Below are positions 1 to 64,000 of a stretch of 64,000 nt of DNA, one piece after another. The translations under genes and the position numbers were made by a program. Within the stretch, counting starts at the first letter, position 1; every line of letters begins with the position of its first letter. The notes under the pieces were generated by a model that was not told the DNA's origin, made no database searches, and saw only the letters and a program-made list of their open reading frames with translations. The stretch covers positions 1,119,534 to 1,183,533 of the forward strand of contig NZ_SOBT01000008.1 of assembly GCF_004364935.1 (NCBI RefSeq). Direction: 5' to 3'. The stretch comes from Panacagrimonas perspica (lineage in GTDB: Bacteria > Pseudomonadota > Gammaproteobacteria > Nevskiales > Nevskiaceae).

Positions 1-799
1 TGTCGCCGGCAAGCGACGCCGCGCGAAGGCGACCGACGTCGCCGCTGATTCCCGACATGCCGAGCAGGCCGCTGCGCTGCTCGAGCACCTCGCGCAGTTC
101 GATCGCGCTGATGCCATGGGCAATCTGAAGTTCCAGCAGCAGGCCCGGATCCAGCGATCCGCTGCGCGTGGCCATGACCGGGCCCTCGATCGGCGTGTAG
201 CCCATGGTCGTGTCGAGCGACCGTCCGTCGCGGACCGCGGTCACCGAGCATCCGCTGCCCAGGTGACAGACCACCAGGCGCGAGGGCATCCGCCCCAGAA
301 TCTCTCGCGCACGCTTCACCGCCCACTCGACGCTGAGGCCGTGGAAGCCGAAGCGGCGCAGGCCCCAGCGCCGGGTCCATTCGAGCGGAATGGCGTACGC
401 CGCCGCCGCGTCCGGAATCGTCGTATGAAAGGTCGTGTCGAAGCACGCGAATTGAGGAACGTCCGGAAGCGAATCCTGCACGACCTCGATCGCATGCAGC
501 GCCATCGGCAGATGCAAGGGTGCCAGTGGGACGAGGGCTTTCAATCCACCCTGGACCTGAGGATCGATGCGGACGGCCTGGCGGTAACGATTGCCCCCAT
601 GGACCAGACGATGGCCGATCGCATCCGAGGGCACAAAGCTTCTCAGCAGCAATCGGAGCTGTCTGCGCCGGTCGTCCGCCGCTTCCGATGCCCAGCTCAG
701 GCTGCCGCTCTCGACGACCTCTCCGCCGGCGCCGAACGCCGTCCACTTGAAAGTCGACGAGCCTGCGTTGAGCGTCAGGACGCGCATGCGCGATCGCAT
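1..799 (-). CDS. ackA: acetate kinase, C-terminus beyond the window edge
   Basis: Acetate kinase, which interconverts acetyl phosphate plus ADP with acetate plus ATP. The visible N-terminal part carries the family signatures in order: NAGSSTFKW near the start, VPLAPLH, CFDTTFH, RRWGLRRFGFHGLS and the phosphate-binding HLGSGCSVTAV block. The gene runs off the left edge, so the C-terminal third is missing from view. It lies directly downstream of phosphoketolase and the two overlap by one base (TGATG at 797-801), so they are probably translationally coupled. The start could instead be the ATG at 787, which begins MRVLTLNAGSS and fits the family N-terminus better. Together the pair turns sugar phosphate into acetate with ATP gain. 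Confidence 0.93.
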   Translation of the reverse strand, partial: MRSRMRVLTLNAGSSTFKWTAFGAGGEVVESGSLSWASEAADDRRRQLRLLLRSFVPSDAIGHRLVHGGNRYRQAVRIDPQVQGGLKALVPLAPLHLPMALHAIEVVQDSLPDVPQFACFDTTFHTTIPDAAAAYAIPLEWTRRWGLRRFGFHGLSVEWAVKRAREILGRMPSRLVVCHLGSGCSVTAVRDGRSLDTTMGYTPIEGPVMATRSGSLDPGLLLELQIAHGISAIELREVLEQRSGLLGMSGISGDVGRLRAASLAGD

Positions 800-3216
800 C
801 AGCGAGTCCACTGCCATTTACGGATCTCGGGAAGGTCTTCGCCGTGCTGCCGGATGTAGGTCGCGTGTTCGGCCAGCCGCGCTTCGAGCATCGCCCTGAG
901 TGCCGGTGCGCGCTTTGCGAGGCGGGGTACCCGGCTGACGGCATTCATCGCAAGGTGGAAGCGATCGAGGCGGTTGAGCACCGCCATGTCGAAAGGCGTC
1001 GTCGTGGTGCCCTGCTCCATGAACCCGTGCACATGGAAGTGCGCATGGTTCGCACGGCTGTAGACCAGCCGATGGATCAGCGAGGGGTAGCCATGGAACG
1101 CGAAGATCACCGGCCGGCGTCGCGTGAAGAGACCGATGAACGCGCGCCCGCCGAGGCCGTGTGGATGCCGGTCGACCGATTCGAGACGCATCAGGTCGAC
1201 CACGTTGACGACACGTATCTTCAGGTCCGGCGCCATCTGCCGGAGCAGCTGCACGGCCGCCAGCGTCTCGAGCGTCGGGACGTCGCCGCAGCACGCCATC
1301 ACCACGTCCGGTTCGCCCGGATCACTGGCCCAATCCCAAACGCCCGCGCCCGCGGCGCAGTGGGCCCGAGCCTGCTCCATCGACAGCCACTGCGGCGCCG
1401 GCTGCTTGCCGGCGACCACCGCGTTGATCAGCCCGCGCGAACGCAGACAGTGGTCGGTGATGCACAGCAGCGTGTTCGCGTCCGGCGGCAGGTACAAGCG
1501 CACCACGTCCGCGGACTTGGACGCCAGCATGTCCAGCACGCCCGGGTCCTGGTGGCTGAAGCCATTGTGGTCCTGACGCCAGACATGCGAGGTGAGCAAC
1601 AGGTTGAGTGAGGCCACCGGGACCCGCCAGGGCAGCTCGCGCGACACCTTCAGCCACTTGGCGTGCTGGATGAGCATCGAGGCCACCACGTGGATGAAGG
1701 CTTCGTAGCAGGAAAAGAATCCATGACGACCGCTGAGCAGGTACCCCTCCAGCCAGCCTTCACACTGGTGCTCGCTGAGCACCTCCATGACACGACCGGA
1801 CGGCGAAAGATGGTCGTCGGTCGGCTCGATCCGGCCCATGAAGCAACGGTCCGTGACTTCGAGAACGGCACCCCAGCGATTCGACGCGGTCTCGTCCGGA
1901 CTGAACACGCGAAAACAGTCCATGTTCCTGCGCACGACCTCGCGGATGAATCCACCCTGCACGCGCGTCGCCTCCGCGGTGACGCTTCCGGGCCGGTCGA
2001 CGGCAACGGCGTGATCCCTCACGTCGGGCAGATCGAGTGCGCGCAGCAGGCGCCCTCCATTGGCGTGCGGATTGGCGCTCATGCGGCGCCCACCCTGCGG
2101 CGCAAGCGCGAGCAGGTCGGCGCCGGGGCGGCCGGTGCCGTCGAAAAGTTCCTCGGGCCGGTAGCTGCGCATCCAGGCGTCCAGGCATTCGAGATGGCCC
2201 GGCGCATCGAAATCCGACAACGGCACCTGGTGCGAACGCCAGGAGTCTTCGACGCGCAGTCCGTCGACCGTGGCAGGTCCGGTCCATCCCTTGGGACTGA
2301 CCAGTACGATCATCGGCCAGTGCGGCCGCGCGCGATCCGATGTGCCGCGCGCGCGCTGCTGGAACTGGCGGATCATGTCCATCGCCTGGTCGAGCACGGC
2401 GGCCATCTGGCTGTGCATGCCTGCCCTGTCGCCGGCGTCGACGTACATCGGCTCCCAGCCATAACCGCGGAACAGCTGCGTCAGCTCCTCGCGCGGGATG
2501 CGCGAGAGCACCGTCGGCCCCGCGATCTTGTAGCCGTTCAGGTGCAGGATCGGCAGCACGGCGCCATCGCGCGAGGGATCCAGGAACTTGTTCGAGTGCC
2601 AAGCCGTCGCCAGCGGGCCGGTCTCGGCTTCACCGTCGCCGACCACGCAGGCCACCACGAGGTCCGGGTTGTCGAAGGCTGCGCCGAACGCGTGGGACAG
2701 CGCGTAACCGAGTTCGCCACCCTCGTGGATCGATCCCGGCGTGTCCGGTGACGCATGGCTGGGAATCCCGCCGGGAAAAGAGAACTGGCGAAACAGGCGG
2801 CGCACGCCCTGCGCGTCCTGCGTGACGGCCGGATAGATCTCGCTGTACGTCCCTTCGAGCCACGCGTTGGCCACCACGGCCGGGCCACCGTGCCCGGGGC
2901 CGGCCATGAAGATCAGGTTGGCATCCCGCTGCCGGATGACCCGGTTCAGATGCGCGTACACGAAGTTCAACCCGGGTGTCGTACCCCAGTGGCCGAGCAG
3001 GCGCGGCTTGATGTCGTCGCGCCAAATGGGGCGCTCGAGAAGCGGATTGTCGAGCAGGTAGATCTGCCCGACCGAAAGATAGTTGGCCGCGCGCCACCAG
3101 CGGTCGACGGCCCGCAGATCCGGCCTGGCAGGTTCGACATCGGAAGGAACCTGCGACGGCCCGTCGGGCATCGCGATGGAACCGGGTACATCGTTGCGGG
3201 ACGTGAACGCATTCAT
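799..3216 (-). CDS. xfp: xylulose-5-phosphate/fructose-6-phosphate phosphoketolase
   Basis: A thiamine-diphosphate enzyme that cleaves xylulose 5-phosphate or fructose 6-phosphate with phosphate to give acetyl phosphate. Diagnostic blocks include [17 protein letters not shown], the ThDP motif [14 protein letters not shown] and [12 protein letters not shown]. The length of about 805 residues is normal. The frame is open back to 3249, but I prefer the ATG at 3216 because an FNR/ANR-like box is centred 63 nt upstream of it. A promoter using that box would start transcription downstream of the 3249 ATG. Acetate kinase follows immediately, so acetyl phosphate is its obvious product. The box suggests induction at low oxygen. 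Confidence 0.95.
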
Positions 3217-3272
3217 GGTGACTGGCTCGGCGAAAGACGGCTGCAGCATCGCAGCGCAGCGATCTCCGGTCG

Positions 3273-3286
3273 TTGACGTGAATCAA
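3273..3286 (-). promoter_or_regulatory. FNR/ANR-like box upstream of phosphoketolase
   Basis: The + strand reads TTGACGTGAATCAA, a TTGAC-N4-ATCAA palindrome with one departure from the FNR/ANR consensus. Its centre is 63.5 nt upstream of the preferred phosphoketolase start. That places a transcription start about 20 nt before the ATG if the box sits at -41.5. Confidence 0.7.
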
Positions 3287-3313
3287 CGGTGAGGTTCCCG
3301 CACCGCATCGGCG

Positions 3314-3327
3314 TTGACTCAGGTCAT
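3314..3327 (+). promoter_or_regulatory. FNR/ANR-like box upstream of zinc-finger gene
   Basis: TTGACTCAGGTCAT matches TTGAY-N4-RTCAA except for the last base. Its centre is 59.5 nt upstream of the ATG at 3380, the same geometry as the other boxes in this region. Confidence 0.55.
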
Positions 3328-3379
3328 CGACCTCGCCTTGGCTTCGGACCAGGCTTCGACAGGAAAAAGGAGCCACACC

Positions 3380-3679
3380 ATGTCCGCCTCTCCCGTGAAT
3401 GCGACACGCCGCACGCCCACCGCCGAACGTGACGCGCCTCGGCATAAAGGGACGCCGCTTCCCGACGGCATCCCGACTCCCGCTTATCTCGCCGCGATCC
3501 GCGCCAGCGTCCCATCGCGCACCTGCGCTGTCTGTGGAGACGCCATCGGTGCCGCACGCCTGACGCTGCAGCCTCAGGCGACGACCTGCGCCTGGTGCGC
3601 GCCCCCTCGCGATCAGGCGAACGCGATACCGAAGAGCAGTCCCGCTGCGATGAGCGCGAACGGACCGATGAGCCGCTGA
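3380..3679 (+). CDS. small DksA/TraR-type zinc-finger protein
   Basis: A 99-residue protein with a C4 zinc finger of the DksA/TraR kind: CAVC, 17 residues, then CAWC, with the ARL and P-x-A spacing seen in that family. The N-terminal half is basic and proline-rich and has no recognised domain. The ATG at 3380 is preferred over upstream codons because AAAGGAG lies at 3366-3372. The 3' end overlaps the convergent DUF4010 gene by 67 nt. A role as an RNA polymerase-binding or stress modulator is inferred from the finger alone; the coiled-coil acidic tip of DksA is absent. The FNR/ANR-like box upstream suggests low-oxygen expression. Confidence 0.65.
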   Translation: MSASPVNATRRTPTAERDAPRHKGTPLPDGIPTPAYLAAIRASVPSRTCAVCGDAIGAARLTLQPQATTCAWCAPPRDQANAIPKSSPAAMSANGPMSR

Positions 3680-4842
3680 GCCAGCGGCCGGCCCGCGACG
3701 ACGGCGATCATGCCGAACTTGAAGGCGAGGCTCGCGATGTAGGCAATCACCATCGCGATCGCCAGCGAGGCGGGGGTCAAGGTTCCCGCGGCGACCATGT
3801 GCATCGTGGACAGTCCGATCGCATCGAGGTCGATCAGGCCGGACACGGCAGCGGCGAGATAGACACCCTGCGTTCCGATCCGATCGTTGAGCCAGGCGAC
3901 AACCAGAATCACGATCGCATACAGCGCAGCGAAACCCAGCGCAGCCAGCATCTCGCCCGGATTGCTCACGCCCAAGTCGTGGCGCGACCCGTTCCGCAGG
4001 TAGCTGCGACCGGCCGCGATCGCACCCGGCGCCAGTCCGGCGCCAAGGACCGGCAGCATGGACCGCAGCGCACCCGGACACACGACCGCGGTGAAGGCCG
4101 CCAGCCGCAGCAGTACGACCAGGTTGGCGAGCAGGATGACGACCTGCGCGCTATCCGCTTGCTCGCGATCCTCACGGACCTGGCGCGCGAAGGTCAGGCT
4201 TGTCGCAGTGCTCGACACCAGCCCCCCGAGCACGCCCACAAACAAGGCGCCGCGGCCCGATCCGAGCAATTGCAGCAACAGGTACCCGGTGAGGCCGATG
4301 CCGGATATCAGCACCACCATCCACCAGATCCGGTAAGGGTTGAGCGAATCGTAGGGACCGTATCCGGCATCCGGCAGGAGTGGCAGCACGAGCAGGCTGA
4401 CCGCGGCGAATCTCAGGATGCTGCGCACATCGGCCGGCTTCAGGCGCGTCGCGAATCCTTCAAGCTCGGGCTTGAAGTGCAGCAGGGCCGTGGCGGCCAA
4501 GCCCAGCAGCACCGGCGGCAACACGGGGCCGATCCAGATGGCGGCGCCGAGGCAGAAGCACAGCATCACTGCCACGGTCGACGTGGTGCCGGCATCGTGG
4601 CTGGCGTCCCTGCCGTGCAGCGCCGCGATCATCATGGCGCCCAGCATCACCAGACCCGCCGGCAACAGCCATTGGACCCCATGATCGATCAACATTGCGC
4701 CGACCGATCCCAGCATCGCAACCAGTGCGTACGTGCGCACGCCGGCTTGCGTTCCGGGGTTGCGTTCGCGCACGAGTCCCATCAGAAAGCCGACGCCCAC
4801 GCTCGCGGAAAGACGCGACAGTGATTCGGACAGCTCCATCAT
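3613..4842 (-). CDS. MgtC/SapB-DUF4010 family membrane protein
   Basis: A 409-residue integral membrane protein. The N-terminus has the MgtC-like block GFLMGLVRERNPG followed by GVRTYALVAMLGSVGAML. The rest is a run of hydrophobic helices typical of the DUF4010 half. Proteins of this two-part type sit in the inner membrane; their transported substrate is not settled, so no substrate is claimed. The start overlaps the stop of the acetyltransferase gene by four bases (ATGA at 4839-4842), so it is the last gene of a deacetylase-acetyltransferase-DUF4010 operon. A second ATG follows immediately. Confidence 0.8.
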   Translation of the reverse strand: MMELSESLSRLSASVGVGFLMGLVRERNPGTQAGVRTYALVAMLGSVGAMLIDHGVQWLLPAGLVMLGAMMIAALHGRDASHDAGTTSTVAVMLCFCLGAAIWIGPVLPPVLLGLAATALLHFKPELEGFATRLKPADVRSILRFAAVSLLVLPLLPDAGYGPYDSLNPYRIWWMVVLISGIGLTGYLLLQLLGSGRGALFVGVLGGLVSSTATSLTFARQVREDREQADSAQVVILLANLVVLLRLAAFTAVVCPGALRSMLPVLGAGLAPGAIAAGRSYLRNGSRHDLGVSNPGEMLAALGFAALYAIVILVVAWLNDRIGTQGVYLAAAVSGLIDLDAIGLSTMHMVAAGTLTPASLAIAMVIAYIASLAFKFGMIAVVAGRPLAQRLIGPFALIAAGLLFGIAFA

Positions 4843-7145
4843 TGCCCTCCCAGCCGCAACTCGACGCGCCGGCAGTACGCTTCGTCCGGGTCGGGGGAAT
4901 CCGAAAATCCCAGGCGCGCCGCCAGGCCGAGCATCGCCTCGTTCTCCTGCAGCACGAGGCCCCAGATCGTTCCTATCTCCCGCGCACGGGCCAGATCGAT
5001 CAGGCGCTGGAGCAGGTATCGTCCCAGTCCCTGGCGTGCGCAGTCCTGGTGGACCAACAGCGCGAACTCCGCGGCGCGTCCGTCGGGATCGGCGATCAGT
5101 GTGCCCAGCGCTCGCATGCGCCCGGTGCCGCCTTCCTCGTAAACCACCAGCGCGAGCTCGCGGTCGTAATCGATCTGCGTCATCCGCGCCGCCATCGCGT
5201 GGCTGAAATGGCGCAGGCAGGCGAAGAAGCGAAGGCGGACCGTTTGCGGGTCGAGGCTTTCCAGCAACGAGATCAGCGCCGGCTCATCCTCCGGCCGGAT
5301 CGCACGCACCGCGACGCGCCGCTGGTCCGATAAAGCGAGGTGTGCTGATAGAGCCGCCGGGAACGGCGCGAGCGCGAACCGATCGCGGTCCTGCAGCGAC
5401 GTCGGCGTCAGCCGGATGCGGGCGTCGCGCACCACCATCATCTGGTCGCCACGACGCGCGAACCGCACATCGAGGGACGCTACTCTGGGCTGGTCCATCG
5501 CAAGCCGGGAGAGCTGCAGCAAGGCGCGCCGGACCTCGTTACGATCTTGATGGATCTTGGCGGCCTCGCCTTCCGCAGCGTCGAGCAGGCGGTCGGCGAG
5601 CAGATCGTCGAGCGGAAGAATGCCGTACGCGATCTGCGTGCCGGGCGCCATCCGCTGCACGCGCAGGTACATGCCGACCTCCGCATGGCAGTCGAGCCGC
5701 ACTCGCAGCTCCGGTGACTCCGAAGACCAGCGCGGCACAAGCTGCAGGCCATAGGCCGTCAGCAGGTCCAACGCCGCATCGGAACCCGCATCGGTTGCGC
5801 CGGCCGCATGTCGACGCAACATGGCCGCCACCGACGCGGCATCGGCCGGGACCAAGCCGCTGGCCGAAGGCGTTCGGGTGAGCAGCTCGCGGTTCCTGGC
5901 GTAATCCCGGCGATACCGGATGGCGCGGCAGGCGGCCTGAGGGGAGGTGAAGGTCGCCTGCCCGGCTTCGGACGAGATGCGGCGCGCGGGGGCTGCGGTT
6001 TCGAGGCCCAGCCACACGCACATCAGGCGCGCCCCCAGCGCTGCCTGCTTGATCGCGAGCGCCACCGGCTCATGCGGTTGTCCGACGGCCGGGCTGCGCA
6101 CGAACAACAGCGCGTCGAGCGAAGGCGCATCGAGCAACTCGCGGATCGCGGCCACGGTCTGCACCTCGTCCGTCTCGCCAATGTCGATCGTGCCGGAACC
6201 GAAGCGCAGGCTCGGCAACTGCCCGACAAGAGCTGCGCGGCGGGTACGGTCGATTTCGGCCAAGGTCAGTCCTTCGCGAAGAACCGCGTCAGCGGTCAAC
6301 GCGCAGATCGCGGCGCCGTTGGCCACGACCAGCACCCGTGCCTGCTGCATGACCGGCAGGCGTTCCAGCGCGGCAATCGAGTCGAACAGTCCCGGCAGAT
6401 CCGCGACTTCCACCATGCCTGCGCGCGCGAATGCTGCCGAGCGCACAGGATCGGCGCCCGCTGCCGCGTGGTCGGCGAGACGTGTCTGCAGGATCACGGT
6501 GGGCTTGACGCGTGCACAAGCACGCGCCGCAGACATGAACTTGCGACCGCTTCGGATGCGACCGATCTCGACCGCCACCGACCGCGTGTTCCTATCATTG
6601 GCCGCGTAGTCGAGCAGATCGGCAACGTCGACATCACCTTCGCCGCCAGTCGTGGCGATCCACGAGAATCCGATCCGTCGGCCTGCAGCCCAGTCCGCCG
6701 CCGCCGCGGCCACCGAGCGCGACTGCACGATCAACGCCAATGAGCCCGGCAGCGGCGATTGCGCGAGCATCGATACGTCGGGACCGCCCCCGCGGGCGAA
6801 GCCGATGCTGCGCGGACCCAGCAGGCGGACCCTGTTGCGTCGCGCTGCCTCGAGGACTGCGGGCGTCGGCGCGTCCGGTTGCATCCAGAGCACTGCCCGG
6901 CAATCCAGATCGACGAGGCGCCGCATCGTCGCCGCATCGGCGAAGCGCGGATCGCCCAAGATCGCCAGCAGCGGACGTTCAGCCGAGCAATTTTCCGGCA
7001 CGCCGTTGGGCCATCGGTGAAGCTGAAGCCGGGCCGACCCCGCCGCCAGCTTGTCCAACAGTCCTTGCTGCACCGGGTTGGCAGGAACACCGACCCATGC
7101 GGCCGACCGCGGGCCCAACAGCGCGTCGAGATTCCGGACCGTCAT
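4839..7145 (-). CDS. PatZ-like GNAT protein acetyltransferase with acyl-CoA synthetase-like domains
   Basis: A 768-residue protein. Residues 1-125 form a CoA-binding Rossmann-like domain (LDALLGPRSAAWVG), followed by succinyl-CoA ligase-like domains to about 430. An ATP-grasp-like segment runs to about 600, and a C-terminal GNAT domain covers about 605-768 with the acetyl-CoA loop QDCARQGLGRYLLQRL. This is the layout of Pat/PatZ lysine acetyltransferases, which acetylate acetyl-CoA synthetase and other proteins. It is six bases downstream of an HDAC-like deacetylase and overlaps the next gene, so writer and eraser are co-transcribed. Local acetyl-phosphate enzymes suggest a role in acetate metabolism and its control. 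An NDP-forming acyl-CoA synthetase activity is the alternative. Confidence 0.85.
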   Translation of the reverse strand: MTVRNLDALLGPRSAAWVGVPANPVQQGLLDKLAAGSARLQLHRWPNGVPENCSAERPLLAILGDPRFADAATMRRLVDLDCRAVLWMQPDAPTPAVLEAARRNRVRLLGPRSIGFARGGGPDVSMLAQSPLPGSLALIVQSRSVAAAAADWAAGRRIGFSWIATTGGEGDVDVADLLDYAANDRNTRSVAVEIGRIRSGRKFMSAARACARVKPTVILQTRLADHAAAGADPVRSAAFARAGMVEVADLPGLFDSIAALERLPVMQQARVLVVANGAAICALTADAVLREGLTLAEIDRTRRAALVGQLPSLRFGSGTIDIGETDEVQTVAAIRELLDAPSLDALLFVRSPAVGQPHEPVALAIKQAALGARLMCVWLGLETAAPARRISSEAGQATFTSPQAACRAIRYRRDYARNRELLTRTPSASGLVPADAASVAAMLRRHAAGATDAGSDAALDLLTAYGLQLVPRWSSESPELRVRLDCHAEVGMYLRVQRMAPGTQIAYGILPLDDLLADRLLDAAEGEAAKIHQDRNEVRRALLQLSRLAMDQPRVASLDVRFARRGDQMMVVRDARIRLTPTSLQDRDRFALAPFPAALSAHLALSDQRRVAVRAIRPEDEPALISLLESLDPQTVRLRFFACLRHFSHAMAARMTQIDYDRELALVVYEEGGTGRMRALGTLIADPDGRAAEFALLVHQDCARQGLGRYLLQRLIDLARAREIGTIWGLVLQENEAMLGLAARLGFSDSPDPDEAYCRRVELRLGGQ

Positions 7146-7151
7146 CGCCGT

Positions 7152-8084
7152 TCAGAGACCCAGGAAGGGCTGCAGGAAGAATTCGACGCTTCGCGCCAGC
7201 GCATGCAGATCGTAGCCGCCTTCGAGGGTCGCCACTACGCGCCCCTGGCAGAACTGCGCAGCCACGTCGCGGATCACCGTTCCGATCCAGCGGAAGTCGT
7301 CGTAGCCCAGGCGCAGGTCGCCGAGCGGATCCTGCGCGTGGGCGTCGAAGCCGGCAGACACCAGGATCAGTTCCGGCTGCTGACGCTCCAGGGCGGGAAG
7401 CCAGAATGTCGTGACAGCCGTACGAAATGCTTTGCTTCCACTCCGGGCGGCCAGCGGAACGTCGATCAGGTGAGGTGAACGCGGCGCACCCGCCCACTGC
7501 GGGTAGAGCGGATGCTGGTAGGTCGAGTACAGCCAGACTCGTGGATCGTCGAGAAAGATGTCGGCGGTGCCATTGCCGTAATGCAGGTCGAAATCCAGAA
7601 CCGCCACCCGCTCGATTCCATTCGCAAGCGCGTGGGCCGCGCCGACCGCCACGTTGTTGAAGAGACAGAAGCCCATCGCGCGATCGCGCTCCGCGTGATG
7701 ACCTGGCGGTCGCACCGCGCAGAAGGCCAGGCCCGCGCGATCCGACAGCATCATGTCCACCGCTCGCACCGCGGCGCCGGTCGCCCGAAGCGCGGCTGGC
7801 TTGCTGTGCTGCATGAATACCGTGTCGCCGTCTATCACCCGCGCCTCGCCCTCGTGATGGCCTGAAAGCATCCAGTCCACCAGACGTCGGCTATGCACGC
7901 GCAGGAGTTGCTCCTGTTCGGCCTCCGGCGCGGATTCGCGCACCATGAAGTCCATCAGTCCGCTCGCGATCAGGCGATCCTCGATGGCCGCGATCCGCGA
8001 AGAACTTTCCGGGTGACCGGCACCCATGTCGTGCCTCGAGCACGCCGGATGGGTGATCCACGCAACGGGCTTCACGACGCTCAT
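7152..8084 (-). CDS. HDAC-like (AcuC/class II type) deacetylase
   Basis: A zinc-dependent deacetylase of the arginase/HDAC fold, 310 residues. Visible motifs are HPESSSRI near the N-terminus, RPPGHHAERDRAMGFC with the active-site histidine pair, the zinc-ligand block DFDLHYGNGT, and SAGFDAHAQDPLG with the third zinc ligand. The start at 8084 is chosen over the longer frame to 8150 because AGGAAG precedes it and an FNR/ANR-like box is centred 59.5 nt upstream. The frame from 8150 would begin inside that box. It heads the operon with the PatZ-like acetyltransferase, so removal of acetyl groups from lysines is likely. Acetylpolyamine or acetoin-type substrates cannot be excluded. Confidence 0.85.
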   Translation of the reverse strand: MSVVKPVAWITHPACSRHDMGAGHPESSSRIAAIEDRLIASGLMDFMVRESAPEAEQEQLLRVHSRRLVDWMLSGHHEGEARVIDGDTVFMQHSKPAALRATGAAVRAVDMMLSDRAGLAFCAVRPPGHHAERDRAMGFCLFNNVAVGAAHALANGIERVAVLDFDLHYGNGTADIFLDDPRVWLYSTYQHPLYPQWAGAPRSPHLIDVPLAARSGSKAFRTAVTTFWLPALERQQPELILVSAGFDAHAQDPLGDLRLGYDDFRWIGTVIRDVAAQFCQGRVVATLEGGYDLHALARSVEFFLQPFLGL

Positions 8085-8136
8085 GGGGCTTCCTGCTCGG
8101 GTGGCTGAACTTTGTGCGGGAGCCGGCCGGGGTGCG

Positions 8137-8150
8137 CTGACCTGGGTCAA
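8137..8150 (-). promoter_or_regulatory. FNR/ANR-like box upstream of deacetylase operon
   Basis: Read on the minus strand: TTGACCCAGGTCAG, one base off TTGAY-N4-RTCAA. The centre is 59.5 nt before the deacetylase ATG. It is 23 bp from a second box facing the divergent gene. Confidence 0.65.
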
Positions 8151-8173
8151 TCGACGGGCACGTCGCCGCGGCG

Positions 8174-8187
8174 TTGATCCAGATCAA
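8174..8187 (+). promoter_or_regulatory. perfect FNR/ANR box upstream of the L,D-transpeptidase gene
   Basis: TTGATCCAGATCAA is an exact match to TTGAT-N4-ATCAA. Its centre is 57.5 nt upstream of the ATG at 8238. This is the best of the five boxes. Confidence 0.8.
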
Positions 8188-8237
8188 GGAGTGCCCGTGG
8201 TCCGCCTGAGATCCTGCCGGCACGAAAAGGAACCCAG

Positions 8238-10262
8238 ATGACGTTGATTGCGACACGGCTGAATCTTCTACGGCAGGCGCGCTCGGAATTTCGAGATCGC
8301 CGGGATCGGCTGCGGCACGACCTGACGAGACCCGATGGCTCAGTCGACGAGGACTTCGCCAGGCAGGCGACGCGGGGCGAGCACGCGATCGCCCGCGTCG
8401 AACGCGTCCAGGGAGCCGAATGCGAATGCTGTGGCAGGCTGATCTTGCGCAAGCGCTTAGGAGCCCTGCTCCCTGCCCCGCTATCGGCGCGCCGCAGAAC
8501 CGTGATCTCGATCCATCCCCCGGTACTGCCGATCCGCCGGTTCGGCAGCCTGTGCATCGACGCCAGTTCGCGCATGTCGCTGCGGACTCGGCTTCTGGGC
8601 ACGGTCCCGCCGGTGACGCCTGGGGCCAATCGGGCCGGCGGCAGCAGCGGTCGCTTCGCGTTGGCCGTGCTCATAGGGCTTTGGGTTCACGCCAGCGTGG
8701 TGGCAGCGGCGCAAACGGACGCGACCCGCGACGTGCTGGCACTCCGTGTCGATCGCGAGCATGCGGCAGTTGTCACGGGCGGCTCGGTGGCAGGACCCAC
8801 GGTACTGGAAAGCGCCATCGCCACCTTCTACGAGCGCAGGGACGCCGCGCCGGCGTGGCTCGGACAAGCCGATCGCCTGTCCGCATTGCGCAGGAACCTC
8901 CAGGGACTACGCTTCGACGGCCTCTCGCCAGATTCCTACGGCCTCGCGCTGCTCGATGATGCGGCGCTGCGCCCACCTGTCGACCCGACGGCGCGAGCCG
9001 AGCTCGACTGGTCCATCACGGAAGGCTTTCTGAAGAGCCTGCTGCATCTGTACCGCGGAAAGCTGGACCCGCGAGCGCTCAGCTCGATCTGGAACGTCGA
9101 ACGCCGGCAGATCGATATCCAGCAAGGACTGGCATCGGCCATCAGCAGTGTCGAGGAAGGCACCCTCGACGCCGTGTACGCAGAGGCGAGACCCGAGCAC
9201 CGAATCTATCGCGACCTTCGCGACGGGCTGAAGCGTCTTGTCCAGATCGCCGACCACGGCGGATGGCCCACCATTCCCGGCGGTCCGACGATCGACGCAG
9301 GCCACTCCGATGTCCGCGTTCCCGCGCTGCGTCGGCGGCTGGCGCTCGGCGGCTACGACACCGGGCCCGCCGATGCGGCCAGCGAGATCTTTGACCCCGC
9401 GCTGGAATCTGCACTGCGCTCGTTCCAGAAGGAGCAGTATCTCGACGTCGACGGTCGACTCGGCTCCAGAACTCGCGCGGCCCTCAATATTTCCACGCAG
9501 ACCCGGATCGAGCAGATTCGCGCGAATCTCGAGCGCGCGCGCTGGCTGCTGCACGACCTGCCCGGCGATTTCGTCCTGGTCGACATCGCCGGATTCCGCG
9601 TGCGCTACATTCGCAACGGCGAGGTGATCTTCACGTCGCGCATTCAGGTCGGACAGCCCGACAGGCGCACCCCGATATTCCGTGCCGAAATCACCGAGCT
9701 AACCATCAACCCGCATTGGATCGTGCCGCCGACGATCCTGGAACACGACGTGCTGCCGGCCCTGAGTCGCGAGCCGGACTACTTGCGCAACCACCACCTG
9801 CGTGCGTTCGACGGACGTGGCGCCGAAGTCGACGCCGGCCACGTTGACTGGCGCCACGCCGGCGACGTGATCCTGCGCCAGGACGCGGGACCCGACGGCG
9901 CGCTGGGCCGCATCGCGATCCGCTTTCCGAACCGCTTCGCCGTCTATCTGCACGAGACGCCGCATACCGAGCTGTTCTCGTCGGCACGACGCGCCTTCAG
10001 TTCCGGCTGCATTCGCGTCGAACATCCCTTCGATCTGGCCGCGATCCTGATGGAGAACGATCAGCACTGGACCCGTGAGGCGCTGGACGATGCAGCCGCC
10101 ACAGGCACCACGATGTCGATTCCCCTGCCTCGGTCGATCCCGATCCTGCTGATGTATTGGACCGTGGACGTTCACGCCGACGGGCGCGTCTCGTACAAGC
10201 CCGACGTATACGGGCTCGACAGACTCACGCTGGGAGCAATCGACGCGCGTATCGGAGGCTGA
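8238..10262 (+). CDS. L,D-transpeptidase (YcbB-like) with TraR/DksA-like N-terminal extension
   Basis: A 674-residue reading frame in two parts. Residues 1-75 resemble a TraR/DksA stress protein: a charged helical segment, then GAECECCGRLILRKRL with only the first Cys pair of the zinc finger. From about residue 113 the protein looks like an exported L,D-transpeptidase: a hydrophobic anchor at about 138-158, a peptidoglycan-binding domain at about 360-415 and a YkuD domain ending in the catalytic SSGCIRVEHP (Cys near 590). It would cross-link meso-diaminopimelate in the periplasm. The ATG at 8238 has a good ribosome site (AAAAGGAA at 8225-8232). An internal ATG at 8574 would give the enzyme alone. 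No stop codon separates the parts. Confidence 0.8.
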   Translation: MTLIATRLNLLRQARSEFRDRRDRLRHDLTRPDGSVDEDFARQATRGEHAIARVERVQGAECECCGRLILRKRLGALLPAPLSARRRTVISIHPPVLPIRRFGSLCIDASSRMSLRTRLLGTVPPVTPGANRAGGSSGRFALAVLIGLWVHASVVAAAQTDATRDVLALRVDREHAAVVTGGSVAGPTVLESAIATFYERRDAAPAWLGQADRLSALRRNLQGLRFDGLSPDSYGLALLDDAALRPPVDPTARAELDWSITEGFLKSLLHLYRGKLDPRALSSIWNVERRQIDIQQGLASAISSVEEGTLDAVYAEARPEHRIYRDLRDGLKRLVQIADHGGWPTIPGGPTIDAGHSDVRVPALRRRLALGGYDTGPADAASEIFDPALESALRSFQKEQYLDVDGRLGSRTRAALNISTQTRIEQIRANLERARWLLHDLPGDFVLVDIAGFRVRYIRNGEVIFTSRIQVGQPDRRTPIFRAEITELTINPHWIVPPTILEHDVLPALSREPDYLRNHHLRAFDGRGAEVDAGHVDWRHAGDVILRQDAGPDGALGRIAIRFPNRFAVYLHETPHTELFSSARRAFSSGCIRVEHPFDLAAILMENDQHWTREALDDAAATGTTMSIPLPRSIPILLMYWTVDVHADGRVSYKPDVYGLDRLTLGAIDARIGG

Positions 10263-10372
10263 TGCGGCGTGCCCGTGCCGCGCGGTATGAAGCTTGTGCG
10301 TGGGCGCTCGGCACCGTCCTGGCTTCGGGTCGATGATTGCGCCGGCCAGCGGCGCGCAGGCAAGGTGACGGC

Positions 10373-11845
10373 GTGACCGGACCTTTCGACCCCACTACGC
10401 TGGAGGCACTCGGAGCGGGACTCCATGTCCTGCTGGCCGGCTCGGTGGCGGCCCATGCCTTGCTGCACAAGCATGATCCACGCTCCGCCTGGGCGTGGAT
10501 TCTCGCGTGCCTGCTGGTCCCGGTGATCGGAACGCTTTTGTATTTCTGGTTCGGCGTCAATCGCGTCGAGCGCAGAGCGCGGGTGGAACGCGGCGTGCCG
10601 GCCCCTTCCGCTGCGCTGCCGGCGGACGATCCGCTACCGCCCATGTCGGACTCCATCGCTGAGGAAGTCAGAGAGCTGATGCGGATCGGCCGCTCGGTCA
10701 CGCGGCGCCCGCTCGTCGGCGGCAACCGGATCACACCGCTGCACAACGGCGAGGCGGCCTATCCCGCGATGCTAGAGGCGATCGACGAGGCCCGCACGCG
10801 CGTCTGGCTGATGAGCTACATCTTCGACAACGGCCGTATCGGGCAGCGCTTTGCCGAAGCGCTCGCGGCCGCGCGCCGCCGCGGCGTACAGGTCAGCGTG
10901 CTGCTGGACGGCATCGGCGACCTCGGCTTGTCCCGCGGCAGCCGGATCTTGCGGCACTACGGGATCCCGGTCGGGATGTTCATGCCGCCCCGGCTGCTGC
11001 CGCCGCTGTGGCACGTGAACTTGCGCAATCATCGCAAGCTGCTGTGTGTCGACGGGGCGCTCGCCTTCGTCGGTGGCATGAACATCGGTGACCATCACCT
11101 GCTTCCTAGTACGCTCGAAGGCTGGACCGGCTACCGCCGGCGTCGCGGGTATGCGGAAGATCTGCACTTCCGCATCGAAGGCCCGGTGGTGAAGCAATTC
11201 GACCAAGTGTTTACCGACGATTGGCAGATCACCACTGGCGAGCACTTGCCTAGTGGCGACGCCATTGACGCCATTGACGCCAGAGCGGCCGACGGCGGCG
11301 CAGCCTGTCGCGTCATCACGGATGGCCCGAACGAAGATTTCGGCCGGCTACAGGTCCTGCTGCTAGGCGCCTTGGCCAACGCGCACCACGCCGTGCGGAT
11401 CATGACGCCGTACTTCGTGCCGACGCCGGAGCTGTCGAGCGCGCTCGGGGTGGCGGCGCGCAGAGGAGTCGAGGTGTCACTGCTGCTGCCCCGGCGTGGC
11501 AATCACTGGTGGCTCGACGCGGCAACCCGCCGCTGGCTGATGCAGTTCGACGCGACGCCGATTCAAGTCTACTTGCGACCCGCGCCGTTCGCGCACAGCA
11601 AGCTGTTCCTGGTCGACGACTATTACGCCGTGATCGGATCGGCAAACCTCGACCCGCGCAGCCTGCGCCTCAATTTCGAACTGACGCTCGAAACCTACGA
11701 CATCGGATTCGCATCGCGCTTGCGGACGCACTTCGATTCGGTTCTCGCCACCAGCCAGCTGCTCGATATCGAAGACCTGCGCCGTCGCCCGCTGCTCGCG
11801 CGCTTGTGGGATTCGGCGTTCTGGCTGTTCTCGCCATATCTCTGA
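10373..11845 (+). CDS. cardiolipin synthase (PLD family)
   Basis: A membrane phospholipase-D-type enzyme that joins two phosphatidylglycerols into cardiolipin. Two N-terminal membrane helices (around residues 8-30 and 40-60) are followed by two HKD motifs: NHRKLLCVDG near residue 218 and AHSKLFLVDD near 406, each with the downstream GGMN or GSAN block. The length of 490 residues is normal for the family. A GTG start at 10373 is chosen because AAGGTGA precedes it by six bases; the longer frame begins with TTG at 10337. It follows the L,D-transpeptidase in the same direction after 110 nt, so the two envelope genes may be co-transcribed. Confidence 0.88.
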   Translation: MTGPFDPTTLEALGAGLHVLLAGSVAAHALLHKHDPRSAWAWILACLLVPVIGTLLYFWFGVNRVERRARVERGVPAPSAALPADDPLPPMSDSIAEEVRELMRIGRSVTRRPLVGGNRITPLHNGEAAYPAMLEAIDEARTRVWLMSYIFDNGRIGQRFAEALAAARRRGVQVSVLLDGIGDLGLSRGSRILRHYGIPVGMFMPPRLLPPLWHVNLRNHRKLLCVDGALAFVGGMNIGDHHLLPSTLEGWTGYRRRRGYAEDLHFRIEGPVVKQFDQVFTDDWQITTGEHLPSGDAIDAIDARAADGGAACRVITDGPNEDFGRLQVLLLGALANAHHAVRIMTPYFVPTPELSSALGVAARRGVEVSLLLPRRGNHWWLDAATRRWLMQFDATPIQVYLRPAPFAHSKLFLVDDYYAVIGSANLDPRSLRLNFELTLETYDIGFASRLRTHFDSVLATSQLLDIEDLRRRPLLARLWDSAFWLFSPYL

Positions 11846-12048
11846 TCGCGCGTGATGCGGACTCCAGGTTCCGGCCAGGTGCAAAGCGGATTCCACGCCG
11901 AAAAAGCAAGCCAAGCCAGCGAGCCGCGGAGGCGTCCCGACGAACCGGACGTGCCCGGACCGCAACAGGGCCTGGCGCTCGAACTTCGGACGAACGACGT
12001 GCCGAAGGGCCTGCGGCCAGTGCAAACGAGGATGGGGTCATCTCACGA

Positions 12049-12062
12049 TTGACCCGCGTCAA
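12049..12062 (+). promoter_or_regulatory. FNR/ANR-like box upstream of the Usp gene
   Basis: TTGACCCGCGTCAA is a perfect inverted repeat of the TTGAC-N4-GTCAA form. The centre is 63.5 nt before the ATG at 12119. A possible -10 element, GAATGT, lies at 12085-12090. The rest of the 270-nt gap before it shows nothing I recognise. Confidence 0.7.
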
Positions 12063-12118
12063 TGCGACGGAACACGAGACGCGCGAATGTCCCGCAACCC
12101 CATCCGCGAGAAGTTGCC

Positions 12119-12547
12119 ATGCAAAAGGTGTTGGTTGCATTCGATGGTTCGGAATCGTCGATCCGCGCGCTTCGATTCGTGGTTGAACAGCCGAAGGCTG
12201 CGCGCCCGTCCGAACTCCATCTCCTCAATGTGCAGGACTACCCGATCGTCATCAGCGAATACGTGACCAGCTCGATGATCGAGGCGATCCGCAGGGGCCA
12301 GACGGAGCACAGCCGGGAAGTGCTGGCCCGAGGAGTCGCGCTGCTGGAATCCAGCGGGATTCCGCACCACGAACACGTCGTCATCGGATTTCCGGGAACG
12401 GCCATCACCGAACAGGCTGCCGCACTCGGATGTGGGCAGATCGTGATGGGCACCCGTGGACTGGGGATGGTCAAGGGCCTCGTCCTGGGTAGCGTGGCGC
12501 AGAGGGTGATCCACCTTTCACCTGTCCCCGTGACGCTCGTGAAGTAA
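12119..12547 (+). CDS. universal stress protein (UspA family)
   Basis: A 142-residue cytoplasmic Usp domain. It opens with MQKVLVAFDGSESSIRAL, and the C-terminal half has the nucleotide-binding pattern G-x2-G-x9-G-S in MGTRGLGMVKGLVLGS, followed by a VTLVK end. These residues mark the ATP-binding Usp subfamily. The ATG at 12119 is preferred because it is preceded by GAGAAG and fits the family N-terminus; upstream codons lie inside the FNR/ANR-like box. Single-domain Usp proteins with such boxes are typical of low-oxygen survival regulons in proteobacteria. The cellular partner is unknown. Confidence 0.9.
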   Translation: MQKVLVAFDGSESSIRALRFVVEQPKAARPSELHLLNVQDYPIVISEYVTSSMIEAIRRGQTEHSREVLARGVALLESSGIPHHEHVVIGFPGTAITEQAAALGCGQIVMGTRGLGMVKGLVLGSVAQRVIHLSPVPVTLVK

Positions 12548-12741
12548 GTTTTCGAGACGCGCCCTGCTCGCGTGCCGCCCGAAATCCCCCCTCTGCTATT
12601 TCGAGCGGCTCGTGTGCGGAATAGCGCAATCCAGGCGGAAGCGCGCCATCCGCGGTCGGTCCACGGGACGGGCGCGAGCGCAAGAAGCGGCAGACCGTCG
12701 CAGATGCCCGCGACGGTCTTGCCTTGGCAGCTCGGACGACT

Positions 12742-13230
12742 TCAAGCGCGGCTGCGTTGCGTCGAGTGTTCGTTCGCGCCTGGTGTCGCGGACGCGATGA
12801 TGTCGAACCGGACATCCCGCTGCACCGGCGCGCCGACGCCGTACACGAGCATGGCGGTTCGCACCGTTCGGGTCACCTCCGAGAGCACGTCGCCCGACAC
12901 ACCGAACTGGCGTGCAAAGGCAATCTGACGTGCATACCCGTCGACGTTGCCGCCCAGGATCACGCGCACAACGGAGCGGATCGCGGCGAGCCGCCAGTGG
13001 TTCGGAACGTCCGTCGTGACGCAAAACGGCGGGACCGTGCCTGCCGGCAATTTCAGCTCGGCGTAGAGACTCGCCTGCTCCGGTCCGCTCAGCGACGAAT
13101 CGGCGCCGAACAGTCCGCTCGATGCAAACATGCCACGAAGGAACGCGCGGGAGAGCCCTGTCGCGCTCAGGATGTTGTGACCCGATTCAAAGGTGCTGCG
13201 CACCGACGACGTCTTGCGATGCAGATTCAT
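12742..13230 (-). CDS. hypothetical protein
   Basis: A 162-residue protein I do not recognise. It starts at the ATG at 13230 after a GGAG ribosome site; the open frame continues upstream to 13308. The C-terminal half is helical and contains RQIAFARQFGVSGDVLSEV, which is faintly like the end of AhpD/carboxymuconolactone decarboxylase proteins. No CxxC is present, so I do not assign that family. It lies between the Usp gene and a divergently regulated AraC gene and faces neither. Confidence 0.5.
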   Translation of the reverse strand: MNLHRKTSSVRSTFESGHNILSATGLSRAFLRGMFASSGLFGADSSLSGPEQASLYAELKLPAGTVPPFCVTTDVPNHWRLAAIRSVVRVILGGNVDGYARQIAFARQFGVSGDVLSEVTRTVRTAMLVYGVGAPVQRDVRFDIIASATPGANEHSTQRSRA

Positions 13231-13410
13231 TTCCGTGTCTCCGACTGTGCTTTGAAGGAGACCCATCTTCGCGTCCGGACGTCGGCCCGGCACTCCGGTT
13301 CTTGGCATCGCGTTCGCGTCCCGCAGCGTGTCGCCAATGAACGCGCTCGAGCTCGATCAGCTTGTGATCGCGGACTCACACGGGGAAAGTGGAACGCGCG
13401 CCAGGGCGAT

Positions 13411-14316
13411 TCAGTTCGACGCGTTGTTGAGCCGCCGCGTCCTTGTCCGGGCTTCTCTGACATCACGCGCCGGAGGATTCCCGAACATCCGCGCGTATTC
13501 CCGGGTGAACTGGGGAATGCTTTCATATCCCACACCGTAGGCAGCGTGTGCGATGGGCGTGCCCTCTGCCAGCATCGATCGCCGCGCTTCGATCAACCTG
13601 AGTTGCTTCTGATATTGCAACGGCGTGAGTGACGTGAAAGCACGAAAGTGCGTGTAGAACGTCGAGACGCTCATGCCGGCGGCTTCGGCGAGACGCTCCA
13701 TGGGCAGCGGCTTGACGTACTCGGCGCGGATCAGCGACACCGCACGCCCGACCCGTCTCGCATAGCTATCGGTGACGCCCAGCGCTCGAATCGCGCCTCC
13801 ATGCCGTCCGGCCAGCAGCCAGAAGTGAAGCTCCCGCATCAATTGCTCCTGCAGCATCGGAACCGACGCGGGGCGATCGAGCAGATGAAGCAGACGAAAC
13901 GCGGCATCCCGGACTTCGGTCTCGGTGGACTCGACCTTCACCGGTGCTCCGACGACGAATGGCGCGGTCCCCATCTCCACCACCAATGCTTCGACCAGGG
14001 CCAGATCAAGTTCGAGGACCAGCGAGTAATACGGCGCGCCCGAAGTCGCCAGCGTTATCTGACTGATGGTGGGAACTTCCGCAGTGATCAGAAGCGATTG
14101 ACCGGCACCGAAATCGACCGTGTTCCCGCCGACCGTGACGCGCTTGGCTCCCTGAAGCACCATCGCCACCAGCGGCTTGTTGACGCAGTAATTCAGGGGA
14201 GTGGGTGCAGCTTCACGAAACAGCACGAAGCCGGGAAAGGGCGTCCGTGCGACGCCATCGACGTCGACGTGCGCATCCGCGAATCGCCGTGCGGCTTCGA
14301 GAAGATCGTGTGTCAT
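13411..14316 (-). CDS. AraC-family transcriptional regulator (cupin N-terminus)
   Basis: A 301-residue regulator. The N-terminal cupin-like sensor of the AraC_N type (VNKPLVAMVLQGAKRV) is followed by a C-terminal double helix-turn-helix, with MERLAEAAGMSVSTFYTHFR as the first helix pair and AAYGVGYESIPQFTREYARM as the second. The ATG at 14316 is preferred over 14400 because it matches the usual start of these regulators. The gene is divergent from an SDR gene with a 175-nt shared promoter region, so it probably controls that SDR. The ligand is unknown; AraC_N members often sense hydrophobic aldehydes, alcohols or related compounds. Confidence 0.87.
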   Translation of the reverse strand: MTHDLLEAARRFADAHVDVDGVARTPFPGFVLFREAAPTPLNYCVNKPLVAMVLQGAKRVTVGGNTVDFGAGQSLLITAEVPTISQITLATSGAPYYSLVLELDLALVEALVVEMGTAPFVVGAPVKVESTETEVRDAAFRLLHLLDRPASVPMLQEQLMRELHFWLLAGRHGGAIRALGVTDSYARRVGRAVSLIRAEYVKPLPMERLAEAAGMSVSTFYTHFRAFTSLTPLQYQKQLRLIEARRSMLAEGTPIAHAAYGVGYESIPQFTREYARMFGNPPARDVREARTRTRRLNNASN

Positions 14317-14491
14317 TGCCAGGTCAGATTCGCCAAGGGCAATCGCAGCATAGAAGCAAGCCCAATTCGACGAAAGCGGTGGACACCGAGCCGGCCGCAA
14401 GAATAGGCAAGAACGAACGCAAGATCAGGCAACCCGCGATTCGCTGATCGACCGACAGTAGCCGTTCCCAAGGACTTATCAGGAGACTCCA

Positions 14492-15244
14492 ATGACGGTA
14501 TCGCTCGTAACCGGTGGCAACCGGGGCCTGGGCCGCAACACGGCCATCAGCATTGCGCGGCACGGCGGGGACGTCATCCTCACCTACCGCAACGGGCAGG
14601 ACGAAGCGAAGTCCACGGTTGCACAAATCCAGTCCTTGGGTCGCAAAGCCGAGGCCCTGAAGCTGGACGTATCCGACGTGTCCAGCTTCAAAGCCTTTGC
14701 ATCCACGGTGCGCTCCGTTCTTTCGAAGACCTGGGACCGACAATCCGTGGATCACTTGATCAACAACGCGGGTCAGGGCGAGATGGCCAGCATCGCCGAG
14801 ACGACAGAAGCCCAGTTCGATGCCTTGTTCGATACGCACGTCAAGGGCCCGTTCTTCCTGACGCAGGCGCTGCTGTCGACGATCGCGGATGGCGGACGAA
14901 TAGTGAACATCTCTTCAGGCTTGACGCGCGTGTCGGTAGCGGGATTTTCGGCCTACGCCGCCGCAAAAGGCGCCATCGAGGTCCTCACGGTCTACATGGC
15001 GAAGGAGCTGGGTGCGAGGGGCATCACCGCGAACTCCGTAGCGCCCGGCGCGATCGAAACAGACTTCCTGGGCGGCGCCGTGCGTGACGTCCAGGATCTG
15101 AACAAGCAATTCGCGGACATGACGGCGCTAGGTCGTGTCGGTGTCCCGGACGATATCGGACCCATGATCGCGTCGCTCCTGAACCCCGACAACCGGTGGA
15201 TCAACGCTCAGCGGATCGAAGTGTCTGGCGGCCAGGCCATCTGA
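14492..15244 (+). CDS. short-chain dehydrogenase/reductase
   Basis: A classical SDR of 250 residues. The cofactor loop is TGGNRGLG, the structural motif is NNAG and the active site is S...YAAAK, with the tail VSGGQAI. NADP(H) preference is suggested by the Arg in TGGNRGLG but is not certain. AGGAG lies just before the ATG. It is transcribed divergently from the AraC-family gene and is probably its target. The substrate cannot be read from sequence. The 250 nt after the gene hold no further feature. Confidence 0.9.
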   Translation: MTVSLVTGGNRGLGRNTAISIARHGGDVILTYRNGQDEAKSTVAQIQSLGRKAEALKLDVSDVSSFKAFASTVRSVLSKTWDRQSVDHLINNAGQGEMASIAETTEAQFDALFDTHVKGPFFLTQALLSTIADGGRIVNISSGLTRVSVAGFSAYAAAKGAIEVLTVYMAKELGARGITANSVAPGAIETDFLGGAVRDVQDLNKQFADMTALGRVGVPDDIGPMIASLLNPDNRWINAQRIEVSGGQAI

Positions 15245-15497
15245 TGAGGCGTGCTTGGCGACGCTCGCGACTGCCGCCCCACTCCCTCCGGCCCCAGACG
15301 CGGCCGTCGTCATCTCGTTTCACGGAAAATGGGGCGGCAGATGAGCGTCGCGCGATGGCGCCGTAAACCGCGATGCGGAATTCGGCCAAGCGCTTTCACC
15401 GCGCGCACGATTTGCTCAGCCGCTCTGCTCCGGCAGAAGAACGCGCGCGGTGTTCCGGCGTTCTCCAGGCACGAGACCTCGTCCGCTTCTCATCGCC

Positions 15498-16385
15498 TCA
15501 GGCGGACACCACCGGCTGCCGGTCGAAGATGCCGAGCACCGGTGCCCCATGCGCCCGCATGATCGGCTCGATCTGCCGGAACAGGGCGTGGTACTTGTAG
15601 AAAGGCACCCGCGGGAAAGCGTGGTGGATCGAGTGCAGGTTCTGGCCCAGCCAGAACCACTCGAGAGGCTTCATCCAGACCGGCATGATCAGGCTGTTGG
15701 TGTTGCGATAGCGCGCGGAGTCCTCGTAGGGATGGTGCGGGCGGAAGGCAAACCAGTAGGTGGTGAAGATCACGCCGACCACGTAGGCGCCGACGAGCAG
15801 CACCAGGCCCGGCAGCAGCGGCAGCACGCTCAGCAACAGGGCCCGCCAGGAAATCGCCATGCCGACCTCGGCACAGAAGATCAGCTTCTCGCGACGCGGC
15901 GCCGTTTCCCAGTAGCCATGAAACAGGAACGTGATCTGCGTCCACAGGAAGCGGGCCACGCCGACGACGAAGGCCTGCGGACTATCCGTCATCCCTTTCA
16001 GGATGGCATCCGGGTCCTTGCCGGGCTGGTTGGTGTAGCGGTGATGGGTGAAGTGTTCCACCGTGTGCGTGGAATAAGGAATCATGATGATCTGCGCGCA
16101 CAGGTAGCCGCACAGGTCGTTGACCCACTTGCGCCCGGCATGGTCGCCGTGGATGTTGCCATGCGCCGCCTCATGCACCGGGGTGTAGGACAGGTAGGTG
16201 GTGGCGGCGAAAATCACGAACGCGGCCCACAGCGGCATGACACCGGCAGCGAACAGGGCGATATTGCCGATGAAGACCACGAGCACGGCCGCCGACAGCG
16301 CGACGGTTCCCCAGCCGAAATGCCCCATGTACTGCCTCGCGGCCTGTATGGCCTCCCGGTTCAGTGCGCTGAGATTCTGTTCCAT
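15498..16385 (-). CDS. membrane fatty acid desaturase/hydroxylase family protein
   Basis: A 295-residue di-iron membrane enzyme. Three histidine boxes are clear: HEAAHGNIHG, HTVEHFTHHRYTN and HSIHHAFPRVPFYKYH. They are separated by four or more hydrophobic segments in the usual desaturase pattern. The ATG at 16385 has an AGGGGAG ribosome site; the open frame extends nine codons further. It is divergent from an AraC-family regulator (start 16543), which is probably its regulator. Fatty acyl or isoprenoid desaturation or hydroxylation is the expected chemistry, and the substrate is unknown. Confidence 0.86.
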   Translation of the reverse strand: MEQNLSALNREAIQAARQYMGHFGWGTVALSAAVLVVFIGNIALFAAGVMPLWAAFVIFAATTYLSYTPVHEAAHGNIHGDHAGRKWVNDLCGYLCAQIIMIPYSTHTVEHFTHHRYTNQPGKDPDAILKGMTDSPQAFVVGVARFLWTQITFLFHGYWETAPRREKLIFCAEVGMAISWRALLLSVLPLLPGLVLLVGAYVVGVIFTTYWFAFRPHHPYEDSARYRNTNSLIMPVWMKPLEWFWLGQNLHSIHHAFPRVPFYKYHALFRQIEPIMRAHGAPVLGIFDRQPVVSA

Positions 16386-16542
16386 GTCGCTCCCCTGTCG
16401 GCGTTCTGCCATCTGTGATCAGTGGGTCACAGCCTAGGGACCGGGTCCCCCGACGTTGAGGGCCGACATGGCCATCCGCCGCGCATTTCTGGCCAGGGGC
16501 GGCCCGTTCGGTCACAGTCTTCGCTCACATCCGGGGAGCACG

Positions 16543-17556
16543 ATGTCCGCCGAGCCTGTCCTGCACAGCCTGACCATCAGCCAGGTCATCCTGAATTTCG
16601 CGATCGATCATGGGATCGACGCCGACACCTGCCTGGCCGGCACGGGAATCACCCGGGCGATGCTGCAGGACCCGAACCAGCTGGCCACCCCCGAGCAGGA
16701 AATGCGGCTGATCGAGAACCTGGTCCTCGCGCTGCCGGACCAAGCGGCGCCCGGTTTCGAGCTGGGCCTGCGCTACAGCGTGTCGACCTTCGGTACCTGG
16801 GGCTTCACGCTGCGCACCAGCCGGTCCCTGCGCGAGGCGATCGAGCGCGCCCTGCGCTATATCGCGTTGAGCACGGCTTATTGCGCGTTCTCGTCCGCCG
16901 TCGAGGGCGATCGCTTCATCGTGTGCGCCGACCCGTCCGAAATCCCTCTCCCGCTGCGGCAGTTCTTGCTGGAACGTGACATGGGCACGGCCTTGAATCT
17001 GATGCGCGAACTGCAGCTGACCGGCCGCGTCGTCCGGCACCTGGAGTTCACCGGCCGCGACGGCGAGGCCGCCGACCGCATCCGCCAGCTTTCCGGCCTG
17101 CCGGTCTGCTGCGCGGCGCCTCGCAACGCGGTGGTCATGGATCTCGAGGTGGCCACGACGCCCCTGCCCACGTTCGATGAGCACCTGGTGCGCGTGCTCG
17201 AGGATCAGTGCCGACAGCTGCTGGAACGACGCCAGATCGCGGGAATCGCCGGACGGGTCCGCCAGCAGCTGCTCCGCGGACTGGGCCAGGTCTGCGGCCT
17301 GGACGAGGTCGCGCGGGCCTTGCACCTGTCGTCGCGCAGCCTGCGTCGACGGCTGGATGAGGAAGGCACCAGCTTCCGCGACCTGGTCGAGGACACGCGC
17401 CGCCAGCTCGCCGAACAGATGCTGGGAACGACCGACATGAAGCTGGACGAACTGGCCGTGCACTTGGGTTATGCGGACACGGCCAGCTTCACGAGGGCCT
17501 TCCGCCGCTGGCATGGCGTTTCCCCGGGCCAGTACCGCCCGCAAAGAAGCGGCTGA
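16543..17556 (+). CDS. AraC-family regulator (Arabinose_bd-type N-terminus)
   Basis: A 337-residue regulator of the OruR/ArgR-like AraC group. An N-terminal ligand domain with ELGLRYSVSTFGTWGFTLRT is followed by a C-terminal double HTH containing LDEVARALHLSSRSLRRRL and YADTASFTRAFRRWHGVSP. The ATG at 16543 follows GGGGAG; the longer frame back to 16456 lacks a ribosome site. It is divergent from the desaturase gene and convergent with the BVMO operon, from which a strong hairpin separates it. Control of the desaturase is the simplest inference. Confidence 0.87.
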   Translation: MSAEPVLHSLTISQVILNFAIDHGIDADTCLAGTGITRAMLQDPNQLATPEQEMRLIENLVLALPDQAAPGFELGLRYSVSTFGTWGFTLRTSRSLREAIERALRYIALSTAYCAFSSAVEGDRFIVCADPSEIPLPLRQFLLERDMGTALNLMRELQLTGRVVRHLEFTGRDGEAADRIRQLSGLPVCCAAPRNAVVMDLEVATTPLPTFDEHLVRVLEDQCRQLLERRQIAGIAGRVRQQLLRGLGQVCGLDEVARALHLSSRSLRRRLDEEGTSFRDLVEDTRRQLAEQMLGTTDMKLDELAVHLGYADTASFTRAFRRWHGVSPGQYRPQRSG

Positions 17557-17566
17557 ACCGCCCAGA

Positions 17567-17615
17567 CTCCGGACGCCTCATGGAGTGCTCGTCGCGCTCC
17601 ATGAGGCGTCCGGAG
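17567..17615. terminator. bidirectional hairpin terminator
   Basis: A perfect 19-bp inverted repeat (17567-17585 and 17597-17615) with an 11-nt loop. It lies between two convergent stop codons at 17556 and 17622. There is no long T tract on either side, so termination may be structure-driven or Rho-assisted. Confidence 0.75.
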
Positions 17616-17621
17616 AGGCGA

Positions 17622-19235
17622 TCACGAAATGTCGAAGCCCTCGTAGCCCTTGGCCGCACTTTCATCGCAGCGTTGCCGGTAGGCCGGGGCGCCGCCGAAA
17701 TAGGCGAGGAACGCCCGCTTCTTGCCCGGAATATTGCTGCCCATGAACCATGAGTCGGTCTGGGCGATGAGCATGTGCTCGACCTGCTCGTTGACGTGCT
17801 CGGTCCAGGCGGCTGCCGCATCCGTCTTCGGCTCGATCGATCGGTGGCCTGTCTTGCGGACATGGGCGATGGCCTCGCACACCCACTCCACGTTCTGTTC
17901 GATACATCGCGGGATGTTGCAGAAGGCCGCGGCGTTGTGCGGACCCACGATCGTGAACATGTTGGGAAAGCCGGCACCCTGGAGGCCGAACAAGGTCTGC
18001 GGTCCGTCAGCCCACTTGTCCTTCAACAGCACGCCGTCCTTGCCCCGGATCTGCATCCGCGCGAAGGATCCCGTCACCGCATCGAAGCCAGTGGCGAAGA
18101 TGATGACGTCGAACTCGTACGCCTTCTCAGAGGTTTCGAGGCCGGTCTGCGTGATGCGGCGGATCGCATGCTTCTTGAGATCGACGAGCTCGACGTTGGG
18201 CCGATTGAAGGCCTCGTAATAACCGCTTTCGAGCGGCACGCGCTTGGTACCGAACGGATGGTCGCGCGGAGTGAGCATCTCCGCGACCTTCGGATCGTTG
18301 ACGCGCTGGCGAATCTTTTCACGCACGAACTCCGAGACCACTTCGGCCGCCTCGCGATTCATGAACGTGTCCAGGAAGTTTCCGAGCCAGAAGCCAAACC
18401 CGGGTTCGTTCCACAACTGTTCGAGATGCTGACGGCGAGCCTCCGGTTCGAGATCGAAGATCGAACGCGGATCGATGTCGTGGAGAAAGGCGCCGAACGT
18501 CTGCTTGCAGCGCTGGAACATTTCGGGATAGCTCGCCTTGAGCGCGGCCTGCTCCTCGTCGCGGATCGCCTGGTTACGCAGCGGTTTGGTGTAGTTGGCC
18601 GTTCGCTGGAAGATCGTCAGATGCCCGATGTTCTTGGAGATCTCGGTGATGAGCTGGACCGCCGTGGCGCCGGTGCCGATCACCGCGACCCGTTGATGGC
18701 TCAGGTCGACCGCTTCCTTGGGCCAATGCGACGTATGCCAGCTGCGTCCCTTGAATGTTTCGCGTCCCGGGATGGCAGGGATGTGCGGAGCGGACAGGAT
18801 GCCAATGGCGGTGATCAGGAATTGCGACCGCACCTTCGCTCCGTCCTCGGTCGTCGTGACCCAGCTGCGGTCCTCGGCGTGATACTCGGCCGCCGCGACT
18901 CGCGAGTTGAACTGGATGTCGCGACGAAGATCGTATTTCTCGGCCACATGCCGCAGATACCGGTGCGTTTCGGGCTGCGCAGCGAAGTGTTCGCTCCAGT
19001 TCCACTCTTGAAGCAGATCCGCATCGAACGAGTAGGCGTAGCTGTAGCTCTCGGAATCGAAGCGCGCACCGGGATACCGGTTCCAATACCAGGTGCCTCC
19101 CACATCGGTGCCGGCCTCGAAGACGCGGACGCTGAATCCCAGGGCCCGCAGCCGGATCAACGCGTACATGCCAGCGATCCCGGCGCCGATGACGACCACG
19201 TCGAAAGTTGGCATTTCGCCTGTCTGCTTGTTCAT
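17622..19235 (-). CDS. flavin-containing Baeyer-Villiger monooxygenase
   Basis: A 537-residue class B flavoprotein that inserts oxygen next to a carbonyl using FAD and NADPH. The FAD Rossmann motif is GAGIAGMYA near residue 16. The BVMO fingerprint F-x-G-x3-H-x3-W-P appears as FKGRSWHTSHWP, and the NADPH Rossmann motif is GTGATAVQL. The start at 19235 is chosen for AGGAGA upstream; the open frame continues into the P450 gene in another frame. It is the last gene of the seven-gene operon, 37 nt after P450. It would turn a cyclic or linear ketone into a lactone or ester. Confidence 0.93.
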   Translation of the reverse strand: MNKQTGEMPTFDVVVIGAGIAGMYALIRLRALGFSVRVFEAGTDVGGTWYWNRYPGARFDSESYSYAYSFDADLLQEWNWSEHFAAQPETHRYLRHVAEKYDLRRDIQFNSRVAAAEYHAEDRSWVTTTEDGAKVRSQFLITAIGILSAPHIPAIPGRETFKGRSWHTSHWPKEAVDLSHQRVAVIGTGATAVQLITEISKNIGHLTIFQRTANYTKPLRNQAIRDEEQAALKASYPEMFQRCKQTFGAFLHDIDPRSIFDLEPEARRQHLEQLWNEPGFGFWLGNFLDTFMNREAAEVVSEFVREKIRQRVNDPKVAEMLTPRDHPFGTKRVPLESGYYEAFNRPNVELVDLKKHAIRRITQTGLETSEKAYEFDVIIFATGFDAVTGSFARMQIRGKDGVLLKDKWADGPQTLFGLQGAGFPNMFTIVGPHNAAAFCNIPRCIEQNVEWVCEAIAHVRKTGHRSIEPKTDAAAAWTEHVNEQVEHMLIAQTDSWFMGSNIPGKKRAFLAYFGGAPAYRQRCDESAAKGYEGFDIS

Positions 19236-19272
19236 ATCGAGTTCTCCTGGCCCCAGCTTGTTGTCCGTTGAT

Positions 19273-20520
19273 TCACGACGATCGCGCGGTGATCCACAAC
19301 TCGCGCTGCACGCGGCTGACGATCGAAGACAGCCACTGGCCGTCCGGATCGACCAGCTGCAGGTGCGGCAGCGTGTCGAGCATTTCGGCGAAGAAGATGC
19401 GCAGTTCGAGCCGCGCCAGCGACATGCCCAGACACAGGTGGACGCCGGTGCCGAAGGCAATGTGACGTTGCGCATTGGGTCGACCGATGTCGAAGCGCGC
19501 GGGATCCTCGAACATCGCAGGATCGCGATTGGCGGACAGCGGTGACAGGAACACTCGCTGCCCGGCACGCAATTGCTGCCCATGCCACTCGAAATCCTCG
19601 CCCACGATCCGCACCGTGGCCTTGGTGTGGGACTCCCACCGAAGGATCTCCTCGACGGCCGCGTTGATCCGCGTCGGATCGGCGCGAAGCAGTGCAACCT
19701 GTTCGGGATGCGATGCCAGCGCTCGCACGCCGTTGGCGATCATGCAGGAGGTGGTTCGATTGCCGGCGAACAACAGGAGGATGCCGCTCGCGATCACCTC
19801 GCTGCGCGACAGCCGTTCACCATCCGCCTCGGCCGCCACGAGTTGAGCCATGAGGTTGCCCTCGCCGCCCCGATCCTGAGCGATGACCGTCGTCAGGTAC
19901 GCCTCGAGCGACGTCACCGCCGCGTGTGTCTTCTCGTAGCGTTCCGGGTCGTCGGCAAAGCCGCCGATGACGCTCGAGACCTCCTCGGTCCAGGCGATGA
20001 ACTGGTATCGGTCCTCGGGCGGGACGCCGAGCATCTTGCAGATGATCGGCCCGGGAATTTCGTAGGCGATCTCGTTGAGCAGATCGATCGGCTTGCCGGG
20101 CTCTTGCTGCAGGCGCCGACGCAGCAACGCGACCTGTTCGCGCGCGAGCGCGCGGATGTCGTCCTCGAGACGCAGCACCACCTGCGGCGTGAACGCCTTC
20201 TGCACGACGCTGCGCACGCGCTTGTGATCAGGATTGTCCTGGAAGACCATCCAGTCCTCGAGCAGCCTCAAGGTCCGTCCCACCGTCGCCTGCTTGTCCG
20301 GCGCCAGGCTCTCGCGCAGCTTCTTCATCCGGTTGGACAGCAGCTTCGGATTGCGCAGGCCTTCGGATACCGCGGCATGGCTCGTGATCAGCCAGGCGCG
20401 ATGCCGGGCATTCCAGTGCACCGGCTCGTGCGAGCGCAACGCATCGAAATACGCGTACGGCGACTGCGTACAGACGTCGCCCAGAATGTCGGTCACGTCC
20501 TCGGTTTGCACAGGGTCCAC
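19273..20520 (-). CDS. cytochrome P450
   Basis: A soluble bacterial P450 of 415 residues. The I-helix reads LLLFAGNRTTS, with Asn-Arg where Asp/Glu is usual before the Thr pair. The ExxR motif is EEILRWES, and the haem-binding loop is FGTGVHLCLGMSLARLE with the cysteine ligand. The start is a GTG at 20520, preceded by GGAACGG. It lies 21 nt after the GMC gene in the operon. Hydroxylation of the alicyclic or aliphatic substrate is expected. No ferredoxin or reductase gene is present in the window, so redox partners must come from elsewhere. Confidence 0.94.
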   Translation of the reverse strand: MDPVQTEDVTDILGDVCTQSPYAYFDALRSHEPVHWNARHRAWLITSHAAVSEGLRNPKLLSNRMKKLRESLAPDKQATVGRTLRLLEDWMVFQDNPDHKRVRSVVQKAFTPQVVLRLEDDIRALAREQVALLRRRLQQEPGKPIDLLNEIAYEIPGPIICKMLGVPPEDRYQFIAWTEEVSSVIGGFADDPERYEKTHAAVTSLEAYLTTVIAQDRGGEGNLMAQLVAAEADGERLSRSEVIASGILLLFAGNRTTSCMIANGVRALASHPEQVALLRADPTRINAAVEEILRWESHTKATVRIVGEDFEWHGQQLRAGQRVFLSPLSANRDPAMFEDPARFDIGRPNAQRHIAFGTGVHLCLGMSLARLELRIFFAEMLDTLPHLQLVDPDGQWLSSIVSRVQRELWITARSS

Positions 20521-20541
20521 GATTCGATTCCGTTCCGGCTG

Positions 20542-22149
20542 CTATGGGGCGGCGCCCAGGAGATCCGCGCCTTTTTCCGCGATCATCATCGTCGCCGCGG
20601 CCGTGTTGGCCGAGATCAGCGTCGGCATGACCGAGGCGTCCATGACGTAGAGACCGTCGTGTCCGTGCACCTTGAGTTGCGCATCGACGACGGCACGCGC
20701 ATCGCTCGCGACGCCCATCTTGCAGGTCCCTACCGGGTGGTAGCCCGTGCTCCCGTACTGGCGCGCGTAGTGCAGCCATTCATCGTCGCTCTGAACGTCG
20801 CTTCCGGGCAGCATTTCGGATTCGACCAGTCGCTGCATCGGGACCGAGTGCATGATCGCGCGCGCACACTTGAGCGCCGCGACGACGACGCCGCGATCGG
20901 TTTCATGGGCGAGGAAGTTGGGCTGGATGACCGGCGCCTCCAGGTCCGATGCGGATTGCACCCGCACGTAGCCCTGGCTCTCCGGACGCAACTGAAACCC
21001 GCCGCACGTCAGGCCCGGCTTGTCGTCGAGGTGACCGATCATTCCGAGTTTGTAGCTCGCCGGAAAATACGACAGCGCGATGTCGGGACGCGTGAGTTCG
21101 GGTCTGGATTTCCAGAACCCGTAGATCAGGACCGGGCTGATGGCCAGCACGCTGGGGCGGCCGCTCGCCCATGCGAATAGCTCCTGCAGCAACGCCATCC
21201 CCTTGACGCGTTCGTTGACGCTGGTGACATGCGGGCGAGCGCGCACGATCACGCGCGGCACGAAGTGATCACGCAGGTTCTCTCCCACGCCTTCGAGCGC
21301 ACTTCGAACCACAATGCCTGCTGCCTGGAGCACGTGCGCCGGGCCGATGCCCGAGAGCTGCAGCAGCTTGGGGCTGCCGATGGCGCCGGCGCACGACACC
21401 ACGGCCCGGGTGGCGGCAAGGGAGCGAGTCCGGGATTCGCCTTCGCGGCGGAACTCGACGCCGGTTGCGCGCTTGCCCTCGAGGACGATGCGCGTGACCG
21501 TGGCCTGCGTCAGGACCTGCACGTTGAAGTGACGCCGTGCCGGATGCAGGAACGCGTGCGCCGTACTCCAGCGCCGATTGCGCAGGATGTTCCCCTGCGT
21601 GTAATTGACGCCGGTCTGCGTCTCGCCGTTGTAGTCGGCACTTTCGGGAATGCCGATCGAACGGGCGCCTTCCAGGAACGTTTCACCGACGGGCGTTCGC
21701 CAGGAGATCGGGCTCACCGGCATCGCGCCTTCGCGTCCGCGGTAGCGATCATCCCCGATGCCGTACAGGTGTTCGCTCTTTCGAAAATACGGAAGGACAT
21801 CCGCGTAGCTCCACCCGGGATTGCCGAGTTCGGCCCACGTATCGAAGTCCTCCTTCTGGCCACGGTTGTAGACCGCGCCGTTGACGGCACTCGATCCGCC
21901 CAGCACCTTGCCCTGGACCAGCGGCGTGACGCGACCCAGCGTGCCGTCCGATCCCTGGTACTGGAGCTGCCACGTCACCCGGGGATCCTTGAGTGTCTTG
22001 AACCACCCCACGGGCATTCGGATGTAGGGGTTGCGGTCTTCGGGACCCGCCTCCACGACGCAGACCGAACGGCCCTGCTCGCCCAGACGGTAGGCGAGGA
22101 TTCCCGCTGCGGTTCCGCCGCCGACGATCACGTAGTCGAAAGTGTCCAT
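20542..22149 (-). CDS. GMC-family FAD-dependent alcohol dehydrogenase
   Basis: A 535-residue glucose-methanol-choline oxidoreductase. It starts with the FAD motif DYVIVGGGTAAGILAYRL, has the GMC signature QGKVLGGSSAVNGAVYNRG, and ends with the second signature GLYVMDASVMPTLISANT. The conserved catalytic His lies in TGYHPVGTCKMG. A strong ribosome site (GGGGGAGGGG) precedes the ATG. It would oxidise an alcohol to an aldehyde or ketone, supplying the aldehyde dehydrogenase upstream in the operon or the BVMO downstream. No signal peptide is visible, so it is cytoplasmic. Confidence 0.93.
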   Translation of the reverse strand: MDTFDYVIVGGGTAAGILAYRLGEQGRSVCVVEAGPEDRNPYIRMPVGWFKTLKDPRVTWQLQYQGSDGTLGRVTPLVQGKVLGGSSAVNGAVYNRGQKEDFDTWAELGNPGWSYADVLPYFRKSEHLYGIGDDRYRGREGAMPVSPISWRTPVGETFLEGARSIGIPESADYNGETQTGVNYTQGNILRNRRWSTAHAFLHPARRHFNVQVLTQATVTRIVLEGKRATGVEFRREGESRTRSLAATRAVVSCAGAIGSPKLLQLSGIGPAHVLQAAGIVVRSALEGVGENLRDHFVPRVIVRARPHVTSVNERVKGMALLQELFAWASGRPSVLAISPVLIYGFWKSRPELTRPDIALSYFPASYKLGMIGHLDDKPGLTCGGFQLRPESQGYVRVQSASDLEAPVIQPNFLAHETDRGVVVAALKCARAIMHSVPMQRLVESEMLPGSDVQSDDEWLHYARQYGSTGYHPVGTCKMGVASDARAVVDAQLKVHGHDGLYVMDASVMPTLISANTAAATMMIAEKGADLLGAAP

Positions 22150-22189
22150 CCCCTCCCCCTTTTGCGTCCGGCTCCGGACCGGCGCTGCT

Positions 22190-23668
22190 TCATTGGACCG
22201 AGATCAGCACGGACTTCGTATGGAGGAATTCCTCCACGTGCTCGAGGCCGGATTCGCGTCCGTATCCGCTCATCTTGTAGCCGCCGAACGGGACGGCGAC
22301 GTCGAGCAGGTTGTAGCAATTGACCCACACGGTCCCGTTCCTGAGACGTCGCATGACCCGGTGCGCCGTGTGGATGTTGAGTGTCCAGATGCCGCAGCCC
22401 AGTCCGTACGAGGTGGCATTGGCCCTTCGGATCACCTCGTCCTCGGTGTCGAAGGGCAGAGCACAGATCACCGGACCAAAGATCTCCTCGCGAGCGATGG
22501 CCATCCCGTCGTCGACGTCCGCGAAGACAGTCGGCTGGATGAAGTAGCCGTTCGCGTGCGCGCTGTCATCGAGGCGCTTGCCCCCGACGAGGAGGCGCGC
22601 GCCGGCGGCACGTCCCTTGTCGATGTAGTCACAGACGCGCGTCATCTGGTGGTGTGAAACCACCGGTCCCAACTGCGTCTCTGGAACCAGCGGGTCACCG
22701 ACACGCAACGCCCGGGTGAACGCCGCGAGGCGTTCGAGGAATTGGTCGTAGATCGGACGCTGGACGAAGAGCCGCGAACCGGCCAGGCAGTTTTGCCCCG
22801 AGTTGGCGAAGACGGCCATCGCGGCAGCCGGCACCGCGCGATCCAGATCGGCATCTGCGAAGACGATGTTCGGCGACTTCCCGCCGAGTTCGAGCGACAC
22901 CCGTTTCACGTTGCCCGCGCTGGCGCGGATGATCGACTGGCCGACTTCGGTCGAACCCGTGAAGGCGATCTTGTCGACGTCGCGATGCTCGGCCAGGGCC
23001 GCACCTGCCGCGCGATGTCCCGGCACCACGTTGACCACGCCCGGCGGCACGCCGGCTTCGAGGCACAGCGCGCCGAAACGCAGCGGCGCCAGAGGCGCCT
23101 GCTCGGCGGGCTTGAGGACGATGGCGCATCCGGTCGCCAGTGCCGGCGCAATCTTCCAGATCGAGAGAACCAGCGGACTGTTCCATGGGTTGATCGCACC
23201 GACCACGCCCACGGGTTCCTTGATCGTGTAGGTCATCACCTCGCCGGGAAGCGAGTTCTCGATGGTCTGTCCATGCAGCGTCACGGCGAGGCTTGCGTAG
23301 TAGCGCAGCATCGCCACGGCCCGCGTCCTGCGCGGCGCCAGCGTGCCGATCGGCACGCCCATGTCCAGGATGTCCAGCAGCACGAGGTCGTCGAAGTGGG
23401 CTTCGACGAGGTCGGCCAGGCGCAGCAGCACGCGTTGCCGGTCGATCGGCTTGAACCGGGACCATGGACCTTCGAGCGCGCGTCGTGCGGCGGCTACCGC
23501 CCGATCGATGTCGGCAGCGTCACCGTCTGCGACCTGCCCGAGCACTTTGCCTGTGGCCGGATCGATCGTCTCGAACGTGCGCCCCGAGACGGCGGGGACG
23601 GACTCTCCATCGATCAGCAGCAGACCGGGAAGCGATCGGCCTCTGAGCACATCGTCATGCGTTTTCAT
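22190..23668 (-). CDS. NAD(P)-dependent aldehyde dehydrogenase
   Basis: A 492-residue aldehyde dehydrogenase. Visible motifs are GAINPWNSPLVLSIWK, the cofactor loop FTGSTEVGQSI, the catalytic Glu in LELGGKSPNIVF and the catalytic Cys in NSGQNCLAGSRL. It overlaps nothing and is 37 nt after the CoA transferase. In this operon it most likely oxidises the aldehyde made by the GMC enzyme to an acid that is then CoA-activated. The actual substrate is not readable from sequence. Confidence 0.94.
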   Translation of the reverse strand: MKTHDDVLRGRSLPGLLLIDGESVPAVSGRTFETIDPATGKVLGQVADGDAADIDRAVAAARRALEGPWSRFKPIDRQRVLLRLADLVEAHFDDLVLLDILDMGVPIGTLAPRRTRAVAMLRYYASLAVTLHGQTIENSLPGEVMTYTIKEPVGVVGAINPWNSPLVLSIWKIAPALATGCAIVLKPAEQAPLAPLRFGALCLEAGVPPGVVNVVPGHRAAGAALAEHRDVDKIAFTGSTEVGQSIIRASAGNVKRVSLELGGKSPNIVFADADLDRAVPAAAMAVFANSGQNCLAGSRLFVQRPIYDQFLERLAAFTRALRVGDPLVPETQLGPVVSHHQMTRVCDYIDKGRAAGARLLVGGKRLDDSAHANGYFIQPTVFADVDDGMAIAREEIFGPVICALPFDTEDEVIRRANATSYGLGCGIWTLNIHTAHRVMRRLRNGTVWVNCYNLLDVAVPFGGYKMSGYGRESGLEHVEEFLHTKSVLISVQ

Positions 23669-23705
23669 CGACGAGCTCCGCGTCCCGGATGAATGGGGAG
23701 CGGAC

Positions 23706-24911
23706 TCATATGACGCCCGCCTTTCGGAGTCGATCGATCTCGCCGCCGGGCAGCTCCAGCAGCTCGTGCAGAATCGCGTCCGTGTCCTGTCCCAGGTCGG
23801 GCGCCGCTCGCAACGGCCCGGCCGGCGTGGCGCTCATTCGCGGCTGTGGCGCCGGCATCTTCAAATCGCCCAGGAGCCGGGTGGCGACGGTCGCAATCGT
23901 TTCGCGCGCGGCGTAGTGCGGGTCCCCGGCGATGTCGGCCGCCGAATACACCAGCGAGTACGCCAGTCCGTGGCGGTCGAGCCGCGCGCAGACGTCGAGA
24001 ACCGGCTGGCTGGCGATCCAGCGGGCGACGTGTTCGTTGATCTCGTCGATGTGTTGCCAGCGCAGCGCGTGCGAACCGAATCGGTGATCGCTCAGGAGGT
24101 CGGGCTGCTCCATCGCGTCGCACAGGCGGCGAAAAACGCCATCGTTCGAGACGGTCAATACGAGGAAACGTCCGTCCTGGGTGGCGAAGTGATTTCCCGG
24201 TGCCGCAGCGAAATGCAGGTTGCCCCGTCGGTGCCGGACGACGCCGAGCTTGTCGTAGGCCGTTATCAGCACATCGGAAAAGCGGAACACCGCTTCGAAG
24301 AGCGCCAGATCGATGTATTGACCCGGACCACCGCGCGCGTCTCGATGGTAGAGCGCCAGCATGACCGCGAAGGCGCCCATCAGCGCACCCAGGTAATCCG
24401 CCACGGCCGTGCCGGGCCGCAGCGGCGGGCCTTCGGCTTCGCCCGTGATGTGCAGGAATCCTGCGAACGCCAGCGCGATGCGGTCGTAGGCGGCACGCTG
24501 TGCATTGGGTCCTGTCTGTCCGTAGCCCGAGACGCTGAGCATCACCAGCCGTGGATTGAGGGCCTGCAGTGCGGGATATCCGAGTCCCCAGCGATCCAGC
24601 GTGCCCGGACGGAAATTCTCGACCAGGACATCCGCCTTGCCGGCGAGCTGTCGCAGCAGCGCCTGCCCTTCGGGCAGGCGAAGATCGAGCGTGATGGAGC
24701 GCTTGTTGCGGCCCTCGACGTTCCACCACAGGCTCTGGCCTTCAACGATCGGCCCGTTGCTGCGGATCGTGTCGCCGCCCTGGGGCTGCTCGACCTTGAT
24801 CACGTCGGCGCCGAAATCCGCGAGCAGCGTCGCGGCCACCGGACCGGCGATCATCGTGCCCAGATCGAGTACCCGTATCCCCGACAGCAGGCCTGCAGGC
24901 GGCGCGCTCAC
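23706..24911 (-). CDS. class III CoA transferase (CaiB/BaiF family)
   Basis: A 401-residue family III CoA transferase. The N-terminus GIRVLDLGTMIAGPVAATLL and the downstream KADVLVENFRPGTLDRWGL block are diagnostic. The Asp in VADYLGALMGAFAV is the likely acyl-intermediate residue. The start is a GTG at 24911 that overlaps the stop of the DUF35 gene by four bases (GTGA). The frame is open much further but that part is the DUF35 gene in another frame. It moves CoA between acyl-CoA and a free acid, so a substrate acid can be activated without ATP. Confidence 0.9.
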   Translation of the reverse strand: MSAPPAGLLSGIRVLDLGTMIAGPVAATLLADFGADVIKVEQPQGGDTIRSNGPIVEGQSLWWNVEGRNKRSITLDLRLPEGQALLRQLAGKADVLVENFRPGTLDRWGLGYPALQALNPRLVMLSVSGYGQTGPNAQRAAYDRIALAFAGFLHITGEAEGPPLRPGTAVADYLGALMGAFAVMLALYHRDARGGPGQYIDLALFEAVFRFSDVLITAYDKLGVVRHRRGNLHFAAAPGNHFATQDGRFLVLTVSNDGVFRRLCDAMEQPDLLSDHRFGSHALRWQHIDEINEHVARWIASQPVLDVCARLDRHGLAYSLVYSAADIAGDPHYAARETIATVATRLLGDLKMPAPQPRMSATPAGPLRAAPDLGQDTDAILHELLELPGGEIDRLRKAGVI

Positions 24912-25345
24912 GAGGACGCTTCTCTTTCGAGTGGTGCGAACCGGGGCAGATACTGGCCGTCGCCGATATCGTCCCACCACAGCCTGACCGGCATTCCGAT
25001 CCGCACGCGACCCGGATCGCAATCCGTCAGGTTGGTGACCAGGCGCACTCCGCTCAGCCCCGCGAAGCTCACGACGGCGGCCACGTACGGCAGTCGATCC
25101 TTTACCGCCGCGTGGGCGGCGTAATGGATGACGGTGTACGTGTAGACCTCGGCGTGCGCTGGCGCCTCTCGCCATTGCGTCGCGCTGCTGCGGCAAACCG
25201 GACAGATCGGAGTCGGCGGATGGCGCGCCGTGGAACATCCGGCGCAATGCTGAAACAGCAGACGCCGCTCCGCGCAACCCTCCCAGAACGCGGCGTCGTC
25301 CATGTGGGGCACTGGCCGCGGCATGTCGTCGGCAAACCAGCTCAT
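24908..25345 (-). CDS. DUF35 Zn-ribbon/OB-fold protein
   Basis: A 145-residue partner protein. A rubredoxin-like zinc ribbon (CAGCSTARHPPTPICPVC) is followed by an OB-fold with YTYTVIHYAAH and LPYVAAVVSF. Such proteins bind next to thiolase-fold enzymes; in steroid side-chain degradation the DUF35 domain of ChsH2 is required by the aldolase Ltp2. Both ends overlap neighbours by four bases (ATGA at 25342-25345 with the thiolase gene, GTGA with the CoA transferase), which fits a stoichiometric complex with the thiolase-like protein. Confidence 0.9.
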   Translation of the reverse strand: MSWFADDMPRPVPHMDDAAFWEGCAERRLLFQHCAGCSTARHPPTPICPVCRSSATQWREAPAHAEVYTYTVIHYAAHAAVKDRLPYVAAVVSFAGLSGVRLVTNLTDCDPGRVRIGMPVRLWWDDIGDGQYLPRFAPLEREASS

Positions 25346-26529
25346 CCGTTTCTCCCGAGGATCATTGCGCTCGACGGCGCGACGCCCAGCCCACCCGTGA
25401 CCAGGCAGGTCTTCGCATCGGCAACCTGCGACGTCGACGTGCCGCGCATCTGGCGAACGCCCTCGACGACGAGGTTCATGCCGTGCACGTAGGCTTCCGA
25501 GAGCTGGCCGCCCGACGTATTGATCGGCAGCTCGCCGTCGGGCCAGCGCAGGGCGCCGGATGCGACGAACGCACCGCTCTCGCCCTTGCCGCAGAACCCG
25601 AGATCCTCGAGCGCCATCAGGACCATGCCGCTGAAGTGGTCGTAGATCTGCGCCACATCGATGTCGCCCGGCGTCAGGCCCGCGGAGCCGAACAGTTCCG
25701 CGGCCAGCGCGCGGCAGTTGGTGGAAGCGTAGTCGGCGTCGGGCATGTTGTGACCGGACAGCGCGCCGCTGCCCCAGCCCGGTCCGCTGCCCTGTACCGC
25801 CGACAGGATCTCGACCGGCCGTGACCTGGCATCCCGCGCACGCGCCGCCGACGTGATCACGACGGCGGCGGCGCCATCGGTTTCCAGGCAGCAGTCGTAC
25901 AGCCGCAGCGGCTCGGCGATCCAGCGTGCGGCGAAGTAATCCTCGCGCGTCAGCGCCCGGTCGTGCATCACGGCGAACGGGTTCCGGTTGGCATTGGCCC
26001 GCGCATTGAGCGCGACTTCCGCCAGGTGTTCGGCGGTGATCGGATACAGATGCATGAAGCGCTGGACGATCATCGCCAGCATCTGCGGCGGCGCCATGAG
26101 GCCGAACGGGTCGACGAAGTTGCCGTTGACCCGGCCCTGCCCATGTCGCCCGAAGCGCTTGCCCTGCCCCTGGCACAGGCCGCGATACGCCACGACGACA
26201 TCGGCGCGCCCGGATTCGATTGCCGAGCAGGCCAGCGAGATGGAACCGCAGGTTCCGCCGCCGGCGCCGCTCCAGACCATCGATGCCAGACGCAGCTTCG
26301 GAATGCCGAGCGCCACCTGCATCAGGTTGGCCTCGTTGCTGTCGTTGGAGAACGACGACAGGCCATCGACGTCCTCGGGACGCAGCCCGGCATCGTCCAG
26401 CGCCGACAGGATGGCCTCTGCGGTCACCTGGAACTGGCTGCGATCCTTGATGCCGCCCCACCTGGTGTATTCGCTTTGACCGATGCCGACGATGCAGCAA
26501 CGGCTTCTCGCGCCTCTGACGACCGTCAT
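25342..26529 (-). CDS. thiolase-fold protein (SCP-x/Ltp2-like)
   Basis: A 395-residue thiolase-like protein. The N-terminus CCIVGIGQSEYTRWGG is typical of the non-decarboxylating SCP-x branch. The nucleophile region reads GGGTCGSISLACSAI, and the C-terminal motif is NTSGGQLSEAYVHGMN where classical thiolases have GHP. That departure is common in thiolase-like proteins that pair with DUF35, including Ltp2-type retro-aldolases. It heads the catabolic operon and overlaps the DUF35 gene by four bases. Carbon-carbon cleavage of a CoA ester, either thiolytic or retro-aldol, is the expected role. Confidence 0.88.
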   Translation of the reverse strand: MTVVRGARSRCCIVGIGQSEYTRWGGIKDRSQFQVTAEAILSALDDAGLRPEDVDGLSSFSNDSNEANLMQVALGIPKLRLASMVWSGAGGGTCGSISLACSAIESGRADVVVAYRGLCQGQGKRFGRHGQGRVNGNFVDPFGLMAPPQMLAMIVQRFMHLYPITAEHLAEVALNARANANRNPFAVMHDRALTREDYFAARWIAEPLRLYDCCLETDGAAAVVITSAARARDARSRPVEILSAVQGSGPGWGSGALSGHNMPDADYASTNCRALAAELFGSAGLTPGDIDVAQIYDHFSGMVLMALEDLGFCGKGESGAFVASGALRWPDGELPINTSGGQLSEAYVHGMNLVVEGVRQMRGTSTSQVADAKTCLVTGGLGVAPSSAMILGRNG

Positions 26530-26554
26530 GCTTGCTCCAGGGAGGCACCCACGT

Positions 26555-26580
26555 CATTCCAATCTTGCATAACTGGAATG
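26555..26580. promoter_or_regulatory. palindromic operator between the catabolic operon and lysR
   Basis: CATTCCA (26555-26561) and TGGAATG (26574-26580) form a perfect 7-bp inverted repeat around a 12-nt A/T-rich centre. It lies 26 nt from the thiolase start and 45 nt from the LysR start. The spacing and location suit a LysR-type operator that serves both divergent promoters. Confidence 0.65.
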
Positions 26581-26624
26581 CCGAGTTGATATTAGGTCGG
26601 ACCCGCACTGGAAGTGCTTGCCCC

Positions 26625-27626
26625 ATGGGCACCATGACGAGCAAAACCCGTCCCCGTCGACGCGCGGCCTCCGCCACGCAACAAGGCCCCTCGACCCAGA
26701 TCCTCGATTCCCGCCGGCTTCTCTACTTCTACTACGTGGCCAAGACCGGTCGCTTCGTCGGAGCGGAAGCCGCGCTTGGCGTCGCGCAATCGGCCATGAG
26801 CCGGCAGATCCAGCAACTCGAATCCGAGCTCGGACTCCAGCTCCTGGAGCGCACCGGACACGGCGTGACGCTCACGCCCTTCGGCGAGATCCTGTATCGC
26901 GACGCCGAAGACATCCTGCAACGGATGTCGAGCACGATCACCGAACTCCGGGACGCCGCGAGCCGAAACGCGCAGAGCGTCAGCATCGCCGCTCCGCCGA
27001 CGTTCACGAACGTATACATGGCCGACATCATCCTGCGGCTCCAGGCCCGGCATCCGACGCTGCGAGTCCGCGCGGTGGAGGCTTCCAGCGGATCGGTGAT
27101 GAATCAGCTCACCGGCGGCGAAGTCGACTGCGCCATCGTGTCGCTGGCCAATCCCCCGCGCCGGATCGTGCAACGTCCGCTGCTCACCGAGCCGGTCACG
27201 GTCATCTGCTCCCCCTCGCATCCGGTCGCAAAGCAGAAAGACGTCCCGCGCAGCCAGTTGCACGAACTCGATCTCGTTCTGCCGGCCGCGCTGAACGGTT
27301 CTCGAGCCCTGCTTCGCGAATATTTCTCGGTCGAGGACGTTCCGCTGAGATCACTGATCGAAGCGGACAGCCTCGCCTTGTCCCGCCAGCTGGTCATGCA
27401 GAGACGGTTGTGCACGATTCTTCCGACGAGTTCGTGCGAAGAGCAGATTGCAGCCGGTGATCTGGTAGCGGTTGCACTCAACCCGCCGCTGGCCCGCACG
27501 CTCTACATCGCGCGCCTGCGCGATCATTCACCTGCCGATGCGGTGAGAGTCCTGATGGACGTCACCGAGGAAGTGGTTCAGCGAAAACAAGGTCGAACCC
27601 GACGTCCCGGAAAGCGTTCCCGATGA
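26625..27626 (+). CDS. LysR-family transcriptional regulator
   Basis: A 333-residue LTTR. The HTH is YYVAKTGRFVGAEAALGVAQ followed by SAMSRQIQQLESELGLQLLE. The effector domain follows with VDCAIVSLANPP and PVTVICSPSHPVA. The N-terminus is longer and more basic than usual (about 25 extra residues) if the ATG at 26625 is used. A second ATG at 26634 is possible, and the frame is open back to 26532. It is divergent from the seven-gene catabolic operon across a palindromic site, so it is the probable regulator of that operon and of itself. Confidence 0.9.
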   Translation: MGTMTSKTRPRRRAASATQQGPSTQILDSRRLLYFYYVAKTGRFVGAEAALGVAQSAMSRQIQQLESELGLQLLERTGHGVTLTPFGEILYRDAEDILQRMSSTITELRDAASRNAQSVSIAAPPTFTNVYMADIILRLQARHPTLRVRAVEASSGSVMNQLTGGEVDCAIVSLANPPRRIVQRPLLTEPVTVICSPSHPVAKQKDVPRSQLHELDLVLPAALNGSRALLREYFSVEDVPLRSLIEADSLALSRQLVMQRRLCTILPTSSCEEQIAAGDLVAVALNPPLARTLYIARLRDHSPADAVRVLMDVTEEVVQRKQGRTRRPGKRSR

Positions 27627-27813
27627 AATAGGCGCACGCGATCCACCGTGACCCCGCCGTTGGCTACGACGGGGTCCGGAGTCGTGGCCGCGACACAACC
27701 GACACGCCCGGATTCCATCCGGATGGCATCGAAGCCCGGGCCAACCGGATGAAGCAGGTTCCAGCGCAGGTAGACTGCGCGGCCGACACCAACGTCAGCC
27801 GTGCAGGTCAACA

Positions 27814-30141
27814 ATGTCGTTCTTCTCGCGCTTGTTCCGCAAAGCGCCACCGGTTTCGCCCGTTCCCGCTCCTGTGCGCCGACCGGCGCCGTCCACAAAG
27901 TCCGACAAGGCGCCTCCCAAAGCGGGCGCGGCGGATCGCGCGCTGCCCGCTGCCGCAGAGGACAGCGCCTTGCAGGCGGCCATCGATGGCCGGGACGTCC
28001 AGGCGGTCGCCCGGCTGGTCGTTGCGGGGACATCGACCCGGGTTCGCCAGTCGGCGGCACACGCGATCGACGATCCGGATGTGCTCCGGCAACTCATCCG
28101 CGATACCCGCGGTGGCAATGACAAGGGCGTCTACAAGATCCTGACGTCCAAGCGCGATCTGCTGATCGAGCAGACCCGCAAGTTCGAGCAGTTGCAGGCC
28201 CAGATCACGGCGGCCTCGCGGGATCTCGAACGTCACAGCCAGCGCGGCTACGACGCCTCGTACGGCGCGACGCTGGATCAGTTCGAAAGTCACTGGGAAA
28301 CCGTCGCCGAGCACGCGGACACGCAGCTGCGCGGCAGCGTCCAGCAATGGATCGACCGTTCGCGCCAGGTCATTGCAGAACACTTGCACCAGGCAGCGGC
28401 CCAGGCAGCGCGCGAGCTGGCTGCCGCCAACGAGGCTGCAGAAGCGCAGCGTCTGCGCGAACAGCAGAGACAGGCATCCGCGGCCGCTGCAGCAGAGCAG
28501 CAACAGGTTCTCGAGGAGCAGAACCGTGCGCGGGCCGAAAAGCAGCAGGCCGAGCAGCAGGCCCTTCGCCAGATCGGCGAGCTGATCCGCAAGGCACGCG
28601 GTGCGCTGAACGTCGGCAGCAGTTCCCGCGCGGCCAGCGTGCGGCGGTCCATCGAGGAGAACCTGGCCGGCGCTCCGCCCCTGCCTGCCGCTCTGGCCAG
28701 CCAGCTGCAGCAGCTCGACAAGCAGCTCGACGAGTTGAAGGACTGGAAGAGTTTCTCGGTGACGCCGAAGCGCGCCGAGCTGATCGAAGAAATGGAGTCG
28801 CTCGTCGGCGAGACGCTCGATCCTCCCGAGCTCGCCGAGAGGATCAAGAGCCTGCAGGAGGAGTGGCGCAACCTGGGCAAGGACGCTGGCGAGAATCTCG
28901 AAGCCGATGCGCAACGCTTCAAGGAAGCCGGCCGCAAGGCGTACCAGCCGTGCGCGGAATATTTTGCCGCCCAGGCCCTCATCCTCGAGGAGAACCTGCG
29001 ACGTCGCGACGCGTTGCTCGATAAGCTGGCCGCGTTCGAGGCGGGATACCCCTGGGAGCAAGCTGACTGGCGCACCGTCATCAGCACGCTGCGCGAAACC
29101 AAGGAGGCGTGGCGTCTCTGCTCCCCGGTCGATCGCCGCGCTGGCAAGCAGCAACAGGAAAACTTCGTCGCCGTCACCGCCCGCCTGCAAAGCCGGGTGG
29201 ACGCCGAGCACGCCCGCAACCTGAATCAGAAGGCGTTGCTGATCGAGCGTTCCCGGCAGTTGCTCGCGAGCGACGATGTTCGCAAGGCGATCGAGGGGAT
29301 CAAGAAGCTGCAACAGGAGTGGCAGGGCGTCGGACCCGTGCCGCGCGAGATGGATCAGCGTCTCTGGGGGGAGTTCCGCCAGCACTGCGACGCCGTGTTC
29401 CAGAAGCGCCAGCAGGAATCGGCCACGCACACGGCCGGACTCGAGAACAACAAGGCGCAGGCGGTTGCCTTGTGCGAACAACTCGAGAAGCTCGCCGCGC
29501 TCGAACCACCCGCAGTGCTGGAGCGCGCGGCGCTGGTCGATTTGCGGACCGCTTTCGAGGCGATCGGCGAGTTTCCGCGAGCGGATACGCGCGAGCTCCT
29601 CAGCCGGTTCGATCGAGGTTTGAAGCGCTGCGAGGCGGCCATCGCGAGCCAGCATGCACGCGCCGCGGAGCGCGGTTGGAGCGATCTGTTCGAGGCCGCC
29701 AACCTCGTGCGCACCTACAGGCTCGCCATGGCTCGCAGTGAAGAGACGGCGCAGCTCGACACTTTGAAAAGGAATGCCGAAACCTGCATCGCCTCCGCCC
29801 AGCGTTGGCCCAGGAACGGGCTGTCCGCCCTCAAGCAGGCGCTGGCGGGCGAACGTTCCGAAGATCTCGTCGCGAATGAGACGGCGCTGAGGCTGCTCTG
29901 CATCCGAGCCGAGATACTGACCGACACGCCGACGCCGCCCGAGGATCAAACGCTGCGTCGCGACTACCAGCTGCAACGCCTGGTGCAGAACATGGGCCAG
30001 GGCGCCAGGGCGGATGAGGCGAACCTGGACGCGATGGCGATCGAGTGGGTCGGTGTCGGCCCGGTGGAGGAAGCGGCATACCAGCCGCTGCTGCAGAGAT
30101 TCCGACGCTGTCGCGAGCGGGGCAACTCCAGGGCGCCATAG
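27814..30141 (+). CDS. DUF349 domain-containing protein
   Basis: A 775-residue cytoplasmic protein made of repeated DUF349 helical modules. The repeat cores are visible as EEWRNLGKDA, QEWQGVGPVPREMDQRLW and EWVGVGPVEEAAYQPLLQRF. An Ala/Gln/Arg-rich coiled coil covers about residues 195-260. The first 40 residues are basic and proline-rich (MSFFSRLFRK). DUF349 proteins are common in proteobacteria and their biochemical role is poorly defined, so none is claimed. It stands alone between catabolic genes and is followed by a perfect palindrome. Confidence 0.88.
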   Translation: MSFFSRLFRKAPPVSPVPAPVRRPAPSTKSDKAPPKAGAADRALPAAAEDSALQAAIDGRDVQAVARLVVAGTSTRVRQSAAHAIDDPDVLRQLIRDTRGGNDKGVYKILTSKRDLLIEQTRKFEQLQAQITAASRDLERHSQRGYDASYGATLDQFESHWETVAEHADTQLRGSVQQWIDRSRQVIAEHLHQAAAQAARELAAANEAAEAQRLREQQRQASAAAAAEQQQVLEEQNRARAEKQQAEQQALRQIGELIRKARGALNVGSSSRAASVRRSIEENLAGAPPLPAALASQLQQLDKQLDELKDWKSFSVTPKRAELIEEMESLVGETLDPPELAERIKSLQEEWRNLGKDAGENLEADAQRFKEAGRKAYQPCAEYFAAQALILEENLRRRDALLDKLAAFEAGYPWEQADWRTVISTLRETKEAWRLCSPVDRRAGKQQQENFVAVTARLQSRVDAEHARNLNQKALLIERSRQLLASDDVRKAIEGIKKLQQEWQGVGPVPREMDQRLWGEFRQHCDAVFQKRQQESATHTAGLENNKAQAVALCEQLEKLAALEPPAVLERAALVDLRTAFEAIGEFPRADTRELLSRFDRGLKRCEAAIASQHARAAERGWSDLFEAANLVRTYRLAMARSEETAQLDTLKRNAETCIASAQRWPRNGLSALKQALAGERSEDLVANETALRLLCIRAEILTDTPTPPEDQTLRRDYQLQRLVQNMGQGARADEANLDAMAIEWVGVGPVEEAAYQPLLQRFRRCRERGNSRAP

Positions 30142-30163
30142 CCCGCACGCGACGACTTCGAAC

Positions 30164-30189
30164 GGCAGCGATCAGGCCTGATCGCTGCC
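30164..30189. terminator. perfect palindrome between convergent genes
   Basis: Two 13-bp arms (30164-30176 and 30177-30189) form an uninterrupted palindrome with no spacer. It lies between the DUF349 stop and the stop of the small membrane protein. It is probably a bidirectional terminator; no T tract follows. Confidence 0.6.
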
Positions 30190-30278
30190 TTCCCTGCTGG
30201 ATGACGGCGGGCTGTCGTGAGTGCCCTCGCCGCCTTCACGCTCCGCGACGTGGCGTGATCGACCCGCCATCAGGTGTG

Positions 30279-30440
30279 TCATCCGGCCTTGCGCTGCTCC
30301 GGTTCGGCGTGATCTCCACGCTCCCTTCGAGCGTCTTGCCGATTCCAGATGCCATTGCCGAAAAGGGCAAGCAAGAACGAGGCGCAACCGATCACGATCA
30401 GAATGAACGCAACGCCCGCGATGAGAGCCAAGCTTTTCAT
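30279..30440 (-). CDS. small single-pass membrane protein
   Basis: A 53-residue protein beginning MKSLALIAGVAFILIVIG with one hydrophobic segment (about residues 3-30). A charged tail rich in Arg, Glu and Asp follows. GCGGAGGCGCC gives a strong ribosome site before the ATG at 30440. A Cys after LIVIG could be lipidated, but the segment continues hydrophobic past it, so a plain membrane anchor is more likely. I do not recognise the family. Codon use and the ribosome site support a real gene. Confidence 0.6.
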   Translation of the reverse strand: MKSLALIAGVAFILIVIGCASFLLALFGNGIWNRQDARRERGDHAEPEQRKAG

Positions 30441-30955
30441 GGCGCCTCCGCGGGCCAGATGAAGACAGTCAGCGTTGCGAGCTGGATCATTTCTTGTGAG
30501 AGCCCCGCGATTTGCAGTCGATCGTGCGGAGCAGAACCATCGAATCCGCTTCAGGACGCTGCAGCTTCGAGGAAGCAGCGCATCCGCCTCGCGCTGCGTC
30601 AGTGGACGGGCGACGCATGCGGGCGGGGTCATCCCCAACGCAAGGCGGGTTGAGCGAGACGTGACGCGAATCGCCGGTCGGTGCGAATGAGGACATGGGC
30701 ACATCCTAATGACCCAAGCTTTCAACCGGCTTTCGTCGTCGGTCCTCGGAACGTCCGGAAGACGGGACCGTCGTCTCAGGTTCGCGGTCGCCATCCTGGC
30801 GCCGGCGTTCGCTTCGACTGGCAGAGCCTTATCGTCGATATCGACATCGGCGCCGAGGAGCACGGGCCGATGGGGCCGACGTGCGGCCGAGCAAAGGCAG
30901 ACACCCTGACGCACACTCCCGCCACCGTCGCGTCAAAAAAGAAGAGGAGAGAGAG
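30441..30955. other. intergenic region, no gene recognised
   Basis: About 515 nt between the small membrane protein and the LLM oxidoreductase. Open frames exist on both strands but lack ribosome sites and recognisable sequence. It must hold the promoter of the LLM gene; I see no clear operator. Confidence 0.5.
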
Positions 30956-31840
30956 ATGGCAAAGAAAACCAAGCAGGGTCTCAGTGTCGGGGTTTTCCAG
31001 ATCATGTCGGACATGGAAAACGGCGATCCCGCCATCATCGCGAAGTGCGCCGAGGATCTTGGCTTCACTTCCTATTGGGTGCCCGAGCACACCGTGATTC
31101 CGGAAGGATCGACCGACCTGTACGTCGGCAAGAAGCCCGGCGAGCCTTCACCCGATTACCTGTTCAAGATGCCCGACCCGTTGATCGCGCTTGCACGCGC
31201 GTCCGTGACGACGCGCACCATCAGCCTGGGCACCGGCGTGTCGCTGATTCCCGAACGCAATCCGCTGCTCACCGCCAAGGAAGTGGCGAGCCTCGATCAC
31301 TATTCCGGCGGGCGCGTGCTGTTCGGCATCGGCGGCGGCTGGAACGAGCCCGAATGCCGCGTGATGGGCGGTGACTTCGCTCATCGCTGGACCCAGACGA
31401 CGGAGTCCATCGCCGTCATGAAGAAGCTGTGGACCGGCGAGTACGTCGAACACCAGGGGCGGTATTACAACTTCCCGCCGGTGATCTGCCTGCCGCGTCC
31501 CGCGCGGCGCCCTCACCCGCCGATCCTGCTCGGCTCCGTGGGCTCGCCTCTGGTCTTCAAGCGCACCGTGGAATGGGGCGATGGCTGGTTGCCGTTCACC
31601 GCCGATCTGCAGTCGATGGCACACGGCCGGGCCGAGATCACACGGCTGGCCAAGGCTGCCGGGCGCGATCCGGCCAGCATCGACGTCACGCTGTTCTCGC
31701 CCACGGGCTATTTCCGCACGGCGGCCGAGCTGGCCGAGCTGGCGAAGACCGGCGCGAACGGCGGCGTGATCTGGCTGCAGGGAACCACCGAGGCGGCCCT
31801 TATTGACGAGCTCAAGGAACTGGCAGCCGCCGTGTTCTGA
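30956..31840 (+). CDS. LLM-class (luciferase-like) flavin/F420-dependent oxidoreductase
   Basis: A 294-residue TIM-barrel oxidoreductase of the luciferase-like family. Motifs include CAEDLGFTSYWVPEH, SLGTGVSLIPERNPL, the cofactor segment LFGIGGGWN and PPILLGSVGSP. It resembles the group of probable F420-dependent oxidoreductases often found with fatty-acid or steroid catabolic genes; FMN use is equally possible. AGGAGA precedes the ATG at 30956. It is not in an operon, since its neighbours face the other way. The substrate is unknown. Confidence 0.87.
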   Translation: MAKKTKQGLSVGVFQIMSDMENGDPAIIAKCAEDLGFTSYWVPEHTVIPEGSTDLYVGKKPGEPSPDYLFKMPDPLIALARASVTTRTISLGTGVSLIPERNPLLTAKEVASLDHYSGGRVLFGIGGGWNEPECRVMGGDFAHRWTQTTESIAVMKKLWTGEYVEHQGRYYNFPPVICLPRPARRPHPPILLGSVGSPLVFKRTVEWGDGWLPFTADLQSMAHGRAEITRLAKAAGRDPASIDVTLFSPTGYFRTAAELAELAKTGANGGVIWLQGTTEAALIDELKELAAAVF

Positions 31841-31943
31841 GTGATCGACGCCGTCCGGTCGAGGAAGAGCGGTGCATCCACTTCAGTGGATGTGTCGCGC
31901 CTCCTCGACCGGGCCGCGAGATCGGGTACCGAGGCGATCGATC

Positions 31944-32231
31944 TCAGGCTTCGTAGATCACGATATCGATCGAAGCCGCTCTCTCCCGGATCGGGATCAG
32001 CGCCTGATACGCGGCCGAGGCGTACCAGTCGTTCGCGGCATCGAGCGTGGGAAACCGGATGACGACGATATCCGTGTGCGCATTTGCTCCCGCCAGAACC
32101 CCGGCCTTCTTGCCACGGAACACCAGTTCCGCATTCCAGGGGGCGATGGTTCCGGGAACCTTGCCGCGATATTCGTCCCACGCCGCCGGATCCTTCACGG
32201 TGATGTGTCCAACCACGTATGCGTGACTCAT
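31944..32231 (-). CDS. DUF1330 family protein
   Basis: A 95-residue dimeric alpha/beta-barrel (ferredoxin-like) protein of the DUF1330 group: YVVGHITVKDPAAWDEYRG near the start and IRFPTLDAANDWYASAAYQ in the middle, the usual NxW-x-S-xxY pattern. GGAG precedes the ATG. The family has no established reaction. It lies just downstream of the acyl-CoA dehydrogenase in the same direction, 94 nt away, so the two may be co-transcribed. Confidence 0.85.
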   Translation of the reverse strand: MSHAYVVGHITVKDPAAWDEYRGKVPGTIAPWNAELVFRGKKAGVLAGANAHTDIVVIRFPTLDAANDWYASAAYQALIPIRERAASIDIVIYEA

Positions 32232-32325
32232 GCGCCGACTCCAGTGATGTCGTGACGACGGGGGTACGAGCGCAGTCCTGCTCGTTCACGCCGATCCGAT
32301 CGGGTCGGCGTCCCGAGCTTATCGC

Positions 32326-33585
32326 CTAGCGGCTTTGTGCTCGACCGTGCGCCGCCGCCATCGGGTCATACCCAGGCGTCTGGAAGATCCGATGCAACTG
32401 CCGGCGTCGCACGCCCATGTTGCCGCCATCGTAGAGCGGGAAGCAGAGCGCATCCTGCAGCAGGCCCGCGAGTGGCGTCAGTTCCGTGTAGCTGTCGACG
32501 CCGACCAGGCGCATCGCGTCGTAGACCGCCTGCACGCAGAGTTCCGAACTGTAGACCTTCGTCATGATCGCCAGCTCGTCACCCGCACGTTCGGTCGTAT
32601 CCAGGTAGTGGCAGGCCTTCCAGGTCAGGTAACGCGCCGCTTCGATCTTCATCTTCAGATCCGCCAGCATGTAGCCGACGTTCTGGTATTCGATGATGGG
32701 CACGCTGCCCGAACGCTTGTCGCTCTTGGCGAACTTGAGCGCGTAATCGAACGCCGTCCGCATCACGCCGACGCAGGCGGCGCCGATGATGGCGGCCGTC
32801 CAGCTGAAGGTCTTGCTGCAGATCCTGATGCCGTCTCCCGGCCTGCCGATGATGTTGGACGCCGGCACCCGCACGTTGTCGAAGTGCATGATCGGGGACA
32901 CCACGGCTCGGTGACCGGACGTGTCCAGATAGCCCTTGGTCTCGACGCCAGGCGTGTTGCCGGGGACGACGATCACGGCAAGCGACTCCGTCGGCGATTT
33001 CTTCGGGTCCGTGCGACAGACCACGGAGATCAGGTGCGCGCCCTTCCCGTCCCAGCCACATCCATTGGTCGTGTAGTGCTTCTTGCCATTGATCACCCAG
33101 TGATCGCCCTCGAGACGGGCGATCGTCTGCACGCCCGCGTTGGGATCGGGGTTGTCGAAGTTCGCGCCACCGGTGACTTCCGTGAACGCGAAGGCGGCCA
33201 GCCGATCGCCGGGCTTCTCGAGGATCTCCCCCAGGAACCTGCGCTTCTGCTCTTCGGTGCCGAAATTCATGATCGGCTCCAGCCCGAGGCCCGTTCCCAG
33301 CAGCGTGCTCGCGACATTGACGTCGACCGCCGCCATCTCCTCGGCGGCAAGCGCGAAGTCGAGCGCCGACATGCCGGTGCCGCCGTATTCCTTCGGAACC
33401 AGCGCGTGGACGAAGCCTGCCTTCGCCATCTCCACGTAGAAAGGCTTGGTGGCAAAGAAGCGCTGCTCCGGCCTCGACAACGGAGCGATCGCGGCGTTCA
33501 CGCCGCACAGGCATTCCTTGGCGAACGCCCGCGCACCGGCCTGGAGCTGCTGTTGTTCAGGGCTGAGGGTGAAGTCGATGGACAT
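32326..33585 (-). CDS. acyl-CoA dehydrogenase family protein
   Basis: A 419-residue FAD enzyme with the usual helical N-domain (TLSPEQQQLQAGARAFAKE), the beta-domain (AFAFTEVTGGANFDNPDP) and a C-terminal helical domain. It would form the alpha,beta double bond of an acyl-CoA. The catalytic-base region reads FPLYDGGNMGVRRRQLHRIF, with Asp where most family members have Glu in IYEGT. The start at 33585 is set by AGGAGA; the frame is open much further upstream without support. It is divergent from an acyl-CoA ligase, which may make its substrate. Confidence 0.88.
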   Translation of the reverse strand: MSIDFTLSPEQQQLQAGARAFAKECLCGVNAAIAPLSRPEQRFFATKPFYVEMAKAGFVHALVPKEYGGTGMSALDFALAAEEMAAVDVNVASTLLGTGLGLEPIMNFGTEEQKRRFLGEILEKPGDRLAAFAFTEVTGGANFDNPDPNAGVQTIARLEGDHWVINGKKHYTTNGCGWDGKGAHLISVVCRTDPKKSPTESLAVIVVPGNTPGVETKGYLDTSGHRAVVSPIMHFDNVRVPASNIIGRPGDGIRICSKTFSWTAAIIGAACVGVMRTAFDYALKFAKSDKRSGSVPIIEYQNVGYMLADLKMKIEAARYLTWKACHYLDTTERAGDELAIMTKVYSSELCVQAVYDAMRLVGVDSYTELTPLAGLLQDALCFPLYDGGNMGVRRRQLHRIFQTPGYDPMAAAHGRAQSR

Positions 33586-34131
33586 GAGGTTCTCCTGGAG
33601 CGGCCTGGGAATGATGTTTCGAAAGCTTGCTCGACGAGCTGTCTGCGCTCTTGCCGATTCAGGAACGATGAATTGACGAATCGCGCACGTCGTAGACCCG
33701 TCACGACGCGCAAGCTCGGTTGTCAACTGGGAACAGGCAGATCGCCGGCTGATGCCCCTGATCGCACCGAAGTGTTCCTCGTCCCGGCGCCAATCGAGCG
33801 CAGTGGAGCCGATCCGTGCGCGAAATGCGAAAAGACCGCGCGTGGAATGCGAATGGCGCCAGGCCGTGCGCGCTCGGTCAATTCGGCGTTCTCTTTTGGC
33901 CAATTCGACGGAGGAAGCCGGAATGATCATGCGCGCCGCGCTTCATGGGGCTGGAGCGTTCGAATCAGCCCAGGGCCCGGAGTCGCGCTTTTCGAAAGCT
34001 GCGACGAGCGCCGCGATGCACCGAGCTCCGACTCCGATGCCGCCCGTCTCGGCGGGCCCCTCCGCGGGCCGTTGGAGCAACGCAGTGGAGCGGCTGCATG
34101 CCAACAAGAACTCGCCAAGGAAGACTCGCCG
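33586..34131. other. divergent intergenic region between acyl-CoA dehydrogenase and acyl-CoA ligase
   Basis: A 546-nt region without a credible gene. It should contain both divergent promoters. One copy of the heptamer TGGAATG occurs at 33843-33849, the same half-site as in the lysR operator, but its partner is missing. Confidence 0.45.
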
Positions 34132-35826
34132 ATGACCACGCCCTCTGCCTCGCTCGCATCGTTTCGAGCTGCACGAGACCTGCTGACAGCCAGTCGCGAG
34201 GACTACGCGAAGGCCTGCGCAACGTTCCGGTGGCCGCAGATGGAAATGTTCAACTGGGCCCTGGACCACTTCGACGATCTGGCACTCGATAATCAACAGT
34301 GCGCCCTCTGGATCGTCGACGACTCCGGCGCCGAAGTACGGCGCACGTTCGACGAACTGCGCGCCGCCTCCAATCGCGCCGCCAATTTTCTTCGGGACCT
34401 CGGCATCCGCCGCGGGGACCGTGTTCTGGTCATGCTCCCCAACCGTGTCGAACTGTGGGAGCTGATGCTGGCGGCGATCAAGCTCGGCGCGGTGTTGAGC
34501 CCGGCCACGATGTTGCTGTCCGAGGCGGACCTGAAAGATCGCATCGAACGAGGTCGCATGCGCGCGGTCGTGGTCGACGGAAGCGTCCTGCGCAAGTTCG
34601 ACGGTATCGCGGACGACTGCGTCCGTGTGGTGTGCGGAACCGATCCCGGCGGATGGACAGATTACGGTCGAAGCGCGACGTCGTTGGAGAACTTCATACC
34701 CGATGGCCCCACGAAGCCCGACGACCCGTGCGTCCTGTACTTCACCTCCGGCACCACCAGCAAACCCAAGATGGTGCTGCACACGCAGCGCAGCTACCCG
34801 GTGGGACATCTGAGCACGCTGTACTGGCTGGGACTCGCCGAAGGCGATGTTCACCTCAACATCAGCACGCCAGGCTGGGCCAAGCATGCCTGGAGCTGCT
34901 TCTTCGTTCCCTGGACCGTGGGCGCCACGATCTTCATCTACAACCAGGGGCGCTTCGACGCCGCACGAACCCTCGCGACACTCCAGCGCTGCCGCGTCAC
35001 CACGCTATGTGCCCCACCCACCGCCTGGCGGTCCCTGATTCTCGAAGACCTGGCGCGCTTCAAGATGTCGTTGCGTGAACTCACCAGCGCCGGGGAGCCC
35101 CTCAATCCCGAGGTCATCGAACAGGTGAAGGCAGCCTGGGGCATCACCATCCGGGAAGGCTTCGGGCAGACCGAGTCGACAGCGATGCTCGGAAATCCGC
35201 CCGGACTGCCGGTTCGATACGGGTCGATGGGTCGCCCATTACCCGGATACCAGATCGAAACGCTGGACATCGAGGGCAATCCGGCCTCCGAAGGCGAGGT
35301 TTCCGTGCGGATGGATCCGCGGCCCGCAGGCCTCATGGCCGGCTACGCGGAAGATCCGGAACGAACGCGCAAGGCCTTGGGCGGGACGCACTACGGCACC
35401 GCCGACGTGGCGTCCGTCGATGCGGAGGGTTACTACTGGTATGTCGGCCGCACGGACGATGTCTTCAAGAGTTCCGACTACCGGATTTCCCCGTTCGAAC
35501 TCGAGAGCGCCCTCCTCGAGCACGATGCAGTGGCCGAAGCCGCCGTGATCGAAAGCCCGGATGCCAGGCGGCTCTTCGTGCCCAAGGCCTGTGTCGTCCT
35601 CAAGCCGGGAATCATCCCGGACCGCGCCGTCGCTCGATCGATCCTGGCGTTCGCACGTTCGCGCCTCGCGCCCTACCAGAAGATCCGGGTCATCCAGTTT
35701 TGCGAGTTGCCCAAGACGGTGTCGGGAAAGATCCGGCGTGCAGAGCTTCGAGCCGAAGAAGCCGAGCGGCGCGCACGCGACGAACGGGCGCCAGCGGAGT
35801 TCTTCGAAACCGACTTCACCGATTAG
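34132..35826 (+). CDS. AMP-forming acyl/aryl-CoA ligase
   Basis: A 564-residue ANL-superfamily ligase that activates a carboxylic acid with ATP and CoA. The phosphate loop is YFTSGTTSKPKM, the A5 motif is REGFGQTEST, the A7-A8 hinge is GRTDDVFKSSDYRI and the catalytic lysine lies in KTVSGKIRRAELR. It is closest in style to benzoate-CoA or medium-chain acyl-CoA ligases. AAGGAAG precedes the ATG at 34132. It is divergent from an acyl-CoA dehydrogenase, so the pair could start beta-oxidation of the same acid. Confidence 0.92.
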   Translation: MTTPSASLASFRAARDLLTASREDYAKACATFRWPQMEMFNWALDHFDDLALDNQQCALWIVDDSGAEVRRTFDELRAASNRAANFLRDLGIRRGDRVLVMLPNRVELWELMLAAIKLGAVLSPATMLLSEADLKDRIERGRMRAVVVDGSVLRKFDGIADDCVRVVCGTDPGGWTDYGRSATSLENFIPDGPTKPDDPCVLYFTSGTTSKPKMVLHTQRSYPVGHLSTLYWLGLAEGDVHLNISTPGWAKHAWSCFFVPWTVGATIFIYNQGRFDAARTLATLQRCRVTTLCAPPTAWRSLILEDLARFKMSLRELTSAGEPLNPEVIEQVKAAWGITIREGFGQTESTAMLGNPPGLPVRYGSMGRPLPGYQIETLDIEGNPASEGEVSVRMDPRPAGLMAGYAEDPERTRKALGGTHYGTADVASVDAEGYYWYVGRTDDVFKSSDYRISPFELESALLEHDAVAEAAVIESPDARRLFVPKACVVLKPGIIPDRAVARSILAFARSRLAPYQKIRVIQFCELPKTVSGKIRRAELRAEEAERRARDERAPAEFFETDFTD

Positions 35827-35964
35827 GCGATCGGCACCAGGCGTCGGCGATACCCGAATCCCGGTACCGGGCTCGCCCTGCCCTGCTCGCCCCCTCGAAC
35901 CTCGGGCGGCTCGATCATCACAAAAAGTCGGCGGCCGTGCGTTCGGCCGCCGCAAACGCGTTCG

Positions 35965-36309
35965 TTACGCCGAACACGTGGAGGAATGATGCGCAGCGAT
36001 CGAGGGCGGCTCTCCGCGCCCGGATGCGGTGGATCTGTCTGTGGCATCCATCGCTCCACGACGACGGGATCGGATCCCCAGCTTTCGATACACCTGCTTG
36101 AGATGAAACTTAACGGTGTTGCGTGTCACAAACATACGACGCGCGATCTCGTCGTTCGTCAGCCCTTTCCGGAGCATCTTGAAGATTTCGGCTTCCTTTG
36201 GAGTCAGTCGAACCGGAACGAAGAAAGCGGACGCCGGATCACCAGCGCCCGCATGTACCCCCGATGCGGAAGCCCCGCACATGGGGCAAACGGGCATGTC
36301 GCGTTCCAT
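35965..36309 (-). CDS. small LuxR-type DNA-binding protein with N-terminal CPMC motif
   Basis: A 114-residue protein with a LuxR/GerE helix-turn-helix at about residues 33-85: RLTPKEAEIFKMLRKGLTND, then EIARRMFVTRNTVKFHLKQV. The N-terminus has a single CxxC (CPMCGA), half a zinc ribbon, and no receiver or ligand domain. The start may be the ATG at 36309 or at 36297; the second has the better spacing from AAGGA. It lies between the acyl-CoA ligase and the DUF1329 gene, 55 nt upstream of the latter in the same direction. A role in regulating these genes is inferred only from position. Confidence 0.75.
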   Translation of the reverse strand: MERDMPVCPMCGASASGVHAGAGDPASAFFVPVRLTPKEAEIFKMLRKGLTNDEIARRMFVTRNTVKFHLKQVYRKLGIRSRRRGAMDATDRSTASGRGEPPSIAAHHSSTCSA

Positions 36310-36365
36310 CCTTTCCTCTCGCCAGAGTCAGATCGTGGACTGACGCTTCATGCCCCGCGCGCTCC

Positions 36366-37745
36366 CTACCGCCCCAGCCGTGTCAGCGACTGCGTGGTGA
36401 GATAAAGGTTGTAGGCATCCCCGTTCGGGTCGGAAAACGTGGTCTTCAATCCGCCCGTGGCCTGGTTGATGTGATTGAGCAGCGACATGCGATTGTTCTG
36501 AATGTCGTGGCTCAGCACGTGTACCCACGACCAGGCCGGATAGCCGTTGGGCTCCTTGAACACGACGTCGCCATCCTTGAACTGGGACATGCCCGGCTCG
36601 AAGGACTTCCACAACGCACCGCGCCGATCGTAGGTGACGTAGCCGCAGAACTGGCCGTTGCGGGCGTCGATGTAGACGACCTTCTTGCTCACCGGCGCAC
36701 GGGGATAACCGGTCGGGTTGGCTTCGAGCACGATGACTTCGGGGACGAGCTGCATGTAGGTCTCGAAGAAGGTCTTGCCCTTCGCACCGCCATGACGCTG
36801 CTTCTCCCAGTTCTTGCGCGAGCCACCGAGCCAGTTGTTCGACGTGGCCGCAAGGTGCGGGCCGCGCGACACGATCTTGTAGTTGCCCCAGGTCAGCATC
36901 GGGTCGCCGGCGCCCCACGCATCGGTCAGGAAGAACGTGATGCCGGGTGCCAGCGGTTCGAAGCGCTGGTTGGTCGGGAACTGGCGCACGCGCTTGAAAG
37001 CGGGGAAATAGCCGTAAAGGTCGGGATACTTGCGCTGGTCGGCATACCAGACGCTGAGGAACGAGCTTCCCTTGCTGTCGTTCGGCGCCGTGAACCAGAC
37101 GTTCTGGTTGCGCAGCAAGTCCTTGCGTCCACCGAAGATCTGTCCGTCCAGCCGTCCCGTGACGTTCTGCTCGGCCCACATGTAGTCGTACTGGTAGGCG
37201 TCTTCGCCGTCTGGACCCAGATCCCAATCGCGGATCGCGTACAGCGCGAAATCGTGGCGACCCCAGCTCAGCGTGATGTTGGCCGCGGCTTCGAGACCGC
37301 TCTTGGGTTCGGGAAACGGCAGACCACCGATCCACACGGAGCCATCGTCGGTGAACACATTGCCGACGTCATCCAGCTTGGCGCGGCCCTTGTTCTTGAG
37401 GGAGGCCTGAAGGTAATCGTGCGGAAAGAGGACCGAGGGATCCTTGCTCGTCGGAACGATGTTGATGACACGTCCCATCGTCTTGACCTGCTGGTAGCAG
37501 ATCGGATCCAGCAGATCCTTCACGATCTCGACGTTGGCGGCAGTGATCTTGTCGCCGGTCTTGATCTTCCCTTTCGTGAACATCTCGATCGACGTCAGCT
37601 CGTCGGGATAGGCCTTTGTGATGTCGGCGCCATTTCCGATCATGGGCCAGAGGCTGCCCAGAACCCCGGCTGCTCCTGCACCTTTCACGACTTTTTCCAT
37701 CAAGGCCCGTCGGCCGTAATCAAAATCATATTTCCTGATGCGCAT
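36366..37745 (-). CDS. DUF1329 domain-containing protein
   Basis: A 459-residue exported protein of the DUF1329 family, which has a LolA/LolB-like fold and is linked to transfer of hydrophobic compounds or lipids in the envelope. The N-terminus (MRIRKYDFDYGRRALMEKVV) is followed by a Gly/Ala-rich hydrophobic stretch, giving an RRxLM arrangement that could be a Tat-type signal. GGAG precedes the ATG at 37745. Such genes often accompany degradation of steroids, terpenoids or aromatic hydrocarbons, which fits region B. Confidence 0.85.
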   Translation of the reverse strand: MRIRKYDFDYGRRALMEKVVKGAGAAGVLGSLWPMIGNGADITKAYPDELTSIEMFTKGKIKTGDKITAANVEIVKDLLDPICYQQVKTMGRVINIVPTSKDPSVLFPHDYLQASLKNKGRAKLDDVGNVFTDDGSVWIGGLPFPEPKSGLEAAANITLSWGRHDFALYAIRDWDLGPDGEDAYQYDYMWAEQNVTGRLDGQIFGGRKDLLRNQNVWFTAPNDSKGSSFLSVWYADQRKYPDLYGYFPAFKRVRQFPTNQRFEPLAPGITFFLTDAWGAGDPMLTWGNYKIVSRGPHLAATSNNWLGGSRKNWEKQRHGGAKGKTFFETYMQLVPEVIVLEANPTGYPRAPVSKKVVYIDARNGQFCGYVTYDRRGALWKSFEPGMSQFKDGDVVFKEPNGYPAWSWVHVLSHDIQNNRMSLLNHINQATGGLKTTFSDPNGDAYNLYLTTQSLTRLGR

Positions 37746-38428
37746 TGAGAACTCCAAAGCTCGTTAACGGAGATGGAACACGCTCAGGTCATTGCAGCGC
37801 GCTGTGCTGGATGACCTGAACGCTGTTGGCTTGCTCTCTTCAACTTGTCCCGCTGCAGAGCACGCTTGCGAAAGTACTGCCTGTGAGCGCACTCGGACTC
37901 GCTACTGCACGGCGTGCAAAGCGGCGATGCGTCCGTTGCAAATTTGCAGGCTCAGGATTTCGCGTCCGCGACTTTTCCAGCGAGCGGTTCTCGAATCGCC
38001 TTTCGATCGAGGCCATATCTCTGGCTCCACGATTCGCAGGCCAGCTTCTTGGGTCCGTGTGGACAGGCCTGTACGAGTGCGTCGTGGGTTCCGACCAGGG
38101 ACCTGCCGGTTGACGGCCGATTCAACTTTGCGATCCGTGCACGCTCACTTCGCACGGAGCGCACGTCACCCGCTCGCAAACCGGAGATGCTCGGACACCG
38201 ACCGGAACGGCGAAGTATCATGACCTCTGAAAATTCCCCTCCGGCTCATGACGTTAATCAGAGCCGCCACAGCGCGAATTTGCGCCACAGGTCGATACCG
38301 CTGGTGCACGCTTTGCAGGTGACGGCAGGAGCAGGCTGGCGCGGTCTTTGCGCTCCGGATAATTAGGATGTGTAACTACCCCTCTCCTGATCGGAGTTCC
38401 CGGTGACCAAGGGTCGAGGACGGCACTG
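37746..38428. other. divergent intergenic region, no gene recognised
   Basis: A 683-nt gap between the DUF1329 gene and an AraC-family gene. The short frames in it lack ribosome sites and recognisable sequence. It is expected to carry both divergent promoters; I see no clear operator. Confidence 0.45.
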
Positions 38429-39454
38429 ATGAAGACCTGGACGACGACCGACCGCCCCAAAGCGGAGCAGTATCCCTACTGGCGCGAGGTCCTCTGCGAG
38501 GCATTCACCGCGCTCAACCCGATTGCGGAAGCGACGGAGTCTTTCGCGAGCACCGTGCATCAGAAGTCGTTGCTCGGGATCTCGGTGACCGACGTCGAGT
38601 CGAAGGCGCAATCGGTTTATCGGGGCGCGCACGAGATCGTGAGGAATCCCGGCGAGTTCTTCTTTCTCAACATGCAGCTAGAAGGGAACTGCCTCGTTCG
38701 TCAGGACGGGCGCGAGGCACTCATACGCCCCAACGAACTCTCGATCGTCGATTCCACCCGTTGCTACGACCTGATCTTCGAGGACTGGAGAACGCTTTCG
38801 ATCCGGCTTCCGCGCCAACTGCTCCTGCCCCGGCTCACGGCGCCGAACGCCTCGACGGCCGTGCGAATCTACGACGATGGCTCTCTCGGGACCGTTGCGT
38901 TGTCGTTCATGCGCTCGTTTCTTCAATGCCCCGAGACGATTCCCGCTGAAGCGCAACGGACGCTGATCGACACGCTCGCAACTCTTCTCGCACTTGCGCT
39001 GGGCGCCACGGCTGAGACCAAGGACCGCAGCCAGGCGGCCGTGCGGCAGGCGTTGCGCAACTCGATCATCAGTCACGTGCGCGCCAACATCTCCAGCCCT
39101 GATCTCCGGATCGCCGGCGTCGCCAAACGTTTCCGGATTTCACCGCGCTATCTGCACAAGCTTTTCGAGGAGAGCGATCGCAGCTTTTCCCAAACGGTTC
39201 TGGACACCCGTCTGAACCGATGCGCGGGTGATCTGGTCGACCCGACGTTTGCATCACGCTCGATCGCGGAGATCGCTTACAAGTGGGGGTTCGTCAACAT
39301 ACCCAGCTTCTGTCGCGTGTTCAATCAGCGTTATGGAATGACCGCAAGGGAGTACCGGAACAGCCGGGGGCCGCGCGAGAAGCCGGTGCCGACCACATCG
39401 ACGAGCGACGGGTCATCCGCATCTGCCGGAGCGTCCCGAATTCTGCTCAGCTAG
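38429..39454 (+). CDS. AraC-family regulator (AraC-binding-like N-terminus)
   Basis: A 341-residue regulator of the FeaR/NphR-like group. The N-terminal domain contains PGEFFFLNMQLEGNCLVRQD and a conserved STRCYDLIF segment. The C-terminal double HTH contains RIAGVAKRFRISPRYLHKLF and YKWGFVNIPSFCRVFNQRYG. It is divergent from the DUF1329 gene and is its most likely regulator. The effector is unknown; relatives respond to amines, phenols or alkyl compounds. Confidence 0.87.
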   Translation: MKTWTTTDRPKAEQYPYWREVLCEAFTALNPIAEATESFASTVHQKSLLGISVTDVESKAQSVYRGAHEIVRNPGEFFFLNMQLEGNCLVRQDGREALIRPNELSIVDSTRCYDLIFEDWRTLSIRLPRQLLLPRLTAPNASTAVRIYDDGSLGTVALSFMRSFLQCPETIPAEAQRTLIDTLATLLALALGATAETKDRSQAAVRQALRNSIISHVRANISSPDLRIAGVAKRFRISPRYLHKLFEESDRSFSQTVLDTRLNRCAGDLVDPTFASRSIAEIAYKWGFVNIPSFCRVFNQRYGMTAREYRNSRGPREKPVPTTSTSDGSSASAGASRILLS

Positions 39455-39526
39455 AAGAGCGGACAGGAGTCGCCTCATCGCTGCGCGTGCCGGCGTCAGG
39501 AAGCTGGTACGACGGGAAAACACGAC

Positions 39527-39686
39527 AGGTCGACTCGAAAAGCTCTCGGAGACGCTTTGCAGCGCCCGCGTCGGTATCGGGGAGATCAGCGATATCGTCG
39601 AAGCCGTTCTGTATCTCGATGGGGCCAAGAACGTGACGGGCGTTACGCTGAACGTGGACGGTGGTCAGGTTGCGGGTCGGTGGTGA
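39527..39686 (+). pseudogene. remnant of an SDR gene (C-terminus only)
   Basis: Reading in frame to the TGA at 39684 gives EISDIVEAVLYLDGAKNVTG and then VTLNVDGGQVAGRW. This is the C-terminal signature of a short-chain dehydrogenase (I-x2-AV-x-YL...TG...VDGG). No Rossmann motif or active site exists upstream, where the AraC gene ends instead. It is probably what is left of a truncated SDR and marks an old junction between regions B and C. Confidence 0.7.
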
Positions 39687-39779
39687 GCTTTGCTCGTCGG
39701 GAGCACGCTTCCCGTGCCTTCATGACGCCTTACGAAACTCCACCTGTCGCTCGCTCACGAACCGCAAACGCAGGCCTCC

Positions 39780-41000
39780 TCAGGTACTGCCGACCTGCAC
39801 CAGCCACAACGCGCTCAGATCCGCCGCGCCACCCGAACCCTGGATCGACTGGAAGGTACGAATCGCTTCCTGCTTCTTGCCTGCGCGCAGATACGCGTAG
39901 CCGAGGTGCAAGCGCGACACGCTTTCCTGCGTGAGCTGGCCCTTGGCCAGGCCCTGCTCGATCAGCGGAATGCCGCGGTCGAACTGACCGTAGCCGACAT
40001 AGTTCAGGCCGGTCGCGACCAGCGCATCGCCACTGGCCTTCGCGGCCGCTGCCGTTTCGCCCTCGGCAAAAGTCTGCTGGTCCTCCGCCACGCGTTTGGC
40101 CACGAGGTCGGACAGACGCTTGTGCCGATCGACATCGGTGGCGGCGCCGGTACCCAGCAGGCCGCGCCGGTAACCGGCGTCGAGGAACTGTTTCGCCTCT
40201 CCCGGCAGGCCCGCTTGCAGCGCGAGCTGCGTCGCCTCGAGATACTCCCCCGCCTTGTCCAGCGTTCCGGTCCTGGATCGGAGCCGGTAGAGATCCAGCG
40301 CAAGCCGGTCGGAGAACCCGGGCTGGTTCGCGGTACGCGCGATCAGGTCCTGCCAGTAGCTGTCCTTCGGATAATGCGTGACGAGTTTCTCCAGTGCCGC
40401 CCGATAGCCCGCGTCGTCGCCTCGCTTGAGCGCGATGCTGCCGAGCAGCTGCAACTGCGCTTCGCCGGGCGCCTTGCCTGCTTTCTCCGACGCGGCGATC
40501 TGCGCGCTCAGTTCGCGCGCGGCTTCGACGTGCCGATCGGCGAGATACAGCGCCTGCGGCAGCAAGCGCAGCGTCTCGACGCTATCTCCGCCCGCGGTGC
40601 GGTAGTCCTGGATGGCCGTCGCCGCCTTGCCGTACTGCTTGCCCGCATAGGCAAGCCGGCCGATGGCGTCGAGCACGTGCAGGCGCTCGGCGTCCGGCAG
40701 CTCCGTCGAGGCCAGCGCCTGCTCGTAAGCACGCACGGCGCCGATGTAGTCGCCGGCACCGGTGGCCGCGGCGGCGCGCAGCCGCTCGACCAGATAGCGC
40801 TCGTGCGCGTCGAGGCCGGCGACTCGGGCTGCTTTCTCGATGCGGTCCAGCGCTTCGCGATACTTCTTGCCCTGCAGCAGAAGCTGCGCCTCCTGCAGCG
40901 GCTGGCCGACTTCGGGGCGGACGGCCTGCGCCGCAGCGGCCAAGCCGATGCTCGAGCCCAGCAGCGCCGCCAGCAGCGCGAGGTGAACGACGTTCTTCAT
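39780..41000 (-). CDS. exported TPR-repeat protein of the TonB operon
   Basis: A 406-residue periplasmic protein. A signal peptide is clear (MKNVVHLALLAALLGSSIGL, cleavage near AAAAQA). The rest is helical TPR-like repeats, such as LLLQGKKYREALDRIEKAAR and LHLGYAYLRAGKKQEAIRTF. It is the last gene of the tonB-exbB-exbD-exbD operon, 21 nt after exbD. TPR proteins in this position are found with TonB systems in several gammaproteobacteria; a scaffold or energy-transfer role is inferred, not shown. Confidence 0.85.
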   Translation of the reverse strand: MKNVVHLALLAALLGSSIGLAAAAQAVRPEVGQPLQEAQLLLQGKKYREALDRIEKAARVAGLDAHERYLVERLRAAAATGAGDYIGAVRAYEQALASTELPDAERLHVLDAIGRLAYAGKQYGKAATAIQDYRTAGGDSVETLRLLPQALYLADRHVEAARELSAQIAASEKAGKAPGEAQLQLLGSIALKRGDDAGYRAALEKLVTHYPKDSYWQDLIARTANQPGFSDRLALDLYRLRSRTGTLDKAGEYLEATQLALQAGLPGEAKQFLDAGYRRGLLGTGAATDVDRHKRLSDLVAKRVAEDQQTFAEGETAAAAKASGDALVATGLNYVGYGQFDRGIPLIEQGLAKGQLTQESVSRLHLGYAYLRAGKKQEAIRTFQSIQGSGGAADLSALWLVQVGST

Positions 41001-41021
41001 CTGGAATTCCTCTGCAACGCG

Positions 41022-41450
41022 TTAGTTCAGGAACTGCTCGTTGCCGACGAGCCCGATGCTGCGGATGCCGAGGCGTTGGGCCGAGGCCAGCACGCCCGCC
41101 ACGTAGCGGTACTCCACGAGCTTGTTCGCCCGGATGTGGAACTCCGGAGGGCGGACCAGCCGCGCTTCCTGCCGGAAGCGTTCCTCGAGCTCGGCGTGAT
41201 CGGCCAGCGCGGCGCCGTTCCACAGCACGGTTCCATCGAAGTCGACTTCCAGGTTCACGACCGGCGGCGGCTCGACCTGCGTCGGCGGCGTGTCGGTGCG
41301 CGGCATGTCCAGCTTCACCGCGTGCGTCTGGATCGGGATCGTGATGATCAGCATGATCAGCAGCACCAGCATCACGTCGATCAGCGGCGTGGTGTTGATG
41401 TCGATCATCACTTCGTCGACGGCCGACGAAGGACCGATATTCATGGCCAT
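41022..41450 (-). CDS. exbD: ExbD-type biopolymer transporter
   Basis: A 142-residue ExbD. One N-terminal membrane helix (INTTPLIDVMLVLLIMLIIT) carries the essential Asp, and a periplasmic domain follows. It couples proton flow with ExbB to drive TonB. It is the second of two tandem exbD genes; the duplication matches the tonB-exbB-exbD1-exbD2 layout of Xanthomonas-type systems. It is separated from the first exbD by three bases. Confidence 0.92.
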   Translation of the reverse strand: MAMNIGPSSAVDEVMIDINTTPLIDVMLVLLIMLIITIPIQTHAVKLDMPRTDTPPTQVEPPPVVNLEVDFDGTVLWNGAALADHAELEERFRQEARLVRPPEFHIRANKLVEYRYVAGVLASAQRLGIRSIGLVGNEQFLN

Positions 41451-41453
41451 GGT

Positions 41454-41879
41454 CTATCCCCTCGGAGGCGGTTGCGTGATGAAACCCACTTTGGCGATGC
41501 CCGCACGCTGACAAGCAACCACGACCTCGCCGACCGACTGGTAGCGGACATGCTGGTCACCACGGATGTGCACCTCCGGCTGCGGCACCTTCACGGCTTC
41601 TTCCTTCAGCCGCTCCAGCAAGGCTGCGCGATCGGGCAAGCGACGCGTGTTCCAGTACACCTGCCCGTCGCGGTCCACCGCAATGACGATGTTCTCCGGC
41701 TTGGTCTGCAGCGGCTGGTTGCGCTCATCCGGCAGGCTCAGCGGCACGGTCTGCGTCACCACCGGAATGGTGATCAGGAAGATGATCAGCAGCACCAACA
41801 TCACGTCGACCAGCGGCGTGGTGTTGATGGAGGAGACGACCTCGTCCTCCGGCTGCGCGGCTCCGATCTGGATGGCCAT
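41454..41879 (-). CDS. exbD: ExbD-type biopolymer transporter
   Basis: A 141-residue ExbD paralog with the same helix (INTTPLVDVMLVLLIIFLIT), including the proton-path Asp. It starts at the ATG at 41879; the frame is open further upstream without a ribosome site. It lies 34 nt after exbB. The two ExbD copies differ mainly in the periplasmic domain (here VYWNTRRLPDRAALLERL), so they may form a heteromer. Confidence 0.92.
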   Translation of the reverse strand: MAIQIGAAQPEDEVVSSINTTPLVDVMLVLLIIFLITIPVVTQTVPLSLPDERNQPLQTKPENIVIAVDRDGQVYWNTRRLPDRAALLERLKEEAVKVPQPEVHIRGDQHVRYQSVGEVVVACQRAGIAKVGFITQPPPRG

Positions 41880-41913
41880 GTTCGTGGTGTGTCGAGTAGC
41901 GAAAGGGAGCGAC

Positions 41914-42825
41914 TCAGGCGGCCTTGCGCACCGGCACGTCGACGGGCGGATTCGAGGCCTGGTTCGCCGCGTCATTGACGCGCTCGCCGGCCCGCAGCCC
42001 CGACAGCAGCACGCTGTGCAGGTCCGAGGCGAACGCGCGGACCTTGTCCAACGCTTCCTTGTTTCGGCGGACCAGCCAGTTGTAGCCGAGCACCGCCGGC
42101 ACGGCGACGGCCAGGCCCAGCGCCGTCATGATCAGGGCTTCGCCGACGGGACCAGCGACCTTGTCGATGCTCGCCTGCCCCGAGATGCCGATCGCCGTCA
42201 GGGCGTGATAGATGCCCCACACGGTGCCGAACAGTCCCACGAAAGGCGCCGTCGAACCCACTGTCGCCAGCACCGCGAGTCCCTTCTGCAGGTGACTCTG
42301 GATTTCATCGACGGCGCGATTGATGCTCAGCGTGATCCACGTCGAGCGATCGATCTGGTCGACCAGCGCGCCCTGCTGGTGCTGGCGGTCGGCGTTGATG
42401 CCGCGACCCGCCACGTACGCGATCGGGCTCTTCTGCGGCAAGGCCTCTGCCGACTTCGCGATGCTCGGATGGCTCCAGAAGCTGCGCTCCGCCTGCCGCG
42501 CCTGGCTCAGCAGGCGATGCTGCTCGAACAGCTTGACGATCAGCAGGTACCACGTCGCCGCGGACATGATCCCGAGAATCACGAACGCGCCCTTGGACAC
42601 GAAGTCGCCCTGGTTCCACGCCGCGGAAAGGCCGTACGGATTCTCGGCGGCCGTCGATGCAACCGGCGCTTCAATCGATGCGCCCGCCTCGGACGGCGCG
42701 GCGAGTTCTGTGGCGGCGGCAGGAACTGCATCTCCCTGCGCGTGCGCCACGAGTGCGAACGGAAGCAACAGCGCGCCCACCCACGCGGCAACGAACGAAC
42801 GGCGGCGGTTTGAAATCGGCGACAT
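41914..42825 (-). CDS. exbB: ExbB/MotA-TolQ-type proton channel protein
   Basis: A 303-residue inner-membrane protein. An N-terminal signal-like segment (FVAAWVGALLLPFALVAHAQ) precedes an Ala/Pro-rich linker. Three ExbB helices follow, with the family signature TVGSTAPFVGLFGTVWGIYH and AALIMTAL-like ALGLAVAVPAVLGYN. It forms the channel with ExbD. The start at 42825 is supported by GGAGA; the frame continues upstream. The long exported N-terminus is typical of the larger ExbB forms. Confidence 0.92.
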   Translation of the reverse strand: MSPISNRRRSFVAAWVGALLLPFALVAHAQGDAVPAAATELAAPSEAGASIEAPVASTAAENPYGLSAAWNQGDFVSKGAFVILGIMSAATWYLLIVKLFEQHRLLSQARQAERSFWSHPSIAKSAEALPQKSPIAYVAGRGINADRQHQQGALVDQIDRSTWITLSINRAVDEIQSHLQKGLAVLATVGSTAPFVGLFGTVWGIYHALTAIGISGQASIDKVAGPVGEALIMTALGLAVAVPAVLGYNWLVRRNKEALDKVRAFASDLHSVLLSGLRAGERVNDAANQASNPPVDVPVRKAA

Positions 42826-42899
42826 GTGATTCTCCGTGAGAGTGGCGCTGGCCACGCCTGGGTTTCGGGAAATGGAAAGGGGAAAAGGAAGAGAGACGT

Positions 42900-43607
42900 T
42901 CATCGCGCGCCCCGGAACGTGTATCGAATCTGGGCCCACGCGGACTCGGGTACGCCGTCGACGCTGCCCGGCGTGAAGCGGCAGCGGCTCAGGCCGGCGA
43001 CTGCGGCTTCATCGAGGCGAGGGAATCCGCTGGAACGCTCGACGCGGCTTTCCTTGACCTTGCCGTCGGTACCGACGAGCAGCGCGAGCCGCACGGAGCC
43101 GGTTTCGCCAAGACGCTGCGACGCAGCCGGGTACTCCGGCTCGGCGCAGTTCTTTGCGCGCACTTCCGGCGCCACGCGAGCAACCTGTCGCTGAGGTGCT
43201 GCAGCGACCGGCTCCGGTGTCGGCGGTGGCGGCTCCTCGGCAACGACGGTGATCGCAGCCGGTGCCGGTGGCGGCGTCGCGATGAAGATTTCTGGCGGCG
43301 GAATGAACGGCGGCGGTGGCACCTCGAGCTTGGGCGGCGGAGGTGGCGGCGCCTCGTCGGGCACCACGCGCTCTTCGATGATCCGCGTCTCGATCGGCAG
43401 CGGCAGCAACTCCACGACCTGACGCGCCAGGCCACTGGCTAGGCCCCAGATCACCAGCAGATGCAGAACCACGACGCTGCCAATGCCGACGAGACGACGT
43501 TGCGGATCCGATTCGGCGAATTGGCCGAACACCGCGGACGGCCCCAATTCCGGCGGCGCGAACTTCAGCGGAACCTGGGGTCCCGGTGGTCGATATGCAT
43601 ATTCCAT
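42900..43607 (-). CDS. tonB: TonB energy transducer
   Basis: A 235-residue TonB. A membrane helix at about residues 40-60 (IGSVVVLHLLVIWGLASG) is followed by a Pro-rich linker (APPPPPPKLEVPPPP). The C-terminal TonB domain has PEYPAASQRLGETGSVRLAL and the final FTPGSVDGVPESAWAQIRYT. It transmits membrane energy to outer-membrane receptors. A candidate sigma54 promoter lies about 45 nt upstream, so this TonB system appears tied to the sulfur regulon. No TonB-dependent receptor is in the window. Confidence 0.93.
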   Translation of the reverse strand: MEYAYRPPGPQVPLKFAPPELGPSAVFGQFAESDPQRRLVGIGSVVVLHLLVIWGLASGLARQVVELLPLPIETRIIEERVVPDEAPPPPPPKLEVPPPPFIPPPEIFIATPPPAPAAITVVAEEPPPPTPEPVAAAPQRQVARVAPEVRAKNCAEPEYPAASQRLGETGSVRLALLVGTDGKVKESRVERSSGFPRLDEAAVAGLSRCRFTPGSVDGVPESAWAQIRYTFRGAR

Positions 43608-43650
43608 TTGGGTTTAAAAATGAATTGCGTAAGTCTCGATGAGGGTCGGA

Positions 43651-43665
43651 GCACAGGACATGCCA
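43651..43665 (-). promoter_or_regulatory. candidate sigma54 promoter of the tonB operon
   Basis: Minus strand TGGCATGTCCTGTGC: GG and GC are ten bases apart, with TGGCAYG at -24 and GTGC at -12. Transcription would begin about 30 nt before the tonB ATG. Confidence 0.6.
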
Positions 43666-43804
43666 ACCACCACAAGAGCGCGCGTAATGCGCATCGCGAC
43701 GCAGTCAGTAGTGGCTCATGGCGACTGCAAAAGCACTGCAACGGCCGGATAAACCGAGACGTCCGTCATCGCGTCGGAGCACGACGCCCGAGCGTGCAGA
43801 TCGT

Positions 43805-43819
43805 TGGCCACGCAACTGC
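43805..43819 (+). promoter_or_regulatory. weak candidate sigma54 promoter upstream of first DszB-like gene
   Basis: TGGCCACGCAACTGC has GG-N10-GC spacing and a TGGC/CTGC pair, but the -24 element is imperfect and the leader to 44182 would be about 350 nt. The rest of the 574-nt gap between tonB and this gene has no other credible gene. Confidence 0.35.
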
Positions 43820-44128
43820 ACGAGCACGTCGACGCTCGTTCGCTGCGCCGAGCGCAACAGTTCGTCGAATCACGATGGTGAAATTCGAGCAGCGCTGTTG
43901 CGGTGCTGCAGCGCCCGCGCGCCCGGTGTCCGGACAACTTCATCGCTTTGAACGCGTGAGACGCTCTCGAACGTCGTCCTTACAGAGCCTTAGCGCATTG
44001 CGACGGGCTCACGGCCTGCGTGGGCGGTCATGGCATGCATTGTGTGTCTCGCCTCCGAACGTGCGCTGCAGCGCCGCGCGCACGTGTCACGATCGACGAG
44101 AGAAAAAGCAAGCGTGAAGAACATATCG

Positions 44129-44185
44129 ATGGATCACCGCAGTCGTTCGATGCTCGGGCTTTGTCGACGCGGACGCCGCTCGTGA
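44129..44185 (+). CDS. possible upstream ORF overlapping the first DszB-like gene
   Basis: An 18-codon frame starting at ATG 44129 (MDHRSRSMLGLCRRGRRS). Its TGA overlaps the GTG start of the next gene (GTGA at 44182-44185). The ribosome site is weak. It may serve translational coupling or attenuation, or be chance. Confidence 0.25.
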   Translation: MDHRSRSMLGLCRRGRRS

Positions 44186-45237
44186 ACGATCGGACCGATC
44201 TCGCCTGGACCGGCGGTCCGGTGCACACGCTCTGGTATGCACGCAGCCCGGTGCCCACGCCGCTGGGCCTCGCCGCGCAGCTCGGCGCCTTCCTCGAGGA
44301 ATTCCAGGACGACGGCATTGCGGTGTACGCCCTCGAGGAATCGGACGATCCGCAGTTGCGCGCGTCGTACTTCGATCACCATCTCGCCAACTCGATCCGG
44401 CAAGGCGGCAGTGTTCCTGCGATCTGGGCGCGCTCGCAGGGTCGCGACACGCGGGTCATCGGACTCAACTGGATCGACGAATACCAGGGCATCCTGACCC
44501 TGCCGCGTTCCGGCATTCGCGTGCCGGCGGATCTGCGAGGGGCCAGGCTCGCCCTGCCCCACCAGAGCGCCAGCATCGTTCCTGCACGCGCGGGCGCGTT
44601 GCGCGGGTTCTCGGTCGCGCTGGAGCTCGCGGGTATCGCGGAACACCAGGTCGAGTTCGTCGATCTCGGACCGCAGCGCTTCGGCTACCTGCGTCTGGCC
44701 GCGCCGCGACGACCCGAAGATCTCTACGAACACGAGGTCGCCGCGCTGCTGCGTGGAGACGTGGACGCGGTGTACGTCAAGGGCGCCACCGGACGACGCC
44801 TGGCCGCGGAACTGTCCGCGCACGAAGTCTTCGACGTGCGGCATCACCCCGATCCGCGCGCGCGCGCCAACAACGGCGCGCCGCGACCGATCACCGTCGA
44901 CGCCGCGCTGCTGCGCGAGCATCCGGATCTGGTGGCGCGCCTGCTGTCGCGCATCGTCGCCGTCGGCGATTGGGCTGCCGCGCATCCGTTGGAGACCGTC
45001 GGATACATCGCGCGCGAAACGCAGTCGGGCGATGCCTGGGTTCGCCGTGCGTACGGCGCCGACGTCCACCTGCATCAGTACACCGATCTCGAGGAGCGTT
45101 CGATCGACGCGCTGGAGGCCTACAAGAATTTCCTGCTGCGTCACCGCTTCATTCCGGCGGACTTCGATGTGCGGAACTGGATCGATCCTGAGCCGCTGCA
45201 CCATGTATTGCGGAACCGGCGCGACCGCGCCGCGTAG
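44182..45237 (+). CDS. DszB-like (sulfinate desulfinase family) protein, catalytic residues changed
   Basis: A 351-residue protein of the periplasmic-binding-protein fold, similar in pattern to DszB (2'-hydroxybiphenyl-2-sulfinate desulfinase) and the NMT1/SsuA-like family. No signal peptide is present, so it is cytoplasmic. It aligns end to end with the two paralogs at 51473 and 54295. The DszB positions Cys27 and His60 become Ser22 (WYARSPVP) and Tyr63; Arg73 and Gly76 (IRQGG) remain. It may therefore bind rather than cleave its ligand. The start is uncertain (GTG 44182 or TTG 44161). Its stop codon TAG lies inside a palindromic repeat. Confidence 0.75.
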   Translation: MNDRTDLAWTGGPVHTLWYARSPVPTPLGLAAQLGAFLEEFQDDGIAVYALEESDDPQLRASYFDHHLANSIRQGGSVPAIWARSQGRDTRVIGLNWIDEYQGILTLPRSGIRVPADLRGARLALPHQSASIVPARAGALRGFSVALELAGIAEHQVEFVDLGPQRFGYLRLAAPRRPEDLYEHEVAALLRGDVDAVYVKGATGRRLAAELSAHEVFDVRHHPDPRARANNGAPRPITVDAALLREHPDLVARLLSRIVAVGDWAAAHPLETVGYIARETQSGDAWVRRAYGADVHLHQYTDLEERSIDALEAYKNFLLRHRFIPADFDVRNWIDPEPLHHVLRNRRDRAA

Positions 45238-45303
45238 CCCGGACGAAGTCCGGGGCTTTCTCCGCGTCAACGGAGCGGAATCCCGGACTTCGTCCGGGCT
45301 ACG
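45233..45303. repeat. REPIN-like inverted repeat, copy 1
   Basis: Perfect 22-bp inverted arms (45233-45254 and 45282-45303) beginning CGTAGCCCGGACGAAG, with a 27-nt loop. The TAG at 45235-45237 in the left arm is the stop codon of the preceding gene. The remaining gap to 45589 holds only the promoter noted separately. Confidence 0.85.
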
Positions 45304-45450
45304 ACATGGCGCTCGCGCACCGACGGTCTTTCGATAAACCAAAGTCGTCACGTCGCTTGCGCATTCTCTCGACTCGCGGATCCGATGCGCTGCCGCTTGT
45401 AGACATCAGCCGCTCGCGTCACCTGTTGAGCGTGCAGCAGACTGCTGAGA

Positions 45451-45479
45451 TTTGCGCATAAGAATTCTTTTTCTAATTT
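45451..45479 (+). promoter_or_regulatory. candidate sigma70 promoter of the SfnR-type regulator
   Basis: TTTGCG (-35) and TAATTT (-10) are 17 bp apart in an A/T-rich stretch unusual for this GC-rich region, 110 nt before the regulator ATG. Confidence 0.45.
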
Positions 45480-45588
45480 CACACGTGAAGAACGATAGGC
45501 GTCGTAAGTATTGGTTGCGGCGCAACACGATGAATACAGTTCTCCCATCGTGAGCAGACCACCTGCCGGCTCACACGAAGGAACCGTC

Positions 45589-46716
<1,128 letters not shown>

Positions 46717-46747
46717 GTCTCTTCGCGGACTCGCAGAAATCGGTCGC

Positions 46748-46772
46748 GGCGCCGGCTGATCGAGCCGGCGCC
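46748..46772 (+). terminator. hairpin after the SfnR-type gene
   Basis: GGCGCCGGCT and AGCCGGCGCC form a perfect 10-bp stem with a 5-nt loop, 32 nt after the stop codon. There is no T tract, so it may only be a weak terminator. Confidence 0.45.
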
Positions 46773-46831
46773 CGAGCGCGTGCACGCCGACGCGCCACTC
46801 TCCTTCCCTTCAGATCACCGCAGCCTTTCGC

Positions 46832-47431
46832 ATGAGTCTTTCCGCCCGCAATCCCGAGTACCCGATCGATCCCCTGTTCGTCGAACGCTGGTCGCCGCGC
46901 GCCTTCACCGGCGAGCCGATCGACGAACCGACGCTGTTCTCGCTGTTCGAGGCTGCACGCTGGGCGCCATCGGCCAACAACGCGCAGCCCTGGCGTTTCG
47001 TCTACGCGCGATCCGGAACCGCCGCGTGGGAGTCGTTCTTCGGCCTGCTCAACGAGAACAATCGCGTGTGGGCCGCCAAGGCGTCGGCGCTCGTGGTGCT
47101 GGTGTCGCGCAAGACGAACCTGCGCAAGGGCGACACCGTGCCCACGCCGCTGCGCACGCATTCGCTGGACGCAGGCGCCGCGTGGGCGAGCCTTTCGTTC
47201 CAGGCGCTGCGCTCGGGCTGGCACACGCATGCGATCGGCGGCTTCGATCGCGAGAAGGCGGCGCTGGTACTCGATGTGCCGGAGGGCTACCACGTCGAAG
47301 TCGCGATCGCGATCGGCCGCCAGGGCGATCCCGCCACGCTGACGCCCGATCTGCTGGCGCGCGAACGACCGACCGAACGCCTGCCGCTGAAGGCGATCGT
47401 CGCCGAGGGTCGCTTCGCGTTCGAAGCTTGA
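46832..47431 (+). CDS. nitroreductase-family FMN protein
   Basis: A 199-residue flavoprotein of the nitroreductase fold. The FMN-binding pattern is visible in ERWSPRAFTGEPIDEPTLFS and AARWAPSANNAQPWRFVYAR, with a later GWHTHAIGGFD. These enzymes reduce FMN-bound substrates with NAD(P)H; in an oxidative desulfurisation context it could supply reduced FMN to the LLM monooxygenase, but that is inference. It follows the SfnR-type gene in the same direction and is 43 nt before the ABC exporter. Confidence 0.85.
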   Translation: MSLSARNPEYPIDPLFVERWSPRAFTGEPIDEPTLFSLFEAARWAPSANNAQPWRFVYARSGTAAWESFFGLLNENNRVWAAKASALVVLVSRKTNLRKGDTVPTPLRTHSLDAGAAWASLSFQALRSGWHTHAIGGFDREKAALVLDVPEGYHVEVAIAIGRQGDPATLTPDLLARERPTERLPLKAIVAEGRFAFEA

Positions 47432-47474
47432 GACGGATGAAAGCCGGGACGAACGGCAAGGTCATGCCCGTCAC

Positions 47475-49241
47475 ATGAAGAACATCTGGCGCGTCATCCG
47501 CTTCATTCCCGAATACCGCGGCCGCGTGGCCGGCGTGCTGCTGGTCGGGGCGGTGATGGGTCTGCTCGGTACGGCGACACCGTATCTGTACAAGGCGATC
47601 GTCGACGTCATCTCGAAGCTGCTGTCCGGCGCCGTCACGCAGGCGCATGCGACGTCGGCGGTGCTGCTGCTGACGGGCGTGTTCATTGCGCTGCGCATCG
47701 CCACCGTCCTGTTCAACGCCCTGCAGGACAAGCAGGCCGACGACCTGTGGCTGGAAACCGTCAGCACGTTCCGCCAGCGCGTATTCGACAACATGACGCG
47801 CAAGTCCATCGACTACTTCGAGCGCACGCGCGCCGGCGAGATCATGGATCGCTTCGGCACGATCACGACGATCACGATGTGGCTGTCCAACCTCACGGAA
47901 GGAACGCTCGGCAACATCCTGCAGATGCTGTTCATCGTCGCCGTGCTGCTGTGGAAGCTGCCGCTCGTGGGCGTGCTGATGGCGGGCGTGCTGCTGTTCA
48001 ACTTCTGGATCTCGTGGCGCACGATGCGCAGCACGCAGCCGTATCGCCGCGGCTGGCAGGCGCAGGCCGGACGCATGGCCGGCCTGCTCGCCGAGATGAT
48101 CGGCAACATCGCCACCGTGCGCAGCTTCGGCGGTGAGTCGGTCGTCAAGCGCCGCTACGACGACACCCAGGCGGAGTGGAAGGTGACGCGCGGCATGCTG
48201 CACACGCTGGAATGGCGCTCGGCGCTGACCTTGAACGTCGCAAACACGGCCGCCGTCACGATCGCCGTGATCCTGGTCGTCCACGGTGCGCTCCAGGGCC
48301 GCTTCACGCCGGGCGACATCCTGCTCGTGCTGACCTTGTCGCAGAACCTGATCAACACGATCCAGCCGGTCGCGCGCCTGTTCAACCAGACCGGCGACAT
48401 CGAGAGCGCCGCCGAACGCCTGGCCCAGCTGCTGGACGTGGAGTCCGAGGTTGCCGACGCCGCTGATGCGGTCGACCTCGACGAGATCCGCAGCATCGAG
48501 TTCGAGAACGTGAGTTTCGCGTACCCGGGCAAGAACGCGCCGGTGCTGCACGAGATCTCGTTCCGGCTGGACGCGGGATGCAATCTCGCCCTCGTGGGCC
48601 CCAGCGGCAGCGGCAAGACCACGCTGGTGAAACTGCTGATGCGCTTCTACGACCCGACGGCCGGCCGCATCCTCGTCAACGGCCGCGACCTGCGCGAGTA
48701 CCGGCAGCGTTCCGTGCGCTCGCGCCTCGGCGTCGTGCTGCAGGACGTTGCGCTGTTCAACGACAGCATCGGCGAGAACATCGCGTTCGCGCGGCCCGGT
48801 GCCGGCGAGCAGGAAGTGCAGGCTGCGGCGGTCGCGGCGCATGCCGATGCCTTCATCCGCACGCTGCCGGCGCAGTACGCCACCGTCGTCGGCGAGCGCG
48901 GCATCAAGCTCTCCGGCGGCGAGAAGCAGCGCATCGCGATCGCCCGCGCCATTCTCAAGGATCCGCAACTCGTGATTCTCGACGAGGCCACCAGCGCGCT
49001 CGATTCCGAATCCGAGCAGGCGGTCCAGCGCGGTCTGGACTGCCTGCTCGAAGGCCGCAGCGCGGTGGTCATCGCGCACCGGCTGAGCACGGTGATGAAC
49101 GCCGACCAGATCCTGGTGATCCAGCACGGTCGTGTCGTCGAGCGCGGCCGTCATGCGACGCTGGTCGCCAAGTCCGGAGGTGTCTACGCGCGGCTGTTCG
49201 CCTTGCACAGTCACGGACGGCTGCTCGAGATGCGCGCATGA
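47475..49241 (+). CDS. ABC exporter half-transporter (permease-ATPase)
   Basis: A 588-residue fused protein with an N-terminal six-helix membrane domain (about residues 15-300) and a C-terminal ATPase. Walker A is GPSGSGKTT, the signature is LSGGEKQRIAIARAIL, Walker B is LVILDEATSALDS and the H-loop is IAHRLST. This is the lipid A/multidrug exporter class. It probably works as a homodimer, or as a heterodimer with the second half-transporter at 58158-60332. Its substrate is unknown. A palindromic repeat begins at the stop codon. Confidence 0.9.
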   Translation: MKNIWRVIRFIPEYRGRVAGVLLVGAVMGLLGTATPYLYKAIVDVISKLLSGAVTQAHATSAVLLLTGVFIALRIATVLFNALQDKQADDLWLETVSTFRQRVFDNMTRKSIDYFERTRAGEIMDRFGTITTITMWLSNLTEGTLGNILQMLFIVAVLLWKLPLVGVLMAGVLLFNFWISWRTMRSTQPYRRGWQAQAGRMAGLLAEMIGNIATVRSFGGESVVKRRYDDTQAEWKVTRGMLHTLEWRSALTLNVANTAAVTIAVILVVHGALQGRFTPGDILLVLTLSQNLINTIQPVARLFNQTGDIESAAERLAQLLDVESEVADAADAVDLDEIRSIEFENVSFAYPGKNAPVLHEISFRLDAGCNLALVGPSGSGKTTLVKLLMRFYDPTAGRILVNGRDLREYRQRSVRSRLGVVLQDVALFNDSIGENIAFARPGAGEQEVQAAAVAAHADAFIRTLPAQYATVVGERGIKLSGGEKQRIAIARAILKDPQLVILDEATSALDSESEQAVQRGLDCLLEGRSAVVIAHRLSTVMNADQILVIQHGRVVERGRHATLVAKSGGVYARLFALHSHGRLLEMRA

Positions 49242-49320
49242 CCGCGTAGTCCGGGTGTAGTCCGGGGATTTTCCTCTTTCCTGAAAGGAGAAGCCCCGGG
49301 TTGCACCCGGGCTACGCGGT
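49241..49320. repeat. REPIN-like inverted repeat, copy 2
   Basis: Imperfect 27-bp arms (49241-49267 and 49294-49320, four mismatches) of the ACCGCGTAG.CCGGGTG type with a 26-nt loop. It starts right at the end of the ABC exporter gene. Confidence 0.75.
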
Positions 49321-49359
49321 ACGCATCCTCGATCTGTCCTTCGATTCCGCCACATCACG

Positions 49360-50277
49360 ATGACCGACGCCAATTCTCCTCTACGCAGCGCCAAGGACTT
49401 CGATCCCGAGGTATTGAGCCTGTTCGACCGCTACGTCCACGGCCTGATCACGCGCCGCGAGTTCCTGTCCGGTGCTGCGCGCTACGCCACCGGCACGCTC
49501 GGCGCGGTGGGCCTGCTCAGCGCACTGAGTCCGCAGTTCGCACAGGCGCAGCAGGTGGCGCCTACCGACGCGCGCCTGCAGGCCGGCTACGTCGAGTTCG
49601 AGTCACCGAAGGGCTACGGGAAGGGCCGCGCCTACCGCGTGCGTCCTGCCGGCACGACGGGTCCGCTGCCGACCGTGCTCGTCGTGCACGAGAATCGCGG
49701 ACTGAACCCGCACATCGAGGACATCGCGCGGCGGCTCGCGCTGGAGAACTTCATCGCGCTGGCGCCGGACGCGCTGTTCCCGCTCGGGGGATATCCGGGC
49801 GACGAGGACGCCGCGCGCGAGCGCTTCTCGAAACTCGACCAGGACAAGACGCAGCAGGACTTCATCGCCGCTGCAACGTTCCTCAAGGCCTCGAAGGATG
49901 GCAACGGCCATCTCGGCGTCGTCGGTTTCTGCTACGGCGGGCGCATTGCCAACCTGCTGGCCACGCGCCTCGGGGATGGGCTCGACGTCGCCGTGCCCTT
50001 CTACGGCAGCGGCGCGCCGCTCGAAGAGGTTCCTGCGATCAAGGCCGAGCTGCTGCTGCACTTCGCCGAGACCGACGAGCGCATCAACGCAGGATGGCCC
50101 GCGTACGAGGCGGCGCTGAAGACGGCCGGCATCCGCTACGAGGCGCACCGCTACGCCGGAACGCAGCACGGATTCAACAACGACACGACGCCGCGGCACG
50201 ATGCAGCCGCTGCCAAGCTCGCGTGGCAGCGCACGCTGGCGCTGTTCAATCGCAGGTTGCGCGTCGAGCAGGGTTAG
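49360..50277 (+). CDS. dienelactone hydrolase family protein, Tat-exported
   Basis: A 305-residue alpha/beta hydrolase. The N-terminus has a twin-arginine signal (LITRREFLSGAARYA, then a hydrophobic stretch ending AQAQQ), so it is folded before export to the periplasm. The catalytic triad is Cys in GFCYGGRIAN, Asp in ETDERIN and His in TQHGFNND. This is the YghX-like branch of the dienelactone hydrolases. The substrate is unknown. The convergent nitroreductase gene follows across a hairpin. Confidence 0.88.
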   Translation: MTDANSPLRSAKDFDPEVLSLFDRYVHGLITRREFLSGAARYATGTLGAVGLLSALSPQFAQAQQVAPTDARLQAGYVEFESPKGYGKGRAYRVRPAGTTGPLPTVLVVHENRGLNPHIEDIARRLALENFIALAPDALFPLGGYPGDEDAARERFSKLDQDKTQQDFIAAATFLKASKDGNGHLGVVGFCYGGRIANLLATRLGDGLDVAVPFYGSGAPLEEVPAIKAELLLHFAETDERINAGWPAYEAALKTAGIRYEAHRYAGTQHGFNNDTTPRHDAAAAKLAWQRTLALFNRRLRVEQG

Positions 50278-50290
50278 GCAGCGGGCGGGC

Positions 50291-50351
50291 GGTCGGAGCT
50301 GACGCCCCTCATGCAGATCGCGCCGTTGCAGGAGGCGCGTCAGCCCCGACC
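50291..50351. terminator. bidirectional hairpin between convergent genes
   Basis: Two 20-bp arms (50291-50310 and 50332-50351) pair with two mismatches around a 21-nt loop. It lies between stop codons at 50277 and 50356. Confidence 0.6.
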
Positions 50352-50355
50352 CGAC

Positions 50356-50943
50356 TCACAGGATCCGCGCCGCGTCGTCGAACGACAGCCGCGGACCGCG
50401 CGGCGTGATCGGGCTCTCCTCGGCAAAGCCCAGGTTGGCGAGCAGCAACGCACGCCAGCGGCCGTCCGGAAAGAATGCCTGGTCGATCAGCTCCGGCTTG
50501 AAGCCGGACATCGGTCCGACGCCGAGCCCCAACGCGCGAGCTGCCAGGAACAGGTACGCCGCCTGAAGGGTCGCGTTGGTACGTGCCGTCGGCTCGATCC
50601 ACTCGGGTGACTTCTCGAAGAAGCCGCGCGCGTCGTACGACGGGAATTGCGTCGTCAGGTGTTCGTGGAAGCGCGAGTCCCACGCGATCACGACATTCAG
50701 CGGCGCCGCCAGCGTCTTGTCGCGATTGCCCGAGGACAGCGCCGGCGCGAGTTTCGCCTTGGCCTCGGCGGAGCGGATGAACAGGTATCGCGCGGGCTGC
50801 GCATTGAACCCGGTCGGGCCCAGGCGCAGCGCGTCGTAGATGCGGTGGATCAGCGCATCGCCGATCGTTTCGGGCAGGAAGCGATGCGTGGTGCGCGCGT
50901 CGACGAACAGCGCGGATAGCAGGTCGGGACGAGCGGCGGTCAT
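50356..50943 (-). CDS. RutE/HadB-type nitroreductase-family reductase
   Basis: A 195-residue flavoprotein close in pattern to RutE (malonic semialdehyde reductase): RTTHRFLPE, RLGPTGFNAQPARYLFIRSA, PALSSGNRDKTLAAPLNVVI, LGVGPMSGF and PRLSFDDAARIL. The start at 50943 follows GGAAGAAG. A strong candidate sigma54 promoter lies 32-46 nt upstream, which places it in the sulfur regulon rather than in a pyrimidine pathway; no other rut gene is near. It may reduce a small aldehyde released after desulfurisation, or recycle flavin. Confidence 0.88.
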   Translation of the reverse strand: MTAARPDLLSALFVDARTTHRFLPETIGDALIHRIYDALRLGPTGFNAQPARYLFIRSAEAKAKLAPALSSGNRDKTLAAPLNVVIAWDSRFHEHLTTQFPSYDARGFFEKSPEWIEPTARTNATLQAAYLFLAARALGLGVGPMSGFKPELIDQAFFPDGRWRALLLANLGFAEESPITPRGPRLSFDDAARIL

Positions 50944-50974
50944 CTTCTTCTTCCAGGGGGCTTGTCTCGTCCGA

Positions 50975-50989
50975 GCAGAGACTGTGCCA
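50975..50989 (-). promoter_or_regulatory. candidate sigma54 promoter of the RutE-like gene
   Basis: Minus strand TGGCACAGTCTCTGC: TGGCAC at -24 and CTGC at -12 with GG-N10-GC spacing. It leaves a leader of about 20 nt to the ATG at 50943. Confidence 0.7.
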
Positions 50990-51031
50990 GCGGGTCTCCC
51001 CACTCGAAATGACCCGGCCCTCACGGCGGCG

Positions 51032-51099
51032 CGTAGCCCGGACGAAGTCCGGAAGCTTTCTCTTTGATACGTGCGATCCCGGACTTCGTCCGGGCTACG
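51032..51099. repeat. REPIN-like inverted repeat, copy 3
   Basis: Perfect 21-bp arms (51032-51052 and 51079-51099) of the CGTAGCCCGGACGAAG type with a 26-nt loop. It lies between the two divergent sigma54 promoters of the 529-nt gap. Confidence 0.85.
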
Positions 51100-51277
51100 G
51101 GTGGCCTGTTGTATCGAAGCCAGCACAACGTCCCTCGCCTTGCTGCGATCGCAGCACGCGTGATGCGACGACGCTCGCATTCGTTTCTGCTACCGCTCGC
51201 GACGATCGCATCCAGATCCGGCGTGAAGCGCGCGTTTCACGAGTCGATGCGCCCACGCACGAGAACGACGCCCCGCA

Positions 51278-51292
51278 TGGCACGCATTTCGC
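51278..51292 (+). promoter_or_regulatory. candidate sigma54 promoter of the second DszB-like gene
   Basis: TGGCACGCATTTCGC matches the full TGGCACG -24 element and has TCGC at -12. Transcription would begin near 51304, giving a leader of about 170 nt. Confidence 0.7.
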
Positions 51293-51305
51293 TCCCGCCG
51301 CCGCC

Positions 51306-51476
51306 ATGCATCTGCGTTCGTTCCTTCGATCTGCTGTTCCGCTGCTCGCGTTGATGTTGCTCCCATCACCGCGGCACACGACGTCGCGGACACAGATGCA
51401 CCTGCCATCCCTTCGACACCGCGCTTCCGCGCACGGTCGTCGCTCACCGACGTATCCCTCAAGGAGAGACACATGA
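51306..51476 (+). CDS. possible small ORF overlapping the second DszB-like gene
   Basis: A 56-codon frame from ATG 51306 whose TGA overlaps the next start (ATGA at 51473-51476). It begins MHLRSFLRSAVPLLALMLLP, which looks like a signal or membrane segment, then turns basic. It has no ribosome site because it starts at about the predicted transcript end. It may be a coupling leader or a chance frame. Confidence 0.3.
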   Translation: MHLRSFLRSAVPLLALMLLPSPRHTTSRTQMHLPSLRHRASAHGRRSPTYPSRRDT

Positions 51477-52519
51477 CCCAAGCATCGAACGATTCATCGC
51501 TGAAGGAGCTCTGGTACACACGTTGCTCCGTGCCCACGCCGCTGGGCGTGGCCTCGCAGCTCGGCTGGATCAGCGACGAGTTCAAGGCCGACGGCATCAC
51601 GATCAAGACGCTGCAGGACAGCACCGATCCCGCGCTGCTGGAGTCGCACTACGATCACCATATCGCCAACTCGTTCCGCTACGGCGGCAACGTGCCCGCG
51701 ATCTGGGCGCGTTCGCGCGGTCGCCAGACGCGCGTGATCGGCCTGAACTGGGTGGACGAGTACCAGGCGATCCTGGTGAAGCCAGGCTCCGACATCCGCG
51801 AGCCGAAGGACTTGAAGGGCAAGCGCCTCGCGCTGCCGCGCCACGAAGAAGACAGCATCGACCATCGCCGCGCCAGCACGCTGCGCGCGTTCGAAGCGGC
51901 GCTGCAGGTGGGCCGTCTCGCCGAGTCCGACGTGACGTTCGTCGAGTTCGTCGGTCGTCCTCGTGAGGGTCAGCGCCTGGTTCGCGCGCAGCCCGGCCGG
52001 CACGAGTTCGGGCCGGTGCTCGAAGCGCTGAGCGAAGGCACGGTGGACGTGATCTTCATCAAGGGTTCGCGCGGCGCGCAGATCGCGGCCGAGCACAACC
52101 TGCAGCTGGTCTACGACTTCGGCAAGCATCCCGATCCGCTGGTGCGGGCGAGCAACGCGGCGCCGCGCACGCTGACGGTCGACCAGGGCTTGCTCGATCA
52201 CCACCCCGCCATCGCCGAGCGATTGCTGGCCCGCGTGCACGACGTCGGCGACTGGGCTCGCGCCCATCCGGCCGAGACCGTGTCACTGATCGGCAAGGAG
52301 ACCGGCACGGCGGACCAGTGGGTGCGCGCTGCCTATGGCGACCTGTACCAGCACCAGCAGACCACGCTCGACGAGATCTCCGTGAAGGGCCTGCAGGCCT
52401 TCACCGATTTCCTGCATCGGCGCGAGTTCATCCCGAACGCGGTGAACGTGCGCGAGTGGATCGACGCGCGACCGCTCGAGCAGGTGCTGCAGCGCCGCGC
52501 CTCTCGCAACGCGGCCTGA
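51473..52519 (+). CDS. DszB-like sulfinate desulfinase family protein
   Basis: A 348-residue cytoplasmic protein; no signal peptide precedes LKELWYTRCSVPTPLG. The fold is that of SsuA/NMT1 binding proteins, but residues equivalent to the DszB active site are all present: Cys18, His59, Arg69 and Gly72, with the His-10-Arg-3-Gly spacing of DszB (H60, R70, G73). I therefore read it as a likely carbon-sulfur hydrolase acting on a sulfinate rather than a transport protein. AAGGAGAG precedes the ATG. It has its own candidate sigma54 promoter and a strong terminator. The paralogs at 44182 and 54295 share the motifs IGL-x-W-[IV]-DE and NW/EWID near the end. Confidence 0.8.
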   Translation: MTQASNDSSLKELWYTRCSVPTPLGVASQLGWISDEFKADGITIKTLQDSTDPALLESHYDHHIANSFRYGGNVPAIWARSRGRQTRVIGLNWVDEYQAILVKPGSDIREPKDLKGKRLALPRHEEDSIDHRRASTLRAFEAALQVGRLAESDVTFVEFVGRPREGQRLVRAQPGRHEFGPVLEALSEGTVDVIFIKGSRGAQIAAEHNLQLVYDFGKHPDPLVRASNAAPRTLTVDQGLLDHHPAIAERLLARVHDVGDWARAHPAETVSLIGKETGTADQWVRAAYGDLYQHQQTTLDEISVKGLQAFTDFLHRREFIPNAVNVREWIDARPLEQVLQRRASRNAA

Positions 52520-52539
52520 GACCCAGGCGGATGCGAACG

Positions 52540-52570
52540 AACCCCCGGCAGATGCCGGGGGTTCTTTTTC
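52540..52570 (+). terminator. Rho-independent terminator after the second DszB-like gene
   Basis: An 11-bp stem (52540-52550 with 52553-52563, AACCCCCGGCA type) closes on a tiny loop and is followed by CTTTTTC. It lies 21 nt after the stop codon. Confidence 0.9.
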
Positions 52571-52611
52571 TGGGTTCTTCGCTGATTTCCGAAAACATCC
52601 AAAACTGCGTC

Positions 52612-52626
52612 TGGCACCGACTTCGC
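52612..52626 (+). promoter_or_regulatory. candidate sigma54 promoter of the MFS gene
   Basis: TGGCACCGACTTCGC: TGGCAC at -24 and TCGC at -12 with GG-N10-GC spacing, between a terminator and the MFS gene. The leader would be about 105 nt and would include repeat copy 4. Confidence 0.65.
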
Positions 52627-52650
52627 GGCCGAACGCCGATCGACCCGGTT

Positions 52651-52708
52651 CGTAGCCCGGGATTTCCCTCGAGCACGGAGCGCAACCCCGGGCTGCGCCC
52701 GGGCTACG
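52651..52708. repeat. REPIN-like inverted repeat, copy 4
   Basis: Shorter arms of 11 bp (CGTAGCCCGGG at 52651-52661 and its complement at 52698-52708) flank a 36-nt centre that has its own CCCGGG pairing. Confidence 0.7.
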
Positions 52709-52743
52709 AGCACGTGCGGCGCACACGCGATGCAACGCACACC

Positions 52744-53952
52744 ATGACCACCGATTCGATCCCCTCGGCGAACGACCTCGCCGCCCGCCGCTTCCTGTCC
52801 GGCTTCATTCCGCTGGCGCTGCTGTCCGGCATCGCCGTGGGCATGACCAAGGTGCTGGGCACGTTGATGGGCATCCATCTCGGCGTCTCGCACTGGCAGC
52901 TCGGCGTCATTGGCGGCGCGGAGACCATCGCGATGGCGGCCGGCATGCTGCCGGCCGGCTGGCTGCTGAGCCGCGGCAATCCGCGCAAGCTCTACGCGGC
53001 GGTGAGCCTGTTCCTCACGGGATTGATGCTGGTGCTGCCGCACCTGCGCTCCTGGCAGTTCGTCGCATTCGCGATGTTCGCGCTGGGCCTGTGCATGTCG
53101 GTGCGCATCGTCGCGATGAGCACCGCGTTCATGCTGCAGCTGCCGACGATCGGACAGAGCCGCGCCGGCTGGTACAAGGGCACGCTGACGCTCGGTGTGC
53201 AGTTCTGCGGACCGTTGCTCGGCAACGAACTGGTGGCGCGACTTGGACTGAGCTGGGGCTTCGCCGCGAGCGGCGCCCTGTTCATCGTGCTCGCGCTGAT
53301 CGGCTGGGGCGTGCTGCCACCGCAAGGACGCCGCGACGGACCGGCCGCATCGCCGCTGCCCGGATCGCTGCGCGAGCTGCTGCGCATTCCCGACGTGCGC
53401 CGCAGTTGCGCGTTCGAAGTGCTCGGCAACATGACCGCCATCAGCTACTCCACGTTCGCGATCCTGCTCGCGGTGGAAGTGCTCGGCTGGGAACTGCGTT
53501 ACGGCGTCTGGCTGCTGGTCTCGCAGGGCCTGGCGACCGTCGCGGTGCTGCTCGGTGGCGGCCGACTGCTGCTGGATCCGGCACGGATCGATTTCCACCA
53601 GCGCTGCGGGCACGTGCTGATCCTCGCCGGCCTGTTGCTGCTCGGCACGATGCACTGGGCGCCGGCGTTCATTGCGGCTTCGGTCTTTCTCGGGCTGGGG
53701 CTGGGCGTCAACGGACTGGTCAACTACAGCCGCATCGCGCAGGCGCCGGTCAACAAGGCACGCGCGTCGGCGCAGCTCGCGCTGTCCGGCACGATGGGCA
53801 GCGCGATCGCGGCCGTGACGGCGGGTGCCATCGGCCACGTGTTCGGCCTGCAGAACATCTACCTGGTCTGGCTGCTGCCGTGGCTGCTGCTGATGCTGGA
53901 CTGGCGTCGTCTCGGGCGCTGGGTCGTCGCGCGCCAGGTTCCTGCGGCCTGA
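52744..53952 (+). CDS. MFS transporter
   Basis: A 402-residue inner-membrane carrier with about twelve hydrophobic helices, including FIPLALLSGIAVGMTKVLGT and IVLALIGWGVLPP. Helix 4-6 features such as GMLPAGWLLSRGNPRKLYA correspond to the MFS loop 2-3 motif (G-x3-DR-x-G-R-K). The ATG at 52744 fits the family N-terminus; the open frame runs back through the repeat. The candidate sigma54 promoter implies co-regulation with the DszB-like genes, so it may import or export a sulfur compound or its product. The substrate is not readable. Confidence 0.87.
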   Translation: MTTDSIPSANDLAARRFLSGFIPLALLSGIAVGMTKVLGTLMGIHLGVSHWQLGVIGGAETIAMAAGMLPAGWLLSRGNPRKLYAAVSLFLTGLMLVLPHLRSWQFVAFAMFALGLCMSVRIVAMSTAFMLQLPTIGQSRAGWYKGTLTLGVQFCGPLLGNELVARLGLSWGFAASGALFIVLALIGWGVLPPQGRRDGPAASPLPGSLRELLRIPDVRRSCAFEVLGNMTAISYSTFAILLAVEVLGWELRYGVWLLVSQGLATVAVLLGGGRLLLDPARIDFHQRCGHVLILAGLLLLGTMHWAPAFIAASVFLGLGLGVNGLVNYSRIAQAPVNKARASAQLALSGTMGSAIAAVTAGAIGHVFGLQNIYLVWLLPWLLLMLDWRRLGRWVVARQVPAA

Positions 53953-53998
53953 GCGCCTTTCGGTCGCTCGTGAGACCGATGCTGCTCGCGCAACACGC

Positions 53999-54022
53999 GT
54001 CTGGCCATTGTGGTGGCCAGAC
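53999..54022 (+). terminator. hairpin after the MFS gene
   Basis: GTCTGGCCA and TGGCCAGAC form a perfect 9-bp stem around TTGTGG, 47 nt after the MFS stop. There is no T tract. The rest of the 342-nt gap to 54295 holds the sigma54 site described separately. Confidence 0.5.
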
Positions 54023-54180
54023 AACAAGCGGGTCGCGGTGCCAGGTCTTCACGGATTCCCGAGCGGTCCTTTTCGCGCGGATCAATCGTTGGATAGAACG
54101 CCGAAATAGCGCTTGTTTTCAGCCTCCAAAAGAGCTGCGTCATCGCGCCTAAACCCACTCGTCATCACCGGCGCCCAAGG

Positions 54181-54195
54181 CGGCACAGGCCTTGC
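54181..54195 (+). promoter_or_regulatory. candidate sigma54 promoter of the third DszB-like gene
   Basis: CGGCACAGGCCTTGC: GGCAC at -24 and a perfect TTGC at -12 with GG-N10-GC spacing. The leader to the ATG at 54295 would be about 85 nt. Confidence 0.65.
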
Positions 54196-54294
54196 GATCC
54201 CGTCGCGCCCGCCGTGAAAGATCCGCTTCCGACGGCGACTCCAGCAGGTCCTGGGACCTGCGCTTGTTCAATCTCCACACAGGATGAAATCTTC

Positions 54295-55383
54295 ATGAGC
54301 ACCACGCACAAGGATTCGAAGCTCGACAGCATCTGGTACACGCGATGCGCCGGTGGCGGTCGCGGCGGCGTGCCGACGGCCTTCGGCATCGCCCATCACC
54401 TCGGTTACCTGCAGGAGGAGTTCAAGAACGACGGACTCAAGCTGCTGTCGCTGCAGGAAGACGCCGGCCCCGAACTTCGCCACAACCACTACGACCACCA
54501 GCTGCCGAACCTGATCCGCGAAGGCGGGAACCTGTTCTCGATCCCGGCCAAGGCGCAGGGCGCGAACACGCGCCTGATCGGCCTGACCTGGATCGACGAG
54601 GCGCAGTCCATCCTCGTTCGCCCGGACTCCGACATCCGCACGCCAGCGCAGCTCAAGGGCCGTCGCCTCGGCCTGCCGGTCTATCGCAGCGCCGACATCG
54701 CCGAGAACCGCCGCGGCCGCACGATCACGCGCCTGAGCAGCCTGCACGGCTTCAAGGGCGCGCTCGCGTCGGCCAACCTCACGCTCGACGACGTCACGCT
54801 CGTCGAAGTCGGTGAGCCCAATGCCGATACGCATCCCGACGTGAAGCTCAACTTCGGCGGCTGGTGGCAGAGCCTCGAAGCGCTTGCGTCCGGCAAGGTG
54901 GATGCGATCTACGTCAAGGGTGCCGCGGCGCAGGACGGCGCGCGTCATCACGGCCTGCGCGTCGGCATCGATCTCGACAAGCTGCCGTCCAAGCGCTTCC
55001 GCGTGAACAACGGCACGCCGCGTCCGGTCACCGTGCATCAGGACTTCCTCGACAACCACTACGACCTGCTGGTGCGCTTCCTGCACCAGACGCTGCGTGC
55101 GGCGGACTGGGCGAAGACCAACCTGAAGGGCGTGCACCAGTTCCTGCAGGCCGAGACCGCGGCGTCGGCGGACGGCGTTGCAGCCGCCTATCGCGACGGC
55201 TTCCATCTGTCGCTGGCACCGGACCTGTCGGACGAGCGCGTCGAGCTGTTCCGCCAGCAGAAGACCTTCCTGCTGAACCACCAGATTCTCGATCGCGACT
55301 TCGACTTCGATCAGTGGATCGATCGTCGTCCGCTCGAGGACGCCGTCAAGCGTCTGCAGGGCGACCTGCGCGCCGCAGCCTGA
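54295..55383 (+). CDS. DszB-like sulfinate desulfinase family protein
   Basis: A 362-residue cytoplasmic protein, the third paralog. The catalytic positions of DszB are kept as Cys18 (WYTRCAGGGRGG), His65, Arg75 and Gly78 (LIREGGN), with the same 10 and 3 residue spacing. A Gly-rich insertion of about five residues follows the Cys, and further insertions make it the longest of the three, so its substrate probably differs. AGGATG precedes the ATG. A candidate sigma54 promoter and a strong terminator bracket the gene, so it is transcribed alone. Confidence 0.8.
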   Translation: MSTTHKDSKLDSIWYTRCAGGGRGGVPTAFGIAHHLGYLQEEFKNDGLKLLSLQEDAGPELRHNHYDHQLPNLIREGGNLFSIPAKAQGANTRLIGLTWIDEAQSILVRPDSDIRTPAQLKGRRLGLPVYRSADIAENRRGRTITRLSSLHGFKGALASANLTLDDVTLVEVGEPNADTHPDVKLNFGGWWQSLEALASGKVDAIYVKGAAAQDGARHHGLRVGIDLDKLPSKRFRVNNGTPRPVTVHQDFLDNHYDLLVRFLHQTLRAADWAKTNLKGVHQFLQAETAASADGVAAAYRDGFHLSLAPDLSDERVELFRQQKTFLLNHQILDRDFDFDQWIDRRPLEDAVKRLQGDLRAAA

Positions 55384-55401
55384 TTTTCTGAGGTGGTCTT
55401 G

Positions 55402-55442
55402 CGCGCTCCGTACCGTGACTGGCGGTGCGGAGCGCGTTTTTT
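55402..55442 (+). terminator. Rho-independent terminator after the third DszB-like gene
   Basis: A 14-bp stem (55402-55415 with 55423-55436, one T-G wobble) with a 7-nt loop is followed by six T residues at 55437-55442. Confidence 0.92.
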
Positions 55443-55448
55443 GGCCTT

Positions 55449-55539
55449 CTCGTAGTCCGGACGAAGTCCGGGAGGAGTCTCTCGATGCGCGATCCGGTCG
55501 GCTTCGAAGAGCCCTCCCGGACTTCGTCCGGGCTACGAG
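55449..55539. repeat. REPIN-like inverted repeat, copy 5
   Basis: Arms of 27 bp (55449-55475 and 55513-55539) with one mismatch, of the CGTAG.CCGGACGAAG type, and a 37-nt loop. It follows the terminator directly. Confidence 0.85.
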
Positions 55540-55589
55540 CGGGATGAATCCCCGGCAGAACGTGCAACCGCCGCCGGGCGGTCCCACTG

Positions 55590-57032
55590 ATGGCCGAAAA
55601 AACTTTTTCGATCCTGGACCTCATGAAGACCTATCCGCTGCTCATCGATGGTGAGCTGGTCGTCACCGCCACCACCGACGCCGTCTTCGATCCCGCCACC
55701 GAACAAGTCGTGGGCCATGCCAGTCGCGCCGACGCTGCGCTGATCGATCGTGCCGTCAGCGCTGCGCTGCGCGCGTTTCCGGCCTGGTCGGCTGACACGG
55801 CGCTGCGCCAGCGCACGCTGCGCGCGGCCGCCGTCGTGCTGCGCGAGCACGCCTCGGAGATCAGCCGGCTGATCACGCTCGAGCAGGGCCGTCCGCTGAA
55901 GAACACCGCCGCCGAACCCCTCAATGCCGCTGCGACGCTCGAGCAGTTCGCGGACTACGCGCCGGAGGCCGCCGCGCCGTTCGAGGAAGGCGGCAAGCAG
56001 ATCCGCATCATTCGCAAACCTTTCGGTGTCGTCGCCGCGATCACGCCGTGGAACGTGCCGGTCGGCATCCTGTTCACGAAGATCACGCCGGCGCTGCGAG
56101 CCGGCAACACCGTCGTCGCGAAGCCTTCCGAGCACACGCCGTTGTCCACACTGCGCATAGCCGAACTGCTGCGCGACGTATTCCCGCCCGGTGTGCTCAA
56201 CATCGTCGCCGGCGCTGGTGAGGTCGGCGCCGCCATTGCGCGTGATCCGCGCGTCGGCAAGATCACGTTCACCGGCAGCGTCGCCACCGGTCGTCGCATC
56301 TTCGAAACTGCGGCGCGTGACATCAAGCGCCTGACCTTGGAACTGGGTGGCAACGATGCAGCGATCGTGCTCGACGACGTCGATCCGGAAACCGTCGCCG
56401 AGAAGCTGTTCTGGGTCGCGTTCCGCAACAGCGGCCAGGTCTGCTTCGCCGTGAAACGCCTGTTCGTGCAGCGCGGGGTGTTCGACGCGATCGTCGACGC
56501 CCTCGCCCGCCGTGCCGAGCGTACGCGTGTCGGCAACGGCCTGGAGGCCGATACCGAGCTCGGGCCGCTGACGTCGCGTACGCAGTACGAGCGCGTCGCC
56601 GAACTCGTCGACGATGCCAGGGCGCACGGCGCGCGCATCCATAGTGGCGGTGCGCCGCTCGAAGGGCCGGGCTGGTTCTATCCGCCGACCATCGTCAGCG
56701 GCATCGGACCGGGTTCGCGCCTGGTCGACGAGGAGCAGTTCGGGCCGGCGTTGCCGGTGATTCCGTTCGACGATGTGGAGGAAGCGATCGCGCTGGCCAA
56801 CGCGACGCCGTTCGGTCTCGGCGCGTCGATCTGGACCGGCAATGTCGAGCGCGCGCTGCCGCTGATCGAGCAGCTGGATGCCGGCATGGTGTGGATCAAC
56901 CGCCATGCCGAGGGATCGAAGCAGGCGCCGAAGGGCGGCCACAAGTCGAGTGGTCTGGGTGTCGAGGGAGGTGGCGCGTGGGGGTACGAGCATTACGTGC
57001 AGGTGCAGGTCGTCAGCGTCGCCGCTCCGTAA
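55590..57032 (+). CDS. aldehyde dehydrogenase family protein
   Basis: A 480-residue aldehyde dehydrogenase. Motifs are AITPWNVPVGILFTKITPAL, the cofactor loop FTGSVATGRRIF, the Glu-containing LELGGNDAAIVL and the catalytic Cys in NSGQVCFAVKRL. The group includes enzymes for small acidic or branched aldehydes. A later ATG at 55623 (MKTYPLLIDGE) is an equally good start. It has no visible sigma54 promoter and lies after a terminator and a repeat. In context it may oxidise the aldehyde released when a carbon-sulfur bond is cut oxidatively. Confidence 0.92.
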   Translation: MAEKTFSILDLMKTYPLLIDGELVVTATTDAVFDPATEQVVGHASRADAALIDRAVSAALRAFPAWSADTALRQRTLRAAAVVLREHASEISRLITLEQGRPLKNTAAEPLNAAATLEQFADYAPEAAAPFEEGGKQIRIIRKPFGVVAAITPWNVPVGILFTKITPALRAGNTVVAKPSEHTPLSTLRIAELLRDVFPPGVLNIVAGAGEVGAAIARDPRVGKITFTGSVATGRRIFETAARDIKRLTLELGGNDAAIVLDDVDPETVAEKLFWVAFRNSGQVCFAVKRLFVQRGVFDAIVDALARRAERTRVGNGLEADTELGPLTSRTQYERVAELVDDARAHGARIHSGGAPLEGPGWFYPPTIVSGIGPGSRLVDEEQFGPALPVIPFDDVEEAIALANATPFGLGASIWTGNVERALPLIEQLDAGMVWINRHAEGSKQAPKGGHKSSGLGVEGGGAWGYEHYVQVQVVSVAAP

Positions 57033-57063
57033 CCTGGGTGAACCCAGGGGTTGCGACCCGTCA

Positions 57064-57134
57064 CCGTAGCCCGGACGCAGTCCGGGGTTTTCTTCGAACA
57101 CAGAACGCAATCCCGGACTTCGTCCGGGCTACGG
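57064..57134. repeat. REPIN-like inverted repeat, copy 6
   Basis: Arms at 57064-57086 and 57112-57134 (23 bp, one mismatch), CCGTAGCCCGGACG type, with a 25-nt loop. It lies between convergent genes. Confidence 0.85.
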
Positions 57135-57160
57135 ATTTACGCTGCCGTGGTGACGCCGCC

Positions 57161-57196
57161 GTAGCCCGGGTGAATCCCGGGTTTCACCCGGGCTAC
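57161..57196. repeat. REPIN-like inverted repeat, copy 7
   Basis: Short arms of 14 bp (GTAGCCCGGGTGAA and its complement) with an 8-nt loop. The right arm supplies the stop codon (57193-57195) of the minus-strand LLM gene. Confidence 0.85.
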
Positions 57197-58296
57197 GCCG
57201 CCGCGGCCACGCGCCGGATCTCCTTCTGCCCCTGCGCCGCACGCTGCTGATCCCGCTTGCGCACTTCCTCGCGCACCGCCGAGATGATGTAACGGCCGTA
57301 ATCGACGGCGTCGTACAACGGGTCATACCCGCGGCTCAGGAACGTGGTGACGCCGATGTCGTAGTAGGCGAGCAGCGCAGCGATGATCGTGTCCGGCGTT
57401 CCCACCAGCGACGTGGAGTCGTGGCTGCCCTCGACCGCTGTCGCGGTGCCGAACCACAGCGCCGTGTCGTGACGCTCGCCCTTCTCGGCGACCGCGAGCA
57501 GGCGCTCGGCGCCACCGCTGCGACCGATGCGCGGCGCGACCTTGTAGTTCTTCTCCAGCGTCGCGGCGATGCCGCGCGCCTTCTGCCAGGCCAGCTCCTC
57601 GGTGGCGCCGATGATCAGGCGCACCGACATGCTGACGCGCGGCGCCGGCACGCCCTCGATGTCGGCGAAGGACTTGAGCGTGGCGATGCGCGTCGCGACA
57701 TCGGCCAGCGGCTCGGCCCACAGCGCGTAGAGATCCGCGTACTTCACGGCGATGCGGTAGGCGCCATCCGAGGATCCGCCGACCGAGATCGGCACGTGCG
57801 GCGCCTGATAGGGCCGGATCGGCGACTTCGCGTTCTTCACCTGGAAATACTTGCCGTCGTAGTCGAACGGCTCGTCGGAGGTCCAGGTGCGGCGCACGAT
57901 GTCCAGGTACTCACCGGCGCGCTCGTAGCGCGAGGCTTTGTCGATCTCGGTCTCGCCGTACTCGGGCTCGGCCGCGTAACCGGTGACCGCGTGCAGGCGG
58001 ATGCGGCCCTTCGTCGTCTGGTCCAGCGTCGCGTACGTGCGCGCGGCCCACACCGGCGCCACCAGCGCAGGACGATGCGCGAGCATGAAGCCGAGCTTCT
58101 CGGTCTGCGCCGCCGCGTAGGCCGCGAGGATGATCGGATCACCGCCGCCGTTGGCGATCAGCACGCGATCGAAGTCCGCCTGTTCGTGGGCGCGCGCGAG
58201 ATCGCGCAGGTAATCGAGATCGATCGTCGCGCCATAGGCGGCGCGCGGCGCGAGCTGGTTGCGGGGGAACAGTCCACCGACGAATTCGACTGGCAT
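57193..58296 (-). CDS. SsuD-like LLM flavin-dependent monooxygenase
   Basis: A 367-residue FMNH2-dependent monooxygenase of the alkanesulfonate monooxygenase group. SsuD-like blocks are LARAHEQADFDRVLI, LGFMLAHRPALVAPVWAART, ATLDQTTKGRIRLHAVTG, PHVPISVGGSSDGA and VGTPDTIIAALLAYYDIGV. Such enzymes open a carbon-sulfur bond with O2 and release sulfite and an aldehyde. The start at 58296 follows GGAG. A near-perfect sigma54 promoter lies 38-52 nt upstream. Reduced FMN would have to come from a separate reductase, possibly one of the two nitroreductase-fold proteins. Confidence 0.88.
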   Translation of the reverse strand: MPVEFVGGLFPRNQLAPRAAYGATIDLDYLRDLARAHEQADFDRVLIANGGGDPIILAAYAAAQTEKLGFMLAHRPALVAPVWAARTYATLDQTTKGRIRLHAVTGYAAEPEYGETEIDKASRYERAGEYLDIVRRTWTSDEPFDYDGKYFQVKNAKSPIRPYQAPHVPISVGGSSDGAYRIAVKYADLYALWAEPLADVATRIATLKSFADIEGVPAPRVSMSVRLIIGATEELAWQKARGIAATLEKNYKVAPRIGRSGGAERLLAVAEKGERHDTALWFGTATAVEGSHDSTSLVGTPDTIIAALLAYYDIGVTTFLSRGYDPLYDAVDYGRYIISAVREEVRKRDQQRAAQGQKEIRRVAAAA

Positions 58297-60332
58297 TGCG
58301 GGCTCCGGAAATGAGGTCTGGTGGTGTCGTATGGCAAGGCATGTGCCATGGCGTGGCGACGAGCGAAAATCGTTGTGCGCCCTTCCCTTGCGCGAGATCG
58401 GCTGCTGAATGACGAGGTCTGCGCGTGTTGTGCTTCCAGCAGATCGGCTGGCGTGCTGCGCGCTTTCGCGCATCGGGGCGGACGTGCCATCCACGAACGC
58501 TCCACCTGCATCGGGGCCTCGTCCTCCGTGCTATCCGGAAGAAACCCATCGGCCTGCCGGCTCCACAAGCGGTGATACGCGCCACGTCGCGCGATCAGCT
58601 CCGCATGCGAGCCGTCCTCGACGATGCGCCCACGATCGAACACGAGAATCCGGTCCAGGTGTGCGATCGTCGACAGCCGGTGCGCGACGACGATCACCGT
58701 CTTGCCGCGCATCGCATGGTCGAGCGTCTCCTGGATCGCCTTCTCGGTGATCGAGTCGAGCGCCGACGTCGCCTCGTCGAGAATCAGCACCGGCGCGTTC
58801 TTCAGGATCACGCGCGCGATCACCAGGCGCTGCCGCTGGCCGCCGGAGAGCTTGACGCCGCGCTCGCCGACCATCGCGTCATAGCCGCGATCCATCTGCG
58901 AGATGAACTCGTGCGCATGGGCGCGACGAGCCGCGTCGATCACTTCGTCCGCGTCGGCATCGATGCGGCCGTAGCGGATGTTCTCGCGCAGGCTGCGGTG
59001 AAACAGATTGGGTTCCTGCGGGATCAGGCCGATCTGCGCGTGCAACGACTTCTGCGACATGCGGCGGATGTCGAGGCCATCGATCAGCACCGCCCCGCCG
59101 CGCACGTCGAACAGGCGCAGGATCAGGTTCACGAACGTCGACTTGCCCGATCCCGACACGCCGACGAGCCCGACGCGCTGGCCAGCTGCGATGCTGACAC
59201 TGAGGTTTTCGAACACCGGCCGCTCGCGGCCGTAGCCGAAGTCGACGTCGCGGAACTCGATCCGGCCGCCCAGGATCGGCCACGACTGCGCGTCCGGGGC
59301 ATCCACGATCTCGTGCGGCCGCACGATGGCGCCGACGGCATTGGCGATGTTGCCGACGTGCTCGAAGAAGTCGAGAAAGCGACGGCTCAGGTTGCGCGCC
59401 TCGTTGATGATCAGCAGCGACAGGCTGATCGCCATGACGAACTCCGGCAGCCCGATACGGTCCTGCGCCCACAGATGCAGCGCGTAGATCAGCGTGCCAC
59501 TCTTGAGCACCGCCGCGGCCGAGAACTGGAACCAGCGCACGCGCTCCGAGTAGCGCAGCGAACGTTGCACGGCGATGCGCTCGTGCTCCTGGCAACGCTG
59601 CAGGTAGGCACGCTCGTGCTCCATGCGCGCGAACAGCCGCACGCTGGCGATGTTGGTCACCGAGTCGACGATCACGCCAGTGGTGTCGCTGCGCGCCGCA
59701 GACGACAACAGCGCATGGGGCCGACAGCGCATCGCCAGCCAGAACGAGATCGCGATGAACCCGATGCCCCACAGGCCGACCCACAGTGCGAGACCCGGAT
59801 CGGCACGGACGAACAGCAGCACCATCGAGACCGAGAACACGATCACGATCGGCCAGAACTCCAGGATCACCGACCACGCGGTCTGCATCACGCCCATTGC
59901 GGCTTCGTTGACGCGATGGGCGAGCGAGCCGGCGAACGCATCGCTGAAGTAGCGGTGCGAGTGGTGCTGCAGGTGATGGAACAGCGCGCGGGTGACGCTC
60001 TGCCGCTGCCGTGGGCCGATACGCCACTGGATCGATCCGGTGAGCCGTCCGAACACGACCTCGGCCGCGGCGAAGCCGATGAACAGCAGGATCGGACCAC
60101 GCAGCGCTTCGAGCACCGCCTGCGAAGGCTGCTGCGCCACCGAGATCGCCTTGACGATCAGGCTCAGCGCGTACGGGATCAGGATGCCGCAGGTCGCACT
60201 GACGGCCTCGAGCGCCAGCATCGCCAGGTACCAGCCGCGGTAATGCGCCAGCGAATACAGCATGAAGCGGAACGTCGTCGCGGGCAGGCGCGGGATTTCC
60301 GCCGCCCGCGGCGGCAGGGAGCCTCCGTCCAT
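58158..60332 (-). CDS. ABC exporter half-transporter with abnormal C-terminal extension
   Basis: A permease-ATPase fusion. Membrane helices cover about residues 20-300 (FRFMLYSLAHYRGWYLAMLA onwards), then the ATPase follows: Walker A GVSGSGKST, signature LSGGQRQRLVIARVIL, Walker B LILDEATSALDS. The start at 60332 (MDGGSLPPRAAEIPRL) is preferred; the longer frame reads through the next gene's region. Homology should end near RLWSRQADGFLPD, yet the frame stays open for about 115 more low-complexity residues, through the LLM promoter and into the LLM coding region (overlap of 139 nt). A lost stop or frameshift near 58570 is likely. Confidence 0.82.
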   Translation of the reverse strand: MDGGSLPPRAAEIPRLPATTFRFMLYSLAHYRGWYLAMLALEAVSATCGILIPYALSLIVKAISVAQQPSQAVLEALRGPILLFIGFAAAEVVFGRLTGSIQWRIGPRQRQSVTRALFHHLQHHSHRYFSDAFAGSLAHRVNEAAMGVMQTAWSVILEFWPIVIVFSVSMVLLFVRADPGLALWVGLWGIGFIAISFWLAMRCRPHALLSSAARSDTTGVIVDSVTNIASVRLFARMEHERAYLQRCQEHERIAVQRSLRYSERVRWFQFSAAAVLKSGTLIYALHLWAQDRIGLPEFVMAISLSLLIINEARNLSRRFLDFFEHVGNIANAVGAIVRPHEIVDAPDAQSWPILGGRIEFRDVDFGYGRERPVFENLSVSIAAGQRVGLVGVSGSGKSTFVNLILRLFDVRGGAVLIDGLDIRRMSQKSLHAQIGLIPQEPNLFHRSLRENIRYGRIDADADEVIDAARRAHAHEFISQMDRGYDAMVGERGVKLSGGQRQRLVIARVILKNAPVLILDEATSALDSITEKAIQETLDHAMRGKTVIVVAHRLSTIAHLDRILVFDRGRIVEDGSHAELIARRGAYHRLWSRQADGFLPDSTEDEAPMQVERSWMARPPRCAKARSTPADLLEAQHAQTSSFSSRSRAREGRTTIFARRHAMAHALPYDTTRPHFRSPQCQSNSSVDCSPATSSRRAPPMARRSISITCAISRAPTNRRTSIAC
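58334..58348 (-). promoter_or_regulatory. candidate sigma54 promoter of the SsuD-like gene
   Basis: Minus strand TGGCACATGCCTTGC: TGGCAC at -24 and exact TTGC at -12 with GG-N10-GC spacing. It is the best of the seven sigma54 candidates and lies inside the nominal 3' end of the ABC exporter frame. Confidence 0.78.
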
Positions 60333-60384
60333 GCTCAGCCCCGCCGCGTCGTGCGGCGCAGCGCGCACCGATGAGCGGACCGCA

Positions 60385-62226
60385 TCAGGATGCCGCCCGC
60401 AGCGGCTGCGGCGGCGCGCGCGATGCGCGCAACAGGCTCGGCGAGTCGTGCACGAGAGTTCGGGTGTAGAGATTGGCCGGGCGGTCGAGCACGGCGTCCG
60501 CTGCTCCGGCCTCGACGATGCGACCCTCGCGCAGCACGACGATGCGATCCGCCACCGCACGCACGACGCCGAGGTTGTGCGTGACGAACAGGATCGCCAG
60601 GCCCTCGCGCTGCAGCTGGCCCAGCAGTTCCAGCACGGTCGCCTGCACCGACACGTCGAGCGCGGACGTGACCTCGTCGCAGATCAGCACGCGCGGCTCG
60701 CAGATCAGCGCGCGGGCGATGGCGACGCGCTGGCGCTCGCCGCCCGAAAGATCTCCCGGGTACAGCGCCAGCGTCTCGGGCGGCAATGCCACGCGTTGGA
60801 GCGCAAGGACGGCGCGGCGCAGTCCTTCCGCGCGATCCACGTCGAAGAAGTGATGCACCGCGTCGCCGATGATGCGGCCGACCGTCTTGCGCGGATTGAG
60901 CGCGCGGTAAGGGTTCTGGAACACGTACTGGATCTGGCGGCGCAGCGCGGCGTCGCGCTCGCGTGCATTCAGAGGCAGATCCTGTCCCTCGTAGCGGACT
61001 TGCCCCTGCGCATGATCGCCCAGGCCGGCCAGCGCACGCGCGAGCGTGGTCTTGCCCGAACCGGATTCGCCGACCAGCGCGAGGCACTCCCCCGCCTGCA
61101 GCGAAAATGAAACCCCGAACAGCACCTGGCGCGGACCGTAGGCGGCGTCGATGCCGTCGACTTCCAGCAGTGCGGGCACGGCGTCGCGTACCGGCGTCGG
61201 CACGGCAGCGGCGACCGCCCTGCCCGCACCCCTGCGCGTCAGCGGATGCCAGCAGGCGACCTGCTGGCCGTCCCCGGACGGACTCAGCGCCGGCGCGCGC
61301 TCGGTGCACGTCGTGCTGCGCTGGCGGCATCGCGGCGCGAACGCGCAGCCCTGGGGTCGCGCCTGCGGCGCCGGCGCCAGACCCGGGATCGGGCGCAGCG
61401 ACGTGCGCAACGCAACGTCGGGAATCGCGCCCAGCAGGCCTTCGCTGTACGGGTGCGCAGGGGCATCGAACAGCGCGTCGCGGCTCGCGGCTTCCACGAT
61501 GCGGCCGGCGTACAGCACGATGACGCGATCGGCCAGATGCCGGACCACTGCGAGATCGTGCGAGACATAGACGGCAGCGACGCCGTGGCTGCGGCACAAC
61601 GCAGAGATCGTCTCCAGGATCTTGGCCTGCGTCGTGACGTCGAGCGCCGTGGTGGGCTCGTCGAGCACGATCAGCGTCGGCCGCAGCATGAACGCCAGCG
61701 CCAGCAGCACGCGCTGCTGCTGGCCACCGGACAGCTCGTGCGGGAAGCGCCGCAGGAACGCGTCGTCTGACGGCAGGCCGACGTCGCGCAAGGTCTGCGC
61801 GATGCGATCCGCACGCGCCGCGCGAACCAGCGCAGGCTCGTGCACGACCAGCGTCTCGTGCAGCTGCGTGCCGATGCGCAGCACCGGGCTCAGCGCCATT
61901 GCCGGATCCTGCGGCACGTAGCTGACGCGACGTCCGCGCCAGCGCGCGAGCTCCGCTGCCGGCAGCGCGAGCAGGTCGGTGCCGTCGATCCAGACGCTGC
62001 CGCCGACGATGCGTGCACCCGCTCGCGCGTGCGCCAGCAGCGCCGACGCGATCGTCGTCTTGCCCGAGCCCGATTCGCCGACGAGTCCGACGACCTCCCC
62101 GGCCGCGACCGAGAAATGGATGTCGGAGACCACGTCGCTGCCGTCGCGCAGTTCGACGCGCAGTCCCTCGACGCGCAGCACGGCCTTCGCGGTGACCGGA
62201 TCGCGGGATGGCAGCGCGCTCATCAT
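60385..62226 (-). CDS. fused double-ATPase subunit of a peptide/glutathione-type ABC importer
   Basis: A 613-residue protein with two complete ABC ATPase domains. The first has GESGSGKTT and LSGGQQQRVLLALAF with LIVLDEPTTALDV; the second has GESGSGKTT and LSGGERQRVAIARAL with LICDEVTSALDV. A Cys-rich CAFAPRCRQRSTTC segment, typical of the oligopeptide/nickel group, lies between them. The length and fused layout match GsiA (glutathione import) and YejF. Its ATG overlaps the permease stop by four bases (ATGA at 62223-62226). A sulfur-containing peptide such as glutathione is a reasonable but unproven substrate. Confidence 0.9.
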   Translation of the reverse strand: MMSALPSRDPVTAKAVLRVEGLRVELRDGSDVVSDIHFSVAAGEVVGLVGESGSGKTTIASALLAHARAGARIVGGSVWIDGTDLLALPAAELARWRGRRVSYVPQDPAMALSPVLRIGTQLHETLVVHEPALVRAARADRIAQTLRDVGLPSDDAFLRRFPHELSGGQQQRVLLALAFMLRPTLIVLDEPTTALDVTTQAKILETISALCRSHGVAAVYVSHDLAVVRHLADRVIVLYAGRIVEAASRDALFDAPAHPYSEGLLGAIPDVALRTSLRPIPGLAPAPQARPQGCAFAPRCRQRSTTCTERAPALSPSGDGQQVACWHPLTRRGAGRAVAAAVPTPVRDAVPALLEVDGIDAAYGPRQVLFGVSFSLQAGECLALVGESGSGKTTLARALAGLGDHAQGQVRYEGQDLPLNARERDAALRRQIQYVFQNPYRALNPRKTVGRIIGDAVHHFFDVDRAEGLRRAVLALQRVALPPETLALYPGDLSGGERQRVAIARALICEPRVLICDEVTSALDVSVQATVLELLGQLQREGLAILFVTHNLGVVRAVADRIVVLREGRIVEAGAADAVLDRPANLYTRTLVHDSPSLLRASRAPPQPLRAAS

Positions 62227-63074
62227 CGGTCCTCGATCCGCGCCGCCAGGCGCCCCACGCCCTCGGCCAGCAGGTTGGTCCCCAGCGCGAGCAGCGCGAT
62301 CAGCAGCACCGGCACGAGCACCGCCCAGGGCTGGATCTGCAGGCCCATGCTGTTCTCGTTGACCATCAGGCCCCAGTCGGCCGCCGGCGGCGCGATGCCG
62401 TAGCCCAGGTAGCTCAGGCCGGACAGGATGCCGACGGCCCACGACAGCATCGTGCCCAGGTGCACGAGCAGCGGCGTCAGCAGGTTCGGCAGGATCTCGC
62501 CGACCAGGATGCGCCAGCGCGCGAAGCCGAGCATCTCCGCGGCCTCCACGAACTCGCGGCTCGCCAGTCCCACCGTCAGGCCGCGCACGAGGCGCACGAC
62601 GCCGGGAATGAAGGCGACCGATGCGACCAGCACGATCAGCCACGGCTCTCGTCCGAGCATCGACACCACGAGCAGCACGAGGATCAGGTTGGGAAACGCG
62701 AGCAGCACGTCGGCCCACCAGACGATCACCGGGTCGAGCACGCGTCTCGAATACCCGGCGACCAGGCCCAGTGCCGTGCCGACCACCAGCGCGATGCCGG
62801 CCGTGGCCAGCGACATCCACACCAGCGAAGCACCGCCGGCCAGCACGCGCGACACCACGTCGTGACCGATGTAGTCGTAGCCCAGCAGCGCATCGCGCTG
62901 CGGTGCGCCGTAGATGCCGCCGAGCAGCGCCTGCGGATCCTGCGGCGTCAGCCACGGACCGACCAGCGCGAACAGCAGCACGACCACCGTCGTCGCCAGA
63001 CCCAGGCGCACCTGCCACTCGCGCAACGCCTTGCCCAGTCCGACGGTCGCGCGTCGCACGCTGGCCGAGCTCAT
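62223..63074 (-). CDS. DppC/GsiD-type ABC importer permease
   Basis: A 283-residue inner-membrane permease with about six helices. The family block is DYIGHDVVSRVLAGGASLVW, and the EAA-type loop contains EFVEAAEMLGFARWRILVGE. It pairs with the DppB/GsiC-type permease at the right edge. It overlaps both neighbours by four bases (ATGA at 63071-63074 and 62223-62226), so the genes are translationally coupled. The open frame runs further upstream but that is the hydrolase gene. Confidence 0.92.
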   Translation of the reverse strand: MSSASVRRATVGLGKALREWQVRLGLATTVVVLLFALVGPWLTPQDPQALLGGIYGAPQRDALLGYDYIGHDVVSRVLAGGASLVWMSLATAGIALVVGTALGLVAGYSRRVLDPVIVWWADVLLAFPNLILVLLVVSMLGREPWLIVLVASVAFIPGVVRLVRGLTVGLASREFVEAAEMLGFARWRILVGEILPNLLTPLLVHLGTMLSWAVGILSGLSYLGYGIAPPAADWGLMVNENSMGLQIQPWAVLVPVLLIALLALGTNLLAEGVGRLAARIEDR

Positions 63075-63832
63075 CGCGCGGCTCCGAGCGTGGCGGCAAA
63101 CAGGTCCTGCAGCCGTTTCCAATGCAGCTCCGTGGCGGCCGCGCTGTACTCCGGCTTGTCGCTGACCGCGAAGCCGTGGAGCGCGTCGTGGTGGTCCGAC
63201 GTGAACGCGACGCCGGCCGACGTCAGCGCCGCTTCGAGCTGCGCGATGCGCTCGTCCGGCATCGACTTGTCCTGCCTGGCGTAGCCCAGCACCAGGCGTG
63301 CACGGATCGCGGAGGCGCGCAGATGCGGACCGTCCGCATCGTCGCTGGCCAGCCGCCCGCCGTGGAACGAGGCCGCGGCGACGACGCGATCCGGGAAGTC
63401 CGCCGCGGTACGCAACGCGATGGCGCCACTCATGCAGTAGCCGACGATGCCGATCGCCCCACCCCGCACTTCCGGCTGATGGTCGAGCCAGTCCAGCAGC
63501 GCAACGTGATCGCGATGCGTGCCGTCGGTGCTCACGCTCTCGCGCAGCTTGCCTAGCTGTGCGCGCTGCGCCTCGTCGTGCAGCGACAGCGAGGGATCGA
63601 TGTCGGTGATGCGCAGCGCGCGGTGATACAGGTTGGGCAGCAACACCGCGTGGCCGAGTGCCGCGAGCCGGCGGGCCGTTTCCTCGAACGCCGGCCGCAC
63701 GCCCTTGATGTCGGTGTGGACGATGACGGCTGGCCACGGCCCGGCGCCCAGCGGATGCAGCCACCAGCCGTCGATGACGCCGTCGGCGGACGCGATATCG
63801 ACAGGACGGATGACGACGGGAGTGTTCGACAT
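63071..63832 (-). CDS. dienelactone hydrolase family protein
   Basis: A 253-residue cytoplasmic alpha/beta hydrolase. The catalytic Cys is in GYCMSGAIAL, the Asp in ARQDKSM and the His in ALHGFAVSD, the usual dienelactone hydrolase triad. No signal peptide is present, unlike the Tat-exported family member at 49360. It is placed between two permease genes of an ABC importer, 13 nt after one and overlapping the next by four bases. This suggests it acts on the imported compound, for example as an ester or thioester hydrolase. Confidence 0.9.
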   Translation of the reverse strand: MSNTPVVIRPVDIASADGVIDGWWLHPLGAGPWPAVIVHTDIKGVRPAFEETARRLAALGHAVLLPNLYHRALRITDIDPSLSLHDEAQRAQLGKLRESVSTDGTHRDHVALLDWLDHQPEVRGGAIGIVGYCMSGAIALRTAADFPDRVVAAASFHGGRLASDDADGPHLRASAIRARLVLGYARQDKSMPDERIAQLEAALTSAGVAFTSDHHDALHGFAVSDKPEYSAAATELHWKRLQDLFAATLGAAR

Positions 63833-63845
63833 GGAATCGATTTAT

Positions 63846-64000
63846 TCAGGAATGGGTTTTCACGAGCCGCGCGTTCTGCGCGTCGCGGAATACGCGTCGC
63901 GTGCGCCGCACGTTCAGGCGCACGCCGCCCGCGGTGCGAAGGCGCGGGGTCAGCAATACGGTGAGCAGGTCGGCGACCAGGTTGATGGCCACGACGCCCG
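63846..64000 (-). CDS. DppB/GsiC-type ABC importer permease, C-terminus only
   Basis: The last 50 or so residues of a permease, ending at TGA 63846-63848. VVAINLVADLLTVLLTPRLR is the conserved C-terminal end of DppB/GsiC-type permeases, here followed by an unusual basic tail (VRRTRRVFRDAQNARLVKTH). The rest of the gene lies beyond the right edge. It precedes the hydrolase by 13 nt and completes the importer with the GsiD-like and GsiA-like subunits. Confidence 0.8.
   Translation of the reverse strand, partial: GVVAINLVADLLTVLLTPRLRTAGGVRLNVRRTRRVFRDAQNARLVKTHS

Follow-up and report, generated by a model that had tools for sequence, protein, structure and literature searches.

Five FNR/ANR-type boxes lie within the first part of the window (the whole 64,000-nucleotide stretch of DNA that was analysed, C1:1119534-1183533 of a 5.4-Mb genome), and they raise the question of whether they act as class II activator sites, which protein would bind them, and how far the low-oxygen region to which they might belong extends. 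We consider it highly probable that all five act as class II sites at which an oxygen-labile FNR activates transcription, and that they are the rightmost part of a 41-kb island carrying almost the whole FNR regulon.

Boxes and predicted promoters

All five boxes match TTGAY-N4-RTCAA with at most one mismatch at the positions that a first, sequence-only reading had listed, three of them exactly and two with one mismatch. The boxes and the promoter elements predicted from them are as follows (window positions):

3273..3286, minus strand: exact FNR box TTGACGTGAATCAA, phosphoketolase gene (xfp)
3245-3250, minus strand: predicted -10 GATGCT of the xfp promoter; predicted transcription start 3238
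3314..3327, plus strand: FNR box with one mismatch, TTGACTCAGGTCAT, zinc-finger gene
3350-3355, plus strand: predicted -10 CAGGCT of the zinc-finger gene promoter; predicted transcription start 3362
8137..8150, minus strand: FNR box with one mismatch, CTGACCTGGGTCAA, deacetylase operon
8109-8114, minus strand: predicted -10 CAAAGT of the deacetylase operon promoter; predicted transcription start 8102
8174..8187, plus strand: exact FNR box TTGATCCAGATCAA, zinc-finger/L,D-transpeptidase ORF
8210-8215, plus strand: predicted -10 GATCCT of the L,D-transpeptidase ORF promoter; predicted transcription start 8222
12049..12062, plus strand: exact FNR box TTGACCCGCGTCAA, last Usp gene
12085-12090, plus strand: predicted -10 GAATGT of the last Usp promoter; predicted transcription start 12097

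The same reading had placed the box centres 57-64 nt upstream of the start codons, and on recomputation this distance was 57.5-63.5 nt for all five, given an xfp start at 3216 (63.5 nt to the xfp ATG at 3216, 59.5 nt to the zinc-finger gene start at 3380, 59.5 nt to the deacetylase start at 8084, 57.5 nt to the L,D-transpeptidase start at 8238 and 63.5 nt to the Usp start at 12119). It is likely that xfp starts at 3216, since the ATG of an alternative longer ORF, which begins at 3249, sits within the predicted -10 element. When all 19 box-gene pairs were considered, 11 fell at 57.5-63.5 nt, some of them after an internal start codon had been picked, and four distances exceeded 80 nt.

The proposal of class II promoters was backed by a test that is independent of start codons, in which the gene-strand sequence following each island box was read. 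With the box centre at -41.5, the -10 hexamer has to occupy exactly positions 23-28, and an A at position 24 together with a T at position 28 from the box (nAnnnT) was found in 16 of 18 island promoters, which is the class II arrangement of a box at -41.5 from a predicted transcription start with its -10 element. The next best offset gave 4, and the maximum over 2000 random-offset trials was 8. The two exceptions were the fixL box, which has no -10 on the gene side, and usp14, in which the A is missing. That the -10 elements are poor is as expected of activator-dependent promoters. The furthest upstream ATG of three genes, xfp, hemN and ccoN, precedes the predicted transcription start, which favours internal start codons for them. 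At a PAS-GGDEF gene (C1:1098325) the predicted transcription start falls within one base of an ATG, and use of this ATG might give a leaderless transcript, the alternative being a GTG start further down.

Genome-wide, the combination of box and -10 had 20 matches, of which the island holds 18, and the reversed pattern had none. Among the six exact boxes outside the island, only the one at C1:2225251 has a -10, and the one at C2:226365 is inside a gene. The box and -10 at C1:2225251 precede genes (C1:2223147-2225264) for a membrane protein, a cytochrome c with eight haem motifs and a b-type-cytochrome-like protein. In all regions read, which hold 69 exact boxes, a -10 was found on at least one side of 55 and on both sides of 10, where a -10 on the second side by chance would give about 1 (P ~1e-7), some of these 10 coming from related genomes and so not being independent cases. 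It is possible that such single boxes act in both directions, as class II sites of divergent genes. In this genome two-sided boxes are at C1:1104930 and 1117111, upstream of the window, and others are in relatives.

Extent and gene content of the island

In genome searches with fixed patterns, the exact pattern was found at 21 sites, 15 of which lie within C1:1090659-1131595 (41 kb; binomial probability ~8e-28), and the reversed pattern, used as a control, at 4. The sequence-only reading had drawn a low-oxygen island at 3273-12062; an island it is, and its size has to be revised from 9 kb to about 41 kb, as the island begins ~29 kb before the window, which contains only its last 12 kb. Within the window alone the count of boxes is only moderately unusual (2.8 sites with no more than one mismatch would be expected and 8 occur, five of the 8 being the boxes listed above). 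What the 41-kb island holds is nearly all of the strong FNR-type sites of the genome, along with the regulator gene.

Gene content was taken from gene calls and family scans (Pfam, NCBIfam); the acetate kinase, OmpW-like and cardiolipin-synthase-like proteins are named by resemblance only. The regulatory genes of the island encode FixL and FixJ homologues at its left end, a PAS-GGDEF-EAL protein, an FNR-like protein and a PAS-GGDEF protein, and its respiratory and haem genes are hemN, ccoN/O/P/G and a copper-type P-type ATPase (CcoI-like) with small companion genes. Other upstream genes code for Usp proteins, an ion channel, phosphoribosyl-pyrophosphate synthetase, thymidine phosphorylase and a beta-CASP metallo-hydrolase; a BON protein and a flavodoxin-fold reductase are further members. 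The right end carries phosphoketolase, a zinc-finger protein, MgtC, CoA-ligase/GNAT, deacetylase, L,D-transpeptidase and the last Usp, and the genes of this part of the window are:

1..817, minus strand: acetate kinase, gene call named by resemblance; 3' end before the window (gene C1:1119208-1120350)
799..3216, minus strand: phosphoketolase (xfp), Pfam XFP_N/XFP/XFP_C and NCBIfam phosphoketolase; likely ATG 3216
3380..3679, plus strand: small DksA/TraR-type zinc-finger protein of 99 aa, Pfam zf-dskA_traR 27.6 bits (cut-off 24.9)
3613..4842, minus strand: MgtC/DUF4010 membrane protein (Pfam family scan), third gene of the deacetylase operon
4839..7145, minus strand: CoA-ligase-like protein with a C-terminal GNAT domain (Pat-like), from family scans
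7152..8084, minus strand: histone-deacetylase-family protein, Pfam Hist_deacetyl 5.9e-77
8238..10262, plus strand: L,D-transpeptidase ORF, Pfam YkuD, Scaffold and PG_binding_1, with a Zn1-like N-terminal stretch
10373..11845, plus strand: cardiolipin-synthase-like protein, gene call named by resemblance
12119..12547, plus strand: universal stress protein (Usp), Pfam Usp

The acetate kinase gene overlaps the end of xfp, so that the two are probably in the same operon. The 3' end of the zinc-finger gene (3380..3679) overlaps the end of mgtC on the opposite strand, and no box of its own was found for the cardiolipin-synthase-like gene (10373..11845). In the deacetylase operon the gene order is identical in the relatives G041 and G052, and the deacetylase gene is also preceded by a box in G041, G051, G052 and G055. 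A second deacetylase, at C1:1500573-1501466, is 70% identical to the island copy, and a deacetylase of the congener G029 is 71% identical to the island copy.

A further DksA-like gene of the island, Zn1, is located at C1:1100068, downstream of a box at 1100003, and its product aligns with the N-terminus of the L,D-transpeptidase over 100 positions (36% identity, E 3e-11). The N-terminal ~80 residues encoded by the L,D-transpeptidase ORF (window 8238-8480) are Zn1-like and lack the second Cys pair of Zn1, and a signal-peptide-like stretch comes after them; the ORF has the appearance of an in-frame fusion between a shortened zinc-finger gene and a transpeptidase gene.

Signs of a mobile element were sought at the island, and none came from GC content or from a tRNA search. 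When the flanking DNA was searched in two congeners for an empty site, the matches were scattered, and gain and loss of the island were thus indistinguishable by its flanks.

The regulator and its distribution in the family

The absence of an FNR-family gene had been named as an outcome that would overturn the first reading. Such a gene was found inside the island:

C1:1095044-1095748, about 24 kb upstream of the window: FNR-like regulator, best PDB match FNR, 1.5e-26

The protein contains HTH_Crp_2 and cNMP_binding domains, as in the CRP/FNR fold. It has the cysteines C15, C18 and C23 and a distal Cys that aligns with that of the solved FNR; all four are kept in the family homologues, and they make up the set of three N-terminal and one distal Cys that would serve as [4Fe-4S] ligands. 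The N-terminal Cys are spaced x2, x4 here and x2, x5 in E. coli FNR. We counted its recognition helix, E-T-V-C-R, as being of the FNR type (E-x2-S-R), the Cys standing where E. coli FNR has Ser; most homologues have Cys at this position and two have Ser. The protein scored 110 bits with the NCBIfam Fnr model, which represents the enterobacterial Fnr subfamily and has a cut-off of 228, and for this reason it is, judged by its sequence, a distant FNR outside that subfamily. In the FixL homologue the first PAS domain can be aligned with the haem domains of FixL proteins, and the alignment covers the segment that contains the haem histidine.

In 58 genomes of the family, with Nevskiaceae/Nevskiales as the nearest named relatives, a close FNR homologue was found in 21, ccoN in 32 and both in 18 (p 8e-4). 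The number of box and -10 sites per genome had a median of 14 in those with ccoN and 1 in those without (58 genomes, p 5e-9), and the two sampled congeners, which have neither the regulator nor the ccoN oxidase gene, had 0 and 1. Family relatives preserve the boxes with their -10 spacing, the regulator and a large part of the gene set, with the deacetylase operon, FixLJ, FNR, cco genes, hemN and Usp recurring together with boxes (G043 and G047, in which automatic gene calls missed genes, were left out of the gene-content comparison). G004, from another genus, has a similarly dense island, in which 12 of its 24 exact boxes fall within 34 kb alongside FixLJ, hemN, cco and two FNR-like genes. In other relatives the regulon is spread out; G041, for example, has 41 exact boxes, and the 60 kb that were read around its FNR contain 6 of these. 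At deacetylase loci outside the family, exact boxes were mostly absent.

Proposed regulation and alternatives

In the mechanism that we propose, FNR would acquire a [4Fe-4S] cluster and dimerise as oxygen falls, and the dimer would bind each box at -41.5 and recruit RNA polymerase to promoters which, having weak -10 elements (nAnnnT), would depend on the activator. Upstream of the window this would induce the genes for the cbb3 oxidase and its assembly, hemN for oxygen-independent haem synthesis, and those for Usp proteins. Within the window, xfp-ackA would yield acetyl phosphate and ATP from sugar phosphates, and the other targets would be the deacetylase/CoA-ligase-GNAT/mgtC operon, the DksA-like zinc-finger protein, the L,D-transpeptidase and Usp. 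These predicted target functions fit low oxygen. The FixL/FixJ pair, with its FixL-type haem PAS, probably provides a second oxygen input, and a link from FixJ to fnr is a guess.

It could be argued that activation of the island at low oxygen is mainly the work of FixJ and that the FNR boxes merely modulate it, as the FixL/FixJ pair with its haem PAS is encoded at the island's left end and no box at up to one mismatch was found upstream of fnr. We regard this as unlikely, since it is the FNR box, and not another site, that places the -10 in 16 of 18 promoters. Binding of the boxes by another CRP/FNR-type protein, either CRP/Clp-like or of the NO-responsive DNR type, so that they would not report oxygen, was also considered; the genome does encode other CRP-family proteins, and DNR proteins recognize much the same box as FNR. 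This seems very unlikely, because none of the other full-length CRP-family proteins has the cysteine set and their recognition helices are CRP-like or divergent, the sole FNR-like protein is encoded in the island, and box counts track ccoN across the family. Sites with one mismatch are common, at 342 for the whole genome and 148 with the reversed control, and the suggestion that the boxes arose by chance in a GC-rich genome has a negligible probability, being ruled out by the clustering, the exact -10 spacing and the pattern of presence and absence over 58 genomes.

Comparison with known systems and significance

The FNR regulon proposed here resembles several systems that have been described. 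In Herbaspirillum seropedicae, Fnr1 and Fnr3 use a class II site (at -42 for fnr1), cbb3 genes and ompW1 lie near fnr1, and usp genes are among the most induced (PMC5934665); the class II site, the cbb3 and OmpW-type genes near fnr and the usp genes are all shared. H. seropedicae has three Fnr orthologues (PMC5934665) and a larger regulon, whereas here there is one FNR, with nearly all strong sites in one 41-kb block. No exact boxes were found around the Herbaspirillum deacetylase gene in the stretch examined. The lxa locus of Burkholderia cenocepacia, described from expression, is a block of ~50 genes with six Usp and a BON-domain protein; its expression rises at low oxygen, and it is tied to anoxic persistence (PMC6127331). 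As described, it is likewise one block with many Usp and a BON-domain protein. An Anr is needed for anoxic survival of B. cenocepacia and its gene, BCAM0049, is outside the lxa locus (PMC9104464), while the regulator gene here is within the island. With the rhizobial FixLJ-FixK cascade the island shares a FixL with a haem PAS, FixJ, a CRP/FNR protein and cbb3 oxidase genes, but the CRP/FNR protein here has FNR-type cysteines and the host is a gammaproteobacterium.

The type of regulator, the box, the class II geometry and most of the target functions are thus already known, and what stands out is that nearly all strong sites are in one block together with the regulator. As a tentative and rather doubtful extension, the island might be a self-contained, transferable low-oxygen module that enters lineages lacking FNR, with some single palindromic boxes acting as two-way class II sites. 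If the module reading were true, regulator, sensors, targets and promoters would move jointly and a recipient would gain a microaerobic programme in one step. For a family that has been little studied, the analysis provides an FNR regulon that is defined from sequence, nearly complete and contained in one 41-kb piece, together with a simple rule, box then 22 bp then nAnnnT, from which start sites can be predicted to the base. It would also link the phosphoketolase-acetate kinase pair, the deacetylase/acyltransferase operon and DksA-like proteins to low oxygen. With a near-whole network in one block, these predictions are easy to test, including the portability of the whole low-oxygen programme. 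Among the relatives, G014 and G024 each have 77 exact boxes and ~50 box and -10 sites, with three and two FNR homologues, respectively, and their FNR regulons appear unusually large.
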